Source of the DNA: Candidatus Nanoarchaeia archaeon
GTDB lineage: Archaea > Nanobdellota > Nanobdellia > Pacearchaeales > GW2011-AR1
DNA length: 64,000 bases
Assembly (NCBI GenBank): GCA_028711165.1
Contig: JAQTST010000001.1
Span: 478,558 to 542,557, forward strand
Direction of reading: 5' to 3'
Shown: piece after piece, positions 1 through 64,000 of the stretch
How the letters are laid out: each line of letters begins with the position of its first letter
How positions within the stretch are numbered: the stretch's first letter is position 1
Program-made: the position numbers and the translations under genes
The notes under the pieces: model-generated
Told to the model about the DNA's origin: nothing
The model's database searches: none
The model's input: the letters and a program-made list of their open reading frames with translations, nothing else

Positions 1-2
1 TC

Positions 3-95
3 ACAAATATAACAAGAATTTCAATTGCACCAGTTTTAGGTTCCGGCAAAGGAGAAGAGAATGTTGGAAATGTTCTTGATACGTACGAGATTTAA
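3..95 (+). CDS. C-terminal fragment of an upstream gene (…RISIAPVLGSGKGEENVGNVLDTYEI*)
   Basis: Open frame from window edge to TAA at 93-95; truncated. Confidence 0.4.
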   Translation, partial: TNITRISIAPVLGSGKGEENVGNVLDTYEI

Positions 96-129
96 AAAAA
101 CTTAAAAACTTGTTTTTGCTAATTTAATT

Positions 130-630
130 ATGAATAAAAGAGGAATATCAACAATTGTCATTACAGTAATTCTAATTTCATTGAGTATGGCGGCAGTTGT
201 TATTGTATGGGCTTCGGTAAATGCTGTGATAAAAAATCAAATCGGAAGCAGTGAGTCATGTTTTGGAAATTATGACAAGGTTCAGATTAATAAACAGTAT
301 ACCTGCTACAATAGTTCTTCTGATGAAATTAGATTTTCACTAATGGTTGGAGATATTGAGATTGATAAAATAGTTGTGTCTGTCTCTTCTGAAAGTGCTG
401 TAAAAAGTTATGAGATAACAAATACTCCAGAAAATATTTCAACTCTTACAATGTATCCGTCGGGAGACAGCAATATAGTTCTGCCGGAAAAAAATTCAGG
501 GTTAACTTATCGTGCAACAGGATTTGACTCTGAAGCAGATTTGATAAAAATTGCTCCTGTAATTGGGGGAAATCAATGTGAAGTTGCAGATACTCTTTCT
601 CAAATTGAAGACTGCAGTTTATTAGTCTGA
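130..630 (+). CDS. Archaeal type IV pilin-like/archaellin-like protein
   Basis: N-term MNKRGISTIVITVILISLSMAAVVIVWA: short basic leader followed by hydrophobic helix, class III signal peptide style. Confidence 0.7.
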   Translation: MNKRGISTIVITVILISLSMAAVVIVWASVNAVIKNQIGSSESCFGNYDKVQINKQYTCYNSSSDEIRFSLMVGDIEIDKIVVSVSSESAVKSYEITNTPENISTLTMYPSGDSNIVLPEKNSGLTYRATGFDSEADLIKIAPVIGGNQCEVADTLSQIEDCSLLV

Positions 631-668
631 TAACAAAATTATTTAAATCAAAATTTATTTGTATAGGT

Positions 669-1220
669 ATGCAAAAGAGGAGAAGGAAAAACTTTAATCA
701 GAATTGTAAAGGACAGGTATGGATAGAGACGGTGATTTACACTCTTATTGCTTTTGTTATGATAGGACTTATTCTGAGTTTTGCAAAACCGAAAATAGAA
801 GAACTTCAGGATCAGGCACTTCTGAAACAATCAACAGAAATGATGAAACAGATAGACACAACAATTCTTACAATGGGGGCAGCAGGAAACCAAAGAATTC
901 TTGAAATAGGAATAAAAGAAGGAGACTTAAAAATTGACGGGGCAGCAGACGAGATAATTTTTGAACTTGAAAGCCAAAGTGTTTACAGCGAACCCGGAAG
1001 AGAAATCAGCGACGGAAATATAATAGTTTTGACAGAGAAAAAAAGCGGATACAATTTAGTGACTCTGACAAGAAATTACAGTGCAGATTATGATTTAAGA
1101 TTTGAAGGGAAAAATGAACAGAAAATAATCAGCAGTTCTTCAACTTCTTATAAATTAACTATATTAAATGAGGGGGCAGGAACAGACAGCAGAATAATTC
1201 TGAATATGTCTGTAATTTAA
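669..1220 (+). CDS. Pilin-like membrane-anchored protein of the pilus locus
   Basis: KGQVWIETVIYTLIAFVMIGLILSFAKP hydrophobic N-terminal helix; adjacent to secretion ATPase. Confidence 0.6.
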   Translation: MQKRRRKNFNQNCKGQVWIETVIYTLIAFVMIGLILSFAKPKIEELQDQALLKQSTEMMKQIDTTILTMGAAGNQRILEIGIKEGDLKIDGAADEIIFELESQSVYSEPGREISDGNIIVLTEKKSGYNLVTLTRNYSADYDLRFEGKNEQKIISSSSTSYKLTILNEGAGTDSRIILNMSVI

Positions 1221-1221
1221 A

Positions 1222-2769
1222 ATGATGAATATTGAAAGCTACGAAAAAGTAAAAATTGATTTTCACCCGAAGATTCCCCGACTTGAAAGAGCTGCAGATA
1301 AAACAAAAATAGATGTGAGATATCCAGTTATTTCTCCGTTTGCATTTGTGCATATTTATTGGGATGACCAAATTTATGAATTAGTCTATGAAATTGAAGA
1401 GCCAATTTTGACAGAGCAGGAAAAAATGTACAGGGAACAGTTAACGTCGGCGATAAGAGACCTGATAAATTTCGAAGAAGTTATTGAGAGGAATGAGGAA
1501 ACTCTCCTTGATTATATAGATAAGAGACTGAAAATTCTGGCGATAGAATTCGGTTTTGATATTCCTTATGATTCTTATAAGAAAATTTATTATTACCTCT
1601 GCAGAGATTTTGTCGGGATTAATGAAATTGAACCGATACTTCGTGATTATTATGTTGAAGATATAGAATGCAATGGAGTCAACAGTCCGATTTATGTAAT
1701 TCATAGATTATACAGAAGTGTAAAGACTAATCTTCTTTTTCCGAGTATGGACAGGCTTGAAAGTCTTGTTGAAAAACTTGCGCAGAGGTGCGGAAAACAT
1801 ATTTCTTATGCCGAGCCAATCCTCGACGGAACTTTGCCTGACGGAAACAGAGTCAATGCAACTTATACCGTAGACATTACCAGCAGAGGGCCGACATTTA
1901 CAATAAGAAAATTTACAAAAACTCCGTGGACTCCGATACAACTTCTCTCGTTCAGAACATTGAGTCCTGAGATGCTGGCATATATCTGGCTTCTTGTAGA
2001 ATACAGAATGAATATTCTTATAACCGGAGGAACAGCGTCGGGAAAAACGACTTTGCTGAATGCTGCTGCTTTTTTCATAAAACCCGAAGCAAGAGTTGTC
2101 AGCATTGAAGATACCAGAGAATTAAATTTGCCGAGGGAAAACTGGCTGCCAAGTGTTGCAAGAAGTTCTACAGGGAACAGAAGGGAAAATGAGATAACTC
2201 TGTTTACACTTTTGAGAAATTCTTTCAGACAAAATCCGGATTATGTAATAGTCGGGGAAGTAAGAGGAAAAGAGGCTTTTGTCCTGTTTCAGGGAATGGC
2301 ATCGGGGCACTCATCTATAAGCACAATGCACTCGGAGTCTGTTGATACTCTTATGAAAAGACTTGAAACTCCTCCGATAGAACTTTCACCGACGCTGTTG
2401 AACATGCTCGATTGTATCTGCATCATGACTCATGCAGTTGTCAACAATCAGGAAACAAGAAAATTGAGAGAAATTATAGAAATAGTCAATATAAATTCTG
2501 ATGGAACAGCAATAGTAAACACGCCTTATTCGTGGAATCCAAGTGATGACAAGTTTTACTTCAGAAAAAACAGCAAAATATTTGAAAAAATTTCAAAAAG
2601 GTATGGTATAAGTATGGAAGAAATTAATGAAGAATTCAGAAAGAGAGTTGAGATTTTATATCAGATGTATAAGAAGGGAATATCCAAATTTGAGGAAGTA
2701 CAGGAATTGATAAACAGATATTATAAAAAACCCGGAGAAGTTCTGAGGCAGTTGGGAATCCAGGAATAA
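1222..2769 (+). CDS. Type II/IV secretion system ATPase (GspE/ArlI/TadA superfamily)
   Basis: Walker A GGTASGKTTLLNA, SIEDTRELNLP, VGEVRGKEAFVLFQGMASGHSSISTMHSES motifs. Confidence 0.93.
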   Translation: MMNIESYEKVKIDFHPKIPRLERAADKTKIDVRYPVISPFAFVHIYWDDQIYELVYEIEEPILTEQEKMYREQLTSAIRDLINFEEVIERNEETLLDYIDKRLKILAIEFGFDIPYDSYKKIYYYLCRDFVGINEIEPILRDYYVEDIECNGVNSPIYVIHRLYRSVKTNLLFPSMDRLESLVEKLAQRCGKHISYAEPILDGTLPDGNRVNATYTVDITSRGPTFTIRKFTKTPWTPIQLLSFRTLSPEMLAYIWLLVEYRMNILITGGTASGKTTLLNAAAFFIKPEARVVSIEDTRELNLPRENWLPSVARSSTGNRRENEITLFTLLRNSFRQNPDYVIVGEVRGKEAFVLFQGMASGHSSISTMHSESVDTLMKRLETPPIELSPTLLNMLDCICIMTHAVVNNQETRKLREIIEIVNINSDGTAIVNTPYSWNPSDDKFYFRKNSKIFEKISKRYGISMEEINEEFRKRVEILYQMYKKGISKFEEVQELINRYYKKPGEVLRQLGIQE

Positions 2770-2831
2770 TTAAGAATATCTAATATAAGACTGATTGATT
2801 TTTTAAATAAAGGAATATTAATAAATATGAG

Positions 2832-3017
2832 ATGCTTTTTTTCGATATGAAAAAAGAGGAAATACAATTCTTGAATCAGCTTGTGAAATCACTTGAAGAT
2901 GCGGAGAGAAATTTCAGAAAAAGCTATGAAAAAAGAGATTATGATAAATTCAATAAATCAAAAAAAATGATAATCAGGATACAAAAAGAAATTTCTGAAA
3001 TGATAAAGTGGGGATAA
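2832..3017 (+). CDS. Small coiled-coil hypothetical protein of pilus locus (start may be 2847)
   Basis: ORF tightly packed between ATPase and membrane platform genes. Confidence 0.5.
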   Translation: MLFFDMKKEEIQFLNQLVKSLEDAERNFRKSYEKRDYDKFNKSKKMIIRIQKEISEMIKWG

Positions 3018-3018
3018 T

Positions 3019-4314
3019 ATGACGATAGAAAATAATGTAATGAGAATAGCTGAGACAGTTTTAAGAGAGAAAAAATTGATAAAGGAATTTGTTTCGCTGA
3101 ACAATTATTTGGATAATGCTGATGAAGGAGAGAAAAAACTTATCAGCGGGCAGATAGAAAAAACAAAAGCGGAATTTAAAAAAATTAATGATGAACTTCT
3201 GAGGAGTATTGAAGCGATAAATATAGAAAGGCCTTTGAAAAGAGAAATAATTCCTGTTCCTGAAATTCCGGAAGCAAAAAAAACTGAAAAAAAGATTTCA
3301 ACTTCTGCACTGGAAAAAACTGGAAAGATGTCTGAGATGGAAAGAGAAGTCCTGAAAAGACTGAGGAAGAAAAAAGAAAAAGTTGAGAAGAAAAAAGAGG
3401 AAAAGCCAAGTCCGTATGTGAGAATGGCAAATAATTTTTTCGCAGAGTATGTTAAAAAAATTGTAAAAGAAAAGAGATTAGCAGTTCTGGAAAAAGATTT
3501 GATAAAATCGAACCTTAATTATACGTCGATAACTTATATTTCCATGTTAATTCTCACCACAATTTTTTCAGCAATTGCCTCTGTCTTTATTTTTTTATTT
3601 TTTCTCTTTTTCAGCATTAGTGCAGAACTGCCGATAATAATCCCTGCAACAGGGGAATTTGGAGTGAGAATTTTACAGACTTTCTGGATTATTTTAATTT
3701 TTCCGATAGGAACTTTTATGTTCATGTATTTTTATCCGTCACTTGAAAAAAAAGCTCTCGAAGCAAAGATAAATCAGGAAATCCCTTTCGCGACGATAAA
3801 TATGGCGGCTATCTCTGGTTCAGGAATTGAACCTGCAAAAGTATTCAGCATAATTGTCTCGACGAAAGAATATCCCAACCTCGAAAAAGAATTCAACAAA
3901 CTTCTCAACAAGATAAATATTTACGGATATGACTTGGTAACTGCACTGAAAGATTCTGCAACTAACTGCCCGAGCCAAAAACTTTCAGAAATTTTCAACG
4001 GACTGGTAACGACGATAACTTCGGGAGGAGATTTTTTTGAATTTTTTGACAAGCGTGCACAGAGCCTTCTTTTTGAATACAGACTTGACAAAGAAAAGAA
4101 AACAAAATCTTCAGAAACTTTTATGGATATTTATATCAGCGTCGTCATAGCTGCACCAATGATTTTAATGCTTCTCTTAATGATGATGAGAATAAGCGGG
4201 CTTGGACTTGCACTCAGCACAGGAACAATAACCTTTCTTGTCGTCGGTGCAGTTTCATCGGTGAATGTACTTTTCTTAATTTTCCTTCAATTAAAACAAC
4301 CAGAAAACTTATAG
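3019..4314 (+). CDS. Type II secretion system F-domain (ArlJ/TadB-like) platform protein
   Basis: Multi-TM protein following secretion ATPase; INQEIPFATINMAAISGSGIEPAKVF typical T2SF. Confidence 0.8.
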   Translation: MTIENNVMRIAETVLREKKLIKEFVSLNNYLDNADEGEKKLISGQIEKTKAEFKKINDELLRSIEAINIERPLKREIIPVPEIPEAKKTEKKISTSALEKTGKMSEMEREVLKRLRKKKEKVEKKKEEKPSPYVRMANNFFAEYVKKIVKEKRLAVLEKDLIKSNLNYTSITYISMLILTTIFSAIASVFIFLFFLFFSISAELPIIIPATGEFGVRILQTFWIILIFPIGTFMFMYFYPSLEKKALEAKINQEIPFATINMAAISGSGIEPAKVFSIIVSTKEYPNLEKEFNKLLNKINIYGYDLVTALKDSATNCPSQKLSEIFNGLVTTITSGGDFFEFFDKRAQSLLFEYRLDKEKKTKSSETFMDIYISVVIAAPMILMLLLMMMRISGLGLALSTGTITFLVVGAVSSVNVLFLIFLQLKQPENL

Positions 4315-4315
4315 T

Positions 4316-5158
4316 ATGGAGATAAAAAAAATTCATTGGATAGGAATTATCGCAGGGTTAGTTGTATCCGGACTTTCTTTCCTATTTCAAGGTTCAAGAT
4401 TTTTCTTTTTTATTTTATGGTTTGGAATTATTATCGGCGTGGCTCCATTTGTTCTCACAACAATTCAGCAGACAAGAGTTACGACAGAAAAAGAAGAAAT
4501 GTTTTTGGAATTCACAAGAAATCTTGTTGAAAGTGTCAGGACAGGAACTCCAATAAGCAAGAGCATTGTCAACATGAAAAAAAAGCCTTTTGGCGTCTTG
4601 AGCAAACACGTAGAAAAATTAGCAAACCAAATATCATTGGGAATTCCTCTCGGAACAGCATTGCAGACTTTTGCTCATGACATAAATAATAATACAGTAT
4701 CGAGGACGATTACATTGATAGGACAGGCAGAAAAAGGTGGCGGGAATATTGGGGAAATTCTTGAATCTGTTGCGAAGGCAGTTGCAATGACAGACAAGCT
4801 GAAGAAAGAAAGAAAAGCAGCTATATCGACGCTGACTGTGCAGGGTTACATAATTTTTATTGTATTTATTGTGATAGTTTTAGTCATGCAGTTTTACATA
4901 ATCCCGATGATATCAGGAATTGCCACTACAGAAACTTTGGGGGTGGGAGGAATTCCTGGTGGGGGTGGAACTCCGTTTGAAGCAGGGGAAGTATCGCAGG
5001 CATTTTTATATTTGCTTTTAATTCAGGGACTTTTCAGCGGACTGACAATAGGGAAACTTTCGGAAGGGGATATAAAAGCAGGATTAAAACATTCATTTGC
5101 TCTTGTTGTTTTATCATTTATGATTGCAGCAGCAGCGAATATATTTTTCGGAGGATAA
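4316..5158 (+). CDS. Type II secretion system F-domain (TadC-like) platform protein
   Basis: EFTRNLVESVRTGTPISKSIVNMKKKPFGVLSKHVEKLANQISLGIPLGTALQTFA T2SF pattern. Confidence 0.85.
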   Translation: MEIKKIHWIGIIAGLVVSGLSFLFQGSRFFFFILWFGIIIGVAPFVLTTIQQTRVTTEKEEMFLEFTRNLVESVRTGTPISKSIVNMKKKPFGVLSKHVEKLANQISLGIPLGTALQTFAHDINNNTVSRTITLIGQAEKGGGNIGEILESVAKAVAMTDKLKKERKAAISTLTVQGYIIFIVFIVIVLVMQFYIIPMISGIATTETLGVGGIPGGGGTPFEAGEVSQAFLYLLLIQGLFSGLTIGKLSEGDIKAGLKHSFALVVLSFMIAAAANIFFGG

Positions 5159-5899
5159 ATGAAAATAAAAAATAAAAAAAGTTCACATGTCGGAATGATT
5201 GTTTCTTTTGTAGTGTTTATTACATTCGTAGTTTTTTTATATTCTGTTGTGAAACCAGTTATAAATGTCGGAGAAGATAAAACAGCGACACTAAGTTATA
5301 TTCAGATGCGGATTATAGAAAATATTTCATCAAACTTTACCAGTGCAACGGTTATATGGTCAGCAGATGTGAACCCGAAAACAGAATGTGTTCAATTAGT
5401 TAATTTTCTTGGTTTTTTAGAACTATCTTTACCGCCGCGAGTAATTGTAAAAAATGAGAAGAATAAAATAGAAAAAGAAGTTTATCTGTTTGACGAAGTG
5501 GTTCCTGATTTAGAAATAAATAGAGATGATAAAGAACATAGATTTTTTAGAGTTTACAGTTCTCCTGAATTTAATGTTATTGAAACTCTGCCTCTCCCTA
5601 AATGTGAAGAATTAACAAGTTATACTATTGGCTCTGTTACTACAGGAGGATATGTATTTGAAAATAAAATGTATCAAATGATAAATGGTTATAGAACTGG
5701 TTATGAAAAACTTAAAACAGCGCTCAATATTCCGCCGGGAACTGAGTTTGGTTTTGATTTTGTGCAAAATAACGGCACGATAATCAGCCTCGGAGAACCG
5801 CCACAGACTGTAAGTGTTCACGCATCAGAAATTCCAATTCAATACATTGACGAAAATGCTAATCTCCTGTCTGGATTTATAAATGCAAAAGTATGGTAA
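5159..5899 (+). CDS. Membrane-anchored hypothetical protein of pilus locus
   Basis: N-terminal TM helix, co-directional, abutting genes. Confidence 0.6.
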   Translation: MKIKNKKSSHVGMIVSFVVFITFVVFLYSVVKPVINVGEDKTATLSYIQMRIIENISSNFTSATVIWSADVNPKTECVQLVNFLGFLELSLPPRVIVKNEKNKIEKEVYLFDEVVPDLEINRDDKEHRFFRVYSSPEFNVIETLPLPKCEELTSYTIGSVTTGGYVFENKMYQMINGYRTGYEKLKTALNIPPGTEFGFDFVQNNGTIISLGEPPQTVSVHASEIPIQYIDENANLLSGFINAKVW

Positions 5900-6363
5900 A
5901 TAGAATGAATATAATGAGAAATAATAGAGGATGGATAGAAATTGTCGAGGCATTTTTTGCAGTCCTGCTTATTGCTGCAGTTATCCTAATATTGCTAAAT
6001 AAAGGATATTTCAAAGGGTCAGATCTTTCAGACGAGATTTACAATGTTCAGATTTCAATTTTAAGAGAGATACAAACCAACGATACTCTTAGGGCAGATA
6101 TTACTGCCGCAACGAGCGGAATCCCTGGAAAGGATTTGCCTGTCGAGTGGGACAATCCAAATTTTCCTGACAGTGTCAAAAAGAAAATAATTGAAAGGAC
6201 ACCTTCTTCTCTGAACTGCGTTGGACAAATATGCAATATGACAGAAATTTGTACCTTAAGTGAGCAACAAGAAAAAGATATTTATTCAGAATCAGCTACC
6301 ATATCATCGACGCTGAAAGAACTTGTTTTTAGGAAATTAAATTTATTCTGCTGGATGAAATAA
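5893..6363 (+). CDS. Pilin-like protein
   Basis: NNRGWIEIVEAFFAVLLIAAVILILL pilin-like N-terminal helix with E; overlaps upstream gene. Confidence 0.6.
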   Translation: MVNRMNIMRNNRGWIEIVEAFFAVLLIAAVILILLNKGYFKGSDLSDEIYNVQISILREIQTNDTLRADITAATSGIPGKDLPVEWDNPNFPDSVKKKIIERTPSSLNCVGQICNMTEICTLSEQQEKDIYSESATISSTLKELVFRKLNLFCWMK

Positions 6364-6433
6364 ATATGGTAAGGTTTAAATTCCTCTGCTCGGAACCCGA
6401 ATCTTTTAAAAACCAAATGAGAGACAAAAGAAC

Positions 6434-6880
6434 ATGAAAAGATTCAAATTCCTCGAGCATACTGCAGATGTAAAATTTCAGGCATTTGGAAATACAATTG
6501 AAGAAGCATTCAGGAATTCTGCACTTGCACTGAAAGAGACAATCTGCGACGAGATAGAAGTGAAAGAAAAGAAAAAGAAAATTATAAGCATAAAGCAAAA
6601 AGATTTTGAATCTCTGCTTTATAGTTTCTTGGAAGAGATTCTTTACCTGCTTGATGCAGAGGATTTTTTGATTTCAAAAGTTAGCAAAATAAAAATAGAC
6701 AATAAATTTAATTTGAAGGCAACGATTATGGGAGATAGGGCATCAGAGTATGAGTTTACAAATCAAGTTAAAGCTGTCACTTATAATGATATGTTTGTGA
6801 GAATGGAAAAAGAACCTGATCCAAGGAATCAAAAAAAGAAAATTGAATCCTGGAGAACGCAGGTTGTGCTTGATGTTTAA
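6434..6880 (+). CDS. Archease (RtcB cofactor)
   Basis: KRFKFLEHTADVKFQAFGNTIEEAFRNSALAL … adjacent to rtcB. Confidence 0.93.
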   Translation: MKRFKFLEHTADVKFQAFGNTIEEAFRNSALALKETICDEIEVKEKKKKIISIKQKDFESLLYSFLEEILYLLDAEDFLISKVSKIKIDNKFNLKATIMGDRASEYEFTNQVKAVTYNDMFVRMEKEPDPRNQKKKIESWRTQVVLDV

Positions 6881-6914
6881 GAAATTATAAATACTCTTTC
6901 TGATTTAATTTTAT

Positions 6915-8333
6915 ATGCCTGAATTGAAAAAAATTTCAAGGGACATTTATGAAATTCCTCAAGAAGGAAAGATGAATGTTCCTGCAAGAGTTTTTGCCAG
7001 CGAGAGCATTCTTGAAAATATAAAAAAAGACAAGACACTTGAACAGATAAAAAATGTTGCAATGCTTCCGGGAATTTTGAAATACGCGATTGCACTTCCT
7101 GACGCACACCAAGGCTATGGTTTTCCTATCGGGGGAGTTGCAATATTTGACGTCGATAAAGGAATAATTTCTCCGGGAGGAGTTGGCTATGATATTAATT
7201 GTTCAGTTCGACTGCTGAAAACAAATCTGACAAAAAAAGACATTCTGGAAAAACAGAAAGAAGTTGTCGAGGCACTTTACAGAAAAATTCCGTCGGGAGT
7301 TGGGAGAGGAAGCAAATTTAACATTACAAGAAGTGAGCTGAATAAGTTGCTTGAAAGCGGAGCAAAATATTTTGTTGACAAAGGTTTTGGAACTAAGGAA
7401 GATTATCTGCACATGGAAGAAGAAGGCTGTTTGAAAGATGCTGATTCGAGCAAAGTTTCTGAGAGAGCGATAAAAAGAGGAATTGGGCAGTTGGGAACTT
7501 TAGGGGCAGGAAATCATTTTCTTGAAGTTCAGTTTGTCGACGAGATTTTTGACGAAAAGGTTGCAAAAGTTTTGGGAATTAAAAAAAATCAAGTTACAAT
7601 TATGATTCACTGCGGTTCTCGTGGGTTGGGGCATCAGGTTGCAAGTGATTACATTCAGTTAATGGAAACAGAATATGGTTTTGCAAATCTTCCTGACAGA
7701 GAACTGATTAATGCGCCGATAAAAAGTAAATTGGGAAAAGATTATTATGCCGCGATGTGCGCGGCTGCAAATTTTGCTTTTGCAAACAAGCAGTTAATAA
7801 CTCACTGGATAAGAGAAGAAATGAAAACAATTTTTCCGACGGTAAAAATGGATGTTGTTTATGATATCTGCCACAATATTGCAAAATTTGAGGAACATGT
7901 TATCGACGGGAAAAATAAAATTGTCTGCATACACAGGAAAGGAGCGACGAGAGCATTTGGGCCTGGCAGAAAGGAAATTCCTGGAGATTACAGAAAAATC
8001 GGACAGCCAGTTTTAATTCCCGGAAGCATGGGAACAGCGTCATATTTACTTATTGGAACTAAGAAAACAGAAGAACTTACTTTTGGAAGCACTGTTCATG
8101 GGGCAGGAAGATTGTCCAGCAGAAGCAAGGCAATGAGAGAAATAAGAGGAGAGGAAATCAAAGAAGGACTTAGTGAAAAAGGAATAGAAGTTAAGGCTGG
8201 AAGCTGGAAAAGTCTGGCAGAGGAAGCGCCTGAAGTTTACAAAGATATTGATGAAGTTGTGAAGGTTGTCGACGAGCTTGGCATTTCAAAGAAGGTAGCA
8301 AAAATGAAGCCAATGGCTGTTGTGAAAGGGTAA
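6915..8333 (+). CDS. rtcB: RNA-splicing ligase RtcB
   Basis: GGVGYDINCSVRLL, MIHCGSRGLGHQVASDY, GSMGTASYLL motifs. Confidence 0.97.
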   Translation: MPELKKISRDIYEIPQEGKMNVPARVFASESILENIKKDKTLEQIKNVAMLPGILKYAIALPDAHQGYGFPIGGVAIFDVDKGIISPGGVGYDINCSVRLLKTNLTKKDILEKQKEVVEALYRKIPSGVGRGSKFNITRSELNKLLESGAKYFVDKGFGTKEDYLHMEEEGCLKDADSSKVSERAIKRGIGQLGTLGAGNHFLEVQFVDEIFDEKVAKVLGIKKNQVTIMIHCGSRGLGHQVASDYIQLMETEYGFANLPDRELINAPIKSKLGKDYYAAMCAAANFAFANKQLITHWIREEMKTIFPTVKMDVVYDICHNIAKFEEHVIDGKNKIVCIHRKGATRAFGPGRKEIPGDYRKIGQPVLIPGSMGTASYLLIGTKKTEELTFGSTVHGAGRLSSRSKAMREIRGEEIKEGLSEKGIEVKAGSWKSLAEEAPEVYKDIDEVVKVVDELGISKKVAKMKPMAVVKG

Positions 8334-8394
8334 TTTTCCCCTATTGCGTAGTAACAACCATAATGTTTAAATAGTTTAATGCTATAGATAAATC

Positions 8395-9690
8395 ATGGTA
8401 AAACACCTGATAAACAAACTAAAAACAAAAGCGGGAAATGTATTTAGAAAAGCAGTTTTTTTAGGCACTACATTTCTTTTATTTGGATGTCCAGATCCCT
8501 ATATTCCTCAATCTCCAAGAGCAATTGTCTATGCAAATCCTAACTCTGGAGAAGCTCCTTTGGAAAGCAGAATAACCTTAAACGGAGAAGATCCCGACGG
8601 AGACATCGCAGAGTATAAATTGGAAATAGATGAAGGAGCTAACGGCTCTGTAGAAGAAACAATAGTTCAATCAACACCAATAGATATAACAAGAACATTC
8701 AGCGACGGAAATGTAAAAATTTATGGACAATGCACTGATTCAACAGGATTAAGGGGAGCAAAAAATGCTTACATAACTCTTTCACAACCAACACCAGAAC
8801 CTACCCCTCTTCCAGCAAAACATATTACGGGAAGATTAGAAAGCAATGAAGAAGACGGAGTTTTGAAATCAGGAGAAGTAAGAGCATATGTTGATACAAA
8901 TAACGACGGAATTGCTGAAGATGTTCTCTATGATGATGGAGAAAATTTTGATTTCCTTGTTCCTTACAATTCAGATGTCAAGATAAAAGGAAAAATAAAC
9001 GGGGGACTTGGAAGTTATGTCAGAACAGTTTCTTTCGAAGATGTTATTGAAAATAAAGATGTAACAGTAAGAGCAGTTCCTTATCCAACTTTTTGCACGC
9101 CAGAAGAATTCAGACAGCATATGTATGAGATAAATTGTACTAACTCCAAGTGGGATTTGGATAATTTATATAAGATAAAAATTTTCAAGCATGGCAACGA
9201 CGGAGAATTTAATGATACACAAGTCACATTAATATCAAACAAATTCAAGGATGCTAATGATATTGAAAAATTTGTCGATGGAAAAGAATTAGATAGTTAT
9301 ATTGAAGTAGTTGATGGTATCCCACCAGAGCCTTGGGAAGATAACTGTATTTATGTTGTTCCAAATAATAATATCCCTGGAGACAATGCTGGAGTTACTT
9401 ATAGACAGAAAACAACCAATAAGGTTGTATATAAAGTAAGAATTGAAATAGATCCCGCGGGGATTATTCCAGATACTAGTAATACAGTTATTACCCATGA
9501 AGGCGGACATGCATTTAATGCTTTTGATGGTGAAGCTATAATTCTTGAAGATGGAGATACAATTCTGAAAGCTTACCCAAATGGAGCAGTTCCTAAAATT
9601 GCAGACGAAAAAGCAGCAAAAGTTGTTTATGAAAATACATACAATGCCGGAGAAAGCTGGAATAATATTTTGGGGATGGAAAGTTGGTAA
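8395..9690 (+). CDS. Lipoprotein with PKD/Ig-like N-terminal domain and HEGGH (HExxH) motif, putative metallopeptidase
   Basis: Lipobox-like LLFGC; VITHEGGHAFNAFDGE. Confidence 0.55.
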   Translation: MVKHLINKLKTKAGNVFRKAVFLGTTFLLFGCPDPYIPQSPRAIVYANPNSGEAPLESRITLNGEDPDGDIAEYKLEIDEGANGSVEETIVQSTPIDITRTFSDGNVKIYGQCTDSTGLRGAKNAYITLSQPTPEPTPLPAKHITGRLESNEEDGVLKSGEVRAYVDTNNDGIAEDVLYDDGENFDFLVPYNSDVKIKGKINGGLGSYVRTVSFEDVIENKDVTVRAVPYPTFCTPEEFRQHMYEINCTNSKWDLDNLYKIKIFKHGNDGEFNDTQVTLISNKFKDANDIEKFVDGKELDSYIEVVDGIPPEPWEDNCIYVVPNNNIPGDNAGVTYRQKTTNKVVYKVRIEIDPAGIIPDTSNTVITHEGGHAFNAFDGEAIILEDGDTILKAYPNGAVPKIADEKAAKVVYENTYNAGESWNNILGMESW

Positions 9691-9695
9691 GTTAG

Positions 9696-10424
9696 TTAGA
9701 GAGTTTTAATTTCAGCAATAATAGGTTTATGATCAGAAGGGCTATCTTCTATGCATTTAATTTCTTCGATTTTAAATTTATTTTTTTTAACGACGATATA
9801 ATCTAATGTGATTGGTTCCTTGTTATTTGAAAATTCAGTTGGCATAAATGAAAAATAGGGTTTTATTAAACAAGAAATTTCATAATCTTTTCCTAAAATC
9901 TTTATTAAATCATTGATGTTTTTCATATTAAAGTCTCCTGCAATAATTGGAGAAATATTTTTTTGTTTAATCCATTTGATAGTTTCTTTTAATTGTTTTT
10001 TTGCTCCTTTATCTGTATTTTCAAAATGAACATCTATCAAGTCTATATCTCCCTTGGAGGTTTCTATAACGAGATGTAAAAATCCAAAATCCTTATTTTT
10101 AAGAACAGGTTTCAATTTTACAAATTCAGATTTCTTTATTCTATATTTAGAAATAAATCCTAATCCATAAAACATTAGATAATTAATAGGTTTTTCGTGC
10201 CATTTAGTCATATGTGCCATATTAGAATAAGAAGAATAAGGATACTTCAATTTTTCATTAATCTCATCTATCTGATTTTCCCATTTTGATTTTTCACTTG
10301 ATGCAACTTCTTGAAAAAATATAATATCTGCATTTTCTTTTCTTAAGAAATTTAATAATTTTTGCTTTCTAGTTTCCCATTCATAATATCTCCATACATT
10401 AAGGGTGATAATTTTTAGTTGCAT
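9696..10424 (-). CDS. Endonuclease/exonuclease/phosphatase family protein
   Basis: LKIITLNVWRY, IIFFQEV, IIAGDFNM, SDHKPIIAEI motifs. Confidence 0.88.
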   Translation of the reverse strand: MQLKIITLNVWRYYEWETRKQKLLNFLRKENADIIFFQEVASSEKSKWENQIDEINEKLKYPYSSYSNMAHMTKWHEKPINYLMFYGLGFISKYRIKKSEFVKLKPVLKNKDFGFLHLVIETSKGDIDLIDVHFENTDKGAKKQLKETIKWIKQKNISPIIAGDFNMKNINDLIKILGKDYEISCLIKPYFSFMPTEFSNNKEPITLDYIVVKKNKFKIEEIKCIEDSPSDHKPIIAEIKTL

Positions 10425-10509
10425 ATGAAATAGATGAATGGAATTTATTTAAATCTGATGATAAAAATCTAAATCGGAATATTTATAAATATAAAAAAGG
10501 TAAAAAATT

Positions 10510-10710
10510 ATGGTAAAAACACTTTTAGAAATTGCTGAAGTACTTCCTCTTAAAGGTAGAGAATATAATTTGTATTCTCCAAGAAATTCGCTAAAAAGAA
10601 GTTATGATAATTCCTGCGATTGTGGAGATTGTTCAAGCGATAACTGTGATTGCACTCCGAGTGGAGATTGTGTTTGCACCCATTGTAATGAATGTGGGAA
10701 TGACGATTAA
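10510..10710 (+). CDS. Cys-rich mini-protein, candidate RiPP precursor
   Basis: 66 aa with a Cys-rich C-terminal core CDCGDCSSDNCDCTPSGDCVCTHCNEC (9 Cys) immediately upstream of radical SAM gene. Confidence 0.65.
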   Translation: MVKTLLEIAEVLPLKGREYNLYSPRNSLKRSYDNSCDCGDCSSDNCDCTPSGDCVCTHCNECGNDD

Positions 10711-10733
10711 AATAATCTTTCTTTATTTTTAAT

Positions 10734-11777
10734 ATGCCCAAACAAAATTTTAGCACGACTTGGTTAGCCTTAACTTATAATTGTAATAATAAATGTAATT
10801 GGTGTTATGCGAATTCAAACAATTTAACACAGAAACAAATATTTCCTCAGCGATATGAAAATGGAACTATCAATTTATTAACATCTTTGGGAATAAAAAG
10901 GACTATTCTAATTGGTGGAGAACCTACTCTCTATCCAAATATTCATGGGATAATAGAGAAAATTACTAATTATGAAATTAGTGTTGGTTTAGTATCAAAT
11001 GGTAGAAAATTAAAGGATTATTTTTTTGCAAAGGAGTTAAAAGAAAATGGGTTAAAAGCAATGTCAATATCTTTTGGTAGTTACTCTGGGAAAATACAGG
11101 ATAAGATAACAAAGATTGTTGGTAGTTTTGATGAAGCTATTGGGGGATTGGAGAATGCTTTATCTGTTGGATTAAAGGTTTCAAGCAATACAGTAATAAA
11201 TAAAAATAATGTCGAAGATCTTGAAAAAATTGTTAATCTTTTAGGAAAAAGAGTGGATATAATGACTTGGAATTTTTGTGGGACTTGTCTTTCAGAGGAT
11301 TCAAATAATAAATCCGTATTATCTCCAAAAGAAACTGCAAAAGCTATTCAAAGAATTTATAATTATACGAAAAAGAGAAATGTAAAGATAAAAGTAGTAA
11401 CCCCCATGCCTTTTTGTGTTTTTGATAATGATTATCTGGAAATATTTAAGAAAAATGATATTATCTCTGGAGGTCCATGTCAATTAGCTCATGGAAAAAA
11501 TTTTGTTATAGAATATAATGGAAATATAATTCCCTGCACACATTTTAATGGTTTTCCAATGATGAATATTTTTGAAAAAGAAAAGGTTATCTCTGCAGAA
11601 GATTTTATTGGAAAATACTTTAATTCCGAAGGAACTCCTTTTAAATTTAGAAAGATGGTTTCAAAATTCCCTTCAGAGAAATGTGAAGATGAGAATTGTA
11701 AAGAACCTTGTAGTGGAGGATGTCCTTTAATTTGGAGATTATTTAAACCAGAAGAAGTTATTAAAAAATATGAATAA
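10734..11777 (+). CDS. Radical SAM/SPASM-like peptide-modifying enzyme
   Basis: CNNKCNWCYA (CX3CX2C), GGEPTLYPN, C-terminal NGNIIPCTHF…CEDENCKEPCSGGCPL auxiliary Cys cluster. Confidence 0.85.
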   Translation: MPKQNFSTTWLALTYNCNNKCNWCYANSNNLTQKQIFPQRYENGTINLLTSLGIKRTILIGGEPTLYPNIHGIIEKITNYEISVGLVSNGRKLKDYFFAKELKENGLKAMSISFGSYSGKIQDKITKIVGSFDEAIGGLENALSVGLKVSSNTVINKNNVEDLEKIVNLLGKRVDIMTWNFCGTCLSEDSNNKSVLSPKETAKAIQRIYNYTKKRNVKIKVVTPMPFCVFDNDYLEIFKKNDIISGGPCQLAHGKNFVIEYNGNIIPCTHFNGFPMMNIFEKEKVISAEDFIGKYFNSEGTPFKFRKMVSKFPSEKCEDENCKEPCSGGCPLIWRLFKPEEVIKKYE

Positions 11778-12441
11778 ACCAAAAGTAATTTTTAGATTTG
11801 ATAAAGAAAAAGATTTATGGAATATTTGGGATACTTGCAACAAAGATTCATCTTGGTATGATTTTAAAAATACAGTTCATCCAAAGTTATTAGAAATCTG
11901 CAAGGGAAAAAAATTTAGTGAGTGTAGAGAAGAATTAGAAAAACAGAAAAAGAGATTATATGATTCTGGCTTTGTTGAAATATTTACTCAATCTTTGCAA
12001 GAAGCATGGAATAAGATAAATGATGAATATTTTAGAAGATTAGAAAAAGTGATGAAGAAACCTATATACAATAAAGAATTTATTGCTTATATAACTACGA
12101 ACATCAGGTGCCCTTATGATTATAAAGAACCTTCATTTATGGTTTCATTTTTCAGAGATATTTTATCTGCTCTTAAGACTTGCGGACATGAAATAATGCA
12201 TATACAGTTTCACAATACTTATTGGAATGAAATAGAAAAGCAGATTGGAAAGGAAAAAACTGCTGATTTAAAAGAAGCATTAACTGTTTTACTTAATCTA
12301 GAATTTAAGGACTTATGGTTTGCAGAAGATAACGGATATGATGTTCATAGAGAATTAAGAAAATTTATCTCTGATAAATGGAAAAAAGAAAAAGATTTTG
12401 AAGTTTTATTAGAAAAAAGTGTTGAATATCTAAAAGAATGA
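11770..12441 (+). CDS. HExxH-containing hypothetical protein, possible zinc peptidase
   Basis: TCGHEIMHIQFHNTYWNEIE; ATG overlaps end of radical SAM ORF. Confidence 0.55.
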   Translation: MNKPKVIFRFDKEKDLWNIWDTCNKDSSWYDFKNTVHPKLLEICKGKKFSECREELEKQKKRLYDSGFVEIFTQSLQEAWNKINDEYFRRLEKVMKKPIYNKEFIAYITTNIRCPYDYKEPSFMVSFFRDILSALKTCGHEIMHIQFHNTYWNEIEKQIGKEKTADLKEALTVLLNLEFKDLWFAEDNGYDVHRELRKFISDKWKKEKDFEVLLEKSVEYLKE

Positions 12442-12989
12442 AACTCTACTTATTACGTCATGCTGAAAGGGGACACGGAAAAGAGCAAGACACCCTAACC
12501 TTAAAAGGCATTAAACAATCAAGAAAAATCGTCCCTTATTTAGAGACATTGCATATAGATAAAATTATTTGTGCTAATACTAAAAGAGCAATAAAGACAA
12601 TTGAGCCTTTTTTAAAAAATCTCTCGGTGGAGGTTACAAGTTTGGTTAATGAACAAGAAATGGGAAGTTTAAGAGGAAAATCTGGAACTGAATATAGAAA
12701 TGCAATTGAAAAATCTGGATTAGACAAAAAAAATTTTAGGCCCGAAGGGGGAGAAAATTATTATGATTTAATAGAAAGAGCAAAAAAATTTTTATATTCT
12801 CTAAAGAAAGAAAAGGCAGAAAATATTTTAATATCAACCCATGCCGGATTTATACGAGCAGTCATAAAACTACTTTTAAATTTACCTGAAGAAAAATTAA
12901 AATTTGATTTTGGTTCAGTAACGTTTATAGAACTTGATAGAGAGTTTAAAGTTATTAATTATTCTCTTAATCAAATAGTAAATCCTTAA
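12438..12989 (+). CDS. Histidine phosphatase (phosphoglycerate mutase-like)
   Basis: LYLLRHAERGHG … ENILISTHAGFIRAV; ATGA overlap with upstream gene. Confidence 0.88.
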   Translation: MKLYLLRHAERGHGKEQDTLTLKGIKQSRKIVPYLETLHIDKIICANTKRAIKTIEPFLKNLSVEVTSLVNEQEMGSLRGKSGTEYRNAIEKSGLDKKNFRPEGGENYYDLIERAKKFLYSLKKEKAENILISTHAGFIRAVIKLLLNLPEEKLKFDFGSVTFIELDREFKVINYSLNQIVNP

Positions 12990-13031
12990 CTTAACAATAA
13001 TATTTATAAAACTAAATTACCTGAGATAGAT

Positions 13032-14630
13032 ATGAAAAAGAATGTGATAGTAAAATCTGCAATAATATTATTCTTATTTGTATTTTTATCGTCGGGTATT
13101 TTGGCTGCGCCTGCTCCAGGAACATGCGGAATTACAACACGGGCAGACTGCTCTGGCACAAACCACATTATAATGGGATTGTCGTCGGCAACAAATAGCC
13201 ACGGAGAGTTTCCTGATTTAGGAACTTATGGTTATGTTCTGTGCTGTGCTTTTGGCGATGGAGTCAATGAAACTGAATGCAGCATAGGAACAAATACTCT
13301 CTTTAAACTTTCTTCTTACACAAATGCTCACGCTGAATCTCCACAAGGAACAGCTTATAACTTAGTAAAAGTCTGTTATGAAGACTTGGTATGTGAGGAT
13401 TTTTCAGATAATTGTGGGACAGGAGCTGCATTAAATTTTCCACTTGGAATTGCTTCTCTTTCTTCTGTTACAAATGCACATATTGGAAACGTAAGTGATT
13501 ACCCAGTAAAAATATGCTGCGGGAGTGCGACTTTTGCAGGATGTTCAATAAATTCTGCGAGATGGAGTCCTGAAGGAGAAATAATAGCAGGACAAGATGT
13601 TCATTTAATTGTACAGGGGAATGAAGCATGTTCCGGCAAGACTATTGCATTTGATGTAAGCGGTGGAAGTGCAACAGCAGGACAGGAAGTTCAGGAACAG
13701 CCAATTTCAATTACATTTACAGGAACAGAAGGGATAGGTGTGTGGGAAGCAGAATATCACACCGACACTCCGTTAGTAGGAAAATGCGGGGTATTAGGTA
13801 CAAGTTGTGATTATTATTTTAATGCTTCACTTTTAAGAAATCCTTTAGTTGTCAGAACAAGTAATCTTCCGGAATTATTAATTCTTGAAATGTCTGAGGG
13901 TTATTGTACTGAGGTAACCTCGTGCGATGATTATACAAGTCAGTTAGATTGTGAAAGTGATATCTGCGATGTTCCTATCGAAGGTATTCCTGGAATTAAC
14001 TGCGAGAGTGAATCTTTTATCTGTGGGTGCGGATGGAATAATGAAACAAATACTTGTGGTTTTGGATATAGTGAAATAACTGAAGGAACCTGCGGAAATC
14101 CTGTTGTAGGGGAAGGGTGCAATTATGGATGTACACTCTGTCATAATGCAACATCAAATTATTGCCATGTAGGTTCAACTTGTCCGGTAGGAGAGAATCC
14201 TTTAACTAACAGCGACGGAATTTGTGATTTTGGCGAGGGTTGTGTTTCTTTTGCTGAGTGCCAGGATGGAGAACAAGACACATGCGCTTCTGGATATTAT
14301 TGTATGTCGGGAAAATGTTCATCTGTTCTTCCGCCAATAACTTTAAACCTGGGGAATTGTGAAATTTCACAGAGTATTACAAAAGATTGTGATGAAGAAC
14401 CTGTTGGATATAAAATAGCAACATTAACAACTGAATGGACAGGAGAACAATCAGGAGAACAATATGAAGACTGCATTGCAAAGAACGGAGAGAATGTAAG
14501 AATTTCATGCCCCGCACAAGTCCAGCTTCCATTTTTCGATTACATCGGAATAATTGCAACAATTTTAGCAGTTGCAGGAATTTATGTTTCAATGATTCTA
14601 AAAAAGAAATTCAAGAATAAAAAAATTTGA
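13032..14630 (+). CDS. Secreted Cys-rich surface protein with C-terminal TM anchor
   Basis: Signal peptide, many Cys, C-term FFDYIGIIATILAVAGIYVSMILKKKFKNKK. Confidence 0.65.
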   Translation: MKKNVIVKSAIILFLFVFLSSGILAAPAPGTCGITTRADCSGTNHIIMGLSSATNSHGEFPDLGTYGYVLCCAFGDGVNETECSIGTNTLFKLSSYTNAHAESPQGTAYNLVKVCYEDLVCEDFSDNCGTGAALNFPLGIASLSSVTNAHIGNVSDYPVKICCGSATFAGCSINSARWSPEGEIIAGQDVHLIVQGNEACSGKTIAFDVSGGSATAGQEVQEQPISITFTGTEGIGVWEAEYHTDTPLVGKCGVLGTSCDYYFNASLLRNPLVVRTSNLPELLILEMSEGYCTEVTSCDDYTSQLDCESDICDVPIEGIPGINCESESFICGCGWNNETNTCGFGYSEITEGTCGNPVVGEGCNYGCTLCHNATSNYCHVGSTCPVGENPLTNSDGICDFGEGCVSFAECQDGEQDTCASGYYCMSGKCSSVLPPITLNLGNCEISQSITKDCDEEPVGYKIATLTTEWTGEQSGEQYEDCIAKNGENVRISCPAQVQLPFFDYIGIIATILAVAGIYVSMILKKKFKNKKI

Positions 14631-14674
14631 AAATAATTCTATAAATTTATAAATCATTTTAGCTTAAAATATTA

Positions 14675-17326
14675 ATGAGAGGTATAAGAGGTTTTACATA
14701 TTTTGTTCTCATAATTTTTTTTATGAGTTTTGCCTCGGCAAGTTTTTCTGTCGGGAATGCAAGCAACGGAATAGAAAGTTCTTATGGGCCAGGAGAAAAA
14801 ATCAGAGGATGGATAAATGTCAGTTTAACAAGCGAAGATGCGACATCGCTTCTTGAAAGTTCACTTGGCGGGAGCATAAGATTAATTGATTTAGTAAGAA
14901 AAACTCCTTCAAATTCTGCATTTATTTACAGCTGTATTCCTACAACCTGTGAATCAAATTATTTAGCAACAAACTCAGACGTCTCAAAAACTTTTAATCT
15001 CGACGAAGAGGAAAGTGTTTTATTCGGGATGAAAATTACAGCAACAAAAAGTGTGGGGGACATTTCAGATTTTTATTTCAACTTATCGAGCAATAATCCT
15101 GGAACAGTAGCAATGCCACTTTCAATTGATATTTTAAATGACGGGCAAGTGGAATGGCAGGCATATGCTGCCTCTGGAGAATTTGGGGCGGAAAATTTTG
15201 GATGTTACGTCGGAATGGATACAGCAACACAATTAATTGCAAATGCTCCGCAGTATTGCGAGAGAGTAGAACTTTCAAAAACTCCGGAAATTGAATTGGG
15301 AGCTTATGTTGCTTACGAAAAAGGAACAGGAACTGTAAATTTTGAAATGAGCATTGAGAACAGTGAGACAGGTGAGAAAAAAGTGTGCACAGTATCAACT
15401 TCAGGAACAGGCTTGAAGAGAATTTTCTGCACTCCGACGGATTTTTCAGTTAAGGAAGACGGAGATTATTATGTGTGCATAAAAACAAAACTCGCTGCAG
15501 ATAACGGAAAATACAAAATTAATTCTGAGCAGAAAACTCCCTGCGGTTTTACAGGAACATACGAAGGAGATTATAGTTATGATTTTGAAATTTTTGCAAG
15601 GCCGAAAGAATATGCAGCATCAATTAACATAAAGCTCAATGACGCAGAATTGGCAAGAGCAGACAGTCCGATACTCAATGTTGAAAATTACATCGACGAA
15701 TATATAACTGACAATTATAAAAATAACTGCTCAAAAGGATGCGTGATTCCAATAAAGGTTTATTCGGGAATAAATAATCAGCAAGTAGATGTCTCAAATT
15801 TCTTTATGTCTTACATAGCAGATACTTACACTGAGAATACAAATATCTATGACGTCGAGGAAACCCCAGCAGAGATTTCTTCTTCATATCAGAAATTATT
15901 TTTTGACGACGCGAATTTTAGTGTCCCAACAAGTTATGGAAATCACACTTTCTCTGTTGAACTTAATGATGCAAATTTGTTAACGAAAACAATTTCTGTC
16001 GGGGAAGTTGCTCAGATTAAATCGCTGACACCGACGAAAACTGCTGTGAAATATCCGACAATTTTTTCTGCTGAGGTTGGAGGCAAAAATATAACCGGCT
16101 ATAATTGGAATTTTGGTGATGGGGTTAGTGAAACCACTTCGGTAAATTCAGTTACGCACACATATGCTGCTACAGGCACATACACACTCAAGATTACAAT
16201 CAACAGTCTGAAAGGAAGTTCTTCCAAAAATTTTAATATAACAGTCGGTCCTGCTTCAGAGATAGTTCCATCTCTTTTGAGTGATGCAAGTTCGAGCATA
16301 AGCAATATAAAAAATCAGATGAATAGTTTTTCGCTGTTTGAACAGGAAAGTATTGACAGCACATTAGGATTAAGTTCAGCGGAAGCAACTATAGATGAAA
16401 TGAATGATGCGGTTCTTAGTGCAGTTCTTGAAAGTGATTATGAAGCAATACTTGCAGAATTATTGACAATAAATCTTCCTGAGACAATTGCAAAAACTGC
16501 GACGAGCAAGGGACTTTCTTTTTATCCTGCGACAGAAAATATTGACCTTAATGTGTTAAAGGAAATTGGCGGGGGAGATTATACAGCCGGGAGAGAAGAA
16601 CAATACAGAGAAGCAGTTCTGGCGTGGAATGATGTTTATACCACAAACGATTTATCATACAGCGAGATTTCTTTATTTTACAGCGACAGAAAAGAATTAC
16701 TGAGAATTTTCGAAATGAATGTAACAAAGTCAAGTGCAGACTCTGCATATTTTATAATAAAGAATATGGAGGATATTTATCTGCAGAATGAAGATGAATA
16801 TTCAGAAAAAACCGGATATTTTTATACTGGTTTAAATGGTAAAAAAAGTATCAGGTTTTCAACAACAGAAGAAGTTGATTTTGTAGATGTCCCTATGTTT
16901 ATTTCTCCTTCACTGGACAATCTTGCAGTGTTAGATATCACTCCCCCTGAGAAAATAAAATGGACTGTCCCAATCATTATTGCAGTTATGATTATTTTAA
17001 TTGCAGGAGTTATTTGGGTGATATTGCAGGTTTGGTACATAAGGAAATATGAAAGTTATTTGTTCAAGGACAGAAATCATCTTTATAATCTGGTTAGCTA
17101 TATCAATGATGCAAAGAAAAAAGGGGAAAGCGATAGTGTGATTTCTTCTAAACTTAAAAAGGCAGGATGGAGTTCTGAGCAGGTTAGGTATTCACTCAGA
17201 AAATATGAACAGAAAAATACAGGGCTCCCCGAGATAATTCCAATAAGAAAACTTTTAGAAGGATTCAAAAAACTTCCTCTCCAGAAAAAATCTACGACGA
17301 CAAACATAAGAACCAATGGTTCCTAA
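14675..17326 (+). CDS. Large surface protein with PKD domain and C-terminal TM/cytoplasmic tail
   Basis: Signal peptide; ITGYNWNFGDGVSETTSVNSVTHTYAATGTYTLKITI is a PKD repeat; TM near 16970. Confidence 0.75.
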   Translation: MRGIRGFTYFVLIIFFMSFASASFSVGNASNGIESSYGPGEKIRGWINVSLTSEDATSLLESSLGGSIRLIDLVRKTPSNSAFIYSCIPTTCESNYLATNSDVSKTFNLDEEESVLFGMKITATKSVGDISDFYFNLSSNNPGTVAMPLSIDILNDGQVEWQAYAASGEFGAENFGCYVGMDTATQLIANAPQYCERVELSKTPEIELGAYVAYEKGTGTVNFEMSIENSETGEKKVCTVSTSGTGLKRIFCTPTDFSVKEDGDYYVCIKTKLAADNGKYKINSEQKTPCGFTGTYEGDYSYDFEIFARPKEYAASINIKLNDAELARADSPILNVENYIDEYITDNYKNNCSKGCVIPIKVYSGINNQQVDVSNFFMSYIADTYTENTNIYDVEETPAEISSSYQKLFFDDANFSVPTSYGNHTFSVELNDANLLTKTISVGEVAQIKSLTPTKTAVKYPTIFSAEVGGKNITGYNWNFGDGVSETTSVNSVTHTYAATGTYTLKITINSLKGSSSKNFNITVGPASEIVPSLLSDASSSISNIKNQMNSFSLFEQESIDSTLGLSSAEATIDEMNDAVLSAVLESDYEAILAELLTINLPETIAKTATSKGLSFYPATENIDLNVLKEIGGGDYTAGREEQYREAVLAWNDVYTTNDLSYSEISLFYSDRKELLRIFEMNVTKSSADSAYFIIKNMEDIYLQNEDEYSEKTGYFYTGLNGKKSIRFSTTEEVDFVDVPMFISPSLDNLAVLDITPPEKIKWTVPIIIAVMIILIAGVIWVILQVWYIRKYESYLFKDRNHLYNLVSYINDAKKKGESDSVISSKLKKAGWSSEQVRYSLRKYEQKNTGLPEIIPIRKLLEGFKKLPLQKKSTTTNIRTNGS

Positions 17327-17466
17327 TACTTCCTATTGATATTTTCGTTAACCACGACGACGAAATTATCATTTCATTACTGAAATATTTATAAAGAGAA
17401 ATGACGGTTTTATACCATGATGCGAATAGGAAATTCTTTCAAAATACAAAATAGGAGTTTTGCATA

Positions 17467-18108
17467 ATGGCGATAAAAATTTTTAAAAATTTCTTCAAAA
17501 GGATTCTTGGCAACTTATTCAAAAATAAGAAAGAGATAAAATTGGGATTTTACGGGCCTCCGAATGCAGGAAAGACCAGTCTTGCAAACAGAATATGCAA
17601 AGATTTTACAGGAGAAGAAATAGGAACAATAAGCAAAGTTCCGCACGAAACAAGAAAGGTTCAGTTCAAGGAAAAAGTTGAAATAAGCTACAAAGGAAAA
17701 AAAATGACTTTCAAAATGATAGACACGCCGGGAATTGCTACAAAGATAGATTATGAAGATTTTTTGAAATATAAAATGCCGAAAAAAGAAGCAAAGGAAA
17801 GAGCAAAAGAAGCAACGCAGGGAGTTATCGAAAGTATCAAATGGCTTGATGATATGGACATAGTTGTTGTTGTTCTCGACGGTACTGAAAATCCCTACAA
17901 TCAGGTAAATATTACAATAATCGGGAACCTAGTTGCGAGGAAGATTCCTGTTTTAATTGTCACAAATAAAATTGATTTGAAGAAAGCAGACATAAAAAAA
18001 GTTGAGGCAGCATTTCCTGAATATGATGTCATAGGGATAAGCGCTAAATTTGGAGATAATCTTGAAGAGTTTTACGAGTCGATTTTCAAATTATCGAAAA
18101 AAGTTTAA
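17467..18108 (+). CDS. Era-like/small GTP-binding protein
   Basis: GPPNAGKTSLANRI (G1), DTPG (G3), TNKID (G4). Confidence 0.92.
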   Translation: MAIKIFKNFFKRILGNLFKNKKEIKLGFYGPPNAGKTSLANRICKDFTGEEIGTISKVPHETRKVQFKEKVEISYKGKKMTFKMIDTPGIATKIDYEDFLKYKMPKKEAKERAKEATQGVIESIKWLDDMDIVVVVLDGTENPYNQVNITIIGNLVARKIPVLIVTNKIDLKKADIKKVEAAFPEYDVIGISAKFGDNLEEFYESIFKLSKKV

Positions 18109-18132
18109 AAAGCAAAAAAGGTTTATATTAGA

Positions 18133-18546
18133 ATGTCACACAAAAGAGGGGGAAAAAGTTTAGGGCAGATAAAAGGATTTTCTATCCAGTTCTTTCCGTA
18201 TTCAGAAATGAAAGGGCTTGACAGCGACGGGAGAATAAGAAAAATACTTAATATAGTTTTTGGGAATAATATTTTAATTCTGCAGGGGAGACTGAGTTCA
18301 AATGAAGAAGCGAGACTTATTGGAGACACAATGGCAATGATAGGACATGTCAAGGGTTTCAAGGGAATTGAACTTGCAGTAATTTCAGGGGGCGGAAGTG
18401 ATAGTCTTTTAGGAAAAATGGCGAAGGGAGTTGCTAATGTTTTAGCAGGCGGAGATTTCAGTGCGATAACAATCATAGGGCCAGCAAGCATTGTAAAGGA
18501 AATGAAACGGAATCCTAAAAAGATAGAATTGCTGTTGAATAGATAA
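18133..18546 (+). CDS. DUF2073-like archaeal protein
   Basis: Context: GTPase + this + Zn-ribbon gene, a conserved archaeal trio; GFSIQFFPYSEMKGLDSDGRIRKIL. Confidence 0.65.
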   Translation: MSHKRGGKSLGQIKGFSIQFFPYSEMKGLDSDGRIRKILNIVFGNNILILQGRLSSNEEARLIGDTMAMIGHVKGFKGIELAVISGGGSDSLLGKMAKGVANVLAGGDFSAITIIGPASIVKEMKRNPKKIELLLNR

Positions 18547-18639
18547 CAATAATTATTCTGAACAATCAATAAATTTATTAATCCTTAACTTTTTTAATTC
18601 GTGAGATGATTCCTAATTTTAAAAATAATCTAAAATAAA

Positions 18640-19050
18640 ATGCCACATAGATGTGTACACTGCGGAAGAATGTATCCTGCCGGAAGCAAGGAATTACTTG
18701 AAGGATGCAGTGAATGCGGAGGACATTTCTTTTTTTACATAAGAGACGAGCAGTTAAAAGAAATACGGGAGAATTTGGTAGAGATTCCTACTGAAGAAAT
18801 AAAACACGTCGAGAAAGAAATAAGAGAAATGGCAGGAATTATCGAGGAGGATGTTCCTGTTATATTGGATATTGAATCTGTTCGAGTAACCGGCGACGGT
18901 AAATTTGAAATTGATTTGGTAAATCTATTCAATAAGAAACGCCCGTTAATCTATAAAGTTGAAGAAGGAAAATATATAATTGATTTAGCGTCGACACTTC
19001 AGCAAAATGTAAAAGATTTGAAAGAGATAAAAAATCCTGACGAGAAGTAA
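18640..19050 (+). CDS. Zn-ribbon containing protein (DUF2072-like)
   Basis: PHRCVHCGRMYPAGSKELLEGCSECGGHFFFYIR. Confidence 0.75.
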   Translation: MPHRCVHCGRMYPAGSKELLEGCSECGGHFFFYIRDEQLKEIRENLVEIPTEEIKHVEKEIREMAGIIEEDVPVILDIESVRVTGDGKFEIDLVNLFNKKRPLIYKVEEGKYIIDLASTLQQNVKDLKEIKNPDEK

Positions 19051-19081
19051 CTTTTATATAACAAAAGATATTTTCTAATAT

Positions 19082-20374
19082 ATGAAACAGAGTATTAATC
19101 AAATTCTAAAAGAAGTTTTGACGAAGATAGACCCGTTGAAAGAAGAATTGAATTCTATCGATAAAATTGTCAGGGGTTTTATTGCCGAGCTTGAGAGAAA
19201 AATTAAAACAGCGAGGATAGATGCTGAAGTTTTTGTCGGCGGGAGTTTTGCGAAGAGAACCATGATAAAAAAAGGAGTTTATGACGTCGATATTTTTGTA
19301 AGATTTAATGAAAAATACAGAGGGGAAAATATTTCGGGAATAGTTGAAAAATTGGTTAAGGGAATAAAGAAAAGCAAAATATCCAGAGTGCATGGTTCGA
19401 GGGATTATTTCAAAGTTGAACCAGAAAACCAGAATTTTTTCATGGAGATTATTCCTGTGATAAAAGTGAAAAATCCGAAGGAAGCAGAGAATATAACAGA
19501 CTTGTCTTATTTTCATGTTAATTATGTAAGAAGAAAACTGAAAACAGAGAAGATTCTCGACGAGATAAGAATTGCAAAAGCATTCTGCCACGCGAATAAA
19601 TGTTATGGGGCTGAAAGTTATATCAGCGGATTTTCAGGATACGCTTTGGAATTGCTAATTATTCATTACAAAAATTTCCTGAATTTTGTGAAGGCAATAA
19701 CGAAGATGAAAGAGAAAGAGATAATTGACATTGAAAAATTATACAGGAATAAATATGAGCTGAACATGAATATGAACAGCGCGAAGATGACTTCCCCGAT
19801 TGTTATTATTGATCCGACGTTTAAGGAAAGAAATGCACTGGCTGCTCTTTCAAGAGAGACTTTTGAAAACTCACGTGAAGTATGCAGGAAATTTCTGAAA
19901 AATCCTTCGGCAGAAATGTTTGAATTAAAAGAAATGGATTTTGAAAAAGAAAAGAAAAAAGCACAGAAGAATAATTTTGAATTTATTTTGCTGGGAGCAG
20001 AAACAAGCAAACAGGAAGGCGATGTTGCAGGAAGCAAGCTTGTAAAATTTTACAGGCATTTTACCGACGAGCTTGGGGAATTTTATGAGATAAAAAATAA
20101 GGGATTTGAATATAACGGGAAAAAAGAAGCAAAATATTTTTTTGCGGTCAGGAAGAGAAAAGAAATAATAATCTCGGGGCCAGAAACAAGGGACAGGAAA
20201 GATAATATAAAAAAGTTCAGAATGAGGCACAAGAATGTTTTTGAAAAGAATGGAAGATTCTACGCAAGGGAAAAAGTTGACAAGAAGATTAGGGAATTTG
20301 TCAAAGACTGGATGAATGAAAATTCTCAGAAGATTTTAGAAATGAGCATCAGTGAGCTGAAGATTGAGGATTAA
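19082..20374 (+). CDS. cca: Archaeal CCA-adding tRNA nucleotidyltransferase
   Basis: EVFVGGSFAKRTMIKKGVYDVDIFVRF nucleotidyltransferase motif and archaeal CCA architecture. Confidence 0.88.
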   Translation: MKQSINQILKEVLTKIDPLKEELNSIDKIVRGFIAELERKIKTARIDAEVFVGGSFAKRTMIKKGVYDVDIFVRFNEKYRGENISGIVEKLVKGIKKSKISRVHGSRDYFKVEPENQNFFMEIIPVIKVKNPKEAENITDLSYFHVNYVRRKLKTEKILDEIRIAKAFCHANKCYGAESYISGFSGYALELLIIHYKNFLNFVKAITKMKEKEIIDIEKLYRNKYELNMNMNSAKMTSPIVIIDPTFKERNALAALSRETFENSREVCRKFLKNPSAEMFELKEMDFEKEKKKAQKNNFEFILLGAETSKQEGDVAGSKLVKFYRHFTDELGEFYEIKNKGFEYNGKKEAKYFFAVRKRKEIIISGPETRDRKDNIKKFRMRHKNVFEKNGRFYAREKVDKKIREFVKDWMNENSQKILEMSISELKIED

Positions 20375-21228
20375 TTATTACCAACTGCCATCTCGAAAAG
20401 AGAAGCAAAAGATTCTGCGAAGAAATCTGTGTTAAGCCAGACTGCAACATCGTCGCTGTCATTTCCGTTTCTTGAAAGATAGAAGACAATTTCTTTTCTG
20501 TCAATTATGAAAAATTTTGAATCAATTTCTGTCTTTTTTATTTTCAAAGATAACTTATTTTCAAGTTCCTTGATTAATTCAGAATCTCCTGACAAGGCAA
20601 TCTTGATTTTTACTCTTGATTTCTGAAGAGGTTCAAGAGTCTGGACAAAAAGTTTTGTTTTTGATTTTATGTCTTCGGCATTTGCACAAATTATTACTTC
20701 TTTCTTTGCATTTTTTATTACTTCTTTAAGGAAATTTGAGATGTTCATTTTTCCTTTAAGAGATGCAGAAAGCTCTTCTTTTTTTACTGGGTTTAATCCT
20801 TCTTTATACAATTCATCAAGCTTCACAAATTCTTCTGTATCTTTTAATTTTGACAAATCTTTTACTCTTTCTTCTGCAGTTTTTCTTACATCTTCTTTCA
20901 TTCTTTCGAGAATCATGTGGGGTTTTACTCCAAGATATTTTACTGGCTTTCCCATTCTTATAATTGCAAATCCTTTTTTCTCGAGGCTTTCAAGAACGTC
21001 ATAAGTCCTGCTTCTCGGAACTCTTGACAGAGTCGCGACTTCACCAACAGAGGCAATTCCCTTGCTGAGCAAAGCTAGCCAAACTTTTGTTTCATAGAGA
21101 TTAAGGTCAAAGTGGTCCCTTATCCTATTTGTTAAATCGGGAGGCAAAATCATTTTATCTGTAAACTCCAACACTTGCTGCATTAATTTCAGAAAAAATA
21201 GAATCCAAAATATCATTGTATGATTCAA
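20371..21228 (-). CDS. TrmB-family transcriptional regulator
   Basis: wHTH: NLYETKVWLALLSKGIASVGEVATLSRVPRSRTYDVLESLEKKGF. Confidence 0.88.
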   Translation of the reverse strand: MNHTMIFWILFFLKLMQQVLEFTDKMILPPDLTNRIRDHFDLNLYETKVWLALLSKGIASVGEVATLSRVPRSRTYDVLESLEKKGFAIIRMGKPVKYLGVKPHMILERMKEDVRKTAEERVKDLSKLKDTEEFVKLDELYKEGLNPVKKEELSASLKGKMNISNFLKEVIKNAKKEVIICANAEDIKSKTKLFVQTLEPLQKSRVKIKIALSGDSELIKELENKLSLKIKKTEIDSKFFIIDRKEIVFYLSRNGNDSDDVAVWLNTDFFAESFASLFEMAVGNN

Positions 21229-21346
21229 TTAGTCCTTTATTGGGTTTATCTGATTTAAGAGTTTCTTCAAGACTTCTAAATACTTCTTGATTTATCTTTA
21301 GCAAATCCAATTCCCCTTCAGTGTTATAATTGTTATATTCTTCCAT
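21155..21346 (-). CDS. Small hypothetical protein
   Basis: Glu-rich 63-aa ORF overlapping the N-terminal end of the TrmB ORF (a downstream TrmB start, e.g. MILPPDL, would remove most of the overlap). Confidence 0.4.
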   Translation of the reverse strand: MEEYNNYNTEGELDLLKINQEVFRSLEETLKSDKPNKGLIESYNDILDSIFSEINAASVGVYR

Positions 21347-21411
21347 AAAATGCCAAGAAAAAGATTATTTATAAATCTTATGTTTTGTTGTTACTAAGCA
21401 ATTGGTACAAA

Positions 21412-22389
21412 TTAGAAAAAATAGCCAAGAACTAATCCAAATAAAATTCCGCCTGTTATGAAAGGCATTGCGGGGTAGAATTTCTTTTTTTCTGAAAACA
21501 TGAATAATAATGCCAACCCCAAAGTTGCCCCGACGATAACAAAGATAGCGGGAATCAATCCTCCCGTGAAAATCAAACCAAAAGGAAGATTTACCGACGC
21601 TGTTTTTAAAATAACTCCTGCAGTGATTAACGGGAATACAACGTCTCCGCCGCCGAGGATTGCAACATTGACTTTTATCTTTTTATGTTTAACTTTTAAT
21701 TTTTTCATTTTCTTGATTCTCATTCTTATTTTTCTGGAAATATAGGGGACAAAAAATCCTGAGAAGACTTTCATATTATTGATTTGATATTTTGCCATTT
21801 TTTGCATGATTCCTGAATGCCAGACTGCCCATATGTCATAAATTGAGATAAGAAGCAATAAAACAAGTATAGACCAGAAGTTTAATATTGGAACAAAAAT
21901 GGTTGCAATTCCTGGATATATCAAAAGTTCTGTAAAGTTGTGAACAATGAAATTTTTTCCAAACACCTTAAGAAAAGCCAGAGAAATTGAAATGATTGCG
22001 GGGATAGTATAGTAAATAATCGGATTAAGAAAATAAATAAATTCCGGAAGAAGCGCAGTGAAAGACAAAGTTAATGCAATCGCGACGACGGCAAAGAACC
22101 AGATTCTAAGAATAAAAGCAACTTTAAATTTTGTCAGAAGGAATAATATTATCACTGCAAAAATAAATGCAAGAACAATTGAACTGAAATAAACACCGAA
22201 ATCAGATTCTTCTTCAACTTCGGGAGGCTGAATCCATGACAGCGCTGAATTTTCTGTTGTCTCGATTGTTCCGTTGGATAATGTTTGTGAAATGCTAAAC
22301 GGGTCTGATGTTATAATGTATAATCCGATTAATTGCGTGGCTACGAACATTGCCAGCAACAGAATTGTCATAGGAATATTATGCTTCAT
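21412..22389 (-). CDS. Presenilin/signal peptide peptidase-like intramembrane aspartyl protease (A22 family)
   Basis: LLISIYDIWAVWHSG (YD) and AILGGGDVVFPLITAG (GxGD) plus C-terminal YPAMPF. Confidence 0.82.
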   Translation of the reverse strand: MKHNIPMTILLLAMFVATQLIGLYIITSDPFSISQTLSNGTIETTENSALSWIQPPEVEEESDFGVYFSSIVLAFIFAVIILFLLTKFKVAFILRIWFFAVVAIALTLSFTALLPEFIYFLNPIIYYTIPAIISISLAFLKVFGKNFIVHNFTELLIYPGIATIFVPILNFWSILVLLLLISIYDIWAVWHSGIMQKMAKYQINNMKVFSGFFVPYISRKIRMRIKKMKKLKVKHKKIKVNVAILGGGDVVFPLITAGVILKTASVNLPFGLIFTGGLIPAIFVIVGATLGLALLFMFSEKKKFYPAMPFITGGILFGLVLGYFF

Positions 22390-22392
22390 TTG

Positions 22393-22455
22393 TAAGACAC
22401 CTCCGGTTTCTTGACACTCAATTTCCCACTAAATTTGTGCTCACGGCTGATTATC
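22393..22455. repeat. Dispersed ~60-bp repeat, copy A
   Basis: TAAGACACCTCCGGTTTCTTGACACTCAATTTCCCACTAAATTTGTGCTCACGGCTGATTATC; aligns with copies at 23998, 43885, 45763. Confidence 0.75.
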
Positions 22456-22504
22456 ACCAATTTCATTACAGAAAAATGCAAAAGAAGTTTTTAAATTATA
22501 TCAA

Positions 22505-23899
22505 TCAATCACCGCGGGAAAGGTAAAGATATCCGCTATAAACAGCTGCCGTTTGAGTTATCCCGTCGGAAGACATTGCTATAGCATACCAAAGCCTGTT
22601 GGTGCTTTTTGGAGTCCAGGTATTTCCGTAATCAGTAGAAATATAAATTCTTCCCGGAACAGATACAGTGCCTGAATCTACTGCTGTCTGAATTCTGCCG
22701 TCGGAAGACATTGCAACATCCATCCAATTTCTATTGCTTTCTTTTGCTGTCCATGTTTCTCCAGAGTCTGAAGAAATATAAATTTTACCGGTAGAGGTAG
22801 AGGTACCAACAATTGCAGTTTGATATTTGCCGTCGGAAGACATTGCAATTCCTGAAAGATAATATGCTGCTGTTGAGTTGGAATACTTTTTAGTCCAAGT
22901 TGCTCCTAAATTTTTAGAAACATAAATTCCATTATTAGCGCCGCTGGCAACTGCAGTCATAATTGCCCCGTCGGAAGACATTGCAATTCCATTCCAGGAA
23001 TTTTTACTTATGTTTCTAACAGCCCAGTTATTCCCATAATCAGTAGAAGCATAAATTCTGTAATTTCCGCTGCTTTCATATACAACTGCAAATTGATTTA
23101 TTCCGGTTGGAGACATTGTTATTCTTGAGGGAGTAAGCGAAGTTCCGCCATTGAATTTGACAGTCCATGTATTTCCGTAATCTGTAGAAACATAAATATA
23201 TTGATAAGCGCCTCCACTACCTGCTGTTGTCTGATATCTACCGTCGGAAGACATTGCAACATCCTGCCCTATCCAATATTCAGCAGAAGGTTTACCTACC
23301 CAAGTATTTCCATAATCTGAAGAAACATAAGTCCTATTGGGATTGGTGCTATAAGAACCATAAGCTCCAACTGCTGTCTGATATCTGCCGTCGGAAGACA
23401 TTGTTATTGCTCTCCATTCTTTGTAGGCTGATTTCTGAGTCCAGTTACTCCAAGAGTAGCATAATCTTCCTGCATCAATCGCATCCTGCAAACTCATGTT
23501 AACACTAGTAATTACGACTTCAAGTTCAGTTGCATAATGGTAAGCATTGCTCTTGTTAGTCGGGCCAGTGTATCCTTTTTGTTTTAAACTTGCAGGGCAT
23601 AGTCTATTTGCCGACGACAAAGCCTGAAGCAAACTCATTTCCCCATCCTGAACAGAAACCCAGATTTCACTCACGTTATGTCCTGGGTCCATAGGCAGAG
23701 AAACACCATAAGTGTGAGACCAGCCTTTTAGTAAATTATTTTCAACAGCATATGTCATATCTCTTACAGTTCCGTCGACATTAACTGAAACGTCAGAATC
23801 TGAGTGCCATTTAGCTGTCTTATCAACAACAGCAGTAACAAAAAGAATTCCTACAATAGTTATCATCAATCCTATTATCACATAGACACTCTTTTTCAT
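22505..23899 (-). CDS. Membrane-anchored BNR/sialidase-like beta-propeller surface protein
   Basis: Tandem AMSSDGRYQTA…IYVSTDYGNTWT repeats; N-terminal TM helix. Confidence 0.8.
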   Translation of the reverse strand: MKKSVYVIIGLMITIVGILFVTAVVDKTAKWHSDSDVSVNVDGTVRDMTYAVENNLLKGWSHTYGVSLPMDPGHNVSEIWVSVQDGEMSLLQALSSANRLCPASLKQKGYTGPTNKSNAYHYATELEVVITSVNMSLQDAIDAGRLCYSWSNWTQKSAYKEWRAITMSSDGRYQTAVGAYGSYSTNPNRTYVSSDYGNTWVGKPSAEYWIGQDVAMSSDGRYQTTAGSGGAYQYIYVSTDYGNTWTVKFNGGTSLTPSRITMSPTGINQFAVVYESSGNYRIYASTDYGNNWAVRNISKNSWNGIAMSSDGAIMTAVASGANNGIYVSKNLGATWTKKYSNSTAAYYLSGIAMSSDGKYQTAIVGTSTSTGKIYISSDSGETWTAKESNRNWMDVAMSSDGRIQTAVDSGTVSVPGRIYISTDYGNTWTPKSTNRLWYAIAMSSDGITQTAAVYSGYLYLSRGD

Positions 23900-23947
23900 A
23901 CAGAAATAAATAATTTGATAATTATAAATTTATCTAGACTAAAAGAT

Positions 23948-23998
23948 TTATCTCAATCTTAAAGTTTCCAACACTCTTGGAACATTAGTTTCAATTGT
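23948..23998 (-). pseudogene. Duplicate of the aCPSF1 3' end
   Basis: Minus strand encodes IETNVPRVLETLRLR*, identical to the aCPSF1 C-terminus, with synonymous nucleotide differences. Confidence 0.85.
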
Positions 23999-24058
23999 AA
24001 GGCAACCAAGGTTTCCTTGACATTCAACTTTCCTTTAAAATTCGCTCAAGGCTGATAA
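23998..24058. repeat. Dispersed ~60-bp repeat, copy B
   Basis: TAAGGCAACCAAGGTTTCCTTGACATTCAACTTTCCTTTAAAATTCGCTCAAGGCTGATAA. Confidence 0.75.
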
Positions 24059-24070
24059 ATTCTGAAATAA

Positions 24071-25954
24071 TTATCTTAACCTCAAAGTCTCTAAAACTCT
24101 CGGAACATTAGTTTCAATCCTATTCAGCTTGTAAAGTGCAGAAGCCAAGTCGAGGCATTTTGAAACTTCTCCGTGATTGATAATTGCACGTTTTGTTTTT
24201 GGACGCATGTTGTTGAAAAAAGAAATCAGCTCGTTTCTTCCTGCGTGGGCACTGAAGCCTGTTATCGTGTTTACTTCCATTTCTATTTTCACTACTTCTT
24301 CTTTTCCGTCGATAATCATTCGCGTTTCTCTAATTCCATCCTGAACATTTCTTCCGAGAGAGCCGACTCCCTGATAACATACGAAGATTATTGAGTTGTT
24401 TTTATTTGATGCAAATTCCCTGAAATATTCTACTGATGCTCCGCCCATTAACATACCAGAAGTTGCGAGGACGATGCAGGGGCCTCCCTCGATGACTGCT
24501 CTTCTTTCCTGAGAAGAACCGACTCTCTGAAAATATTCTGATACAAAAGGATTTTTGTCTGCGAAAACATTTGACTTAACCTGGCTGCTCAAAAAGTCTG
24601 GGTAGGCTGTGTGAATTGCGTTGATATCCCAAATCATTCCGTCGATATAAATCGGGACAGGTTTTAATTTTCCTGAAGCCATTGCATCCTCGAGGACTAA
24701 CATTGTTTCCTGCGCTCTTCCAAGCCCTAATTCCGGAATCAAAACTTTTCCGTTTCTCTCGATTGTCTTGTTTACTAAATCAAGCAGTTTTTCTTCTGTC
24801 TCTGCTCTCGGTGGGAAAATATCTGTCTTTGCTCCGTAAGTTGATTCTGTGATTACAGTTTCTATTCTCGGGTAAGACGCGATTGCAGGGTCGAGAAGTC
24901 TTGAACGCGCGTATTTGAAATCTCCTGTGTAAAGAAGATTGTGCAGTCCGTTTCCGATGTTGAGATGAACCTGTGCTCCGCCCAAAACGTGTCCTGAATT
25001 GTAAAATGTCAATCTCACGTCGGGAGTTATGTCTGTGACTTCGTTGTAATTCAGGCAAATGCTGTGCTTTACCATTTCTTTAATGTCTGTAGAATCAAAG
25101 AGAGGTTTTGTTGCCTGCTTGTATGCGACGCCGATGAAATCCAAAGAAAGCAATGCAGCGATATCTCTCGACGGAGGAGTCATGTAAACCGGGCCTTTGT
25201 AACCCATTTTGTAAAGATAAGGCAAAAGTCCGACGTGGTCGAGGTGAGCGTGGGAAATTATTATCGCATCCAATTGGTTTAAATTAAATTCTGGAACATC
25301 AAGGTAAGGAAATTTGTCTGAGCCCTGCGATGCGACATCAATTCCGCAATCGAGGAGAATTTTTGAATTTGGCGTCTGCAAAAGGATACAGCTTCTTCCA
25401 ACCTGTCTTCCGCCACCGAGGAAAGTTAATCTTACCCACTCGTCGACTTTTTCAGGGTTCCATTCCTTGTAAATTTTCTGCCCGATAGAGTTAAGGAATT
25501 TTCTTCTGTAATTATTATTTGCATAAAGAACTTCACGAATGTTTTCTGTGATTTTGCTTTTTATTGCAGAACTTCGCTGAACCTGAGGAGTCCACAAGGT
25601 TGTTTTTTTAATTTCATCGAGGATGCTTCCCTGCTTTCCGATAACCATTCCAGGACGTTTTGCTTCGACGACGACGATACTTCGCTGAACATCAAAAATT
25701 ATGTTTGTGATTTCTGCTTCTTCTGGAACGATTTTTCTTATCTCTTTATCAGTTGCTTCCTGCGTGAGAAGTATTTTCTCGTCGGCACGAAGTTCGATTC
25801 TTTTTTTCACCTGGTCGACGATTCCTTTTATTTTTGATTCGCCTTCCCTGAAAAATTTGGCGTTGTCAGTGTAAAGAACTATGTTTGCTCCTTCGAAACT
25901 TGCGTCAGTTATACTCTCGTGCAACTGGTCTGTAATTTGTTTTAAAATATCCAT
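24071..25954 (-). CDS. Archaeal CPSF-like KH/beta-CASP ribonuclease aCPSF1 (FttA)
   Basis: N-terminal KH-like region, GGGRQVGRSC, SHAHLDHVGLLPYL, beta-CASP motifs, GFSAHAGR. Confidence 0.95.
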   Translation of the reverse strand: MDILKQITDQLHESITDASFEGANIVLYTDNAKFFREGESKIKGIVDQVKKRIELRADEKILLTQEATDKEIRKIVPEEAEITNIIFDVQRSIVVVEAKRPGMVIGKQGSILDEIKKTTLWTPQVQRSSAIKSKITENIREVLYANNNYRRKFLNSIGQKIYKEWNPEKVDEWVRLTFLGGGRQVGRSCILLQTPNSKILLDCGIDVASQGSDKFPYLDVPEFNLNQLDAIIISHAHLDHVGLLPYLYKMGYKGPVYMTPPSRDIAALLSLDFIGVAYKQATKPLFDSTDIKEMVKHSICLNYNEVTDITPDVRLTFYNSGHVLGGAQVHLNIGNGLHNLLYTGDFKYARSRLLDPAIASYPRIETVITESTYGAKTDIFPPRAETEEKLLDLVNKTIERNGKVLIPELGLGRAQETMLVLEDAMASGKLKPVPIYIDGMIWDINAIHTAYPDFLSSQVKSNVFADKNPFVSEYFQRVGSSQERRAVIEGGPCIVLATSGMLMGGASVEYFREFASNKNNSIIFVCYQGVGSLGRNVQDGIRETRMIIDGKEEVVKIEMEVNTITGFSAHAGRNELISFFNNMRPKTKRAIINHGEVSKCLDLASALYKLNRIETNVPRVLETLRLR

Positions 25955-25979
25955 CTTTATTATTTTTATTTTAGTAGAA

Positions 25980-26639
25980 TTAGTCTTCTCTGAATGAAGG
26001 TTGAATTTCCTGCGACACCACTTTTTTTATCCCCTGTTTAGTTATTGTAAAAACATCGATTCCGAAACCGCTTCCCATATCTCTTTGAGTTGAAGATTTT
26101 ATTGATTCTGTTGCTAATTTAATTCCTTCATCTAAGGAAATTCCTTTTTTATATTGTCTTTCTAAAAATCCCAAGACAAAAGGCATACCTGAACCGAAAT
26201 TAGCGTCGTAATCTTCGACTAAATTCAAAGTTCCTGCCGGTTCGATTGTGTACAATTCAACAGCTCCGTCTTCGTTAAAACCTCCGATTAAAAATCCTGC
26301 CTGCATTGGAATCATCGAGGGCTGTCTTATTCCCGAATATAAAATTGTTGAAAGCAAATTTGCTGCCTGTCTGACAGAAGGGCGAGTTTTTGAACGAAGC
26401 TCTTTCAGTTTCAATTCTGCTGGGAGAATTTTTTCAACTTTTCTTATGTCTGAAGCAATTCCGCATCCAGAAATCACGAGGTAATCATTAATCTTGACAC
26501 TCTTTTGCGCCTTTTTGTCCATCACCAAAGTTCCTGCAGAAGTTTGCCTGTCAGAAGCGATTACAACTCCGTCTTTGCAGACAATTCCCAGAATAGTTGT
26601 CCCTGTTTTAAGTATTGAATTTTTTAATTCAGCATCCAT
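25980..26639 (-). CDS. psmB: Proteasome beta subunit
   Basis: KTG|TTILGIVCKDGVVIASDRQTSAG with propeptide and catalytic Thr. Confidence 0.95.
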   Translation of the reverse strand: MDAELKNSILKTGTTILGIVCKDGVVIASDRQTSAGTLVMDKKAQKSVKINDYLVISGCGIASDIRKVEKILPAELKLKELRSKTRPSVRQAANLLSTILYSGIRQPSMIPMQAGFLIGGFNEDGAVELYTIEPAGTLNLVEDYDANFGSGMPFVLGFLERQYKKGISLDEGIKLATESIKSSTQRDMGSGFGIDVFTITKQGIKKVVSQEIQPSFRED

Positions 26640-26709
26640 GTTAAATTCATAGAATAATTTATGATATTTTGGGGGAAGTGGGGTTTATAAATTTTTTTAT
26701 TGGGAATAT

Positions 26710-27159
26710 TTATTTTAAGGATTGTAAAAATAAAGCTAATATAGATAAGATAGTACTTGCTGCTGCAAAAATAATCATTGCAAAGGTAAGTATTTCCATT
26801 CTTTCATTATAACATAATGTTTGTTCACTATATGCATTAATTTTTTTGCTATATTCTAAATTAATCATAGAAATCGCTAAATCTATCCCCCTTGGTGCAA
26901 GACGATACCAAACAGGTTCTTCTTTTCCTTCTGCTTTTAGCATCTCCCATTGTTCCGGAGTAAGTTTTTTATTTAATTCACCAGATTCGGTTTTAGAAGC
27001 AAATTCTATGATTCCATCTTTCTTTAACACTTCTAAAGAAGAATTACTTTCTCTTATATAAGATTCTATTTTTCCAAAAAATCGGTAAATAGGATATCCT
27101 CTTAGAAGTTCAAGTAAGGCATATTTTAATCTTCTAAATGTTGTTTCTTGTTCTACCAT
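26710..27159 (-). CDS. Hypothetical protein with C-terminal TM helix
   Basis: 149-aa ORF, abuts rad50. Confidence 0.55.
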   Translation of the reverse strand: MVEQETTFRRLKYALLELLRGYPIYRFFGKIESYIRESNSSLEVLKKDGIIEFASKTESGELNKKLTPEQWEMLKAEGKEEPVWYRLAPRGIDLAISMINLEYSKKINAYSEQTLCYNERMEILTFAMIIFAAASTILSILALFLQSLK

Positions 27160-27160
27160 T

Positions 27161-29206
27161 TTATCCCACTCTTGTTATCCCGTTTTCTTTTCTGAACTTT
27201 ATTACATTTGAAACAAATCCTTCAATCTTCTGCTCGTGGCTGACGATAATTAATTGCTTGATATTTAACTGCTGTAAAACATCCCGCATTTTGTCTAATT
27301 GCTGTTCGCTGAATCCGTCGGTGGGCTCATCGAGAATTACCAAGTCGCGGGTTTTTATCTTGCTCATCAGAGAATTAATTACCTGATTCAAAGCAAGACG
27401 ATAAGCTAATGCTATGGCTGTTCTTTCTCCTCCTGACAAATGCGCGTAATCAATTTCATAATCGCTCTGTTCAATTATCGGCGTGAAATCGTCGCTGAGA
27501 CGGACATTAAAATTGTCTGAGACGAGGATGTAAAACCACTCGGCAAAAAGTTTTGAGAATTCAACTTTAAGCTTCAGCATAACATTTTTCTCAATGAAAG
27601 AAATCAGCGACGTGAATTGCTTAGACAGCCAGTTTTCAAGTTCTGCAATATAATTTAACTGGAGTTTTACAATTTCGGTTCTTTCAATTTCTCTTTTCAG
27701 CTCTTCAATCTGCGTCGAGAAAACTTCTGTCTCTTTTTTCAGTTCTGCAACTTTAATATCAGCGAGCCGTTCTTCTCTTAATGCACTGTCAAGTTCTTTT
27801 TGTTTTACCTCAAGCAAGTTCACAAACCTCGCAAGATTCAGCGCGGAATTCGTAAGCAAGTCTAAATGTTCTTTTAGAAGTTCAATATCTTTTTCAAGAG
27901 AAACATTATTTTTCTCAATCACTTCCAATTGCTTTTGTTTCTCCCCAACATCCTGCAATTTTATTTTCAAGATTTTCAAATCTGTAGCCTGTTTTTCTGC
28001 AAGGGAAATTTCAGCGTCGATATTTCTTATTTTTTCGTTGATTTCTTTTTTTTCCAACTGAAGAGTCTGGAGCTGTTTGCTGATTTCAACATCGTCGGCA
28101 TTTATCTTATTTAGAACATTTGCCTTGTAAACTGAATCAACATTTTGGAGGCAAGTCGGGCATATTTCTAAACTGGAAATTTTTTTCTCAAGTTTCTTGT
28201 TGTCATCAGTTTTCAGATTAAGCGAATTTATTTTGGAACTTATTTCGATGCTTATCATGTTTAGATTTTCTTTTTCTCTTTTATTCCAGGAGATTGAATT
28301 TTCAAGGTGACTGATTTGTGATTCGTCGAATTTTAATTCCTGCAAGTCTGCAATCTGCTTTTTCAAAAGTTCAATCGTCTTGTTATTTGACATGATAGAA
28401 TCTCTCTTATTGATAGTCATGATTTTTGTTTTTTCAATCTCGCTCTGGAGCTTGTTTTTTTCTTCTATCTTTTTAGAAACTTCTTCCTTTTCTTCCTGAA
28501 TTCTTTTTCTGGCTTCTTTCTTTCCAAAAAGTTCATTTTCAAGAGGGAAAATATTCTGCTGTTTTATGATTAATTCATTTTGCTTTGTCACAAGATTAGA
28601 TTTGTTCTGTTCAAGATTTGCTGTCATGCCTTCTTTCATTCTTTTTTCCTCTCTAAGTTTTGTCGCGAGGATGGAAACATTTTCCAGAATTGTTTTGTAT
28701 TTGTCAATTCCAAAAACATGCCTCAGAGTATTTATCCTCGTCTCAGAATCTTCAAGAATAATCTGCTTCATTTCTTCCTGCGGAGTATAAACTGTGAACT
28801 TGTAGAGGATGTTCTGTTTTTTTGCAAACTCCGACGGATAACTCAGAATTTCAAGAATCTTGCTCTTGAGCTCTGTAACAGAAAATTCTTTTTTCTCATT
28901 ATTAATCGTGATAAAACAGGATTCCTGAGAAATTGTTTTTCCTTTTTTCAGGTTTCTTTCAATTGTAATTTCATCGTTATCAACTTCAAAAGTTATTTTT
29001 ACTTTTCCGTCTTTTTTCCCATTTCTCAGAAGAGCAGAACCACGCTGTCCTGGCTGAAGTCCGAACAATGCAAATTCTATTGCAAGAAGAACAGAAGTTT
29101 TTCCTGAACCAATATCTCCTGAAAGCAGTGTAGAGCCGTCGCTGAAATTGATTTCCTGACTTTCGTAACTTCGAATATTTTCTAAAGTGATTTGTTTAAT
29201 CTTCAT
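27161..29206 (-). CDS. rad50: Rad50 ATPase
   Basis: LLSGDIGSGKTSVLLAIEFALFG; CPTC zinc hook (ICPTCLQNV); LSGGERTAIALAYRLAL; VILDEPTDG. Confidence 0.95.
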   Translation of the reverse strand: MKIKQITLENIRSYESQEINFSDGSTLLSGDIGSGKTSVLLAIEFALFGLQPGQRGSALLRNGKKDGKVKITFEVDNDEITIERNLKKGKTISQESCFITINNEKKEFSVTELKSKILEILSYPSEFAKKQNILYKFTVYTPQEEMKQIILEDSETRINTLRHVFGIDKYKTILENVSILATKLREEKRMKEGMTANLEQNKSNLVTKQNELIIKQQNIFPLENELFGKKEARKRIQEEKEEVSKKIEEKNKLQSEIEKTKIMTINKRDSIMSNNKTIELLKKQIADLQELKFDESQISHLENSISWNKREKENLNMISIEISSKINSLNLKTDDNKKLEKKISSLEICPTCLQNVDSVYKANVLNKINADDVEISKQLQTLQLEKKEINEKIRNIDAEISLAEKQATDLKILKIKLQDVGEKQKQLEVIEKNNVSLEKDIELLKEHLDLLTNSALNLARFVNLLEVKQKELDSALREERLADIKVAELKKETEVFSTQIEELKREIERTEIVKLQLNYIAELENWLSKQFTSLISFIEKNVMLKLKVEFSKLFAEWFYILVSDNFNVRLSDDFTPIIEQSDYEIDYAHLSGGERTAIALAYRLALNQVINSLMSKIKTRDLVILDEPTDGFSEQQLDKMRDVLQQLNIKQLIIVSHEQKIEGFVSNVIKFRKENGITRVG

Positions 29207-30367
29207 TTAAAATCCTAAAAGTTTTTTAGTTTCGTCGAGCAAGCGGTTTGTGAAACTTTCTATTTTTTCACCTTCCTGTTTTTCAATTGAAAGAGAATTC
29301 ATCAGCTGAGGAATAAATTTGTTGAAGTCAACCTGATTCTGCTGGGAATAAACCTTGATTGTTTCTTCCTCGATGTTGTCAATATTTTTCACTTCCATTG
29401 AAACCATTTCAACTTCTTTTGTTTTTAGCTCGTGAGTATTTTTCAGAAGGAAATATGCTTTTTTTCTGGAAATATAATCTTCTATCTGGGGAAATTTTAT
29501 GTCAGAGTTACTTCCTGATTCGAGTTCGCCTCTTAGCCGGAGAAGGATGATTTTATCCCCGATGTCTTTTTTTTCCAGTTCGGAAATTATCAAGTCAGTA
29601 GCATTTATTGCAGTTTTTATTTCGATTTCAAAAAGCAGAACCTCTTTTATTTTCAATTCTATTTTTTGGAGAGAATTTTTGTTATCTGTATCGACGATGT
29701 AAAAACTTCCGTTCTGCAAATCTTCGAGCTCCTGAAAATTGTTTGGGAAAATCGGGCCGGGGTAAACAAAGTTTTGGTACTGAAAATCTATATGCAAATG
29801 TCCGAGAGCATAGTAATCTGCCGGAGGGAGAAGCTCGGTTTCAAGTGCGTCGATTGGAAGACTGCCTTTTGCTTTGTCTATCGTCGTGTGAAGCATAAAT
29901 ATTTTGAATAACCCGGGAGCATCGTTGAAAGTTATTTTTCTCAAATCTTCAATTTCCAGTCCTGATTTTTTTCCGGGATATCCATAGATTGCAATTCCGT
30001 TATGAATCACCGGACTAAGAATTATTTTGTCGTTGCTTTCTTCAACATTGACTACGTTTTTGCAGAATCCTGCTTTTTCCAAAACATCTAAAAAAGTTTT
30101 TCCTGAAACAGAATAGTCATGACTTCCTGCGATTATGAAGCACGGAATTTTTGCCTCTTTTAATCTTTTGAACTCACCGAATGCATCTTTCAAAATTTCT
30201 ATCGGAGGGTATGCGGAGTCAAATAAATCTCCTGCTATAAGAACAAAATCGAGTTTTTTTTCTATGCAGATATCAATTGCTTTTCTGAAAGACTGGAAGT
30301 TTAAATTCTGGAGCGGCTGCTGTTTCCAGCCTCCCAAATGGACATCAGAAATATGCGCAAATTTCAT
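29207..30367 (-). CDS. mre11: Mre11 nuclease
   Basis: FAHISDVHLGGW, LIAGDLFDSA, IAGSHDYS, ALGHLHI. Confidence 0.95.
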   Translation of the reverse strand: MKFAHISDVHLGGWKQQPLQNLNFQSFRKAIDICIEKKLDFVLIAGDLFDSAYPPIEILKDAFGEFKRLKEAKIPCFIIAGSHDYSVSGKTFLDVLEKAGFCKNVVNVEESNDKIILSPVIHNGIAIYGYPGKKSGLEIEDLRKITFNDAPGLFKIFMLHTTIDKAKGSLPIDALETELLPPADYYALGHLHIDFQYQNFVYPGPIFPNNFQELEDLQNGSFYIVDTDNKNSLQKIELKIKEVLLFEIEIKTAINATDLIISELEKKDIGDKIILLRLRGELESGSNSDIKFPQIEDYISRKKAYFLLKNTHELKTKEVEMVSMEVKNIDNIEEETIKVYSQQNQVDFNKFIPQLMNSLSIEKQEGEKIESFTNRLLDETKKLLGF

Positions 30368-30436
30368 ATTTTACCTCAATAAAGTTTATAATCTTTGGAA
30401 AAATAAGAGATATATAAAAATGATTGTGGTAAAAAA

Positions 30437-31927
30437 ATGAGATTTAGTATTCTGTTCGGCGGGAAGGCAGGGCAGGGAGTCAATGTTCTGTCAAATATCC
30501 TCGGAAATGCTCTGACAAAAAAAGGGCAATATGTTTTTGTTTCGAGAGATTACCAGTCGCTGATAAGGGGCGGGCACAATTTTAATGTCCTGACTTTTTC
30601 TGACAAACCAGTAGCAAGCAATGATTCGCAAATTGACATGATAATTGCTCTCGACGAAAATACAATAAATCTCCACAGAAGCGAATTGAAAAAAGGCGGA
30701 AAAATTATTGAGAAAGAGGGAAAAGGAAATATGTATTTTGCAGGAAGGATTTTCAAGTTGCTGTGTGTTGAGTTTTCTGTTCTTGAAGAAGAATTGAGAG
30801 AGCTGAAATTTTTTGAAGAAAATATTAAAGATGCGAAGGAAGGATATAATGAGACAAGCGAGGTTGCGTGCAAAGTTTCTCTTAATAAAAATAAATTGAA
30901 ATTTGTTAACGGCAATCAGGGTATTTCTGAAGGAGCTGTTAAATCGGGAGTAGATATTTATTATGCTTATCCGATGACGCCAGCGACGAATGTCATGGGC
31001 GAGCTTGCTGAAAAACAGATTGAAAATAATAATATTGTAATTGAACTTGAAAGCGAGGTTGCTGTTATTAATGCTGCGATTGGAAGCGCGATAACAGGAG
31101 CAAAGACGATGATAGGAACTTCTGGCGGAGGATTTGATTTAATGACAGAGGCGCTGAGTTTGACAGGAGTTGCAGAAGTGCCGTTGGTAATTTATCTTGC
31201 TTCTCGTCCCGGGCCGTCGACAGGAGTTGCAACTTACACTGGGCAGGGAGATTTAGATTTAGCCAGACATTCTGGACATGGAGAATTTAACAGATTAGTA
31301 ATTGCTCCAGGAGACCCGAAAGAATGCGAGGAACTTACGAGCCAGGCGTTTTACTTTTCACAGAAATTTGGAATACCGACGATAATTCTTTCAGACAAGC
31401 ATCTTGCTGAGGGACTTTATACAATGGATAAAAATTCTGTCATAACTCCTTCGAAAAAAATGACTTCGCTGAAAAGATACAATAGTTATGAGACAGATGA
31501 ATTCGGCTGTGCGACAGAAGATGCAGAAAAAATAATAAAGAATGTTGATGCTCGAATGAAAATGGGAAAAGAAATTGAGAAAGAAGCAGAGAAGTTTTCT
31601 CAGTTTAACGTTTACGGAAATCGAACTTCAAAAAATGTTGTTTTGTTTTGGGGAAGCACGAAAGGAGCCATTATTGATGCAATGGAAAATCTTGATGCAA
31701 AGTTTGTTCAGGTTTTATATCTTGAACCTTTCCCGATGAGAATCAAAAAAGAAATTGAAGGCAAAAATATTATCTTAGTTGAAAATAATGCGACAGGACA
31801 GTTGGGGAAATTGGTTGCAGAAAAAACAGGAATTTTTATCGACGACAAAAATAAAATTTTAAGATATGACGGCAGGCCATTTTTGGCTGACGAGTTGAGA
31901 GAGGAATTGGGAGGGAGGTTGAAATGA
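30437..31927 (+). CDS. 2-oxoacid:ferredoxin oxidoreductase, fused gamma/alpha subunit
   Basis: GGKAGQGVNVLSNILGNAL gamma domain, followed by GNQGISEGAVKSGVDIYYAYPMTPATNVM alpha domain. Confidence 0.9.
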   Translation: MRFSILFGGKAGQGVNVLSNILGNALTKKGQYVFVSRDYQSLIRGGHNFNVLTFSDKPVASNDSQIDMIIALDENTINLHRSELKKGGKIIEKEGKGNMYFAGRIFKLLCVEFSVLEEELRELKFFEENIKDAKEGYNETSEVACKVSLNKNKLKFVNGNQGISEGAVKSGVDIYYAYPMTPATNVMGELAEKQIENNNIVIELESEVAVINAAIGSAITGAKTMIGTSGGGFDLMTEALSLTGVAEVPLVIYLASRPGPSTGVATYTGQGDLDLARHSGHGEFNRLVIAPGDPKECEELTSQAFYFSQKFGIPTIILSDKHLAEGLYTMDKNSVITPSKKMTSLKRYNSYETDEFGCATEDAEKIIKNVDARMKMGKEIEKEAEKFSQFNVYGNRTSKNVVLFWGSTKGAIIDAMENLDAKFVQVLYLEPFPMRIKKEIEGKNIILVENNATGQLGKLVAEKTGIFIDDKNKILRYDGRPFLADELREELGGRLK

Positions 31928-32763
31928 CAAACGAAAACATTAACACTCCAACAATTCCGACGTGGTGTCCGGGATGCTACAATTTCATAATACTTGCAGC
32001 AATAAAAAACGTAATAAATGAGGAACTGAAAAAGGGGAAAACAAAAAATGATTTTGCACTTGTTTCAGGAATTGGATGCCACGGGAAAATTTTTGATTAT
32101 ATTAATTTGAACGGAATAAACACTTTGCACGGAAGAGTTTTGCCGACGTGCATGGGAATCAGAGTTGGAAATCCTAATCTTACTGTTCTTGGTTTTTCAG
32201 GAGACGGAGATTGTTATGCCGAAGGAATGGAGCACTTGATTCACACCGCGAGATATAATCCTGACGTGAAATATTTTGTCCACAACAATCAGGTTTTTGC
32301 TTTGACAGCAGGACAGCCGACACCGACGACAGAAATCGGCTACAAGGACAAGACAACTCCTCTTGGTGTCAAGCTTTATCCGATGAATCCGATAAAATTA
32401 ATGCTCGCTGCCGGCTGCGGTTTTGTTGCGAGAGTTTTTGCAGAGAAAGAACAGATTGAATGGGTTTTCAAAGAGGCACTGAAACACAAAGGGTTTACAT
32501 TCGTTGAAATTATTCAGCCGTCAGTGATTTTTCACCAGGATAAAAATTATATGCAAAAATTTTACTCACTTCAAAAAGAAGGACACGACAAAACTAATTT
32601 TGATGCAGCGTGGAAAAAGGCAGACGAATTTGATTATAACGTCGTGAAAAAAATTCCGACAGGAATTTTCTATCAAAAAGAAAAGCCGATGTTTGAAGAC
32701 TTATGGCCACAGCTTGTTGAACTGAAAAAAAAGAAAATGAGCTGGAGAGACTTGAAGAGATAG
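31924..32763 (+). CDS. 2-oxoacid:ferredoxin oxidoreductase, beta subunit
   Basis: TWCPGCYNF, LVSGIGCHGK, GFSGDGDCYAEGMEH (ThDP). Confidence 0.93.
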   Translation: MTNENINTPTIPTWCPGCYNFIILAAIKNVINEELKKGKTKNDFALVSGIGCHGKIFDYINLNGINTLHGRVLPTCMGIRVGNPNLTVLGFSGDGDCYAEGMEHLIHTARYNPDVKYFVHNNQVFALTAGQPTPTTEIGYKDKTTPLGVKLYPMNPIKLMLAAGCGFVARVFAEKEQIEWVFKEALKHKGFTFVEIIQPSVIFHQDKNYMQKFYSLQKEGHDKTNFDAAWKKADEFDYNVVKKIPTGIFYQKEKPMFEDLWPQLVELKKKKMSWRDLKR

Positions 32764-32814
32764 TATATTTTACATTGAGATTATTTTTATAAATAGAAAA
32801 AGTTCTAACATTTT

Positions 32815-33066
32815 ATGAATTTAAGTGATAAAACAGTAAGAGAAATTTGTTCTTGTGCGCAGTTTAGAAATTTACACCGAGGAGATGCGGTATTTTGTGA
32901 AGAAGCAAAGGGGGGAAATCCTCCAAGCGGGATTCAATTTATGGATGTCAACAAAGGAGAAGTTTGTTTAGGGACTAGTTTTTATTCAACAGGACATTCA
33001 AGCATGGATTCTTCTGTTGATGTAGAAGAGATGAAAAAATGTCCTTACAAAAAAAGTTCTAAATAA
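32815..33066 (+). CDS. Small Cys-containing hypothetical protein
   Basis: 83-aa ORF with upstream TTTTTATAAAT promoter-like element. Confidence 0.5.
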   Translation: MNLSDKTVREICSCAQFRNLHRGDAVFCEEAKGGNPPSGIQFMDVNKGEVCLGTSFYSTGHSSMDSSVDVEEMKKCPYKKSSK

Positions 33067-33613
33067 TTTTTAATTCCCACACCCTTAATTCTTCGAAGAA
33101 AAATTTCTTTTTCCCCAGCAATTTCTTTTTGTAATTCTGCCATTTGATTCCTTGTGTCAAACTGCTGGTGAGAAGAATAATTTTCCCGTTTTTCGCGAGA
33201 TGAGATTTTGCCTGCTTCAAAAATTTGTTAATTAATTCTCCGCCTTTTTTTCCGCCTGTCGTCGCTGTTTTGGAATCTTTCGGCTCTCTTTTGTCTTCTG
33301 GGAGATAGGGAGGATTGAAAGTTATGATGTCAAACTTGCCTTTTATCTTTTCAAACAAATCTGATTTTACCGACGAGAAACCTAATTTTTTGCAATGACT
33401 AACTGCTTCTGAATTTATGTCACAGGAAAGAATGTTTCCTTTTTTTACTCCTGCTTTTTTTATTGTCTGCAATTGTATTCCGCTTCCGCAGCCGATTTCA
33501 AGAATTTTAATCTCTGATTTTTTATTTGATTTTTCGAGAATATTTTTTAAAATCTCTGACAAGAAAAAAGAATCTTCGGCAGGTTCGTAGATGGTTTTCA
33601 TTTTACAGGACAA
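33059..33613 (-). CDS. HemK/PrmC-like N5-glutamine methyltransferase
   Basis: ILEIGCGSGIQLQTI, FDIITFNPPYLP (NPPY). Confidence 0.88.
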   Translation of the reverse strand: MSCKMKTIYEPAEDSFFLSEILKNILEKSNKKSEIKILEIGCGSGIQLQTIKKAGVKKGNILSCDINSEAVSHCKKLGFSSVKSDLFEKIKGKFDIITFNPPYLPEDKREPKDSKTATTGGKKGGELINKFLKQAKSHLAKNGKIILLTSSLTQGIKWQNYKKKLLGKKKFFFEELRVWELKII

Positions 33614-34028
33614 ATAAGAAAAGGAGCAAAATTCCTATTCCTATTAATGCAAGAATAACAGATAAGATTATTATGAATATTTTGAAATTTGTTTTTGGTT
33701 TTTCTTTTCCGTAATATGAAACTTTCTGATTTGCCGATGCTGATGGCGTTGGGGTGGGAACTGAAGCGGGAATTGGAACAGCAGGTTTTTTTTCTTTTTT
33801 GGAAAATAATTTCCTGAAGAATGATTCTTTAACAGGTTTAGGAATTTTGACAGGTGACGTTTCAGAAATTTTTATTGGAACAATTGGCTGTTCTGACGCG
33901 ACTCTCGCAGCTTCTTCAATTTCTGCCCGATTATATCCTGCATTAAAAAAAGAATTCATTGCACTTTCCATGGACTGCCCGCGCTCCATAGCAGATATTA
34001 ATCCGCCGAGAATTTCTTCGTTCACCAT
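33603..34028 (-). CDS. Hypothetical protein with C-terminal TM helix
   Basis: Pro-rich linker plus FIIILSVILALIGIGILLLFLF. Confidence 0.55.
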   Translation of the reverse strand: MVNEEILGGLISAMERGQSMESAMNSFFNAGYNRAEIEEAARVASEQPIVPIKISETSPVKIPKPVKESFFRKLFSKKEKKPAVPIPASVPTPTPSASANQKVSYYGKEKPKTNFKIFIIILSVILALIGIGILLLFLFVL

Positions 34029-34061
34029 GAAATATAGAAGAGAATTATGTTTATAAAATTT

Positions 34062-35399
34062 TTATAATCTCAGCCTTTGTCCGTTCTGCATGAGATGACA
34101 TTCTTTTCCTGACTTGTATCCCATTTCTTTTGCGAGTTCAACCATCGGCGTGAGATGCATTAAGGAACCGTGGGCAGGAATTATATTTTGGGGCTGGATT
34201 AAAGAAATCAAATCACGCAAGTCTTCTCTTCCGGGATGTCCTGAAACGTGGATGTTGTCGAAAAGTCTGACTCCGTATTTTTTTAATCTCTTGTCCATTT
34301 GCTCTTTGTTCGCGACATTTGCAGGAGCAGGAATTGTTTTTGAAGAAAAAATAACATTATCACGAGGACGAAATGTAAAAGGAAGTTTTCCGCGCGAGAG
34401 CCTGTCCATAATACTTCCGGGTTCTCCCTGATGTCCTGTGCAGACGACAAGAGAATTTTCCCTGTCTTTCTCAACTCTCTTGAAAACGGACTCAAGTTGT
34501 TTTTTGTAAGTAACCAGCTGAATATCTTTCTGGAACGGGCACATACCGACGTCAATTGCAGACGAGACATATTTTTTCATGCTTCTTCCGACGAAATAAA
34601 TTTTTCTGTTTAATTTTTTCCCGAAATCAACAATGCTCTTCAGCCGTGCAATGTGAGATGAGAATGTCGTTACAAAAACTGCGGCGTCTTCATTTTTCAC
34701 TGTCAGCATAACTTCCTCGAGCAATGCTCTTGCAATTTTTTCGCTCGGAGTTTTTCTGTCAACCCCAGAATAAAGCGAGTCAACTATCAGTACTTTGATT
34801 CCTTCTTTTGCAATTTTTTTCAGCAAGTCGTAATTCGGAGGCAAACCGAGAATAGGATTGTTGTCAAGTTTGAAATCATTTGCGTAAAGGACAACTCCTT
34901 CGGGTGTGTGAAGTGCCATCATCGAAGTCTGGATTGTCGAGTGAGTTATATTTATGAAATCAATCTGGTAGTTTGAACTTTTCCCCCGTATGAAAAAAGA
35001 TGCGTTTGGGTTCACTGTCTTTAACGGGTTTGGGATTCTCACGTCTTCCATTATTTTTTTTAACACTTCAATTGTGAAAGGAGTTCCGACGATGGGGGCG
35101 TTGTATCTGTAAGACATGTAAGGAATTGCACCGACGTGGTCGAGGTGTGCGTGCCCGAGAAAAATCGCGCGGACTTTATCTCTGAGTCCGAATTTGTCGA
35201 TGATTAAATCGTCAGGGAGAGCGCCAATGCTTCTCAATTTTTTTTCAGTATAAGCCTGCTGTTCTGTTTCCTGCTCCTGAAGCTCGACGATTGCTGGCAA
35301 AAAAACTCCCGCATCAAAAATAAAAGCATCTTCTCCTGTTCTCACGACAGTCATATTTTTCCCGACTTCATCAAACCCACCAATTGTAAAAATGTCCAT
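34062..35399 (-). CDS. Archaeal RNase J (beta-CASP)
   Basis: LGHAHLDHVGAIPYM, SLYSG, HVSGHPGREDLRDLI. Confidence 0.92.
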   Translation of the reverse strand: MDIFTIGGFDEVGKNMTVVRTGEDAFIFDAGVFLPAIVELQEQETEQQAYTEKKLRSIGALPDDLIIDKFGLRDKVRAIFLGHAHLDHVGAIPYMSYRYNAPIVGTPFTIEVLKKIMEDVRIPNPLKTVNPNASFFIRGKSSNYQIDFINITHSTIQTSMMALHTPEGVVLYANDFKLDNNPILGLPPNYDLLKKIAKEGIKVLIVDSLYSGVDRKTPSEKIARALLEEVMLTVKNEDAAVFVTTFSSHIARLKSIVDFGKKLNRKIYFVGRSMKKYVSSAIDVGMCPFQKDIQLVTYKKQLESVFKRVEKDRENSLVVCTGHQGEPGSIMDRLSRGKLPFTFRPRDNVIFSSKTIPAPANVANKEQMDKRLKKYGVRLFDNIHVSGHPGREDLRDLISLIQPQNIIPAHGSLMHLTPMVELAKEMGYKSGKECHLMQNGQRLRL

Positions 35400-35457
35400 C
35401 TTTTTGTGATATAATTTAGAAATAGAAGTTTAAAAATTCTTTCAGATGATTTTAGAT

Positions 35458-35940
35458 TCAGATTTCTGCGAAGAGAAGAATATAATTATGTCCTGCTTTT
35501 TTTGCGCATTTCGGGCAATAGGCATAGTGAATGTAATATTTCTTGGCTTTTTTATCTTTGCCTGCTAAAAACTCATTCATCTGTTTTATGAATTTTGGAA
35601 TTGCATTGTAACCGCCTTCGAAAACTTTCGAGATAAATGTGCCTGAGAGTTTTACATTTTTAGCGTTGGGAACCTCGTCGAGTACAGACATATAAATTTC
35701 CGAGCGGAAAGCACTGGGGTCATAAAATAGAATTAAAGTATCTTCTTTATTTGGAAGGAGTTTGTTAGATTCTTCAGCGAGTCTCATTAGTTTAGTAATT
35801 TTCGCTCCAATCATCGGAGGGAAAGGGATGTGAAATAATTGGGGAATTGATTCTTTAATGAAAGGTTTATCTTCCCAATTGTGGGTTTTTCCGTCCCATT
35901 TTTCGGGATTAAATTTCGGACAGCATTCATTATCTTCCAT
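35458..35940 (-). CDS. Conserved hypothetical protein (Cys pairs)
   Basis: 160-aa ORF; CPKCAKKAGH. Confidence 0.6.
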   Translation of the reverse strand: MEDNECCPKFNPEKWDGKTHNWEDKPFIKESIPQLFHIPFPPMIGAKITKLMRLAEESNKLLPNKEDTLILFYDPSAFRSEIYMSVLDEVPNAKNVKLSGTFISKVFEGGYNAIPKFIKQMNEFLAGKDKKAKKYYIHYAYCPKCAKKAGHNYILLFAEI

Positions 35941-35990
35941 TTATTATTAACAAAAGAATAGTTTAAAAATTCTTTTACCTTATCAGAATT

Positions 35991-36269
35991 ATGAAGTCAC
36001 TGAAACCAACAATGAGAGAAAACAAAAGGTATCTTCTTGTCTACGGGGAAAATCTGAAAGGAAATATTGAGAGAGCAATTCTTGATTTTATAGGGGTTTT
36101 AGGAATGTCAAAAGTCGGACTGGATTTTATCAAGACAAATAATAATTCTGCAGTTATTTCTGTGAACAGGGAAATGGTTGATTCTGTCCGAGCTTCTTTA
36201 TGCGTCGCGCCGAAAAAGATGGAAGTCAGGAAAGTCAGCGGGACGCTGAAAAGCTTAAGAAAAATTTAA
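35991..36269 (+). CDS. RNase P protein component 2 (Pop5)
   Basis: Small basic protein MKSLKPTMRENKRYLLVYG… upstream of psmA, as in archaeal superoperon. Confidence 0.8.
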   Translation: MKSLKPTMRENKRYLLVYGENLKGNIERAILDFIGVLGMSKVGLDFIKTNNNSAVISVNREMVDSVRASLCVAPKKMEVRKVSGTLKSLRKI

Positions 36270-36341
36270 AAACTGCAATTTCTTATGAAAATCGAATAGA
36301 GAAAAAAATTACATTTAAATTATAATTTCTCACATATTAAG

Positions 36342-37064
36342 ATGGACATACCATTAGATTTACAACACCAGCAAATGGGTTACGACAGAACTGCGACGAT
36401 GTTCTCGCCTCAGGGGCACTTGCTTCAGGTAGAATACGCTGAAAAGACAGTGAGACTCGGGAGTTCAAGCATCGGCATGACTTGTTCTGACGGGGTTTTC
36501 ATAATCGCTGATTTGAGAATTGAGGACAAACTTATTGTTCCAAAATCAGCAAACAAAATTTACGAAATTGATTCTCATATTATTTCGAGCGTCGCTGGAA
36601 TTGTTTCTGACGCGAGAGTTCTGATTGAAAGAGCACAGGTTTTGGCTCAGCAGAACAGAGTTACTTATGATTCTCCGATAGAACCAGAATTAATAATCAA
36701 GGACATTTCAAATTTGAAACAGCAATTCACCCAATACGGCGGAGCTCGTCCTTTCGGAGTTTCTCTGATGATTGCAGGAATCAACAACGGAAAACCAGAA
36801 CTTTACACAAGCGACACAACAGGAAATTATCTTGCTTACCACGCAAATGCAATCGGTGAAAACGACGACAAAATCAAAGAAAAATTAAGAGAAAAATATA
36901 ATTCTGATTTGGCAATAAAAGACGGAGTAAAACTTGCAATTGAAATACTGAAAGACACAAATGAAAAGAAATTTAATCTCGGAAGATTTGAATTAGTTTA
37001 TATTACCAGCAACGGAGAATTAAAAAGAGTTTATGGTGAAGACTTGGAGAGATTTGTAAAATAA
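36342..37064 (+). CDS. psmA: Proteasome alpha subunit
   Basis: GYDRTATMFSPQGHLLQVEYAEKTVRLGSSSIGM. Confidence 0.97.
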   Translation: MDIPLDLQHQQMGYDRTATMFSPQGHLLQVEYAEKTVRLGSSSIGMTCSDGVFIIADLRIEDKLIVPKSANKIYEIDSHIISSVAGIVSDARVLIERAQVLAQQNRVTYDSPIEPELIIKDISNLKQQFTQYGGARPFGVSLMIAGINNGKPELYTSDTTGNYLAYHANAIGENDDKIKEKLREKYNSDLAIKDGVKLAIEILKDTNEKKFNLGRFELVYITSNGELKRVYGEDLERFVK

Positions 37065-37318
37065 TGGAATACATAATTGAAGCAACAGTCGGAAAGGGAA
37101 AAATTAATTACAAATATTCTGTAAAATATGACTTGGAAATTCCCGGAGTTATAGACGGGAACAGAATACTTTTGGAAAATGATGAGTTTACAAAAAGGAT
37201 AAATCTGAAATCTGCAGAAAAAATTATTGCAGAGATATTAAAAAAATCTATTGATAGAGATGTCGAGAAAATATGCACTTTTCATATTAAAAAAGATACG
37301 AATTTAATAATAAAATGA
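37064..37318 (+). CDS. Small hypothetical protein between psmA and SBDS
   Basis: 84-aa ORF with overlapping start/stop junctions. Confidence 0.6.
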   Translation: MEYIIEATVGKGKINYKYSVKYDLEIPGVIDGNRILLENDEFTKRINLKSAEKIIAEILKKSIDRDVEKICTFHIKKDTNLIIK

Positions 37319-37986
37319 CACAGACGACTGCGAGAATAAAATCAAAAGGAAAACATTTTGAAATTGTCGTTGATTTGGACGAGGCTTTGAAATTCAGGAA
37401 AGGCGAGTCTGACTGGCTGGAAGTCGGGGGAGACAGAATTTTTACCGACGTGAAAAAAGGCGATGCTGCTTCTGAAAAAGATTTGAAAGAAGTTTTCGGG
37501 ACAACAAACGCTACTGAAATCGGGAAAAAAATTGTCAAGGACGGTGAGGTTTTGACGACGCAGGAGCACAGAGATGCTGAACAGGAAAAAAAGTTCAGGC
37601 AGGTTGTTGACTTTTTCGCAAGAAATGCAATTAATCCTCAGACAGGAAATCCCCACACTCCTGACAGAATAGAAAAAGCTCTTGAGGAAGCGCGTGTTAA
37701 TATCAAAAATATTCCTGTAGAAAATCAGGTTAAGGATATTCTTGAAGCACTAAGCAGAATTCTTCCGATAAAACTTGAGATGAAAAAAGTCAAGGTTACA
37801 ATTCCTGCAATTCACACTGGAAAGATTTATAACCTCATTTCTCAGTATAAAGAGCAAGAGAACTGGATGAATGACGGAAGTTTGGAAGTTGTTGTAAGCA
37901 TCCCGTCGGGAATGATTATGGACTTTTATGACAAATTAAATTCAGCCACTCACGGAAGTGCTCTTACACAAGAGATTAAAGAATAA
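37315..37986 (+). CDS. Ribosome maturation protein SBDS/Sdo1
   Basis: TTARIKSKGKHFEIVVDLDEALKFRKG … FARNAINPQTGNPHTPDRIEKALEEA. Confidence 0.95.
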   Translation: MTQTTARIKSKGKHFEIVVDLDEALKFRKGESDWLEVGGDRIFTDVKKGDAASEKDLKEVFGTTNATEIGKKIVKDGEVLTTQEHRDAEQEKKFRQVVDFFARNAINPQTGNPHTPDRIEKALEEARVNIKNIPVENQVKDILEALSRILPIKLEMKKVKVTIPAIHTGKIYNLISQYKEQENWMNDGSLEVVVSIPSGMIMDFYDKLNSATHGSALTQEIKE

Positions 37987-37987
37987 A

Positions 37988-38230
37988 ATGACAAGCGAAA
38001 GAAAAAATATATTTGATAAGATTAAAGAAGCATATAAAAATTATAATTGTAAAGTAATAAGGAATAAATTTGGAGAAGCACTAAAAGAAGGAGATTATAC
38101 TTATGCATTATATTTAGCAGAGATTAATTATGATAAGATGGATTTATCAAAAAGAGATATAGACCGATTGAAATATGGATTTAATGATTGTCAAGATAGA
38201 TTAAATGATTTAGAGAGCAAATTAAAATGA
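37988..38230 (+). CDS. Small hypothetical protein
   Basis: MTSERKNIFDKIKEAYKNY…, ATGA overlap with rrp4. Confidence 0.6.
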   Translation: MTSERKNIFDKIKEAYKNYNCKVIRNKFGEALKEGDYTYALYLAEINYDKMDLSKRDIDRLKYGFNDCQDRLNDLESKLK

Positions 38231-38895
38231 CAGACAGAAAAATTGTAATACCTGGTGAAGTTATTTCTAGCGGAGATGACTACCTGCCTGGAGAAGGAAC
38301 AGAAAGAAGAGGAAAAGAAATTGTTTCTATAAAATTCGGTTTAGCAGAAGAGTCTAATAAACTTATCAAAGTAATCCCCTTGTCAGGAGTTTATATTCCA
38401 AGAAGAGGAAATGTTGTAATCGGAAAAGTTGAGAACGTGACATTCAACGGATGGGTTATCGACATCAACACAGCAGACGGTGCTTTCTTGTCATTGATGG
38501 AAGTTCCGAGATATGTCAACAAAGATGATTTGAAAGAAGTAATGGACATTGGGGACATGGCTGTTGCTAAAATATATTCAATAAACAAGAGAGGAATAGA
38601 CTTGACTTTCAAGCTTAAGGGACTTGGAAAACTTGAAGGCGGAATGATAATAAATATAAATCCAAACAAAGTTCCGAGAATAATCGGCAAAGAAGGAAGC
38701 ATGGTTTCGCTGATAAAAGATGAGACTGGATGCCAAATCACCGTCGGACAAAACGGATTAATCTGGATAAAAGGAAACAAGATTGAAGATGAATTGTTCG
38801 CAAAGAAAGCAATTTTATACATCGCTGAACATTCTTTAATGACAGGATTAACAGACGAAATGAAAAATTGGTTTGACAAGGAGAAGAAAAAATGA
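38227..38895 (+). CDS. rrp4: Exosome RNA-binding subunit Rrp4
   Basis: IVIPGEVISSGDDYLPGEGTER; S1 domain and KH (VPRIIGKEGSMVSLIKDET). Confidence 0.95.
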   Translation: MTDRKIVIPGEVISSGDDYLPGEGTERRGKEIVSIKFGLAEESNKLIKVIPLSGVYIPRRGNVVIGKVENVTFNGWVIDINTADGAFLSLMEVPRYVNKDDLKEVMDIGDMAVAKIYSINKRGIDLTFKLKGLGKLEGGMIININPNKVPRIIGKEGSMVSLIKDETGCQITVGQNGLIWIKGNKIEDELFAKKAILYIAEHSLMTGLTDEMKNWFDKEKKK

Positions 38896-39116
38896 AAATA
38901 AAATTAGAATATAATAACAGAACATTGAAAGAAACAGATAATACTGGTATAGATAATGAAGGATTACCTCCTTTACTTAGTGCTCAGATATATAATGCAA
39001 TTAATTTTGCTTATCAAAAACAAATGAAAATAGTTTCAGATTATTTTCCAAATAAGTCGGTTGTTAGTAAATTAGAAATAGAATTAACTCTAAGAGATAA
39101 GGAGAAGAAAAAATGA
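38892..39116 (+). CDS. Small hypothetical protein
   Basis: 74-aa ORF coupled by ATGA overlaps. Confidence 0.55.
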   Translation: MKIKLEYNNRTLKETDNTGIDNEGLPPLLSAQIYNAINFAYQKQMKIVSDYFPNKSVVSKLEIELTLRDKEKKK

Positions 39117-39325
39117 AGTATAGATTAACAAGTGATAAGAGAACATTAGGTTATATGCATGTTTTAGAGACTGTTGAGAAGATAGGGGAAAAAGAAAAAT
39201 ATACTCGGATTATAAATCCTGAATATTTCCATGATATTGATAAATTTATAAAAATAAATATGTTAGAACTTGATTCAAATAAAAATTTAACTAGGATAAT
39301 TAGAGAATTTAAAAGAATAAAATGA
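39113..39325 (+). CDS. Small hypothetical protein
   Basis: 70-aa ORF coupled by ATGA overlaps. Confidence 0.55.
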   Translation: MKYRLTSDKRTLGYMHVLETVEKIGEKEKYTRIINPEYFHDIDKFIKINMLELDSNKNLTRIIREFKRIK

Positions 39326-40029
39326 CAAAAGATTTTAAAAGACCAGACGGAAGAAAAGTTAACGAACTTAGAAAGATAACTGCCAAAGTTGGAGTTGTGC
39401 CAAATGCCGACGGAAGCGCGATGTTTGCATTCGGAGATACTATTGCAATCGCTGCAGTTTATGGGCCAAAAAAAATGCATCCGCAACATGCACAGGATCC
39501 TGAAAAAGGAACATTGAGATGCAATTACAACATGCTTAGTTTTTCTGTAACTGAAAGAATTAGACCTGGACCGTCGAGAAGAAGCACTGAAATCAGCAAG
39601 ATAACTGAATGGGCTTTGAAGCCAGTTGTAATGATTGATGATTTTGCAGGACAAGTTGTTGATGTTCACATAAATATTCTACAGGCAAATGCTTCTACAA
39701 GATGCGCAGGAATTAACGCTGCTGCAATGGCTCTTGCTCACGCAGGAATCCCAATGAAAAGTCTTGTTACAAGTGTTTCAATCGGGAAATTAGACAAGCA
39801 GTTAGTTACTGATTTGATAAAAGAAGAAGAAGACTGGGAAGAAGGAGAAGGACCAACAGATATTCCAATTACATTAACTGGCGATGGAAAAATCAGTCAT
39901 ATTCAATTAGACGGAAAGATTGGAAGAAAACAACTTGAAGAAGCAGTTGAACTTGCAAAAGAAGCAGGAAAACAAATTCACGAAGCACAGGAAAAAGCTT
40001 TGAAGGCGATGGGGGAGAAAAATGAGTAA
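39322..40029 (+). CDS. rrp41: Exosome catalytic subunit Rrp41
   Basis: RPDGRKVNELRKITAKVGVVPNADGSAMFAFGDT, RPGPSRRSTEISK. Confidence 0.97.
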   Translation: MTKDFKRPDGRKVNELRKITAKVGVVPNADGSAMFAFGDTIAIAAVYGPKKMHPQHAQDPEKGTLRCNYNMLSFSVTERIRPGPSRRSTEISKITEWALKPVVMIDDFAGQVVDVHINILQANASTRCAGINAAAMALAHAGIPMKSLVTSVSIGKLDKQLVTDLIKEEEDWEEGEGPTDIPITLTGDGKISHIQLDGKIGRKQLEEAVELAKEAGKQIHEAQEKALKAMGEKNE

Positions 40030-40147
40030 AGGATTAGTAGAACTTGCAAAGTCACAGAAGACAGATTTTTTTTATAAGATAGCAAATTATATAGAAAAAA
40101 ATATTCAATATAAAGAAGAAAATAAAAATTACGGAGAAAGACAATAA
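40022..40147 (+). CDS. 41-aa ORF between rrp41 and rrp42 (not in supplied track)
   Basis: MSKGLVELAKSQKTDFFYKIANYIEKNIQYKEENKNYGERQ*, overlaps both neighbours. Confidence 0.5.
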   Translation: MSKGLVELAKSQKTDFFYKIANYIEKNIQYKEENKNYGERQ

Positions 40148-40947
40148 TGATAACAACATCAAACCTGACAGCTGAGAGAATAATCGAATATATGGAGAAA
40201 GGGAAGAGATTCGACGGAAGAGGACTTGATGATTTCAGAGACTTGACAATCGAAACAGGAATTTCAAAAAAAGCTGAGGGAAGTGCGAGAGTCAGACTTG
40301 GAAAAACAGAAGTTATCGTCGGAGTTAAAATGGATGTTGGTGCTCCTTACCCAGATTCTCAGGACAAGGGAAATCTTATGGTTACTGCAGAATTCCTTCC
40401 GTTAAGTTCACCAAGATTCGAAGCAGGACCTCCGCAATTCGATTCAATAGAACTTGCAAGAGTAATCGACAGAGGAATAAGAGAAAGCAAATTCATAGAA
40501 CTTGAAAAGCTTTGCATCAAGGAAGGAGAAAAAGTCTGGACTGTTTTCATAGACATTTATACAATTAACGACGACGGAAATCTTTTGGATGCTGCAGGAA
40601 TCGGGGCAATCGCTGCTTTGAAATCTGCGAAGATTCCAAAATACGACGAGGAAAATGAAAAAACTTTATTTGGTGAATGGACAAAAGAAAGCGTTCCTCT
40701 GCAAAAAGATGTTCCAATTTCTTTAACTGTTCATAAAATCGGAAACAACTTAATTATTGACCCTACGAGAGAAGAGGAAGATATCAGCGAGACAAGAATT
40801 ACAATAGCAAGCCACGACGGAACAATTCATTCAATGCAAAAAGGAAACGCGAAGGAATTATCTGTTGAGGAGTTTAAGAAAATTCTGGATATAATAGAAA
40901 AGTCAGAAAAAGAAATATTTAAAAGAATAGAAAAAAGTTTAAAATAA
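40147..40947 (+). CDS. rrp42: Exosome subunit Rrp42
   Basis: GKRFDGRGLDDFRDLTIETGISKKAEGSARVRLGKTEVIVGVK. Confidence 0.95.
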   Translation: MITTSNLTAERIIEYMEKGKRFDGRGLDDFRDLTIETGISKKAEGSARVRLGKTEVIVGVKMDVGAPYPDSQDKGNLMVTAEFLPLSSPRFEAGPPQFDSIELARVIDRGIRESKFIELEKLCIKEGEKVWTVFIDIYTINDDGNLLDAAGIGAIAALKSAKIPKYDEENEKTLFGEWTKESVPLQKDVPISLTVHKIGNNLIIDPTREEEDISETRITIASHDGTIHSMQKGNAKELSVEEFKKILDIIEKSEKEIFKRIEKSLK

Positions 40948-40948
40948 A

Positions 40949-41140
40949 ATGACAATAACATTAGATAAGAAAACAGAAATATGTCCCTTGATAAATAAAT
41001 GTAAATCTTACTATGATCAAGAGAACAGAACAATCTGCCATGGAGAAAATAAATACCATAATTATAAGGAATGCGTAGCATATGATTTAAACAGAAGAGT
41101 AAAGGAAGGTTCCATAATTTGCGGGAGTTATAAAAAATAA
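40949..41140 (+). CDS. Small Cys-containing hypothetical protein
   Basis: EICPLINKCKSYYDQENRTICHGENKYHNYKECVAYDL. Confidence 0.55.
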   Translation: MTITLDKKTEICPLINKCKSYYDQENRTICHGENKYHNYKECVAYDLNRRVKEGSIICGSYKK

Positions 41141-41141
41141 A

Positions 41142-41516
41142 ATGTTAGAAGGATTTTCAAAATACGAGACTGCAAGAATTTTGGGAGCAAGAGCTTTGCA
41201 GATTTCAATGAATGCTCCGTTGCTGATTAAGATTGACAAAGAAGATTTGGAGAAAATTAATTATGATGCTATTAAAATTGCAGAAGTTGAATTGAATTCT
41301 GAGATTCTTCCGATTTCTGTGAAGCGTCCTTTCCCAATAAAAAGAGAAGAAAGATTAAGAAGGGTAAGGGGAAACCAGATTTCCGAGCAAAAGATTCAAA
41401 CCAGAGAGTCAGAAGAGGAATCTGAAATCGCCGAAGGCGGAGAAATCATGGAACTTGCTACTCCTGTCGACGAAGTTGATGACATGGAAGAAGAATCCAG
41501 TTCTGAGCAGGAATAA
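41142..41516 (+). CDS. rpoK: RNA polymerase subunit K (Rpb6-like) with acidic tail
   Basis: SKYETARILGARALQISMNAPLLIKI … ELNSEILPISVKRPFP. Confidence 0.93.
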   Translation: MLEGFSKYETARILGARALQISMNAPLLIKIDKEDLEKINYDAIKIAEVELNSEILPISVKRPFPIKREERLRRVRGNQISEQKIQTRESEEESEIAEGGEIMELATPVDEVDDMEEESSSEQE

Positions 41517-41548
41517 AAGTTTATTAATTCTTGATTCATTTTTTATGT

Positions 41549-42712
41549 ATGAAAATAAAGAGCGTGTCGGCGAAAAGTATTTTGGATTCGCGAGGGGAAA
41601 AAACCATTCTTGTAACAATTAAAACAAATGTCGGGGAGTTTTCTGCGTCGTCACCGTCGGGAAAATCAACAGGAAAATTTGAAGCCAAGCCCTACAAAAA
41701 AAATATTGAGGGAGACATAGAAAAAATAGAACAGCTCAGCGATTATTTTTCTGATGAAATTGAAGAATTTGATGATCTGAGAAAAGTTGATGATATCGTC
41801 GACAAACACCTCGGAGCGAATACAATTTTCGCGATGGAGTCTGCAATTCTGAAAGCACTGGCAGAAGAAGACGGAAAAGAAATTTGGGAATTAATTGATT
41901 CTAAAATTGCAAATGCGGGTGGGAGATTTCCGCGCCTTGTTGGAAATTGTGTTGGCGGGGGGAAACATTCTATTCTCGAAAGAAAACCAGATTTTCAGGA
42001 ATTTGAACTTATTCCCGACGGCAAAACAGTTGGAGAATGTGCGAAGATAAATAACAAAGCAAAAAAAGAAACAAAGGAAATGCTGGGGAAAGTAGACAAA
42101 AAATTCAGCGGGAAGAAAAACGACGAGGATGCGTGGGCGGTTTCGCTGAATGAAAAAGAAGTTCTGGAAGTTCTGAAAAAAACAAAGATTCCTCTTGGAG
42201 TTGACATCGCAGCGTCGGGGTTTTACAAAAGATGGCATTACTATTATGAAAATCCAAAATTAAAACGAAGCAAAGCAGAACAGCTTGATTACATCAGCAA
42301 CCTGATAAGAAATTTTGATTTGTATTATGTTGAAGACCCGTTTGAGGAAGATGATTTTGAAAATTTTGCTGAACTCCACGCGAGATTTCCTGACATATTA
42401 ATTGTCGGTGATGATTTGACGACGACAAATCCTGAGAGACTGAAAAAAGCAATCAAGATGAAAAGCATAAACGCGATAATTGTAAAACCAAATCAGATTG
42501 GCTCTTTAATGAAAGTGAAGGAAGTCTGTGAGCTCGCGAAAAAGAATAATATCAAAATTGTTTTCTCTCACCGAAGCGGGGAAACTGAAGAAAGTATTCT
42601 TGCAGATTTGGCTTTCGGATTTCAGGCAGATTTTTTGAAATGCGGGATTACAGGCAGTGAACGAGAAGTAAAAATAAACCGACTGATTGAGATTGAAAAA
42701 GAAATAAAATAG
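41549..42712 (+). CDS. eno: Enolase
   Basis: AKSILDSRGEKTILV, SGKSTG, IIVKPNQIGSLMK, SHRSGETEES. Confidence 0.93.
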   Translation: MKIKSVSAKSILDSRGEKTILVTIKTNVGEFSASSPSGKSTGKFEAKPYKKNIEGDIEKIEQLSDYFSDEIEEFDDLRKVDDIVDKHLGANTIFAMESAILKALAEEDGKEIWELIDSKIANAGGRFPRLVGNCVGGGKHSILERKPDFQEFELIPDGKTVGECAKINNKAKKETKEMLGKVDKKFSGKKNDEDAWAVSLNEKEVLEVLKKTKIPLGVDIAASGFYKRWHYYYENPKLKRSKAEQLDYISNLIRNFDLYYVEDPFEEDDFENFAELHARFPDILIVGDDLTTTNPERLKKAIKMKSINAIIVKPNQIGSLMKVKEVCELAKKNNIKIVFSHRSGETEESILADLAFGFQADFLKCGITGSEREVKINRLIEIEKEIK

Positions 42713-42741
42713 TTTATAAACCATATAATTCTCGGAAGAAA

Positions 42742-42921
42742 ATGAATAAGCTATGTGAAAAACTTGGGCATGTTTCTACAGGCGGGGTTGTGACGGTAGA
42801 TAGCAGCAATAACAGATTGTATGTTTATGATTTCTGTAAAAAATGCAGCAATCATTATAGGAGAGAACCGACTAAAGAAGAGTTCGAAAATTATAAATCA
42901 CTGCTGAACAAATCGAACTAA
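42742..42921 (+). CDS. 59-aa hypothetical protein with paired Cys (not in supplied track)
   Basis: MNKLCEKLGHVSTGGVVTVDSSNNRLYVYDFCKKCSNHYRREPTKEEFENYKSLLNKSN*. Confidence 0.55.
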   Translation: MNKLCEKLGHVSTGGVVTVDSSNNRLYVYDFCKKCSNHYRREPTKEEFENYKSLLNKSN

Positions 42922-42954
42922 ACCTTTAAAAATATACTTTTTCTCTGAAATATT

Positions 42955-43881
42955 ATGGCTGGAAAAAAGAAATCAGAAACCGAAGAAACAGAAGAAGAAA
43001 TACTCGAAGATATTGAAGAAAGTGGAGTTCCTGAAAAAATTGCGAAGGAAGAAGAGAAGCTTGATGAAAAGGCAGAAGAAGAATTTGAAAAGAAAGCTGA
43101 AGCTGAATCTACTACTGAAGAAAAAGAACTTGAAGAGAAAAAGAAAAAACTTCTTGAAAAAGTTAAAAAATTAAAAGAAAAGATTTCTGAGGAGGAAGTT
43201 AGCACAGAAGAACTTAAGGAAAAAGTTAAAGTCAAAAAAAGAACTGACATGCTTGTTCCGCTCGAGGAATATGTCAAAGCAGGAATTTACCTTGGAACCA
43301 GAGTTGTTACTCCGAGCATGAAGCCGTTCGTTTACAGAAGAAGAGCTGACGGGCTTGCTATCTTCAACACAGATATTATCGACGAGAAATTGAAAGAAGG
43401 AATTGAATATCTTGCAAATTTTGCTCCTGAAGATATTATTCTTGTATGCAGAAGACAATCTGGCTGGAAGACTGCACAGATGTTTTCAAAACTTACCGGA
43501 ATAAAAGTTTTCACAAAAAAATATCCTGCCGGAATTTTGACAAACACAAGACTTCCTGATTTTTTCGAGAACGAGCTTACAATTGTCTGCGACTCGTGGC
43601 TTGACAAAAACGCACTCAATGACACATTGAATGTTCATAAAAAAGTTTTGATGATTTGCGACACAAACAATTTCGCAAGAGGCGCTGACAAAATAGTTAT
43701 CGGAAACAACAAAAGTCCAAAAAGTCTGGGATTGATTTTCTATCTTCTTGCAAGAGGTTACTGCAAAGCCAGAGGAATTGAAGCAGACATTCCTGATATG
43801 GAATGGTGGACAAGCGAGGAAGAAATTAAAGAATCTACTGAAGAAAAATTAGAAAGAGTTGAAGCAGAGTTTGGTGTTTAA
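42955..43881 (+). CDS. rps2: 30S ribosomal protein S2 with charged N-terminal extension
   Basis: PLEEYVKAGIYLGTRVVTPSMKPFVYRRRADGLAIFNTDIIDEKL; first ~80 aa Glu/Lys-rich. Confidence 0.95.
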   Translation: MAGKKKSETEETEEEILEDIEESGVPEKIAKEEEKLDEKAEEEFEKKAEAESTTEEKELEEKKKKLLEKVKKLKEKISEEEVSTEELKEKVKVKKRTDMLVPLEEYVKAGIYLGTRVVTPSMKPFVYRRRADGLAIFNTDIIDEKLKEGIEYLANFAPEDIILVCRRQSGWKTAQMFSKLTGIKVFTKKYPAGILTNTRLPDFFENELTIVCDSWLDKNALNDTLNVHKKVLMICDTNNFARGADKIVIGNNKSPKSLGLIFYLLARGYCKARGIEADIPDMEWWTSEEEIKESTEEKLERVEAEFGV

Positions 43882-43884
43882 GCG

Positions 43885-43945
43885 CAGACACCTAATCGGT
43901 TTCTTTCGCTTAATCTTCCCTTTAAATTTGGGTCACGCCTGATAA
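43885..43945. repeat. Dispersed ~60-bp repeat, copy C
   Basis: CAGACACCTAATCGGTTTCTTTCGCTTAATCTTCCCTTTAAATTTGGGTCACGCCTGATAA directly after the rps2 stop. Confidence 0.85.
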
Positions 43946-43959
43946 TTAAAAAATAAAAA

Positions 43960-44196
43960 TTATTTCTTCTGTGGCCTCTCAACTTTTGCTCCGCACTCGT
44001 CGCAGAATTTCTGAGAATCATCCATTATTTTCCCGCAGTGGTGGCATTTGACAACTACCTGTTTAGTTTCTATAACTGGTTTGTAGCCCGGGCGTCCTGA
44101 AAGCAATTTTCCCAATGCATTTGAAAAAGAAGCTTCTTTCTGAATCTCATTCATTCTTTGCTGTAAAGAATTTGCATCCATCTTTTTTACCTCCAA
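43960..44196 (-). CDS. Zn-ribbon protein
   Basis: VVKCHHCGKIMDDSQKFCDECGAKVERP. Confidence 0.75.
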   Translation of the reverse strand: MEVKKMDANSLQQRMNEIQKEASFSNALGKLLSGRPGYKPVIETKQVVVKCHHCGKIMDDSQKFCDECGAKVERPQKK

Positions 44197-44234
44197 TAAT
44201 GATAATAAAAAATTTTAATTTTTAAATCTTATTG

Positions 44235-45296
44235 TTAAAAAGTATCTAATCTTTTTTTAGAATCTAATCTTAATAAATACCTGAAACTAACTCCTCTTTC
44301 AGGATGAACTCCAAACATTAATTGGGTTGGTCTTGTTGAAGCCTGGAGTTTTTTTGCAGCAAAATGATTACCTGAACTAAAACTTCCGTTGCAGAATCTT
44401 TCCCCGACAGCAGCATCCCACTGGAAAGGAACATGCAAATGTCCGACACATAAATAATCATAAGTTTTGTCTATGCTTTGCATTAATTTCATCTCTTTCC
44501 CGTCGTATCTTTCAAGTCCGTACCAAGGAATTTGCATATATCGTTGAATGTCGTCTCCATGCGTAATATAAAATTTCCATCCGCTTACTTCTTCAATGTT
44601 AAACCAAGTTTTTGGAACATGGAAAGTTATATTTTTGTGTCCCTTAAATTTTTCTTGTATTGTTTTGTAGATAAGATAATCCCAGTTAACATAAAATTTA
44701 TTTGAATCTTTTTTCTCGTCAACTCTTCCGTGATTACCTGCAACGCAGGAGACATGGATTTTTTGGTAATGGTTTTCAAGACTATGCAGGAAATTCGATA
44801 TAGATTCTGCTCCAGTAAAAAACTGGTCAACAACATTGCTGTCAACTCTTGCAGATTGCCCTCGAAATATCTTTTCTCCGTCGACAATATCTCCAAGCAT
44901 GAAAATGTTTAATTTATTTATCGGTGTGTCTTTTCTATGTCTCTCTGTTATTCCAATAACTCCATCATAAAGAAGATTTAATCTTTTTCTGAAGATATCA
45001 GAATTATATTCACCGAAAGGAGTTTCTTCATAGTCTATTTTTTCTCCGATTTGGCAATCTGAAAACAGCAACACTAACTCCTGTCCAGAATGCTGTGAAT
45101 AATTTATTTTTTTAGGAACATATGGTTTTTCTGGTTTTAGTCTTATTAAAGAATCCTTAAACTGTGCAATTAATTTCTCTTCATCAAGTCTTTTTCCCTT
45201 AAGGGATTTATTTTCTCTTTGGAGATAACTGAGTTCGTGTTCTAATTTGGATATGTCTTGTTTTAGTTCCTTTTCTTTATCCTCTTTTTTTGCCAT
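44235..45296 (-). CDS. Metallophosphoesterase with N-terminal coiled coil
   Basis: LLFSDCQIGE, MLGDIVDG, VAGNHGR, CVGHLHVPF. Confidence 0.85.
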   Translation of the reverse strand: MAKKEDKEKELKQDISKLEHELSYLQRENKSLKGKRLDEEKLIAQFKDSLIRLKPEKPYVPKKINYSQHSGQELVLLFSDCQIGEKIDYEETPFGEYNSDIFRKRLNLLYDGVIGITERHRKDTPINKLNIFMLGDIVDGEKIFRGQSARVDSNVVDQFFTGAESISNFLHSLENHYQKIHVSCVAGNHGRVDEKKDSNKFYVNWDYLIYKTIQEKFKGHKNITFHVPKTWFNIEEVSGWKFYITHGDDIQRYMQIPWYGLERYDGKEMKLMQSIDKTYDYLCVGHLHVPFQWDAAVGERFCNGSFSSGNHFAAKKLQASTRPTQLMFGVHPERGVSFRYLLRLDSKKRLDTF

Positions 45297-45360
45297 CCAA
45301 CGTTCTAAGAAAAAATTCGTATAAAAAGATTATTGATGTATATTATAGTCAATTGTATAA

Positions 45361-45876
45361 CTAATCGATTTTAAAAAATAACCATCCATTCTTCTTTCCG
45401 CCGTAGGAAGTTTTGATTAACGCGTATTTTCCTTTCAGCTTTTTTCCGTGAATGTCGACGATAATCTTGGTAGGATTTTTTTCAATCAGATTATATTTTC
45501 CGCTGTCCCAGATTAAAACTTTCCCTGCTCCGTAATTTCCTTCAGGGATTGTTCCGTGGAATTTTGCATAAGCAAGCGGGTGGTCCTCGACGTTAATTGC
45601 AAGTCGTTTTGTTCCTTTTGCAGTAGGTGGTGATTTTGGAACTGCCCAAGATTTCAGAACGCCGTTCATTTCAAGACGCAAATCCCAATGCAAATGCGAC
45701 GCGTGATGCTCGTGAATTAAATAAATTAATTTTTTTCCAGGAGATTTTTTTATCGACGCTGCGAGGACACCTAATCGGTTTCCTTCGCTTAATCTTCCCC
45801 TTGAATTTGTGGTCACGCCTGGTGGCTCTTTGCTCGACGACAAATTCCTCTTTTTTTTGTATTCTCCGAGGGACAT
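45361..45876 (-). CDS. LigD-type 3'-phosphoesterase domain protein
   Basis: LIHEHHASHLHWDLRLEMNGVLKSWAVPKSPP … HPLAYAKFHGTIPEGNYGAG. Confidence 0.92.
   Translation of the reverse strand: MSLGEYKKKRNLSSSKEPPGVTTNSRGRLSEGNRLGVLAASIKKSPGKKLIYLIHEHHASHLHWDLRLEMNGVLKSWAVPKSPPTAKGTKRLAINVEDHPLAYAKFHGTIPEGNYGAGKVLIWDSGKYNLIEKNPTKIIVDIHGKKLKGKYALIKTSYGGKKNGWLFFKID
45763..45820. repeat. Dispersed ~60-bp repeat, copy D (inside ligD-like CDS)
   Basis: AGGACACCTAATCGGTTTCCTTCGCTTAATCTTCCCCTTGAATTTGTGGTCACGCCTG, near-identical to copy C. Confidence 0.85.
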
Positions 45877-45954
45877 AATTAATTTAAGAAACTAAAGATT
45901 AAATATATTTTGAAATGCAGAAATTGATTTAAATGAAAAGAGATTTAGAGATGA

Positions 45955-46233
45955 ATGAAAAAAGAGACTCATATCTACGCATTTGATATGCCTAATGGAA
46001 TGACTTATATTGCTGAGATTAGAGACGAAAAACATTTAGAAAATGTTGTTATTAATTCTACAAATGAATTAGTGCAGAAACAAAATGAATGTAAAGAAGG
46101 TTATATAGGGGCTATAAAAATAGTGTATGAAAAAGCAAGAGAAAAAATAAAAAAAATTCCTTTTAACCGAAAAGATAAAATTGCAGAATATGATATAATC
46201 TTTAACAAAAATATTTTAACCTATTTAGATTAA
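45955..46233 (+). CDS. Hypothetical protein
   Basis: 92-aa ORF. Confidence 0.5.
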   Translation: MKKETHIYAFDMPNGMTYIAEIRDEKHLENVVINSTNELVQKQNECKEGYIGAIKIVYEKAREKIKKIPFNRKDKIAEYDIIFNKNILTYLD

Positions 46234-46540
46234 TCTCCGTCGGTAATTTATTTCTCAGAAACATTTATAAATCTCTTTTTTGTGAACAACTTATAATTAG
46301 AATGAGTACTTTAAGATATGCACATTGTAACATTAAAGTATGATGTATGTAGAAGTAGTCATTTTAGTTGTAGTTCTGATAATTGATAGTCAAAGCCAAT
46401 AAAAGGATTAGGAATTTGTGTGAAGTGTTTTCTTTCTTACATAAGAAAATGCGTAATAATATTTGTTAATTTATCGACGGTGGGTTTCTTTTTTAGAAAA
46501 AAGAAACTACAGTGGTAGAAAAAACTAATAGAGTTATTTA

Positions 46541-47970
46541 AATCCAGTTGATCCTGCTGGCGGCTGCGGCTCTCTGGTTCACACTTAGACATGCAAGTCT
46601 TTCGAGAGAAGGCGAACTGCTCAGTAACACGTAGCTAACCTGCCCTTAAGTCAAGGATAACCTCGGGAAACTGAGGATAATACTTGATAGGAAATATACC
46701 CTGGAAAGATTTATTTCCAAAACTCGAGCTTAAGGATGGGGCTGCGGCGGATTAGGTAGTTGGCGGGGTAATAGCCCACCAAGCCTGTGATCCGTAAGGG
46801 CTCTTAGCGGAGAGGCCCTGAGAGGGAATCTGAGACACTATTCCCAGCCCTACGGGGTGCAGCAGGTAGGAATCTTTTGCAATGCGCGCAAGCGTGACAA
46901 AGCGAGCCAGAGTGCTTTTCAATGAAAAGCTTTTGCCAAATGTAAAAAGTTTGGCGAATAAGGACTGGGTAAGACGAGTGCCAGCCGCCGCGGTAATCCT
47001 CGCGGTCCAAGTCGCAGCCATCATTATTGGGTCTAAAACATCCGTAGCTTGTTTGATAAGTTCCTTGTGAAATCCTGTCTCTTAAGGGCAGGGCGTGCGG
47101 GGAATACTGTTAAGCTAGAGACTGGAAGACGCAAGAAGTATGTTCAAAGTAACGGTAAAATGTGTTAATCTTGAGCAGACTCACAACAGCGAAGGCATCT
47201 TGCGAGGACAGTTCTGACAGTTAAGGATGAAGGCTAGGGGCGCAAAAAGGATTAGATACCCTTGTAGTCCTAGCAGTAAACACTGCGCACTAAACATTAG
47301 TACCTCTTCGGGAGGTATTGGTGCTGAAGGGAAGCCGAAGAGTGCGCTACCTGGGAAGTATAGCCGCAAGGCCGAAACTTAAAGGAATTGGCGGGGAGAC
47401 ACTACAACAGGTGACGCGTGCGGTTCAATTAGATTCTACACCGTGAACCTCACCAGGACCGACAGCAGAATGAAGGTCAGTCTGAAGGGCTTACCTGACA
47501 CGCTGAGAGGAGTTGCATGGCCGACGTCAGCCTGTGCTGTGAAGTGACCTGTTAAATCAGGTAACAGGCAAGACCCACATACATATTTACTTTGTACTAT
47601 ATGTAGATTGCTTTGGTAACAAAGATGAAAGTGTGGGCTACGTTAGGTGAGTACAGCCTGAATGCCCTGGGCGACACGCGCGCGTCAATGGTGAATACAG
47701 TGAGATGCAACACCGAAAGGTGAAGCTAATCCCATAAAGTTCATCTCAGTCCAGATTGAAGTTTGAAACCCAACTTCATGACGATGGAATCTGTAGTAAT
47801 CGTTTGTTAGCAGCGAACGGTGAATATGTCCCTGTCTCTTGCACACACTGCCCGTCAAACCAACCGAGTTTATTCATGATGAAACTTTTCGAAGGAGAAT
47901 CTTGGGTAGACAAGGTAGGTTAAGTCGTCACAAGGTATCTGTAGGGGAACCTGCAGATGGATCACCTCCT
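46541..47970 (+). rRNA. 16S ribosomal RNA
   Basis: CAGTTGATCCTGCTGG start, GTGCCAGCCGCCGCGGTAA, ATTAGATACCCTTGTAGTCC, GGATCACCTCCT end. Confidence 0.98.
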
Positions 47971-48121
47971 ATTTTATTTTCTTTGATAATCTTTTGAATT
48001 ATAACTAAATGATTCTTCTACATACTATTCTATTTATATTTCATCGTCGGTGAAATTATAAAATCACCAAGAAAAAATAAATAGAAAATATTAAAAACGA
48101 TTATGGGCTCCAAATAATTAA

Positions 48122-48192
48122 GGGCTCGTAGTCCAACGGCAGAACACCTGTCTTGCACACAGGAGTTCCGGGTTCAATTCCCGGCGAGTCCA
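48122..48192 (+). tRNA. tRNA-Ala (TGC)
   Basis: Cloverleaf; anticodon loop CTTGCAC; GGGCTCG/CGAGTCC acceptor with G3:U70; in 16S-23S spacer. Confidence 0.96.
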
Positions 48193-48392
48193 TTTGTTCT
48201 GTTGTAAAATAAATCACACATCATATTCATTGTAAAAAGAACTAATCGTTCTTCTTACGACATCTCCCTTGAGATTGCCTCAGGGGTGATAATGAACTTC
48301 AGAGATGAAGTAAAAAATCACGACGACAAAGTCGTCACCATCGTCGGTGAGAGAACAAAATCTCTTATCGCTTTGAGAGTTTATACTCAATG

Positions 48393-48411
48393 AAATAAGC
48401 ACTGGAAGTAT
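48393..48411 (+). other. 5' arm of 23S pre-rRNA processing stem
   Basis: AAATAAGCACTGGAAGTAT, exact reverse complement of 51312-51330. Confidence 0.85.
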
Positions 48412-48464
48412 TCCCACTTAATTAGAAATTTAATAATTTCGCAATTAGTAATTAGTATTTTAGA

Positions 48465-51290
<2,826 letters not shown>

Positions 51291-51311
51291 ACGCTATCTG
51301 AAGATAGCGAG

Positions 51312-51330
51312 ATACTTCCAGTGCTTATTT
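51312..51330 (+). other. 3' arm of 23S pre-rRNA processing stem
   Basis: ATACTTCCAGTGCTTATTT, pairs with 48393-48411. Confidence 0.85.
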
Positions 51331-51482
51331 TTTTGTTGAGTTTTAAAATAAAAATATTATAATCAGTTCCTAACTCATATTTAACATAGTTATCGTCGTA
51401 TATTTATTATGGGTTTTAATAAAATAAAACCCTCTAGGAGCGAAACCGAAACATTTATATAAGAGGTTCAGTTAAGATTTTA

Positions 51483-52199
51483 ATGGAAGAAGAAAAATCA
51501 ACAAACCCACCCTATTTGGTTGCAAAACCTTGGATTCTAAAAGCATTTGAAAAGTTTGGAAAAACAAGATTAGATAAAATAAAAAGAGAAACAATAAGAA
51601 ATTTTAATATAACTTCGCCAGGAAATGAATCTAAATTAATTAATGCTATAAAATTTCTTGGGATAATCAATGATGATGGAGAAATCAATCAAGAGAAATA
51701 TAAGATATTTTCATATTCTGAAGAAAAGAAAAAAGAAGAATTGAAAAAAATTATTGAAGAATCCTACAAAAATTTATTTAATGATGTAGATATCCAGAAA
51801 ATGAATTTTGATGATTTAAAAGATTATTTCACACATAAATATAATTTCAGTGGAGTTCAAGCAGAAAGAGCATCTTTAATTTTTATCTTTCTTTGTGATT
51901 TATCTGGAATTAATCTTCCTACGGAATTGCAAGAAAAAAATAAAGAAGTTAAAATAAAAGAGAGACATTCTAAAAATATTCCTACAACTTTAAAGTCAAA
52001 AAAAAGAGAAGAGATAATAAATATCAATCAAGACTTGGAATCTGGAGAGATTAAAGATAATATTATAAGGATTATTGTTCGGGGGAAAGCTACCACCGTA
52101 TTTGAAGCAAAAACCAAAAAGCAATTAGATAAAATAACCAAAGAAGAATTACCTTCCTTATTATCTTTTAATAAAAACTATTTACCCGACGACGAATAA
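51483..52199 (+). CDS. DUF5343-like protein
   Basis: PPYLVAKPWILKAFEKFGKTRLDKIKRETIRNFNI. Confidence 0.55.
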   Translation: MEEEKSTNPPYLVAKPWILKAFEKFGKTRLDKIKRETIRNFNITSPGNESKLINAIKFLGIINDDGEINQEKYKIFSYSEEKKKEELKKIIEESYKNLFNDVDIQKMNFDDLKDYFTHKYNFSGVQAERASLIFIFLCDLSGINLPTELQEKNKEVKIKERHSKNIPTTLKSKKREEIININQDLESGEIKDNIIRIIVRGKATTVFEAKTKKQLDKITKEELPSLLSFNKNYLPDDE

Positions 52200-52226
52200 A
52201 GAAATTTTATAAAAGAGATTGATAAA

Positions 52227-52457
52227 ATGAAATTAGGTAATTTAAATTCAAAAAAAGTTTTAAGGGCTTTTATTAAGATGGGTATGGAAAAAAAGGCTCA
52301 AACTGGAACACATGTAGTTATTACTGGAATTTTAAATGGACAGAAAAAAACATTTGTTATTCCCATACATAAAAAAGAAATTCCTAATGGTACAATGACA
52401 GATATTTTAAATAATCAAGCGGGGATATCAAGAGAAGAATTTTTTAAATATTATTAG
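52227..52457 (+). CDS. HicA-like toxin (mRNA interferase fold)
   Basis: GTHVVITGILNGQKKTFVIPIHKKEIPNGTMTDILNNQAGISREEFFKYY. Confidence 0.75.
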   Translation: MKLGNLNSKKVLRAFIKMGMEKKAQTGTHVVITGILNGQKKTFVIPIHKKEIPNGTMTDILNNQAGISREEFFKYY

Positions 52458-52726
52458 AGAAAGATTCTTGTTGTTAAAAGAGGTTTTTCTTTCATTAAAA
52501 AACTCTTTTTGGATGAGTCTACTTTTAAAAGTAATCTAATACCTAAAGTTAAATTATCTATAGCTTCTTCGGGGGTATCTCCAAAATCACTCATGTTTAA
52601 TTCTTCACATCTTGCAATATAAACTGTTTTATTTTTCATTTTCTCATTTAAGATAGATACATTACAACTCATTTCTTTGTTTCCCATCTCTATGTTCTTA
52701 GAACTATTTTCCCAGATTTCTCCCAT
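52454..52726 (-). CDS. HicB-like antitoxin
   Basis: YIARCEELNMSDFGDTPEEAIDNLTLGIRLLL, HicB partial RNase H-like fold. Confidence 0.72.
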   Translation of the reverse strand: MGEIWENSSKNIEMGNKEMSCNVSILNEKMKNKTVYIARCEELNMSDFGDTPEEAIDNLTLGIRLLLKVDSSKKSFLMKEKPLLTTRIFL

Positions 52727-52774
52727 TTTATTAATTAAAGAGATATAATTTATAAATCTTATGAAGAAAGGATA

Positions 52775-53377
52775 TTACCTAAAATCTTGAGTATTCCAAC
52801 AAGCAGAAGTAGTACAATAAGTTCCAATACCAATTACATCATAATTTGAATTGAGAATATTTTCTCTATGTCCAGGACTATTCATCCAACCATCCATAGC
52901 ACAATTAGTAATTTCTTCTTCACTATGAGTATAACCACAACCAATTACATCACCGATAGGGGTTTGCCCTATATTCTCTGCAATTCCTATCCAGTTTCCA
53001 TTGGTAATTCTAATCCCATTATTTTCTGCTCTTTCTGTGGGACCATCTCCATCAGGATTGTTATGATCAAAAAAATCTCTTTTATACATATCTTCGCTAT
53101 GTTCTCTTGCAATTAAAGCTAATTGATTATCCCAAACTAGAGCATTTAATCCATGATTAATCCTTTCTTGATTAACTGATTCAAATATTTTTTGTTCTAT
53201 TAAAACGGAATCTGGAGATTGTAGTCCAAGAGTCTTACCAATAGTATACGCCGTTGAGTCTTCTTTAATATATCCACTATTGTTTAGAGAGGAATATGCA
53301 AGAAATAGTAGTAATAAAATTCCGACAATAATAAAATACCACTTATTAAAAATTATAAAAAATCCTTTCTTATTCAT
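52775..53377 (-). CDS. CAP/SCP-like extracellular domain protein
   Basis: VNQERINHGLNALVWDNQLALIAREHSEDM…GWMNSPGHRENILN. Confidence 0.88.
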   Translation of the reverse strand: MNKKGFFIIFNKWYFIIVGILLLLFLAYSSLNNSGYIKEDSTAYTIGKTLGLQSPDSVLIEQKIFESVNQERINHGLNALVWDNQLALIAREHSEDMYKRDFFDHNNPDGDGPTERAENNGIRITNGNWIGIAENIGQTPIGDVIGCGYTHSEEEITNCAMDGWMNSPGHRENILNSNYDVIGIGTYCTTSACWNTQDFR

Positions 53378-53380
53378 ATT

Positions 53381-53929
53381 TTATCCTATTACGCTCGCCC
53401 GCTCAATCACCACATCACTCACAGGTTTATCCTGTGCGTTGGTTTTCACCTTTGCAATTTCGTCGACGACGTCCATGCCCTCAATTACTTTTCCGAAAAC
53501 AGGATGTTTTCCGTCGAGAAAATTATTATTCACGAGGTTTATGAAAAATTGCGAGCCTCCTGTGTTAGGGCCTGCGTTCGCCATTGCAATTGTGCCCCTG
53601 GCATTTTTTTGGTTTCCCTTGAACTCATCTTTTATTTCATATCCCGGCCCGCCCATTCCTGTTCCTGTCGGGTCTCCTCCCTGAATCATAAATCCGTCGA
53701 TAATTCTGTGAAAAATTGTGCCGTCGTAAAATCCTTGCTCAACTAATTTTTTGAAATTTCCTGCTGTTATCGGCATATCGCTGTAAAGTTCTATAACTAT
53801 GTCTCCGTGATTTGTTTCAAGTTTTACTTTTGTATTTTGATTTATTGAATTTCCTGTCATGTTAAATATTACGGCTCCTGAAATTAAAACTAAAATTGCT
53901 ATTATAAATATTATGGTGGGTTTTTTCAT
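53381..53929 (-). CDS. Cyclophilin-type peptidyl-prolyl isomerase, membrane anchored
   Basis: GTIFHRIIDGFMIQGGDPTGTGMGGPGYEI. Confidence 0.96.
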   Translation of the reverse strand: MKKPTIIFIIAILVLISGAVIFNMTGNSINQNTKVKLETNHGDIVIELYSDMPITAGNFKKLVEQGFYDGTIFHRIIDGFMIQGGDPTGTGMGGPGYEIKDEFKGNQKNARGTIAMANAGPNTGGSQFFINLVNNNFLDGKHPVFGKVIEGMDVVDEIAKVKTNAQDKPVSDVVIERASVIG

Positions 53930-54187
53930 AGGGAAATAAAAAATTAGTTATTTAAAAATATACTGCTCGCTAACGCTCGCAAATTTATTGTTCCGAAATC
54001 GGCTCTGCCAGATTTCTCCACGGAAGAAATAGTTAAGGGTGTAAATTTAGAAGTTAATTAATATTGATTTTACCGACGATAATTTATTGTATTAGTGAAA
54101 AACCTTAACAGAGTTTGGTTTTGAGCCAGAAATCCGAGTGAAATGAAATGAACGAGTGGAATTTTAGCGAGCGTGTTAGCGCGAGCG

Positions 54188-54433
54188 TTATATCTTTTTA
54201 GATATTAAATCATAAAATTTCACGATATCTCCTTTTTTCCATAACTCTTGAAGTAGTTTGTCTTTATCGACGATATCCTTTCCTTTTTTTGTTAATTCCC
54301 ATTTATGATTATAAAATCCTCCTTCTTTCTTTTCACTAAAAAGTTTTACGATGCCAGCAGTTTCAAGTTTGTAAAGAAGTGCCCTTGATTCACTATTCTC
54401 ATCTTTAAACCAAGTAATATAATCCCCACCCAT
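54188..54433 (-). CDS. Small winged-helix-like protein
   Basis: ALLYKLETAGIVKLFSEKKEGGFYNHKWELTKKGKDIV. Confidence 0.55.
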   Translation of the reverse strand: MGGDYITWFKDENSESRALLYKLETAGIVKLFSEKKEGGFYNHKWELTKKGKDIVDKDKLLQELWKKGDIVKFYDLISKKI

Positions 54434-54517
54434 TAGAAATTAATAATCTATAATTTATAAGAATTATTGTTCTTTTTTTCTGTAAACATTTTTATATTCT
54501 TTTTAATTATTTATTTT

Positions 54518-54688
54518 ATGAAAAAAGGACTTGTTCAATTTATTATAGGAATTATAATTGCGTTAGCGGGAGCAGGCATAATGTTTCAGGGGAATTTTTT
54601 CGGAGAAAATAATACGGGTATTGCAATAGTTATAGGAATTGTTGGAATCGGATTGATTGCTACTTCAAAATACAGATTGCTGAAATAA
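54518..54688 (+). CDS. Small membrane protein
   Basis: MKKGLVQFIIGIIIALAGAGIMF…. Confidence 0.5.
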   Translation: MKKGLVQFIIGIIIALAGAGIMFQGNFFGENNTGIAIVIGIVGIGLIATSKYRLLK

Positions 54689-54844
54689 TTATTTCTTCCC
54701 CATAATTTCTCTCTGATTCAACAGCATAAACACAACAGCACCGACGATAAACCACGGATTAACCAAAAATGTCAGCGCGATAAAACCGAGTGCGATTAGT
54801 GAGAAAATAACTATCTTCAAATTAAATTTTTTTGGAAGTTTCAT
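54689..54844 (-). CDS. Small membrane protein
   Basis: MKLPKKFNLKIVIFSLIALGFIALTFLVNPWFIVGAVVFMLLNQREIMGKK. Confidence 0.5.
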   Translation of the reverse strand: MKLPKKFNLKIVIFSLIALGFIALTFLVNPWFIVGAVVFMLLNQREIMGKK

Positions 54845-54996
54845 TTTCTTTTTAATGGAATAAAATAAATAAACCATACAATCCAGACAAACCATAATGC
54901 ATCAAGCCAGTTCATAGTGTTAATATAATTAAACCCTTGGAAAGCCATGAAACCAAAAAATCCCAGCCACCAATCTTTTCTAAATTGTTTTTTCAT
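54841..54996 (-). CDS. 51-aa aromatic-rich membrane protein (not in supplied track)
   Basis: MKKQFRKDWWLGFFGFMAFQGFNYINTMNWLDALWFVWIVWFIYFIPLKRK*, ATGA-coupled to downstream gene. Confidence 0.6.
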   Translation of the reverse strand: MKKQFRKDWWLGFFGFMAFQGFNYINTMNWLDALWFVWIVWFIYFIPLKRK

Positions 54997-55020
54997 ATTA
55001 ATATAATAAAAAAAGATTAT

Positions 55021-55491
55021 TTAATCCTTATCATTAACAATATCTTTTATTCTATCTTCGACATCTCCTTTTTTTGTCAGCTCTTCGGGAATTCTGTATT
55101 CCATCCATTTTACTTTCTTCTTTTCTATTGCGTCCTTCAGATTTTTTTCATGCTGATTTAGTTTGGAATTTCCGCTTTTCACCTCGACAAAAACAACTTC
55201 GTCAATTTTCTTTTCGTCCATTCCCCTGAACACAATGAAATCAATCGGCTTTCCGATAAACCTGCATTCCGTCGGCAAATATTCAAAATCAGGAAGATAA
55301 GGAGCGAGCTGTTCTGAAAATTGCCCGCCCAAAACTGCGCGTGATTTCATGATTGCATCTTTTCTGTAATCGGGAATTTGCTCTTCCCAGTATTTATCCT
55401 GTTTTGATGCTCCGGATTTATGTCCGAGCCAATAAGCAACAGCGACGACGATTAATACTGCAACGATTCCGATTATTATTTCAGTTAGCAT
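55021..55491 (-). CDS. Membrane-anchored Holliday junction resolvase-related endonuclease
   Basis: N-terminal TM; IDFIVFRG … VVFVEVKSGNSKLNQHEKNLKDAIE (D…ExK nuclease core). Confidence 0.82.
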   Translation of the reverse strand: MLTEIIIGIVAVLIVVAVAYWLGHKSGASKQDKYWEEQIPDYRKDAIMKSRAVLGGQFSEQLAPYLPDFEYLPTECRFIGKPIDFIVFRGMDEKKIDEVVFVEVKSGNSKLNQHEKNLKDAIEKKKVKWMEYRIPEELTKKGDVEDRIKDIVNDKD

Positions 55492-55565
55492 AGAACGAAG
55501 ATAAATTTATCATTTTTATACTTATGTTTCGACAAATTTATAAACGAGTATGATTTAGCAGTGTT

Positions 55566-55919
55566 ATGAAAATAAAAATTAAACCAGGTTATTGGATTGG
55601 GATTTTATCGATGATTGGTGCGATGATTGGAATTATTTTAGGAATTATTTTTCATGATGTATTTAATTCTACTGCAATATGGATATGGATAGGAATAATA
55701 GTTGGATTTACTATGGGTTTTATTGTTTCATCTATATTATCAAAAAATCCTGCATACTGGGTTGGAATTCTAGCACTTGCCGGTTCATTAGGCGGATTTG
55801 GATTAAGTCTTGTCTTTAGAAATATCGACGGAACAACCGCATCATCTACAGGAACAATGATAGGAATTACCGTCGGAACTGTTATCTTTATTGCGTTATC
55901 CAGCAAGAAGAAAAAATAA
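55566..55919 (+). CDS. Membrane hypothetical protein
   Basis: Two repeated PxYWxGIL…G hydrophobic hairpins. Confidence 0.5.
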   Translation: MKIKIKPGYWIGILSMIGAMIGIILGIIFHDVFNSTAIWIWIGIIVGFTMGFIVSSILSKNPAYWVGILALAGSLGGFGLSLVFRNIDGTTASSTGTMIGITVGTVIFIALSSKKKK

Positions 55920-55953
55920 AATTAATATAATTTTAGGCTTTGATATTTACTGA

Positions 55954-56259
55954 TTATCCGAGATAAGAATTTTCTTTTTTAATTTCGACTTTCTCTTTTT
56001 CCTTCGGCATTTCATTATCTTTCAAATCTGTTTTAATTTTTTTCAGATTCTCTTCAATCATTTCAGGCATTCCCTCGAGAACACTCATCGGAAGAATTAT
56101 TCTTGCTATCGCGGATTTTCTGACAGCGTCGATAAAAACAAGTTCTGTAAAGGATTCTTTTTTTGCTTTCCCTTTCTTGGTTTTCTTTGCTTTTGTAACC
56201 GTCGACATTGCAACATCGTGCGCAAATATGGGAATTGTATTTCCGAGATTAATCTCCAT
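55954..56259 (-). CDS. DUF3467-like hypothetical protein
   Basis: IPIFAHDVAMSTVTK…ELVFIDAVRKSAIARIILP. Confidence 0.5.
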   Translation of the reverse strand: MEINLGNTIPIFAHDVAMSTVTKAKKTKKGKAKKESFTELVFIDAVRKSAIARIILPMSVLEGMPEMIEENLKKIKTDLKDNEMPKEKEKVEIKKENSYLG

Positions 56260-56303
56260 GCAGGAATAATTGGTTGCTAATTTTTAATGTTTTCTACACA
56301 GAA

Positions 56304-56570
56304 TTATTTTTTTTGCTTCACAAGTTTTCTCATTACGAAATAAAGCAGCAATAAACTTCCCAGGACAAGGAATAGAATAACTTTCGTGTAATCCATTATT
56401 AATGTGAAATAGATAGTAAGTGAAAAAGAAACTAAAATTATTATATCAAGGAAAATAAAAAAAATTCTTTTTGCAGCCCTTGATTTGAATTCATCTTCTT
56501 TCTTCATCACGAGAAGACGACTATGATTATTCCCTTTCACCACCCTCTTTGCCATAAATAAAATATGCAA
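56304..56570 (-). CDS. Small two-TM protein
   Basis: Hydrophobic segments LDIIILVSFSLTIYFTLI and VILFLVLGSLLLLYFV. Confidence 0.5.
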   Translation of the reverse strand: MHILFMAKRVVKGNNHSRLLVMKKEDEFKSRAAKRIFFIFLDIIILVSFSLTIYFTLIMDYTKVILFLVLGSLLLLYFVMRKLVKQKK

Positions 56571-56642
56571 AAGGAGTATAAAAAGTTAACTCCTGTTCAA
56601 AATTAAAATAAATTTAAAAAATAAAAATTTTCAAAAGAAAAT

Positions 56643-56993
56643 TTAGAATCTTCTTCTGCTGTTGAAACTTCCGCCGCCTCTGGAACTACCGCCACCGAAA
56701 CTTCTTCCACCACCTCTGTCACCGAAGCTTCTTCTTGGTCTTTCGGGTCTTTCTTCCATTGGTCTTGCTTCAGAAACCTTAAGCTCTCGTCCTTGCATGT
56801 CTTTTCCGTTCAATTCTGAAACTGCTTTATTTGCAACTTCATCATCGGAAATTGTTACAAAACCGAAACCTTTTGATCTTCCTGAAAACTTGTCCTTGAT
56901 TAGAGTAACTTCTTCTGGATTATATTCAGCAAAAAGTGCTTTTAACTCTTCCTCGCCGACAGCAAAAGGCAAATTTCCTACGTGTAACTTCAT
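56643..56993 (-). CDS. RRM-domain RNA-binding protein with Gly-rich tail
   Basis: KLHVGNLPFAVGEEELKALFAEY, SKGFGFVTI, RGGGRSFGGGSSRGGGSF. Confidence 0.95.
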   Translation of the reverse strand: MKLHVGNLPFAVGEEELKALFAEYNPEEVTLIKDKFSGRSKGFGFVTISDDEVANKAVSELNGKDMQGRELKVSEARPMEERPERPRRSFGDRGGGRSFGGGSSRGGGSFNSRRRF

Positions 56994-57088
56994 CTTACTT
57001 ATTCCTCCTTACAATTATATTGAAAGAAATCGTGCTCCGAAATATTTAACTGACATAAATATTCCTAATAAAATATGTTTTTAAAGGT

Positions 57089-57535
57089 TTGTATAATTGG
57101 AAATGTATGTATGATAGAATTATATTTCATATGAATAGGAACAAAGAAAAGAAAAAGGGAAATCTTGAATTGATATCACAGAATCTTTTATACTCGGGGA
57201 GAAAAATAATGAAAATTTCGCTGGAGCAATATGAAGATTTTAGCAAAGGCTACGACACCCTTTCCGGAGCAAGATTCCATAAGGCAATTGCTGAAGAGAT
57301 TAGTGAATTAAAAAAGGACCCTTCAATTATTGAAGTTAAGATTATAAAATCTGAAAAATTTGGGAAGCTTAATTCCCCCAATCTTCTTACCCCGAGATGC
57401 AAAGAGTGTAAGAGGCATTTGAAAAGGGTGGGGGAAGAAATTACGAGAGAGAAAAATGAAAAAGAATACAAAAATTTATTTTATTTCTGTGACTGCGGAT
57501 ATCTGGGGAAAATAAAAATGGGATTTGACTTATAA
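57089..57535 (+). CDS. Hypothetical protein with CxxC pair
   Basis: PRCKECKRHLKRV…FYFCDCGYLGKIKM; start uncertain. Confidence 0.5.
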   Translation: MYNWKCMYDRIIFHMNRNKEKKKGNLELISQNLLYSGRKIMKISLEQYEDFSKGYDTLSGARFHKAIAEEISELKKDPSIIEVKIIKSEKFGKLNSPNLLTPRCKECKRHLKRVGEEITREKNEKEYKNLFYFCDCGYLGKIKMGFDL

Positions 57536-57805
57536 TCCGAAATTCTCGACGAAGTTTTCTATTATCTTGTATTCCTGAAGAAAATCGTTTCCTTTTTTTG
57601 TCAGTGTAAAAGTCTTCTTTTCGTTATCGCTTATTTCGAGTTTGATAAATTCTTTCGCGATTAATTCATTGATGTATTCCTTGAACATTTGCGGGGACAG
57701 GTTTGAAGCGTAAAGCAGTCTCGTCGGTTTTATCTCGCGGTTCTGCTTAATAGTATTAAGAATATCTCTTATAACTTCAAGCCTTTCACGTTTTTTAGAT
57801 GTCAT
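57530..57805 (-). CDS. Archaeal winged-helix DNA-binding protein
   Basis: RERLEVIRDILNTIKQNREIKPTRLLYASNLSPQMFKEYINELIAKEFI. Confidence 0.8.
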   Translation of the reverse strand: MTSKKRERLEVIRDILNTIKQNREIKPTRLLYASNLSPQMFKEYINELIAKEFIKLEISDNEKKTFTLTKKGNDFLQEYKIIENFVENFGL

Positions 57806-57806
57806 T

Positions 57807-58466
57807 TTATTTTGTCGCTTTTATAACTCCGTAAAGAAATAAAAAGAAAAATATTACGTTGATAATTCCGATGTTTATCAGGATTATAGGGTTCCAGTTG
57901 AAAACTGATGCTGCGAGGAAATTTAACACCCATGCAGAAAGCACGAGCAGCATTCCGATGAAATAAAATTTAAGGAATTTGTATTTTCCTGATTTTTTTA
58001 TGTAATTTACAAAAGAGATTATCGACGTGTAAGCAAAGATTATTATCTGCGAGAAAAACATTAGATTGTAAGTCTGCCATAAACCGTCGATTACTGCGAG
58101 GGTAATTGCCATAAGATGGAAGATTATTATTTTTGAATTGAACAACGAGCTGTGCTCCTCTGTTGATGCGAATTTTTTCCATATCAGACTATAGAAGAGA
58201 AAAAATCCCGCCATTATCAGGAAGTATTCAAACATGATTTTTACTGCGATAGAAAATTGTTCAGAGAAGCCAAATAAATATCTCGCCAGAAAGCCGAAGC
58301 CGAAAAATAAAAATGCATTCCTGAAATATCTTATTCCGTTATGAAAACTTAATCTGAAAAACCTGTCTGTTTTCAGGACAATCACCATACAGATAGAGAA
58401 GATAATTAATGTGTAAAGAGCTTCTAGTATCCATTTATGTTCTGTCACTACAGAGTATAAATCCAT
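57807..58466 (-). CDS. Multi-TM membrane protein
   Basis: About seven hydrophobic segments; paired with wHTH gene. Confidence 0.6.
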   Translation of the reverse strand: MDLYSVVTEHKWILEALYTLIIFSICMVIVLKTDRFFRLSFHNGIRYFRNAFLFFGFGFLARYLFGFSEQFSIAVKIMFEYFLIMAGFFLFYSLIWKKFASTEEHSSLFNSKIIIFHLMAITLAVIDGLWQTYNLMFFSQIIIFAYTSIISFVNYIKKSGKYKFLKFYFIGMLLVLSAWVLNFLAASVFNWNPIILINIGIINVIFFFLFLYGVIKATK

Positions 58467-58666
58467 AAAAATTCCATCGATTTAGCTTATTTAAAGTTTT
58501 ATATACAGCATTTCAAAACATATATCATTCCTATATATTTTTCTTTCTGACTGCTTATAAATAGGTTTTTATTATGATAATTGTAAAAAAGGTTTGATAT
58601 TCAAACGAATTTTAACCTCATCAACCCCTCGGATACAGGGGACTTCCCCTGTGTCCAAACCTCTTT

Positions 58667-59158
58667 TTAACCAAATGCGATAAAATAGTTTAAGATTCCT
58701 GCAAAATTTACCCACAGCAAATAAGGAATCAAAAGCAATGAAGATTTTTTGTTTATTTCCCAAGTTGTATAAATCATGATAGTTATTGAAAACCAAAAAA
58801 TAATCAGTTCAAAAAAAGCGAGAGTTGGACTTTGCAGTGAGAAGAAAATGAAACTCCATAAAGCATTCAGCAGGAGATTAATCCCGAAGACTATTTTTAA
58901 ATTTAGCTGAAGTTTTTTGTTTTTTATCGACGATAAAGCGAAATATAACGATAATGCAATTAAGAAAAATAAAATATTCCAGACAACAGGAAAAACCCAA
59001 TTCGGCGGAGTTATCGGAAGGCGGATTGATTCATACCATGCACTGTTTACATTTTGATAGGTAAAAATGCTTCCGATGAGAGCAGTGAGATAAACAGCGA
59101 GAAAACTGATTAACAAAAGTTTCCAATTTACCTTTGGAAATTTAAACCCCTTTTTCAT
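58667..59158 (-). CDS. TspO/MBR family protein
   Basis: WYESIRLPITPPNWVFPVVWNILFFLIALSLYFAL. Confidence 0.92.
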   Translation of the reverse strand: MKKGFKFPKVNWKLLLISFLAVYLTALIGSIFTYQNVNSAWYESIRLPITPPNWVFPVVWNILFFLIALSLYFALSSIKNKKLQLNLKIVFGINLLLNALWSFIFFSLQSPTLAFFELIIFWFSITIMIYTTWEINKKSSLLLIPYLLWVNFAGILNYFIAFG

Positions 59159-59208
59159 TAAATATTATATTCAAGAAGATTTAAAAACTATTTCTTCCCA
59201 GATATTTT

Positions 59209-59575
59209 GTAAGTTGGGCAGTTAACTTTCGGGACTTTGACATTAAATTGTCGAGAAATAAAAATGATTTCTAAGTTCTGAGGAAGGTCCGCCCGCCATA
59301 TTAAAGTCATCCGTGAAAATGGATTGCAGTGATGCAAAGCTCTATTTTGGTTTCGAAAGAAAACGAAATAGCGGTGATTGAAAAATCATCGACTGGTACA
59401 GAAACGGCACAGCTTTCGTCGAGTAATGAAACATGCGTGGAACTTCGAAACGAAAGATTTGATGAAACGAGCATCTTGACTGGCGCAAGGCTAAAACGCC
59501 GCATAGTTGAATGTTAACAAGTTCGGTTCGTATTAATTTACGACGAACTACAGAAGGTGGCCTATCCCAACTTAC
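59209..59575 (+). ncRNA. rnpB: RNase P RNA (archaeal)
   Basis: P1 GTAAGTTGGG/CCCAACTTAC exact; CR-I-like GAGGAAGGTCCGCCC; CR-V-like ACAGAAGGTGGCCTAT at the 3' end. Confidence 0.93.
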
Positions 59576-59674
59576 AATTTCTATAGGAATGATATATAAG
59601 ATTTATAAATAAAGATTAAACTTACGGAATTATGAAAAATATATTTTATATAACTGAAAGGAGGTGTGAATAAA

Positions 59675-60121
59675 ATGAGAGAAGAATATAATTGGAGTAA
59701 TGAAACAGAAACTTTTCCTATCAAAGAAGAAAGATGGAGTTTAGGCTTAATACAAGAGAATAAAAACTGGAAAGGAGTAGAGGGAAGTTCTAATTTTCAA
59801 GTTTATTTAGATTTAAGAAATTTTCCTGAGAGAGATGTTTACAATCTAAAAAATTATCGGGGAAAAATTGATACTACATTAGAGATAATATTTCCAGACG
59901 GATTTGATAGTGATCCTGCAGGAACAATTTATCTTAATAGGGGAGAAATGAAAGTGACTTCTTTAAGGTGTGATTATGGTTGTAAAAATATTGGGGAAGT
60001 TATAACCTCTTTAGACAAATATCCTGGTACAGAAAATCTTGGAACTTCTTTAAAGAGCATAATTAGAAATTCTAATTTGCCTCCAAAACAAAAAGATTCA
60101 GTTAAGAGTTTAACAGAGTAA
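59675..60121 (+). CDS. Hypothetical protein
   Basis: MREEYNWSNETETFPIKEERWSLGL…; purine-rich AAAGGAGGTG upstream of the ATG. Confidence 0.55.
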   Translation: MREEYNWSNETETFPIKEERWSLGLIQENKNWKGVEGSSNFQVYLDLRNFPERDVYNLKNYRGKIDTTLEIIFPDGFDSDPAGTIYLNRGEMKVTSLRCDYGCKNIGEVITSLDKYPGTENLGTSLKSIIRNSNLPPKQKDSVKSLTE

Positions 60122-60226
60122 TTTTATTTTTTATTTTAATTTCTAAAAGAGGTGATTTCTTTTTTATTTTCAAATTTTTTTAATTCTAAACATTTAAAAG
60201 TTAACAATTTATTATTTTCTTAGTAA

Positions 60227-60298
60227 GGGATCTTAGCTCAGCGGGAGAGCACTACGCTGAAGACGTAGGTGTGCCGGGTTCGACTCCCGGAGGTCCCA
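60227..60298 (+). tRNA. tRNA-Phe (GAA)
   Basis: Acceptor GGGATCT/AGGTCCC, anticodon loop CTGAAGA, T arm GCCGGGTTCGACTCCCGG. Confidence 0.96.
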
Positions 60299-60402
60299 TT
60301 TAATTATCAGGATGCATTGAGATCGCGAGTTCGAAGGTCCCACTTTCTTTTTTTAAAAACATTTATAAAAGTAAAAAGATTGATTAAAATATAAAAGAGA
60401 AA

Positions 60403-60717
60403 ATGACAGAAGAAAAAATAAAAGATAGAGAGGAATTAGGCATTGCTGGTTTCACATTAGGAATTATTGGTTTAACTGTTAGTATCTCCATGATTTTATT
60501 GGGGGGATTTTTAACTGCAACAATAATTTCAATAGTAGGTCTTATTTTTTGTTTAAAACAACAAAAGAGGCACCCTACGAAAAAGGGAAAAAAAGGGATT
60601 ATCCTAAATATAATTGGATTGATTGTCAATTTGATTATTTTTATTTATACTCTTATTGTATATATAATTCCTTATGTTAATTCATTGGTGCAAAACGGAA
60701 CTTTCCCGGCAGCTTAA
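60403..60717 (+). CDS. DUF4190-like small membrane protein
   Basis: LGIAGFTLGIIGLTVSISMILLGGF…. Confidence 0.6.
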   Translation: MTEEKIKDREELGIAGFTLGIIGLTVSISMILLGGFLTATIISIVGLIFCLKQQKRHPTKKGKKGIILNIIGLIVNLIIFIYTLIVYIIPYVNSLVQNGTFPAA

Positions 60718-60718
60718 A

Positions 60719-61279
60719 ATGAAAAATATTCTATCTAATAAAAAAGGCGCTATAGAAATGTCTATAGGAACGATTGTTACAATTGTCCTGATGGTTACGA
60801 TGCTGATTCTCGGAATTGTTTTGATAAGGAATATTTTTGCAAGTGCGAAAGGAGTTGTTGATTTGACAGACCAGCAGTTAAGAGATGAAGTCAATAAATT
60901 ATTTTCCGAAGAGAATGCAATTGCAATTTATCCGGGGACAAGATATGTCGAGATAAAACAGGAAGCAACCGACGGAGTTGGTTTTGGTATAAGAAATCTT
61001 CAGCAGGGAGCTGCAGGAGAGACAACTTTTTCATATCAGGTTTCTGCATCTGATGTTGGAAACTGCGGAGTAAGCGAGGCAGTTGCTGAAAGCTGGATTA
61101 TCGTCGGAAAAGCAGAGGACGACATTGCAATACCTATCGGAGGAAATATTGTCAGAAAAGTAATGTTCCAGATTCCTCTTGGTTCTCCATTGTGCATAGC
61201 AAGATACAAAGTAGAAGTTCAGGCAGGCGGAAGTGCTTATGCAAGTGATTTCTTCGATGTCAAGATTTTAGCTAAATAG
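60719..61279 (+). CDS. Pilin/archaellin-like protein
   Basis: NKKGAIEMSIGTIVTIVLMVTMLILGIVLI N-terminal pilin helix. Confidence 0.65.
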   Translation: MKNILSNKKGAIEMSIGTIVTIVLMVTMLILGIVLIRNIFASAKGVVDLTDQQLRDEVNKLFSEENAIAIYPGTRYVEIKQEATDGVGFGIRNLQQGAAGETTFSYQVSASDVGNCGVSEAVAESWIIVGKAEDDIAIPIGGNIVRKVMFQIPLGSPLCIARYKVEVQAGGSAYASDFFDVKILAK

Positions 61280-61321
61280 TTAATGATAAGGATTTAAAAA
61301 TTATTATTTCTTAGAGAGTTT

Positions 61322-62683
61322 ATGGTTTTGAAGTTATATAATACACTAACAAGAAAAAAAGAAGTTTTCAAACCGATTAAGAAAGGTTTTGCTGAGATAT
61401 ATGTCTGCGGGCCGACAATTTACAATTATGCTCATATAGGAAATTTGAGGGCTTATGTTTTTTCTGACATCTTGAGAAGGTATTTGGAATTTTCAGGATA
61501 TAAAATAAAAGAAGTAATGAACCTTACAGATGTTGAGGACAAGACAATAAGGGGAAGTCAGAAGGCAGGGGAAAGCCTGAGGAAGTTTACTGAAAAATAT
61601 GAGAAAGCTTTTTTGGAAGATTTGAAATCAATGAATGTTGAAAAACCCGAGATTATGCCCCGCGCGACAGAACATATTAAGGAGATGGTTGCAATTATAA
61701 AAAAACTTCTGAAGGAAGGAATTGCTTACGAGGCAAAAGACGGGATTTATTTTTCTATACGGAAATTCAAAAATTACGGGAAACTTTCAGGAGTGAAAAT
61801 TAAAGAGTTGAAAGCGGGCGCAAGCGAGAGAGTTGAGAAAGACGAATATGACAAAGAAAGCGCGAATGATTTTGCTTTGTGGAAATTTTATGACAAAGAA
61901 GACGGCGATGTTTTCTGGGAGACAGAAATTGGCAAGGGGCGCCCTGGCTGGCACATTGAATGTTCTGCAATGTCGATGAAATACCTTGGTGAAACTTTTG
62001 ATATTCACGTCGGCGGAGTTGATTTAATTTTTCCTCACCACGAAAATGAAATTGCACAGAGCGAAGCATTTACAGGAAAAAAATTTGTAAATTACTGGCT
62101 CCACAATGAATGGATTTTGGTGGACGGAAAGAAGATGTCAAAGTCCCTCGGGAATTTTTATACACTAAGAGATTTAACAGAGAAAGATTATTCTCCGACG
62201 GATTTGAGGTATTTTTATCTTTCAAAAAATTACAGACAGCAATTAAATTTCACGCTGGAAAATCTGGACAATTCGAAAAACTCTCTTGAGAGATTGAAAA
62301 ATATAATTTTAAATCTTGACAAGAACCAGAAAAAAAACAAGAAAAATATTGACGGAGCCAGAGAGCAATTTATAAAAATTATGGATGATGATTTGAATTT
62401 CACCAAGGCATTATCTTTCCTGTGGGAAATCTTGCGTGATGAAAGACTTAGTGATTTTGAAAAATATGAACTTGCTCTTGAATTTGACAAAGTTCTTGGA
62501 TTGGATTTAGGCAAGGAAGAAAAAATAAAAATCCCCGACGAGGTTAAGAGAATTGTTAAAGAAAGAGAGGATGCGCGAAAGAACCAGGAATGGAAAAAAT
62601 CCGACGAGCTCAGAGAAAAAATTAAAAAACTTGGATTTGCTGTTGATGATACTAAAGAGGGATATAAAATAAGAAAGATATGA
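61322..62683 (+). CDS. cysS: Cysteinyl-tRNA synthetase
   Basis: YVCGPTIYNYAHIGNLRAYVFSDIL; GWHIECSAM; KMSKSLGNF. Confidence 0.98.
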   Translation: MVLKLYNTLTRKKEVFKPIKKGFAEIYVCGPTIYNYAHIGNLRAYVFSDILRRYLEFSGYKIKEVMNLTDVEDKTIRGSQKAGESLRKFTEKYEKAFLEDLKSMNVEKPEIMPRATEHIKEMVAIIKKLLKEGIAYEAKDGIYFSIRKFKNYGKLSGVKIKELKAGASERVEKDEYDKESANDFALWKFYDKEDGDVFWETEIGKGRPGWHIECSAMSMKYLGETFDIHVGGVDLIFPHHENEIAQSEAFTGKKFVNYWLHNEWILVDGKKMSKSLGNFYTLRDLTEKDYSPTDLRYFYLSKNYRQQLNFTLENLDNSKNSLERLKNIILNLDKNQKKNKKNIDGAREQFIKIMDDDLNFTKALSFLWEILRDERLSDFEKYELALEFDKVLGLDLGKEEKIKIPDEVKRIVKEREDARKNQEWKKSDELREKIKKLGFAVDDTKEGYKIRKI

Positions 62684-63942
62684 AAAAAGAGGGATTGGAT
62701 TTTTTGAATTTAAGATATAAACCGCACGGCAGAGATTTAGTCTGTTTATTTAAAATTTCTCCGAACAAAATGTCTGTTGAAAAAGCTGCGAATACAGTCG
62801 CGCTGGAAAGTAGCGTCGGAACATGGACAAAAGTTGCCAGACAAAAAGATGCTGGAAAATTGAAAGCCAAAGTTTTTTCCATAAAAAATAATTATGTTAA
62901 AATTGCTTACCCTGAAGAACTTTTTGAAAAAGACAATGTCCCGAATATGCTTTCTTCGATTGCAGGAAATATTTTTGGGATGAAGGCGGTCAGGGCAATC
63001 AGGCTGGAAGATGTTTCTTTTCCGACGGCAATTTTGAAAAGTTTTAATGGGCCGAGATATGGAATTGAAGGGATAAGAAAGTTTATGAAAGTTAAAAATC
63101 GCCCGCTTATTGGAACTATAATAAAACCAAAACTTGGGCTGAATGCAGAACAGCACAGTCAGAGTGCTTACGAGTCCTGGAGAGGAGGATGCGATATTGT
63201 TAAAGACGACGAGAATCTTGCTTCGCAGAAATTTAATGAATTTGAAAAAAGGGTTGTGAAAACTTTGGAGATGGCTGACAAAGCAGAGAGCGAGACAGGA
63301 GAGAAAAAAGCGTATCTCGTTAATGTAACTGCTGAAACGAAAGAAATGATTAAGCGGGCGCAGTTTGTTGAAAAGCAGGGAGGGAAATACATGATGATTG
63401 ACATTCTTACGGCTGGATGGGCTGCGATGCAAACCTTGAGAGAGGCGAATTTTAAACTCGCGATTCATGCGCACAGAGCAATGCATGCAGCATTTGACAG
63501 AAATCCTGAACACGGAATTGACATGCTTGTCGTCGCTGATTTTGCAAGATTAATCGGAGTTGACACTCTGCATATTGGAACAGGAATCGGAAAACTTGAG
63601 GGAGATGTAAAGGACATTGAAGAACTGCAGGAAGAAATTGAAAAGATGAAAGTTGAAGAGACAAAAAAAAGACTTGAACAGAGATGGCAGAATATTAAAC
63701 CTGTTATGGGAGTTTCTTCGGGAGGATTGCATCCGGGACATGTTCCTTTTCTAATGAAACATCTCGGGAGAGATTTAGTAATTCAGGCGGGCGGGGGAAT
63801 TCACGGACATCCGTTTGGAACAGAAGCAGGAGCAATAGCGATGAGACAGGCAGTTGATGCTACGATGAAAAAAATTTCTCTGAATGAATATGCGAGAACA
63901 CATGTTGAATTAGAAAAAGCGCTGGAATTGTGGGGAAAATGA
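62680..63942 (+). CDS. Form III-type RuBisCO large chain
   Basis: GTIIKPKLGL, GGCDIVKDDENLA (carbamylated Lys motif), AIHAHRAMHAAF, HIGTGIGKLEG, VSSGGLHPGH. Confidence 0.95.
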   Translation: MKKEGLDFLNLRYKPHGRDLVCLFKISPNKMSVEKAANTVALESSVGTWTKVARQKDAGKLKAKVFSIKNNYVKIAYPEELFEKDNVPNMLSSIAGNIFGMKAVRAIRLEDVSFPTAILKSFNGPRYGIEGIRKFMKVKNRPLIGTIIKPKLGLNAEQHSQSAYESWRGGCDIVKDDENLASQKFNEFEKRVVKTLEMADKAESETGEKKAYLVNVTAETKEMIKRAQFVEKQGGKYMMIDILTAGWAAMQTLREANFKLAIHAHRAMHAAFDRNPEHGIDMLVVADFARLIGVDTLHIGTGIGKLEGDVKDIEELQEEIEKMKVEETKKRLEQRWQNIKPVMGVSSGGLHPGHVPFLMKHLGRDLVIQAGGGIHGHPFGTEAGAIAMRQAVDATMKKISLNEYARTHVELEKALELWGK

Positions 63943-64000
63943 CTGAACAGAAATTCACTTCAGACAGGAAGTCAGCCGTTCCGCACAGAAATGCGGACAG
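63939..64000 (+). CDS. Start of next gene (MTEQKFTSDRKSAVPHRNAD…), truncated
   Basis: ATGA overlap with RuBisCO stop. Confidence 0.4.
   Translation, partial: MTEQKFTSDRKSAVPHRNAD

Follow-up and report, generated by a model that had tools for sequence, protein, structure and literature searches.

A cysteine-rich peptide, a radical SAM enzyme and a zincin-like HExxH protein: a conserved cassette and probable RiPP pathway of small-genome archaea

Does the gene for a short cysteine-rich peptide that lies directly before a radical SAM (rSAM) gene in an archaeon encode the precursor of a RiPP, and which of its neighbors belong to the same pathway? This question is raised by a locus in a stretch of 64,000 nucleotides from contig JAQTST010000001.1 (hereafter, the window), for which a first-pass annotation had proposed an undescribed archaeal maturation pathway of four genes. 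The archaeal origin is borne out by archaeal SSU and LSU rRNA inside the window; the rRNA operon spans 46541-51280 and its spacer holds tRNA. The host assembly comprises 0.64 Mb and contains 26 Radical_SAM genes. All four open reading frames are present at the locus with the gap and overlaps that had been described:

10482..10489, forward strand: TATA-like element TTTATAAA, 28 nt upstream of the precursor ATG
10510..10710, forward strand: precursor ORF, 66 aa
10734..11777, forward strand: rSAM protein, 347 aa (PF04055, E=2e-20), starting after a 23-nt gap behind the precursor
11770..12441, forward strand: HExxH zincin-like protein, 223 aa, no family match; 8-nt overlap with the rSAM gene
12438..12989, forward strand: histidine phosphatase of branch 1 (PF00300, E=4e-26); 4-nt overlap with the HExxH gene, translationally coupled

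The precursor ORF can be divided into a leader-like N-terminus (about residues 1-34, the first 20 of which read LLEIAEVLPLKG) and a Cys/Asp-rich core, its nine Cys all lying within the final 31 residues. The window has 258 six-frame ORFs of 40-100 aa, and no other of them reaches a Cys content of 13%. Relatives of the locus were located by rSAM homology alone, ignoring the small ORF. The search over 181 genomes of the same family gave five full-length rSAM relatives with 40-46% identity, far above the rest, and a broader profile search added the rSAM of G430, which belongs to another family of the class. Together with the window's enzyme these six orthologs form a single clade (support 97/90), and the seven genomes, referred to here as type A, fall into one archaeal class. 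At all seven loci a Cys-rich ORF of 57-66 aa (57-63 aa in the six relatives) is placed no more than 33 nt from the rSAM gene or overlaps it, and an HExxH gene adjoins the rSAM gene at each of them. The remaining ORFs of 200 aa or more in these regions, 478 in number, served as a control: only 9 had a comparable small Cys-rich ORF within 100 nt, and several of the nine are themselves RiPP peptide candidates. The order of genes differs in G430, where the small ORF separates the rSAM gene from the HExxH gene instead of lying upstream, so that the association is independent of a single gene arrangement.

The expected synteny of precursor and rSAM gene was therefore found beside every orthologous rSAM. 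The proposal of a four-gene pathway held for precursor, rSAM and HExxH protein, which form a conserved unit; the histidine phosphatase occurs only at this genome's locus and is missing from the remaining cassette loci examined, which rules it out as a member of the RiPP pathway. No exporter or transporter was found within the cassette. Two sets of related rSAMs, that of Oscillospiraceae L001 (28% identity) and those of G252 and G498, showed neither precursor nor HExxH partner and were used as outgroups. The latter two (L129:6332-7366 and L155:1462-2514) represent a sister rSAM group that adjoins an Lrp/AsnC-like regulator in both genomes.

In the alignment of the small ORFs, five of the seven (the window peptide and those of G106, G097, G178 and G135) share the N-terminus LLxIAxxIxLKGG, after which a variable linker leads to a core built from DC, CxC and CxxC units. 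When each of these five leaders was left out in turn, it outscored all background N-termini (0 of 752 reached its score). The cores of the G028 and G430 ORFs have diverged, that of G028 containing CQKCCHCG. A short encoded precursor with leader and core beside a modifying enzyme, the general hallmark of a RiPP, is thus seen at all seven loci, with the leader conserved in five. Asp stands directly before 28 of the 47 core Cys (expected 15.5, p<0.0005), and Cys at position +3 from Cys is enriched; the window peptide carries a His where the core of its relatives keeps a conserved Asp. Freyrasin-type CX3D chemistry was considered and found unsupported, since D at +4 (11 of 44) is no more frequent than in shuffled cores (mean 12.7, p 0.82). 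Likewise unsupported is a single leader common to all cassette types, for which only G028, G180, G154-C and G132 reach 1.6-3.6% of background. Matches to TTTAWATA in at least 7 of 8 positions were observed at -27 to -37 in 9 of 13 precursors, all cassette types pooled, vs 19% of A+T-matched ATGs (binomial p 1e-4). The TATA-like element near -28 suggests that the small ORF probably heads its own transcript, and the window precursor transcript is expected to be nearly leaderless.

The rSAM protein carries CNNKCNWC near its N-terminus. Since the CxxxCxxC motif begins at residue 17, there is no room for an N-terminal RRE, which is common on the rSAM enzymes of known ranthipeptide and sactipeptide systems, and no PqqD-like RRE protein scored above cut-off in the seven type-A genomes. 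The C-terminus is SPASM-like, with Cys 249, 268, 317, 322, 326 and 330 invariant in a six-way alignment. These six Cys are spaced in a SPASM-like way; on the side of the profiles, the Pfam SPASM score of the window rSAM (16.7 bits) stays under the cut-off of 21.5, the SPASM profile gives weak matches in five of six rSAMs, and the protein passes Pfam cut-offs at superfamily level only. All 25 NCBIfam families listed for it, RiPP rSAM models included, score far under their cut-offs, and the SCIFF, CcpM and ACGX systems are thus not matched. The best of these scores belongs to MoaA (87.6 bits vs a cut-off of 325), so that the enzyme falls into no family with a known non-peptide substrate, an assignment that would have spoken against a peptide pathway. 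The precursors matched no curated family of the libraries searched, NCBIfam included, and neither did the HExxH protein; together with the superfamily-level placement of the rSAM, this agrees with the description of the cassette as undescribed.

We consider it probable, judging from sequence, that the cassette encodes a RiPP pathway, with the Cys/Asp core being modified by the rSAM enzyme and the leader removed by the zincin. In binding the LLxIAxxIxLKGG leader the rSAM enzyme would do without a classical RRE; as it has no recognizable RRE, leader recognition must work differently. It would then modify the core, most likely by forming intramolecular thioether links from Cys, after which the zincin would cut off the leader; possible sites for this cut are the surroundings of the LKG(G) motif and the variable linker. 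The rSAM might instead install another change, such as epimerization, C-C or C-O crosslinks or decarboxylation. We regard this as unlikely, albeit with some weight, because Cys (with Asp) is the most conserved residue of the type-A cores, even if the lack of CX3D enrichment would suit it. The solved structures retrieved by a profile search with the rSAM also leave it some ground: the best match is SkfB, a sactipeptide enzyme (E 1.8e-17), followed by MoaA, with PqqE also among them.

The role of the zincin rests on a protein for which neither Pfam, NCBIfam, PHROG nor PDB offered a credible relative. Its HExxH motif reads GHEIMH, and all 27 homologs keep H140, E141, H144 and E169; the family thus has both the HExxH motif and an invariant distal candidate for the third ligand, as zincins do, and E169 would be this metal ligand. 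A search of solved structures with the family gave no credible match, and a single-sequence AlphaFold model (pLDDT 44.5) was unusable for assigning a fold. An rSAM gene neighbors 11 of the 27 strong homologs (p between 3e-4 and 3e-9, according to the background chosen), while about 16 have none, and the HExxH protein may therefore also act elsewhere. The family is common to the rSAM lineages A (window), B (G092, G180 and G164, with the rSAM of G382 as sister) and C (G021), which form separate clades. The HExxH tree is not sorted by rSAM lineage; the window protein is nearest to that of G092 (65% identity). The B, C and D loci encode Cys-rich peptides of their own, for example a CYST-repeat peptide in G180. 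That one HExxH family accompanies several rSAM/peptide pairs argues for a role in peptide maturation, and its occurrence beside two or more further rSAM lineages, which have different Cys-rich peptides, strengthens its link to the pathway. Moreover, two further HExxH families (HEISH and HESLH) were found in G090, each beside another rSAM/Cys-peptide pair, one of them with a relative in G154.

Several further loci were noted around these families. In G090, L138:5360-7693 and L138:9689-11877 hold pairs of an rSAM/SPASM gene and a small Cys-rich peptide, one of the peptides with a repeated RCKGWCHD unit. In G132 (L080:5364-9414) a ThiF/E1-like enzyme (PF00899, E 1e-41) and a 46-aa peptide are encoded behind an HExxH gene, and the opposite strand carries a 48-aa ORF and another rSAM; this is possibly a different RiPP cluster that uses the same HExxH family. 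At L083:470-1500 and L089:258-1314 an APH-kinase-like gene lies behind the type-B precursor in the same orientation, divergent from the HExxH-rSAM pair; the kinase-like genes of the two loci share 35% identity.

The linkage just described also bears on the possibility that the Cys-rich peptide is a metallothionein-like protein or an Fe-S or metal carrier, with rSAM and zincin serving another substrate or maturing the peptide for metal handling. The CxC/CxxC spacing and the DC pairs would be capable of metal binding, as the enrichment of Cys at +3 might also indicate, and a cassette without exporter would suit a peptide of this kind. We nevertheless hold it to be very improbable, since it leaves unexplained the linkage to three rSAM lineages and several zincin families as well as the conserved leader-like half, and since the cores diverge strongly, as in G028 and in the type-B peptides with their CYST repeats. 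A plain metallothionein, which the first-pass annotation had named among the findings that would overturn its proposal, fails to account for the linkage with rSAM and zincin genes.

For the role of the HExxH protein, the strongest competing reading is an alpha-ketoglutarate (aKG)-dependent hydroxylase: the pathway would be the same, and the HExxH protein would act as a tailoring enzyme on core Asp or His. HExxH proteins from RiPP clusters that had been taken for metallopeptidases were shown to depend on aKG; these enzymes adopt a zincin-like fold and catalyze beta-hydroxylation of Asp and His or oxidative cleavage (PMC12636437). Like the protein described here, ChlH, PflC and PosC are encoded with rSAM enzymes in RiPP clusters (PMC12636437), and the core is rich in Asp, one conserved position of which is taken by His in the window peptide. 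Here, however, the HExxH protein is encoded by a separate gene, and TIGR04267 (mod_HExxH) had no match at the HExxH genes of 13 genomes at E<=10; it was unmatched in 12 of the 13, the type-A genomes among them apart from one weak match, which lies at an unrelated place. The reaction also needs O2, and COX1 was above cut-off in none of 11 genomes, which makes an O2-dependent reaction less likely, although the absence of COX1 is no proof of anaerobiosis. On balance a hydroxylase seems improbable, and we prefer leader removal as the putative function of the HExxH protein, the proposed leader peptidase. A metalloprotease that removes a RiPP leader has a parallel in TldD/E, which matures microcin B17 (PMC5810440); the archaeal protein differs in being a single chain of about 220 aa without Pfam, NCBIfam or PDB homolog above threshold.

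Known rSAM systems resemble the cassette in part. Ranthipeptides (SCIFF/CteB, freyrasin/PapB) likewise combine a short Cys-rich precursor with an adjacent rSAM/SPASM enzyme, and the freyrasin core is likewise rich in Cys and Asp. The archaeal cassette differs from them in the absence of an N-terminal RRE on the rSAM, of CX3D enrichment and of a similar leader, and in its dedicated zincin; the rSAM scores far under the cut-off of the curated PapB model (340 bits). Sactipeptide enzymes (SkfB, AlbA) also act on Cys-containing peptides, SkfB being the best solved profile match, whereas the present core is built of DC, CxC and CxxC units and the cassette has neither RRE nor transporter. RiPPs made by rSAM enzymes are an already known kind, and an antiSMASH survey predicted clusters of the ranthipeptide and sactipeptide types in a range of archaea, DPANN among them (PMC12144867); the part of that survey consulted describes neither this precursor family nor the zincin partner. 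Neither the libraries nor the open-licence literature searched contained the precursor family, the rSAM clade, the zincin partner or the RRE-less state, absence from the latter source being weak evidence.

The distribution of the cassette is patchy. In its genus, the window's genome is the only one with a type-A rSAM. In G154, a sister species of the same genus (L105:6610-7817, C63), the first ~32 HExxH codons abut the remnant of a different rSAM's C-terminus, and downstream lie a zincin-like gene and a different 63-aa Cys-rich peptide with an ILGG motif; G154 additionally holds a type-C rSAM/peptide pair. The fused remnant is the scar of a cassette replacement. In G031 an intact HExxH gene adjoins a decayed type-A rSAM. 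Three genomes (G000, G106 and G092) have their cassette close to the same GTPase/surface-protein genes (post hoc p 0.005), and most relatives sampled have no cassette near that site; a strict insertion hotspot is suggestive only. In the window, 13032-18108 is a block conserved in relatives, with genes for a Cys-rich secreted protein, a PKD surface protein and the GTPase; the stretch from RtcB to the GTPase is variable among relatives and holds RiPP-like cassettes in several genomes. An origin from viruses or mobile elements was rejected, as neither the HExxH protein nor the precursor had relatives in viral contigs, where the rSAM gave one weak partial match. Patchy distribution and cassette turnover suggest that the product serves in signaling or between microbes and is not a housekeeping cofactor. 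In a broader and more tentative reading, to which we give slightly less than even chances, these cassettes belong to a RiPP group of small-genome archaea, in which unrelated rSAMs with their own Cys-peptides are joined by a new single-domain zincin family (and other zincins) that matures peptides without a classical RRE, and in which cassettes replace one another at chromosomal sites.

A better knowledge of such cassettes is of interest, as very little is known of the peptides of small-genome archaea. The cassette provides a defined precursor family, an enzyme and a candidate protease that can be co-expressed, and the HExxH family can serve as bait for more peptide clusters in archaea. Should the zincin be a peptidase, a compact leader-removing enzyme would be added to the RiPP repertoire; if it is hydroxylase-like, HExxH peptide-modifying enzymes would extend into archaea.

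Three other regions deserve mention. Dense rSAM and B12-type rSAM genes amid glycosyltransferase and nucleotide-sugar genes occupy about 11000-71000 of G000:C3 (L130-L133), a run that looks like a large surface-glycan island. In the window, 8395-9690 encodes a secreted lipoprotein-like ORF with its own HEGGH motif and no Pfam match, and a 63-aa ORF with six Cys (40949-41140) lies immediately behind an 800-nt ORF on the same strand.

Follow-up and report, generated by a model that had tools for sequence, protein, structure and literature searches.

aCPSF1 locus and its second 3' end

The stretch of DNA analysed here, termed the window throughout, has a length of 64,000 nt and corresponds to positions 478558-542557 of contig C3 of G000, a draft genome of 637 kb with a completeness of approximately 89%, the nearest named relatives being Candidatus Pacearchaeota. 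The minus strand of the window carries the gene of aCPSF1 (FttA), which is an essential transcription-termination gene and belongs here to a tiny uncultured archaeon. The features of the locus, in the direction of transcription, are the following:

24071-25954, minus strand: intact aCPSF1/FttA ORF of 627 aa ending in tail 1, with FttA KH (KH_TffA), metallo-beta-lactamase (Lactamase_B_6), beta-CASP (Beta-Casp) and RMMBL domains (Pfam)
24071-24118, minus strand: tail 1, the final 15 codons and stop codon of the working gene (ATT GAA ACT ... AGA TAA)
24059-24070, minus strand: spacer of 12 nt (TTATTTCAGAAT) from the stop codon to repeat B, without a TATA-like promoter
23996-24058, minus strand: repeat B, one copy of a hairpin repeat family of approximately 63 nt (covariance model, 69.5 bits, E=7e-16)
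23948-23995, minus strand: tail 2, a second aCPSF1 end, an untranslated remnant with protein-identical codons
22505-23899, minus strand: surface-protein gene directly downstream of tail 2, with an N-terminal membrane segment and BNR/Asp-box repeats
22391-22453, minus strand: repeat A, another member of this family, immediately upstream of the SPP start codon (67.4 bits)
21412-22389, minus strand: SPP, a signal-peptide peptidase/presenilin-like protease (PF06550, E=2e-12; synteny)

The initial annotation of this DNA had described the 3' end of aCPSF1 as duplicated around repeat B, and our analysis confirmed it, with tails at 24071-24118 and 23948-23995. Within the window, the duplicated stretch covers 57 nt with 47 identical positions (E=2e-11), the likeness running approximately 9 nt beyond the stop codon. 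Both tails encode the same protein sequence, as had been stated, and the 'at least seven' synonymous differences reported at that time are exactly seven in 48 coding nt, all of them in third codon positions. The second copy, placed earlier at 23948-23998, is a real duplicate, with an upper limit that took in 3 nt of repeat B. The location of repeat B between the tails was likewise borne out: the 12-nt spacer separates it from tail 1, and tail 2 follows its 3' end without intervening nucleotides. The 75 nt between the tails, repeat B included, are gene-free, and tail 2 lacks a connection to any gene start.

Unoccupied sites in relatives

Comparison of aCPSF1 3' ends revealed a single tail without a repeat, i.e. 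an unoccupied site, in the closest relatives. All four other genomes of the genus that were examined are single-tailed, and tail 2 is not the end of a paralogous gene. In the closest relative (G003, locus L013; best segment, 95% protein identity), the nucleotides GATAAATTTATAATTATCA come immediately after the single tail, with a surface-protein gene next. This tail leads straight into the same promoter as tail 2 of the window, and the surface gene is a different relative of the one in the window. Since this layout is that found downstream of tail 2, both outer flanks in the window are native and the site between them is empty in relatives. Tail 2 differs from the G003 tail in 8 and tail 1 in 10 positions, a slight margin that is compatible with the import of either tail.

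SPP is a conserved neighbour that comes after aCPSF1 in most relatives, and the interval between both genes varies: it is empty or contains surface genes, toxin-antitoxin-like genes or others. In G002, aCPSF1 is followed directly by a related repeat and then by SPP. It should be added that toxin-antitoxin-like genes (ParE, HEPN/nucleotidyltransferase) recur in this interval (L088, 5881-6410; L083; L087; L018), and it is possible that it represents a small defence or addiction hot spot.

Double tails in other genera

Second tails were searched for in 80 aCPSF1 loci and then, with a degenerate tail pattern and complete per-genome counts, across 200 genomes from the order. Two further genera, represented by G132 (L090, JAUYDD010000024.1) and G079, turned out to have both complete tails in tandem on a single contig, with inserts of 96 and 116 nt, respectively, that differ from the insert in the window. 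All tail differences are synonymous in both cases (4/4 in G132, 5/5 in G079). In a further locus, L088 (JAGVWZ010000015.1), a ParE-type toxin gene, preceded by a small ORF, separates aCPSF1 from a second, exact copy of 21 nt of its tail, so that a toxin-antitoxin-like pair is flanked by a direct tail repeat. Gene-body segments of the same length from the same loci showed no such repeats.

The inserts of G132 and G079 were considered as dispersed repeats and rejected as such, each being single-copy in its own genome. Membership in the family of repeat B was rejected as well, with no match for the G132 insert and with only the first 15 nt of the repeat-like part of the G079 insert alike (8.3 bits). 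Both inserts (L090, 3832-3927; L233, 1250-1366) start right after the tail 1 stop codon with an inverted copy of the tail start, of 12 and 10 nt, correspondingly (p about 5e-5 each), and owing to it they can fold closed. The corresponding copy in the window has 5 nt (p=0.43) and, being no clear copy, was not used as evidence for this locus.

Origin of the double tail

The two tails most likely stem from two different working genes, brought together by an insertion or a recombination event at the 3' end of aCPSF1. This end seems to be a place where foreign DNA lands repeatedly and brings a replacement tail of its own. In the fuller form of this reading, the gene end would act, within this archaeal family, as an attachment-like site of recurrent recombination, at which DNA with the tail of a related lineage was joined; we assign to it a probability of about one half, on account of the small samples and of the dependence on how changes are shared between the copies. 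Donor DNA with the aCPSF1 end of a related lineage would have joined the gene near ATTGAAACTAATGTTCC, and its synonymous tail would have kept aCPSF1 intact. The displaced tail would have stayed on the far side of the insert, the present remnant between the tails being the 75 nt with repeat B. Tail 1 would thus be the incoming one, imported from another lineage, and the joining would have been catalysed by a site-specific enzyme acting in trans or since lost. Double tails of this origin would be legible traces of past gene exchange among uncultured species.

An insertion at the aCPSF1 terminus that brought a replacement tail had been suggested in the initial annotation, and it is the best-supported reading, given what is observed directly, namely two tails with synonymous-only divergence, empty sites in relatives and repetition in other genera, and given the toxin-antitoxin-like pair with a direct tail repeat in L088. 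The inserting DNA proposed there was repeat B or something it once carried; the repeat is a passenger or marker rather than a proven cause of the double tail.

The pattern of differences bears on a purely local origin. If half of the differences had fallen on the untranslated copy, the probability of no amino-acid change would be 0.013, 0.053 and 0.069 in the three genomes with 48 nt each, values that come from small samples and vary with the way in which changes are split between the copies. Random decay of a local duplicate therefore fits poorly, as the non-coding copy should lose codons and yet the differences are only synonymous. They also shun the 5' part of the tails (combined p=0.0015), where a crossover core shared by both tails would lead one to expect few of them. 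Had repeat B been inserted with duplication of a 57-nt target, or had replication slipped, and had the copies then diverged in place, both outer flanks would be native, as they are; another copy of the repeat, L002, has a 34-nt AT-rich flanking duplication. This is the one other case among about 90 copies, and target-site duplication was therefore rejected as a general trait of the repeat. As the repeat as a rule duplicates no target, the aCPSF1 end, rather than the repeat, seems to account for the double tail. Moreover, divergence in place would have to yield seven synonymous differences out of seven despite one copy being untranslated, and to do so again in two other genera, hence we regard a local duplication as improbable.

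The main rival to the import of a replacement tail through an attachment-like site is illegitimate recombination between the start of SPP and a donor aCPSF1 tail, by which the surface gene would have been gained together with the donor tail, leaving the order tail 1, repeat, tail 2, cargo gene, repeat, SPP. The SPP start (ATGAAACAYAAT; window, ATGAAGCATAATATTCC) does resemble the tail start (RTTGAAACAAAT; window, ATTGAAACTAATGTTCC), a hairpin repeat is often found immediately in front of the SPP start codon (window, L028, L075, L016 and others), the window, G132 and G079 have their junction at one and the same codon, and all three right-hand parts have an extra gene before SPP. Such a crossover accounts equally well for the synonymous-only differences. 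Against it, the DNA between tail 1 and repeat B has no promoter, whereas ancestral-type intervals have one, repeat B is nearer to a copy beside a tRNA-Gly gene of G003 (93% over 60 nt) than to repeat A, and L088 is left unexplained. On balance, we consider a crossover at the SPP start unlikely, if still the foremost competitor.

An assembly chimera of two co-occurring strains has to be weighed for a draft genome of an uncultured organism, the more so as the G118 assembly contains two diverged aCPSF1 ends on separate contigs. The junction of repeat B and tail 2 offers no long identical stretch for an assembler to bridge, and two unrelated assemblies show the same layout; a chimera is thus highly improbable. 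The two G118 ends (contigs C46 and C12; L234 and L235) have approximately 75 nt in common before they diverge and reflect either a strain mixture or a longer tail exchange.

Relation to known integrative elements

Phage 21 and e14, both in the icd gene of Escherichia coli, exemplify integrative elements that attach at the 3' end of a protein-coding gene and bring along a replacement for its tail, and the kind of event considered here, elements in gene 3' ends, is already known. The locus shares with icd-type elements the duplicate 3' ends flanking an insert, the intact gene, the mostly silent differences and the repeated use of one gene end. It differs from them in the host gene, which is aCPSF1 in DPANN archaea, in the small size of the inserts (75-116 nt across the three full tandems), and in that no integrase or element body was found. 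The window has paired gene ends with a whole gene and a site unoccupied in relatives. We describe the double tail as working like a 3'-end integrative element and do not file it as one, because the insert is gene-free and no integrase match was obtained in G000.

Tyrosine recombinases (PF00589) gave no match in G000, at its completeness of approximately 89%, and neither recombinases of this type nor integrases were detected among 20 proteins encoded in the aCPSF1-SPP intervals of relatives; integrase-bearing islands between both genes were hence rejected for the proteins examined. No carrier of the aCPSF1 tail or of the repeat was found in the viral contigs scanned. In the literature searched, we did not find aCPSF1 as a site, such tiny inserts or the strand-polar repeat, and nothing published on repeats of Pacearchaeota/DPANN matched the family of repeat B.

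Structure and distribution of the repeat family

In the family of repeat B, the 5' arm is TTATCAGGCGTGACCCAAATTTAAAGGGAAG and the 3' part forms a hairpin, the outer pairs of which covary (TGT/ACA, GCG/CGC, CAA/TTG), with 38 doubly changed cells vs 18 in shuffles. Folded alone as a single strand, repeat B is not better than shuffles, so that the assignment of a hairpin rests on covariation between copies. A known RNA family was rejected for the region, as Rfam gave no match in 22500-26000 up to E=1. With the covariance model, copies were detected in 58 of 111 genomes of the taxonomic family. Besides repeats A and B, the window contains three of them:

43878-43945, minus strand: third confident copy (87.2 bits)
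45757-45825, minus strand: fourth confident copy, in frame in ORF 45361-45876 (75.8 bits)
48228-48292, minus strand: weaker, diverged copy (28.4 bits, E=2e-5)

Two groups of known repeats invite comparison. Rickettsia palindromic elements are small dispersed structured repeats found in intergenic regions, in frame in conserved genes and in RNA genes (PMC2229807), and palindromic coding repeats of Methanocaldococcus jannaschii are cited in the same article (Suyama et al. 2005, as cited in PMC2229807). As in Rickettsia, the family described here has in-frame copies in conserved genes that are repeat-free in relatives: the gene of ribosomal protein S15 has one in G003, and the insertion is absent from the four other genomes of the genus. 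In the window, ORF 45361-45876 also contains an in-frame copy. In contrast to the Rickettsia elements, the copies form no full palindrome with terminal inverted repeats, having one conserved hairpin in the 3' half and an unpaired 5' arm, and they are strictly strand-polar in the genus and abut tRNA ends and start codons. REP elements and the single-strand transposition of IS200-IS605 by Y1 enzymes involve small hairpins and a strand preference tied to single-stranded DNA (PMC6006769). Small hairpins and strand preference are found here too; unlike in those systems, the orientation of the repeat never switches along the 623-kb contig and the genus has no detected Y1 transposase. The Y1 HUH domain (PF01797) is absent from 5/5 genus genomes, and a Y1 transposase was therefore rejected as mobiliser of the repeat.

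Strand polarity and placement of the repeats

The strand polarity of the repeat and its placement at gene boundaries are a more surprising part of these data than the double tail. The 26 copies of G000 share one strand without exception (covariance model, E<=1e-4), and in the genus 46/46 copies are concordant in nine multi-copy contigs (7e-12 by coin toss); outside the genus, polarity is strong and not absolute. The orientation remains constant along the 623-kb contig. Gene orientation is not the cause, since coding sequence sampled along the contig is mostly on the strand opposite to the repeats. With regard to replication strand as a cause, rough GC-skew samples along the contig, too coarse to place an origin, revealed no halves with opposite repeat orientation. 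Such chromosome-wide polarity raises the testable question of how strand-specific elements spread in reduced genomes.

Copies adjoin start codons as well as either end of tRNA genes. It is tempting to see in these data a new archaeal mobile repeat system, in which a hairpin of approximately 63 nt would insert with fixed polarity at gene boundaries (tRNA ends, start codons and gene 3' ends), be tolerated in frame and have partner machinery that exchanges tails between lineages at the aCPSF1 3' end; we consider this proposal speculative and rather doubtful.

Some individual placements should be added. Copies terminate precisely at a tRNA gene's 5' end, or at the 3' end of an opposite-strand tRNA gene, in L010, L100, L188, L110, L135 and L162, and further copies of this type are those of L174, L177, L176, L196, L197 and L199. 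In L160, L163 and L166, copies on either strand seem to break tRNA genes near the anticodon, and ARAGORN finds no tRNA there; these may be intron-like insertions. In-frame copies were noted in genes of a HIT-family protein, ribosomal protein S15, an uncharacterised protein (L136, L146, L151 of G003) and topoisomerase I (L011, G001), and the window ORF 45361-45876 resembles, by eye, a LigD phosphoesterase domain. The in-frame copies use different reading frames of the repeat.
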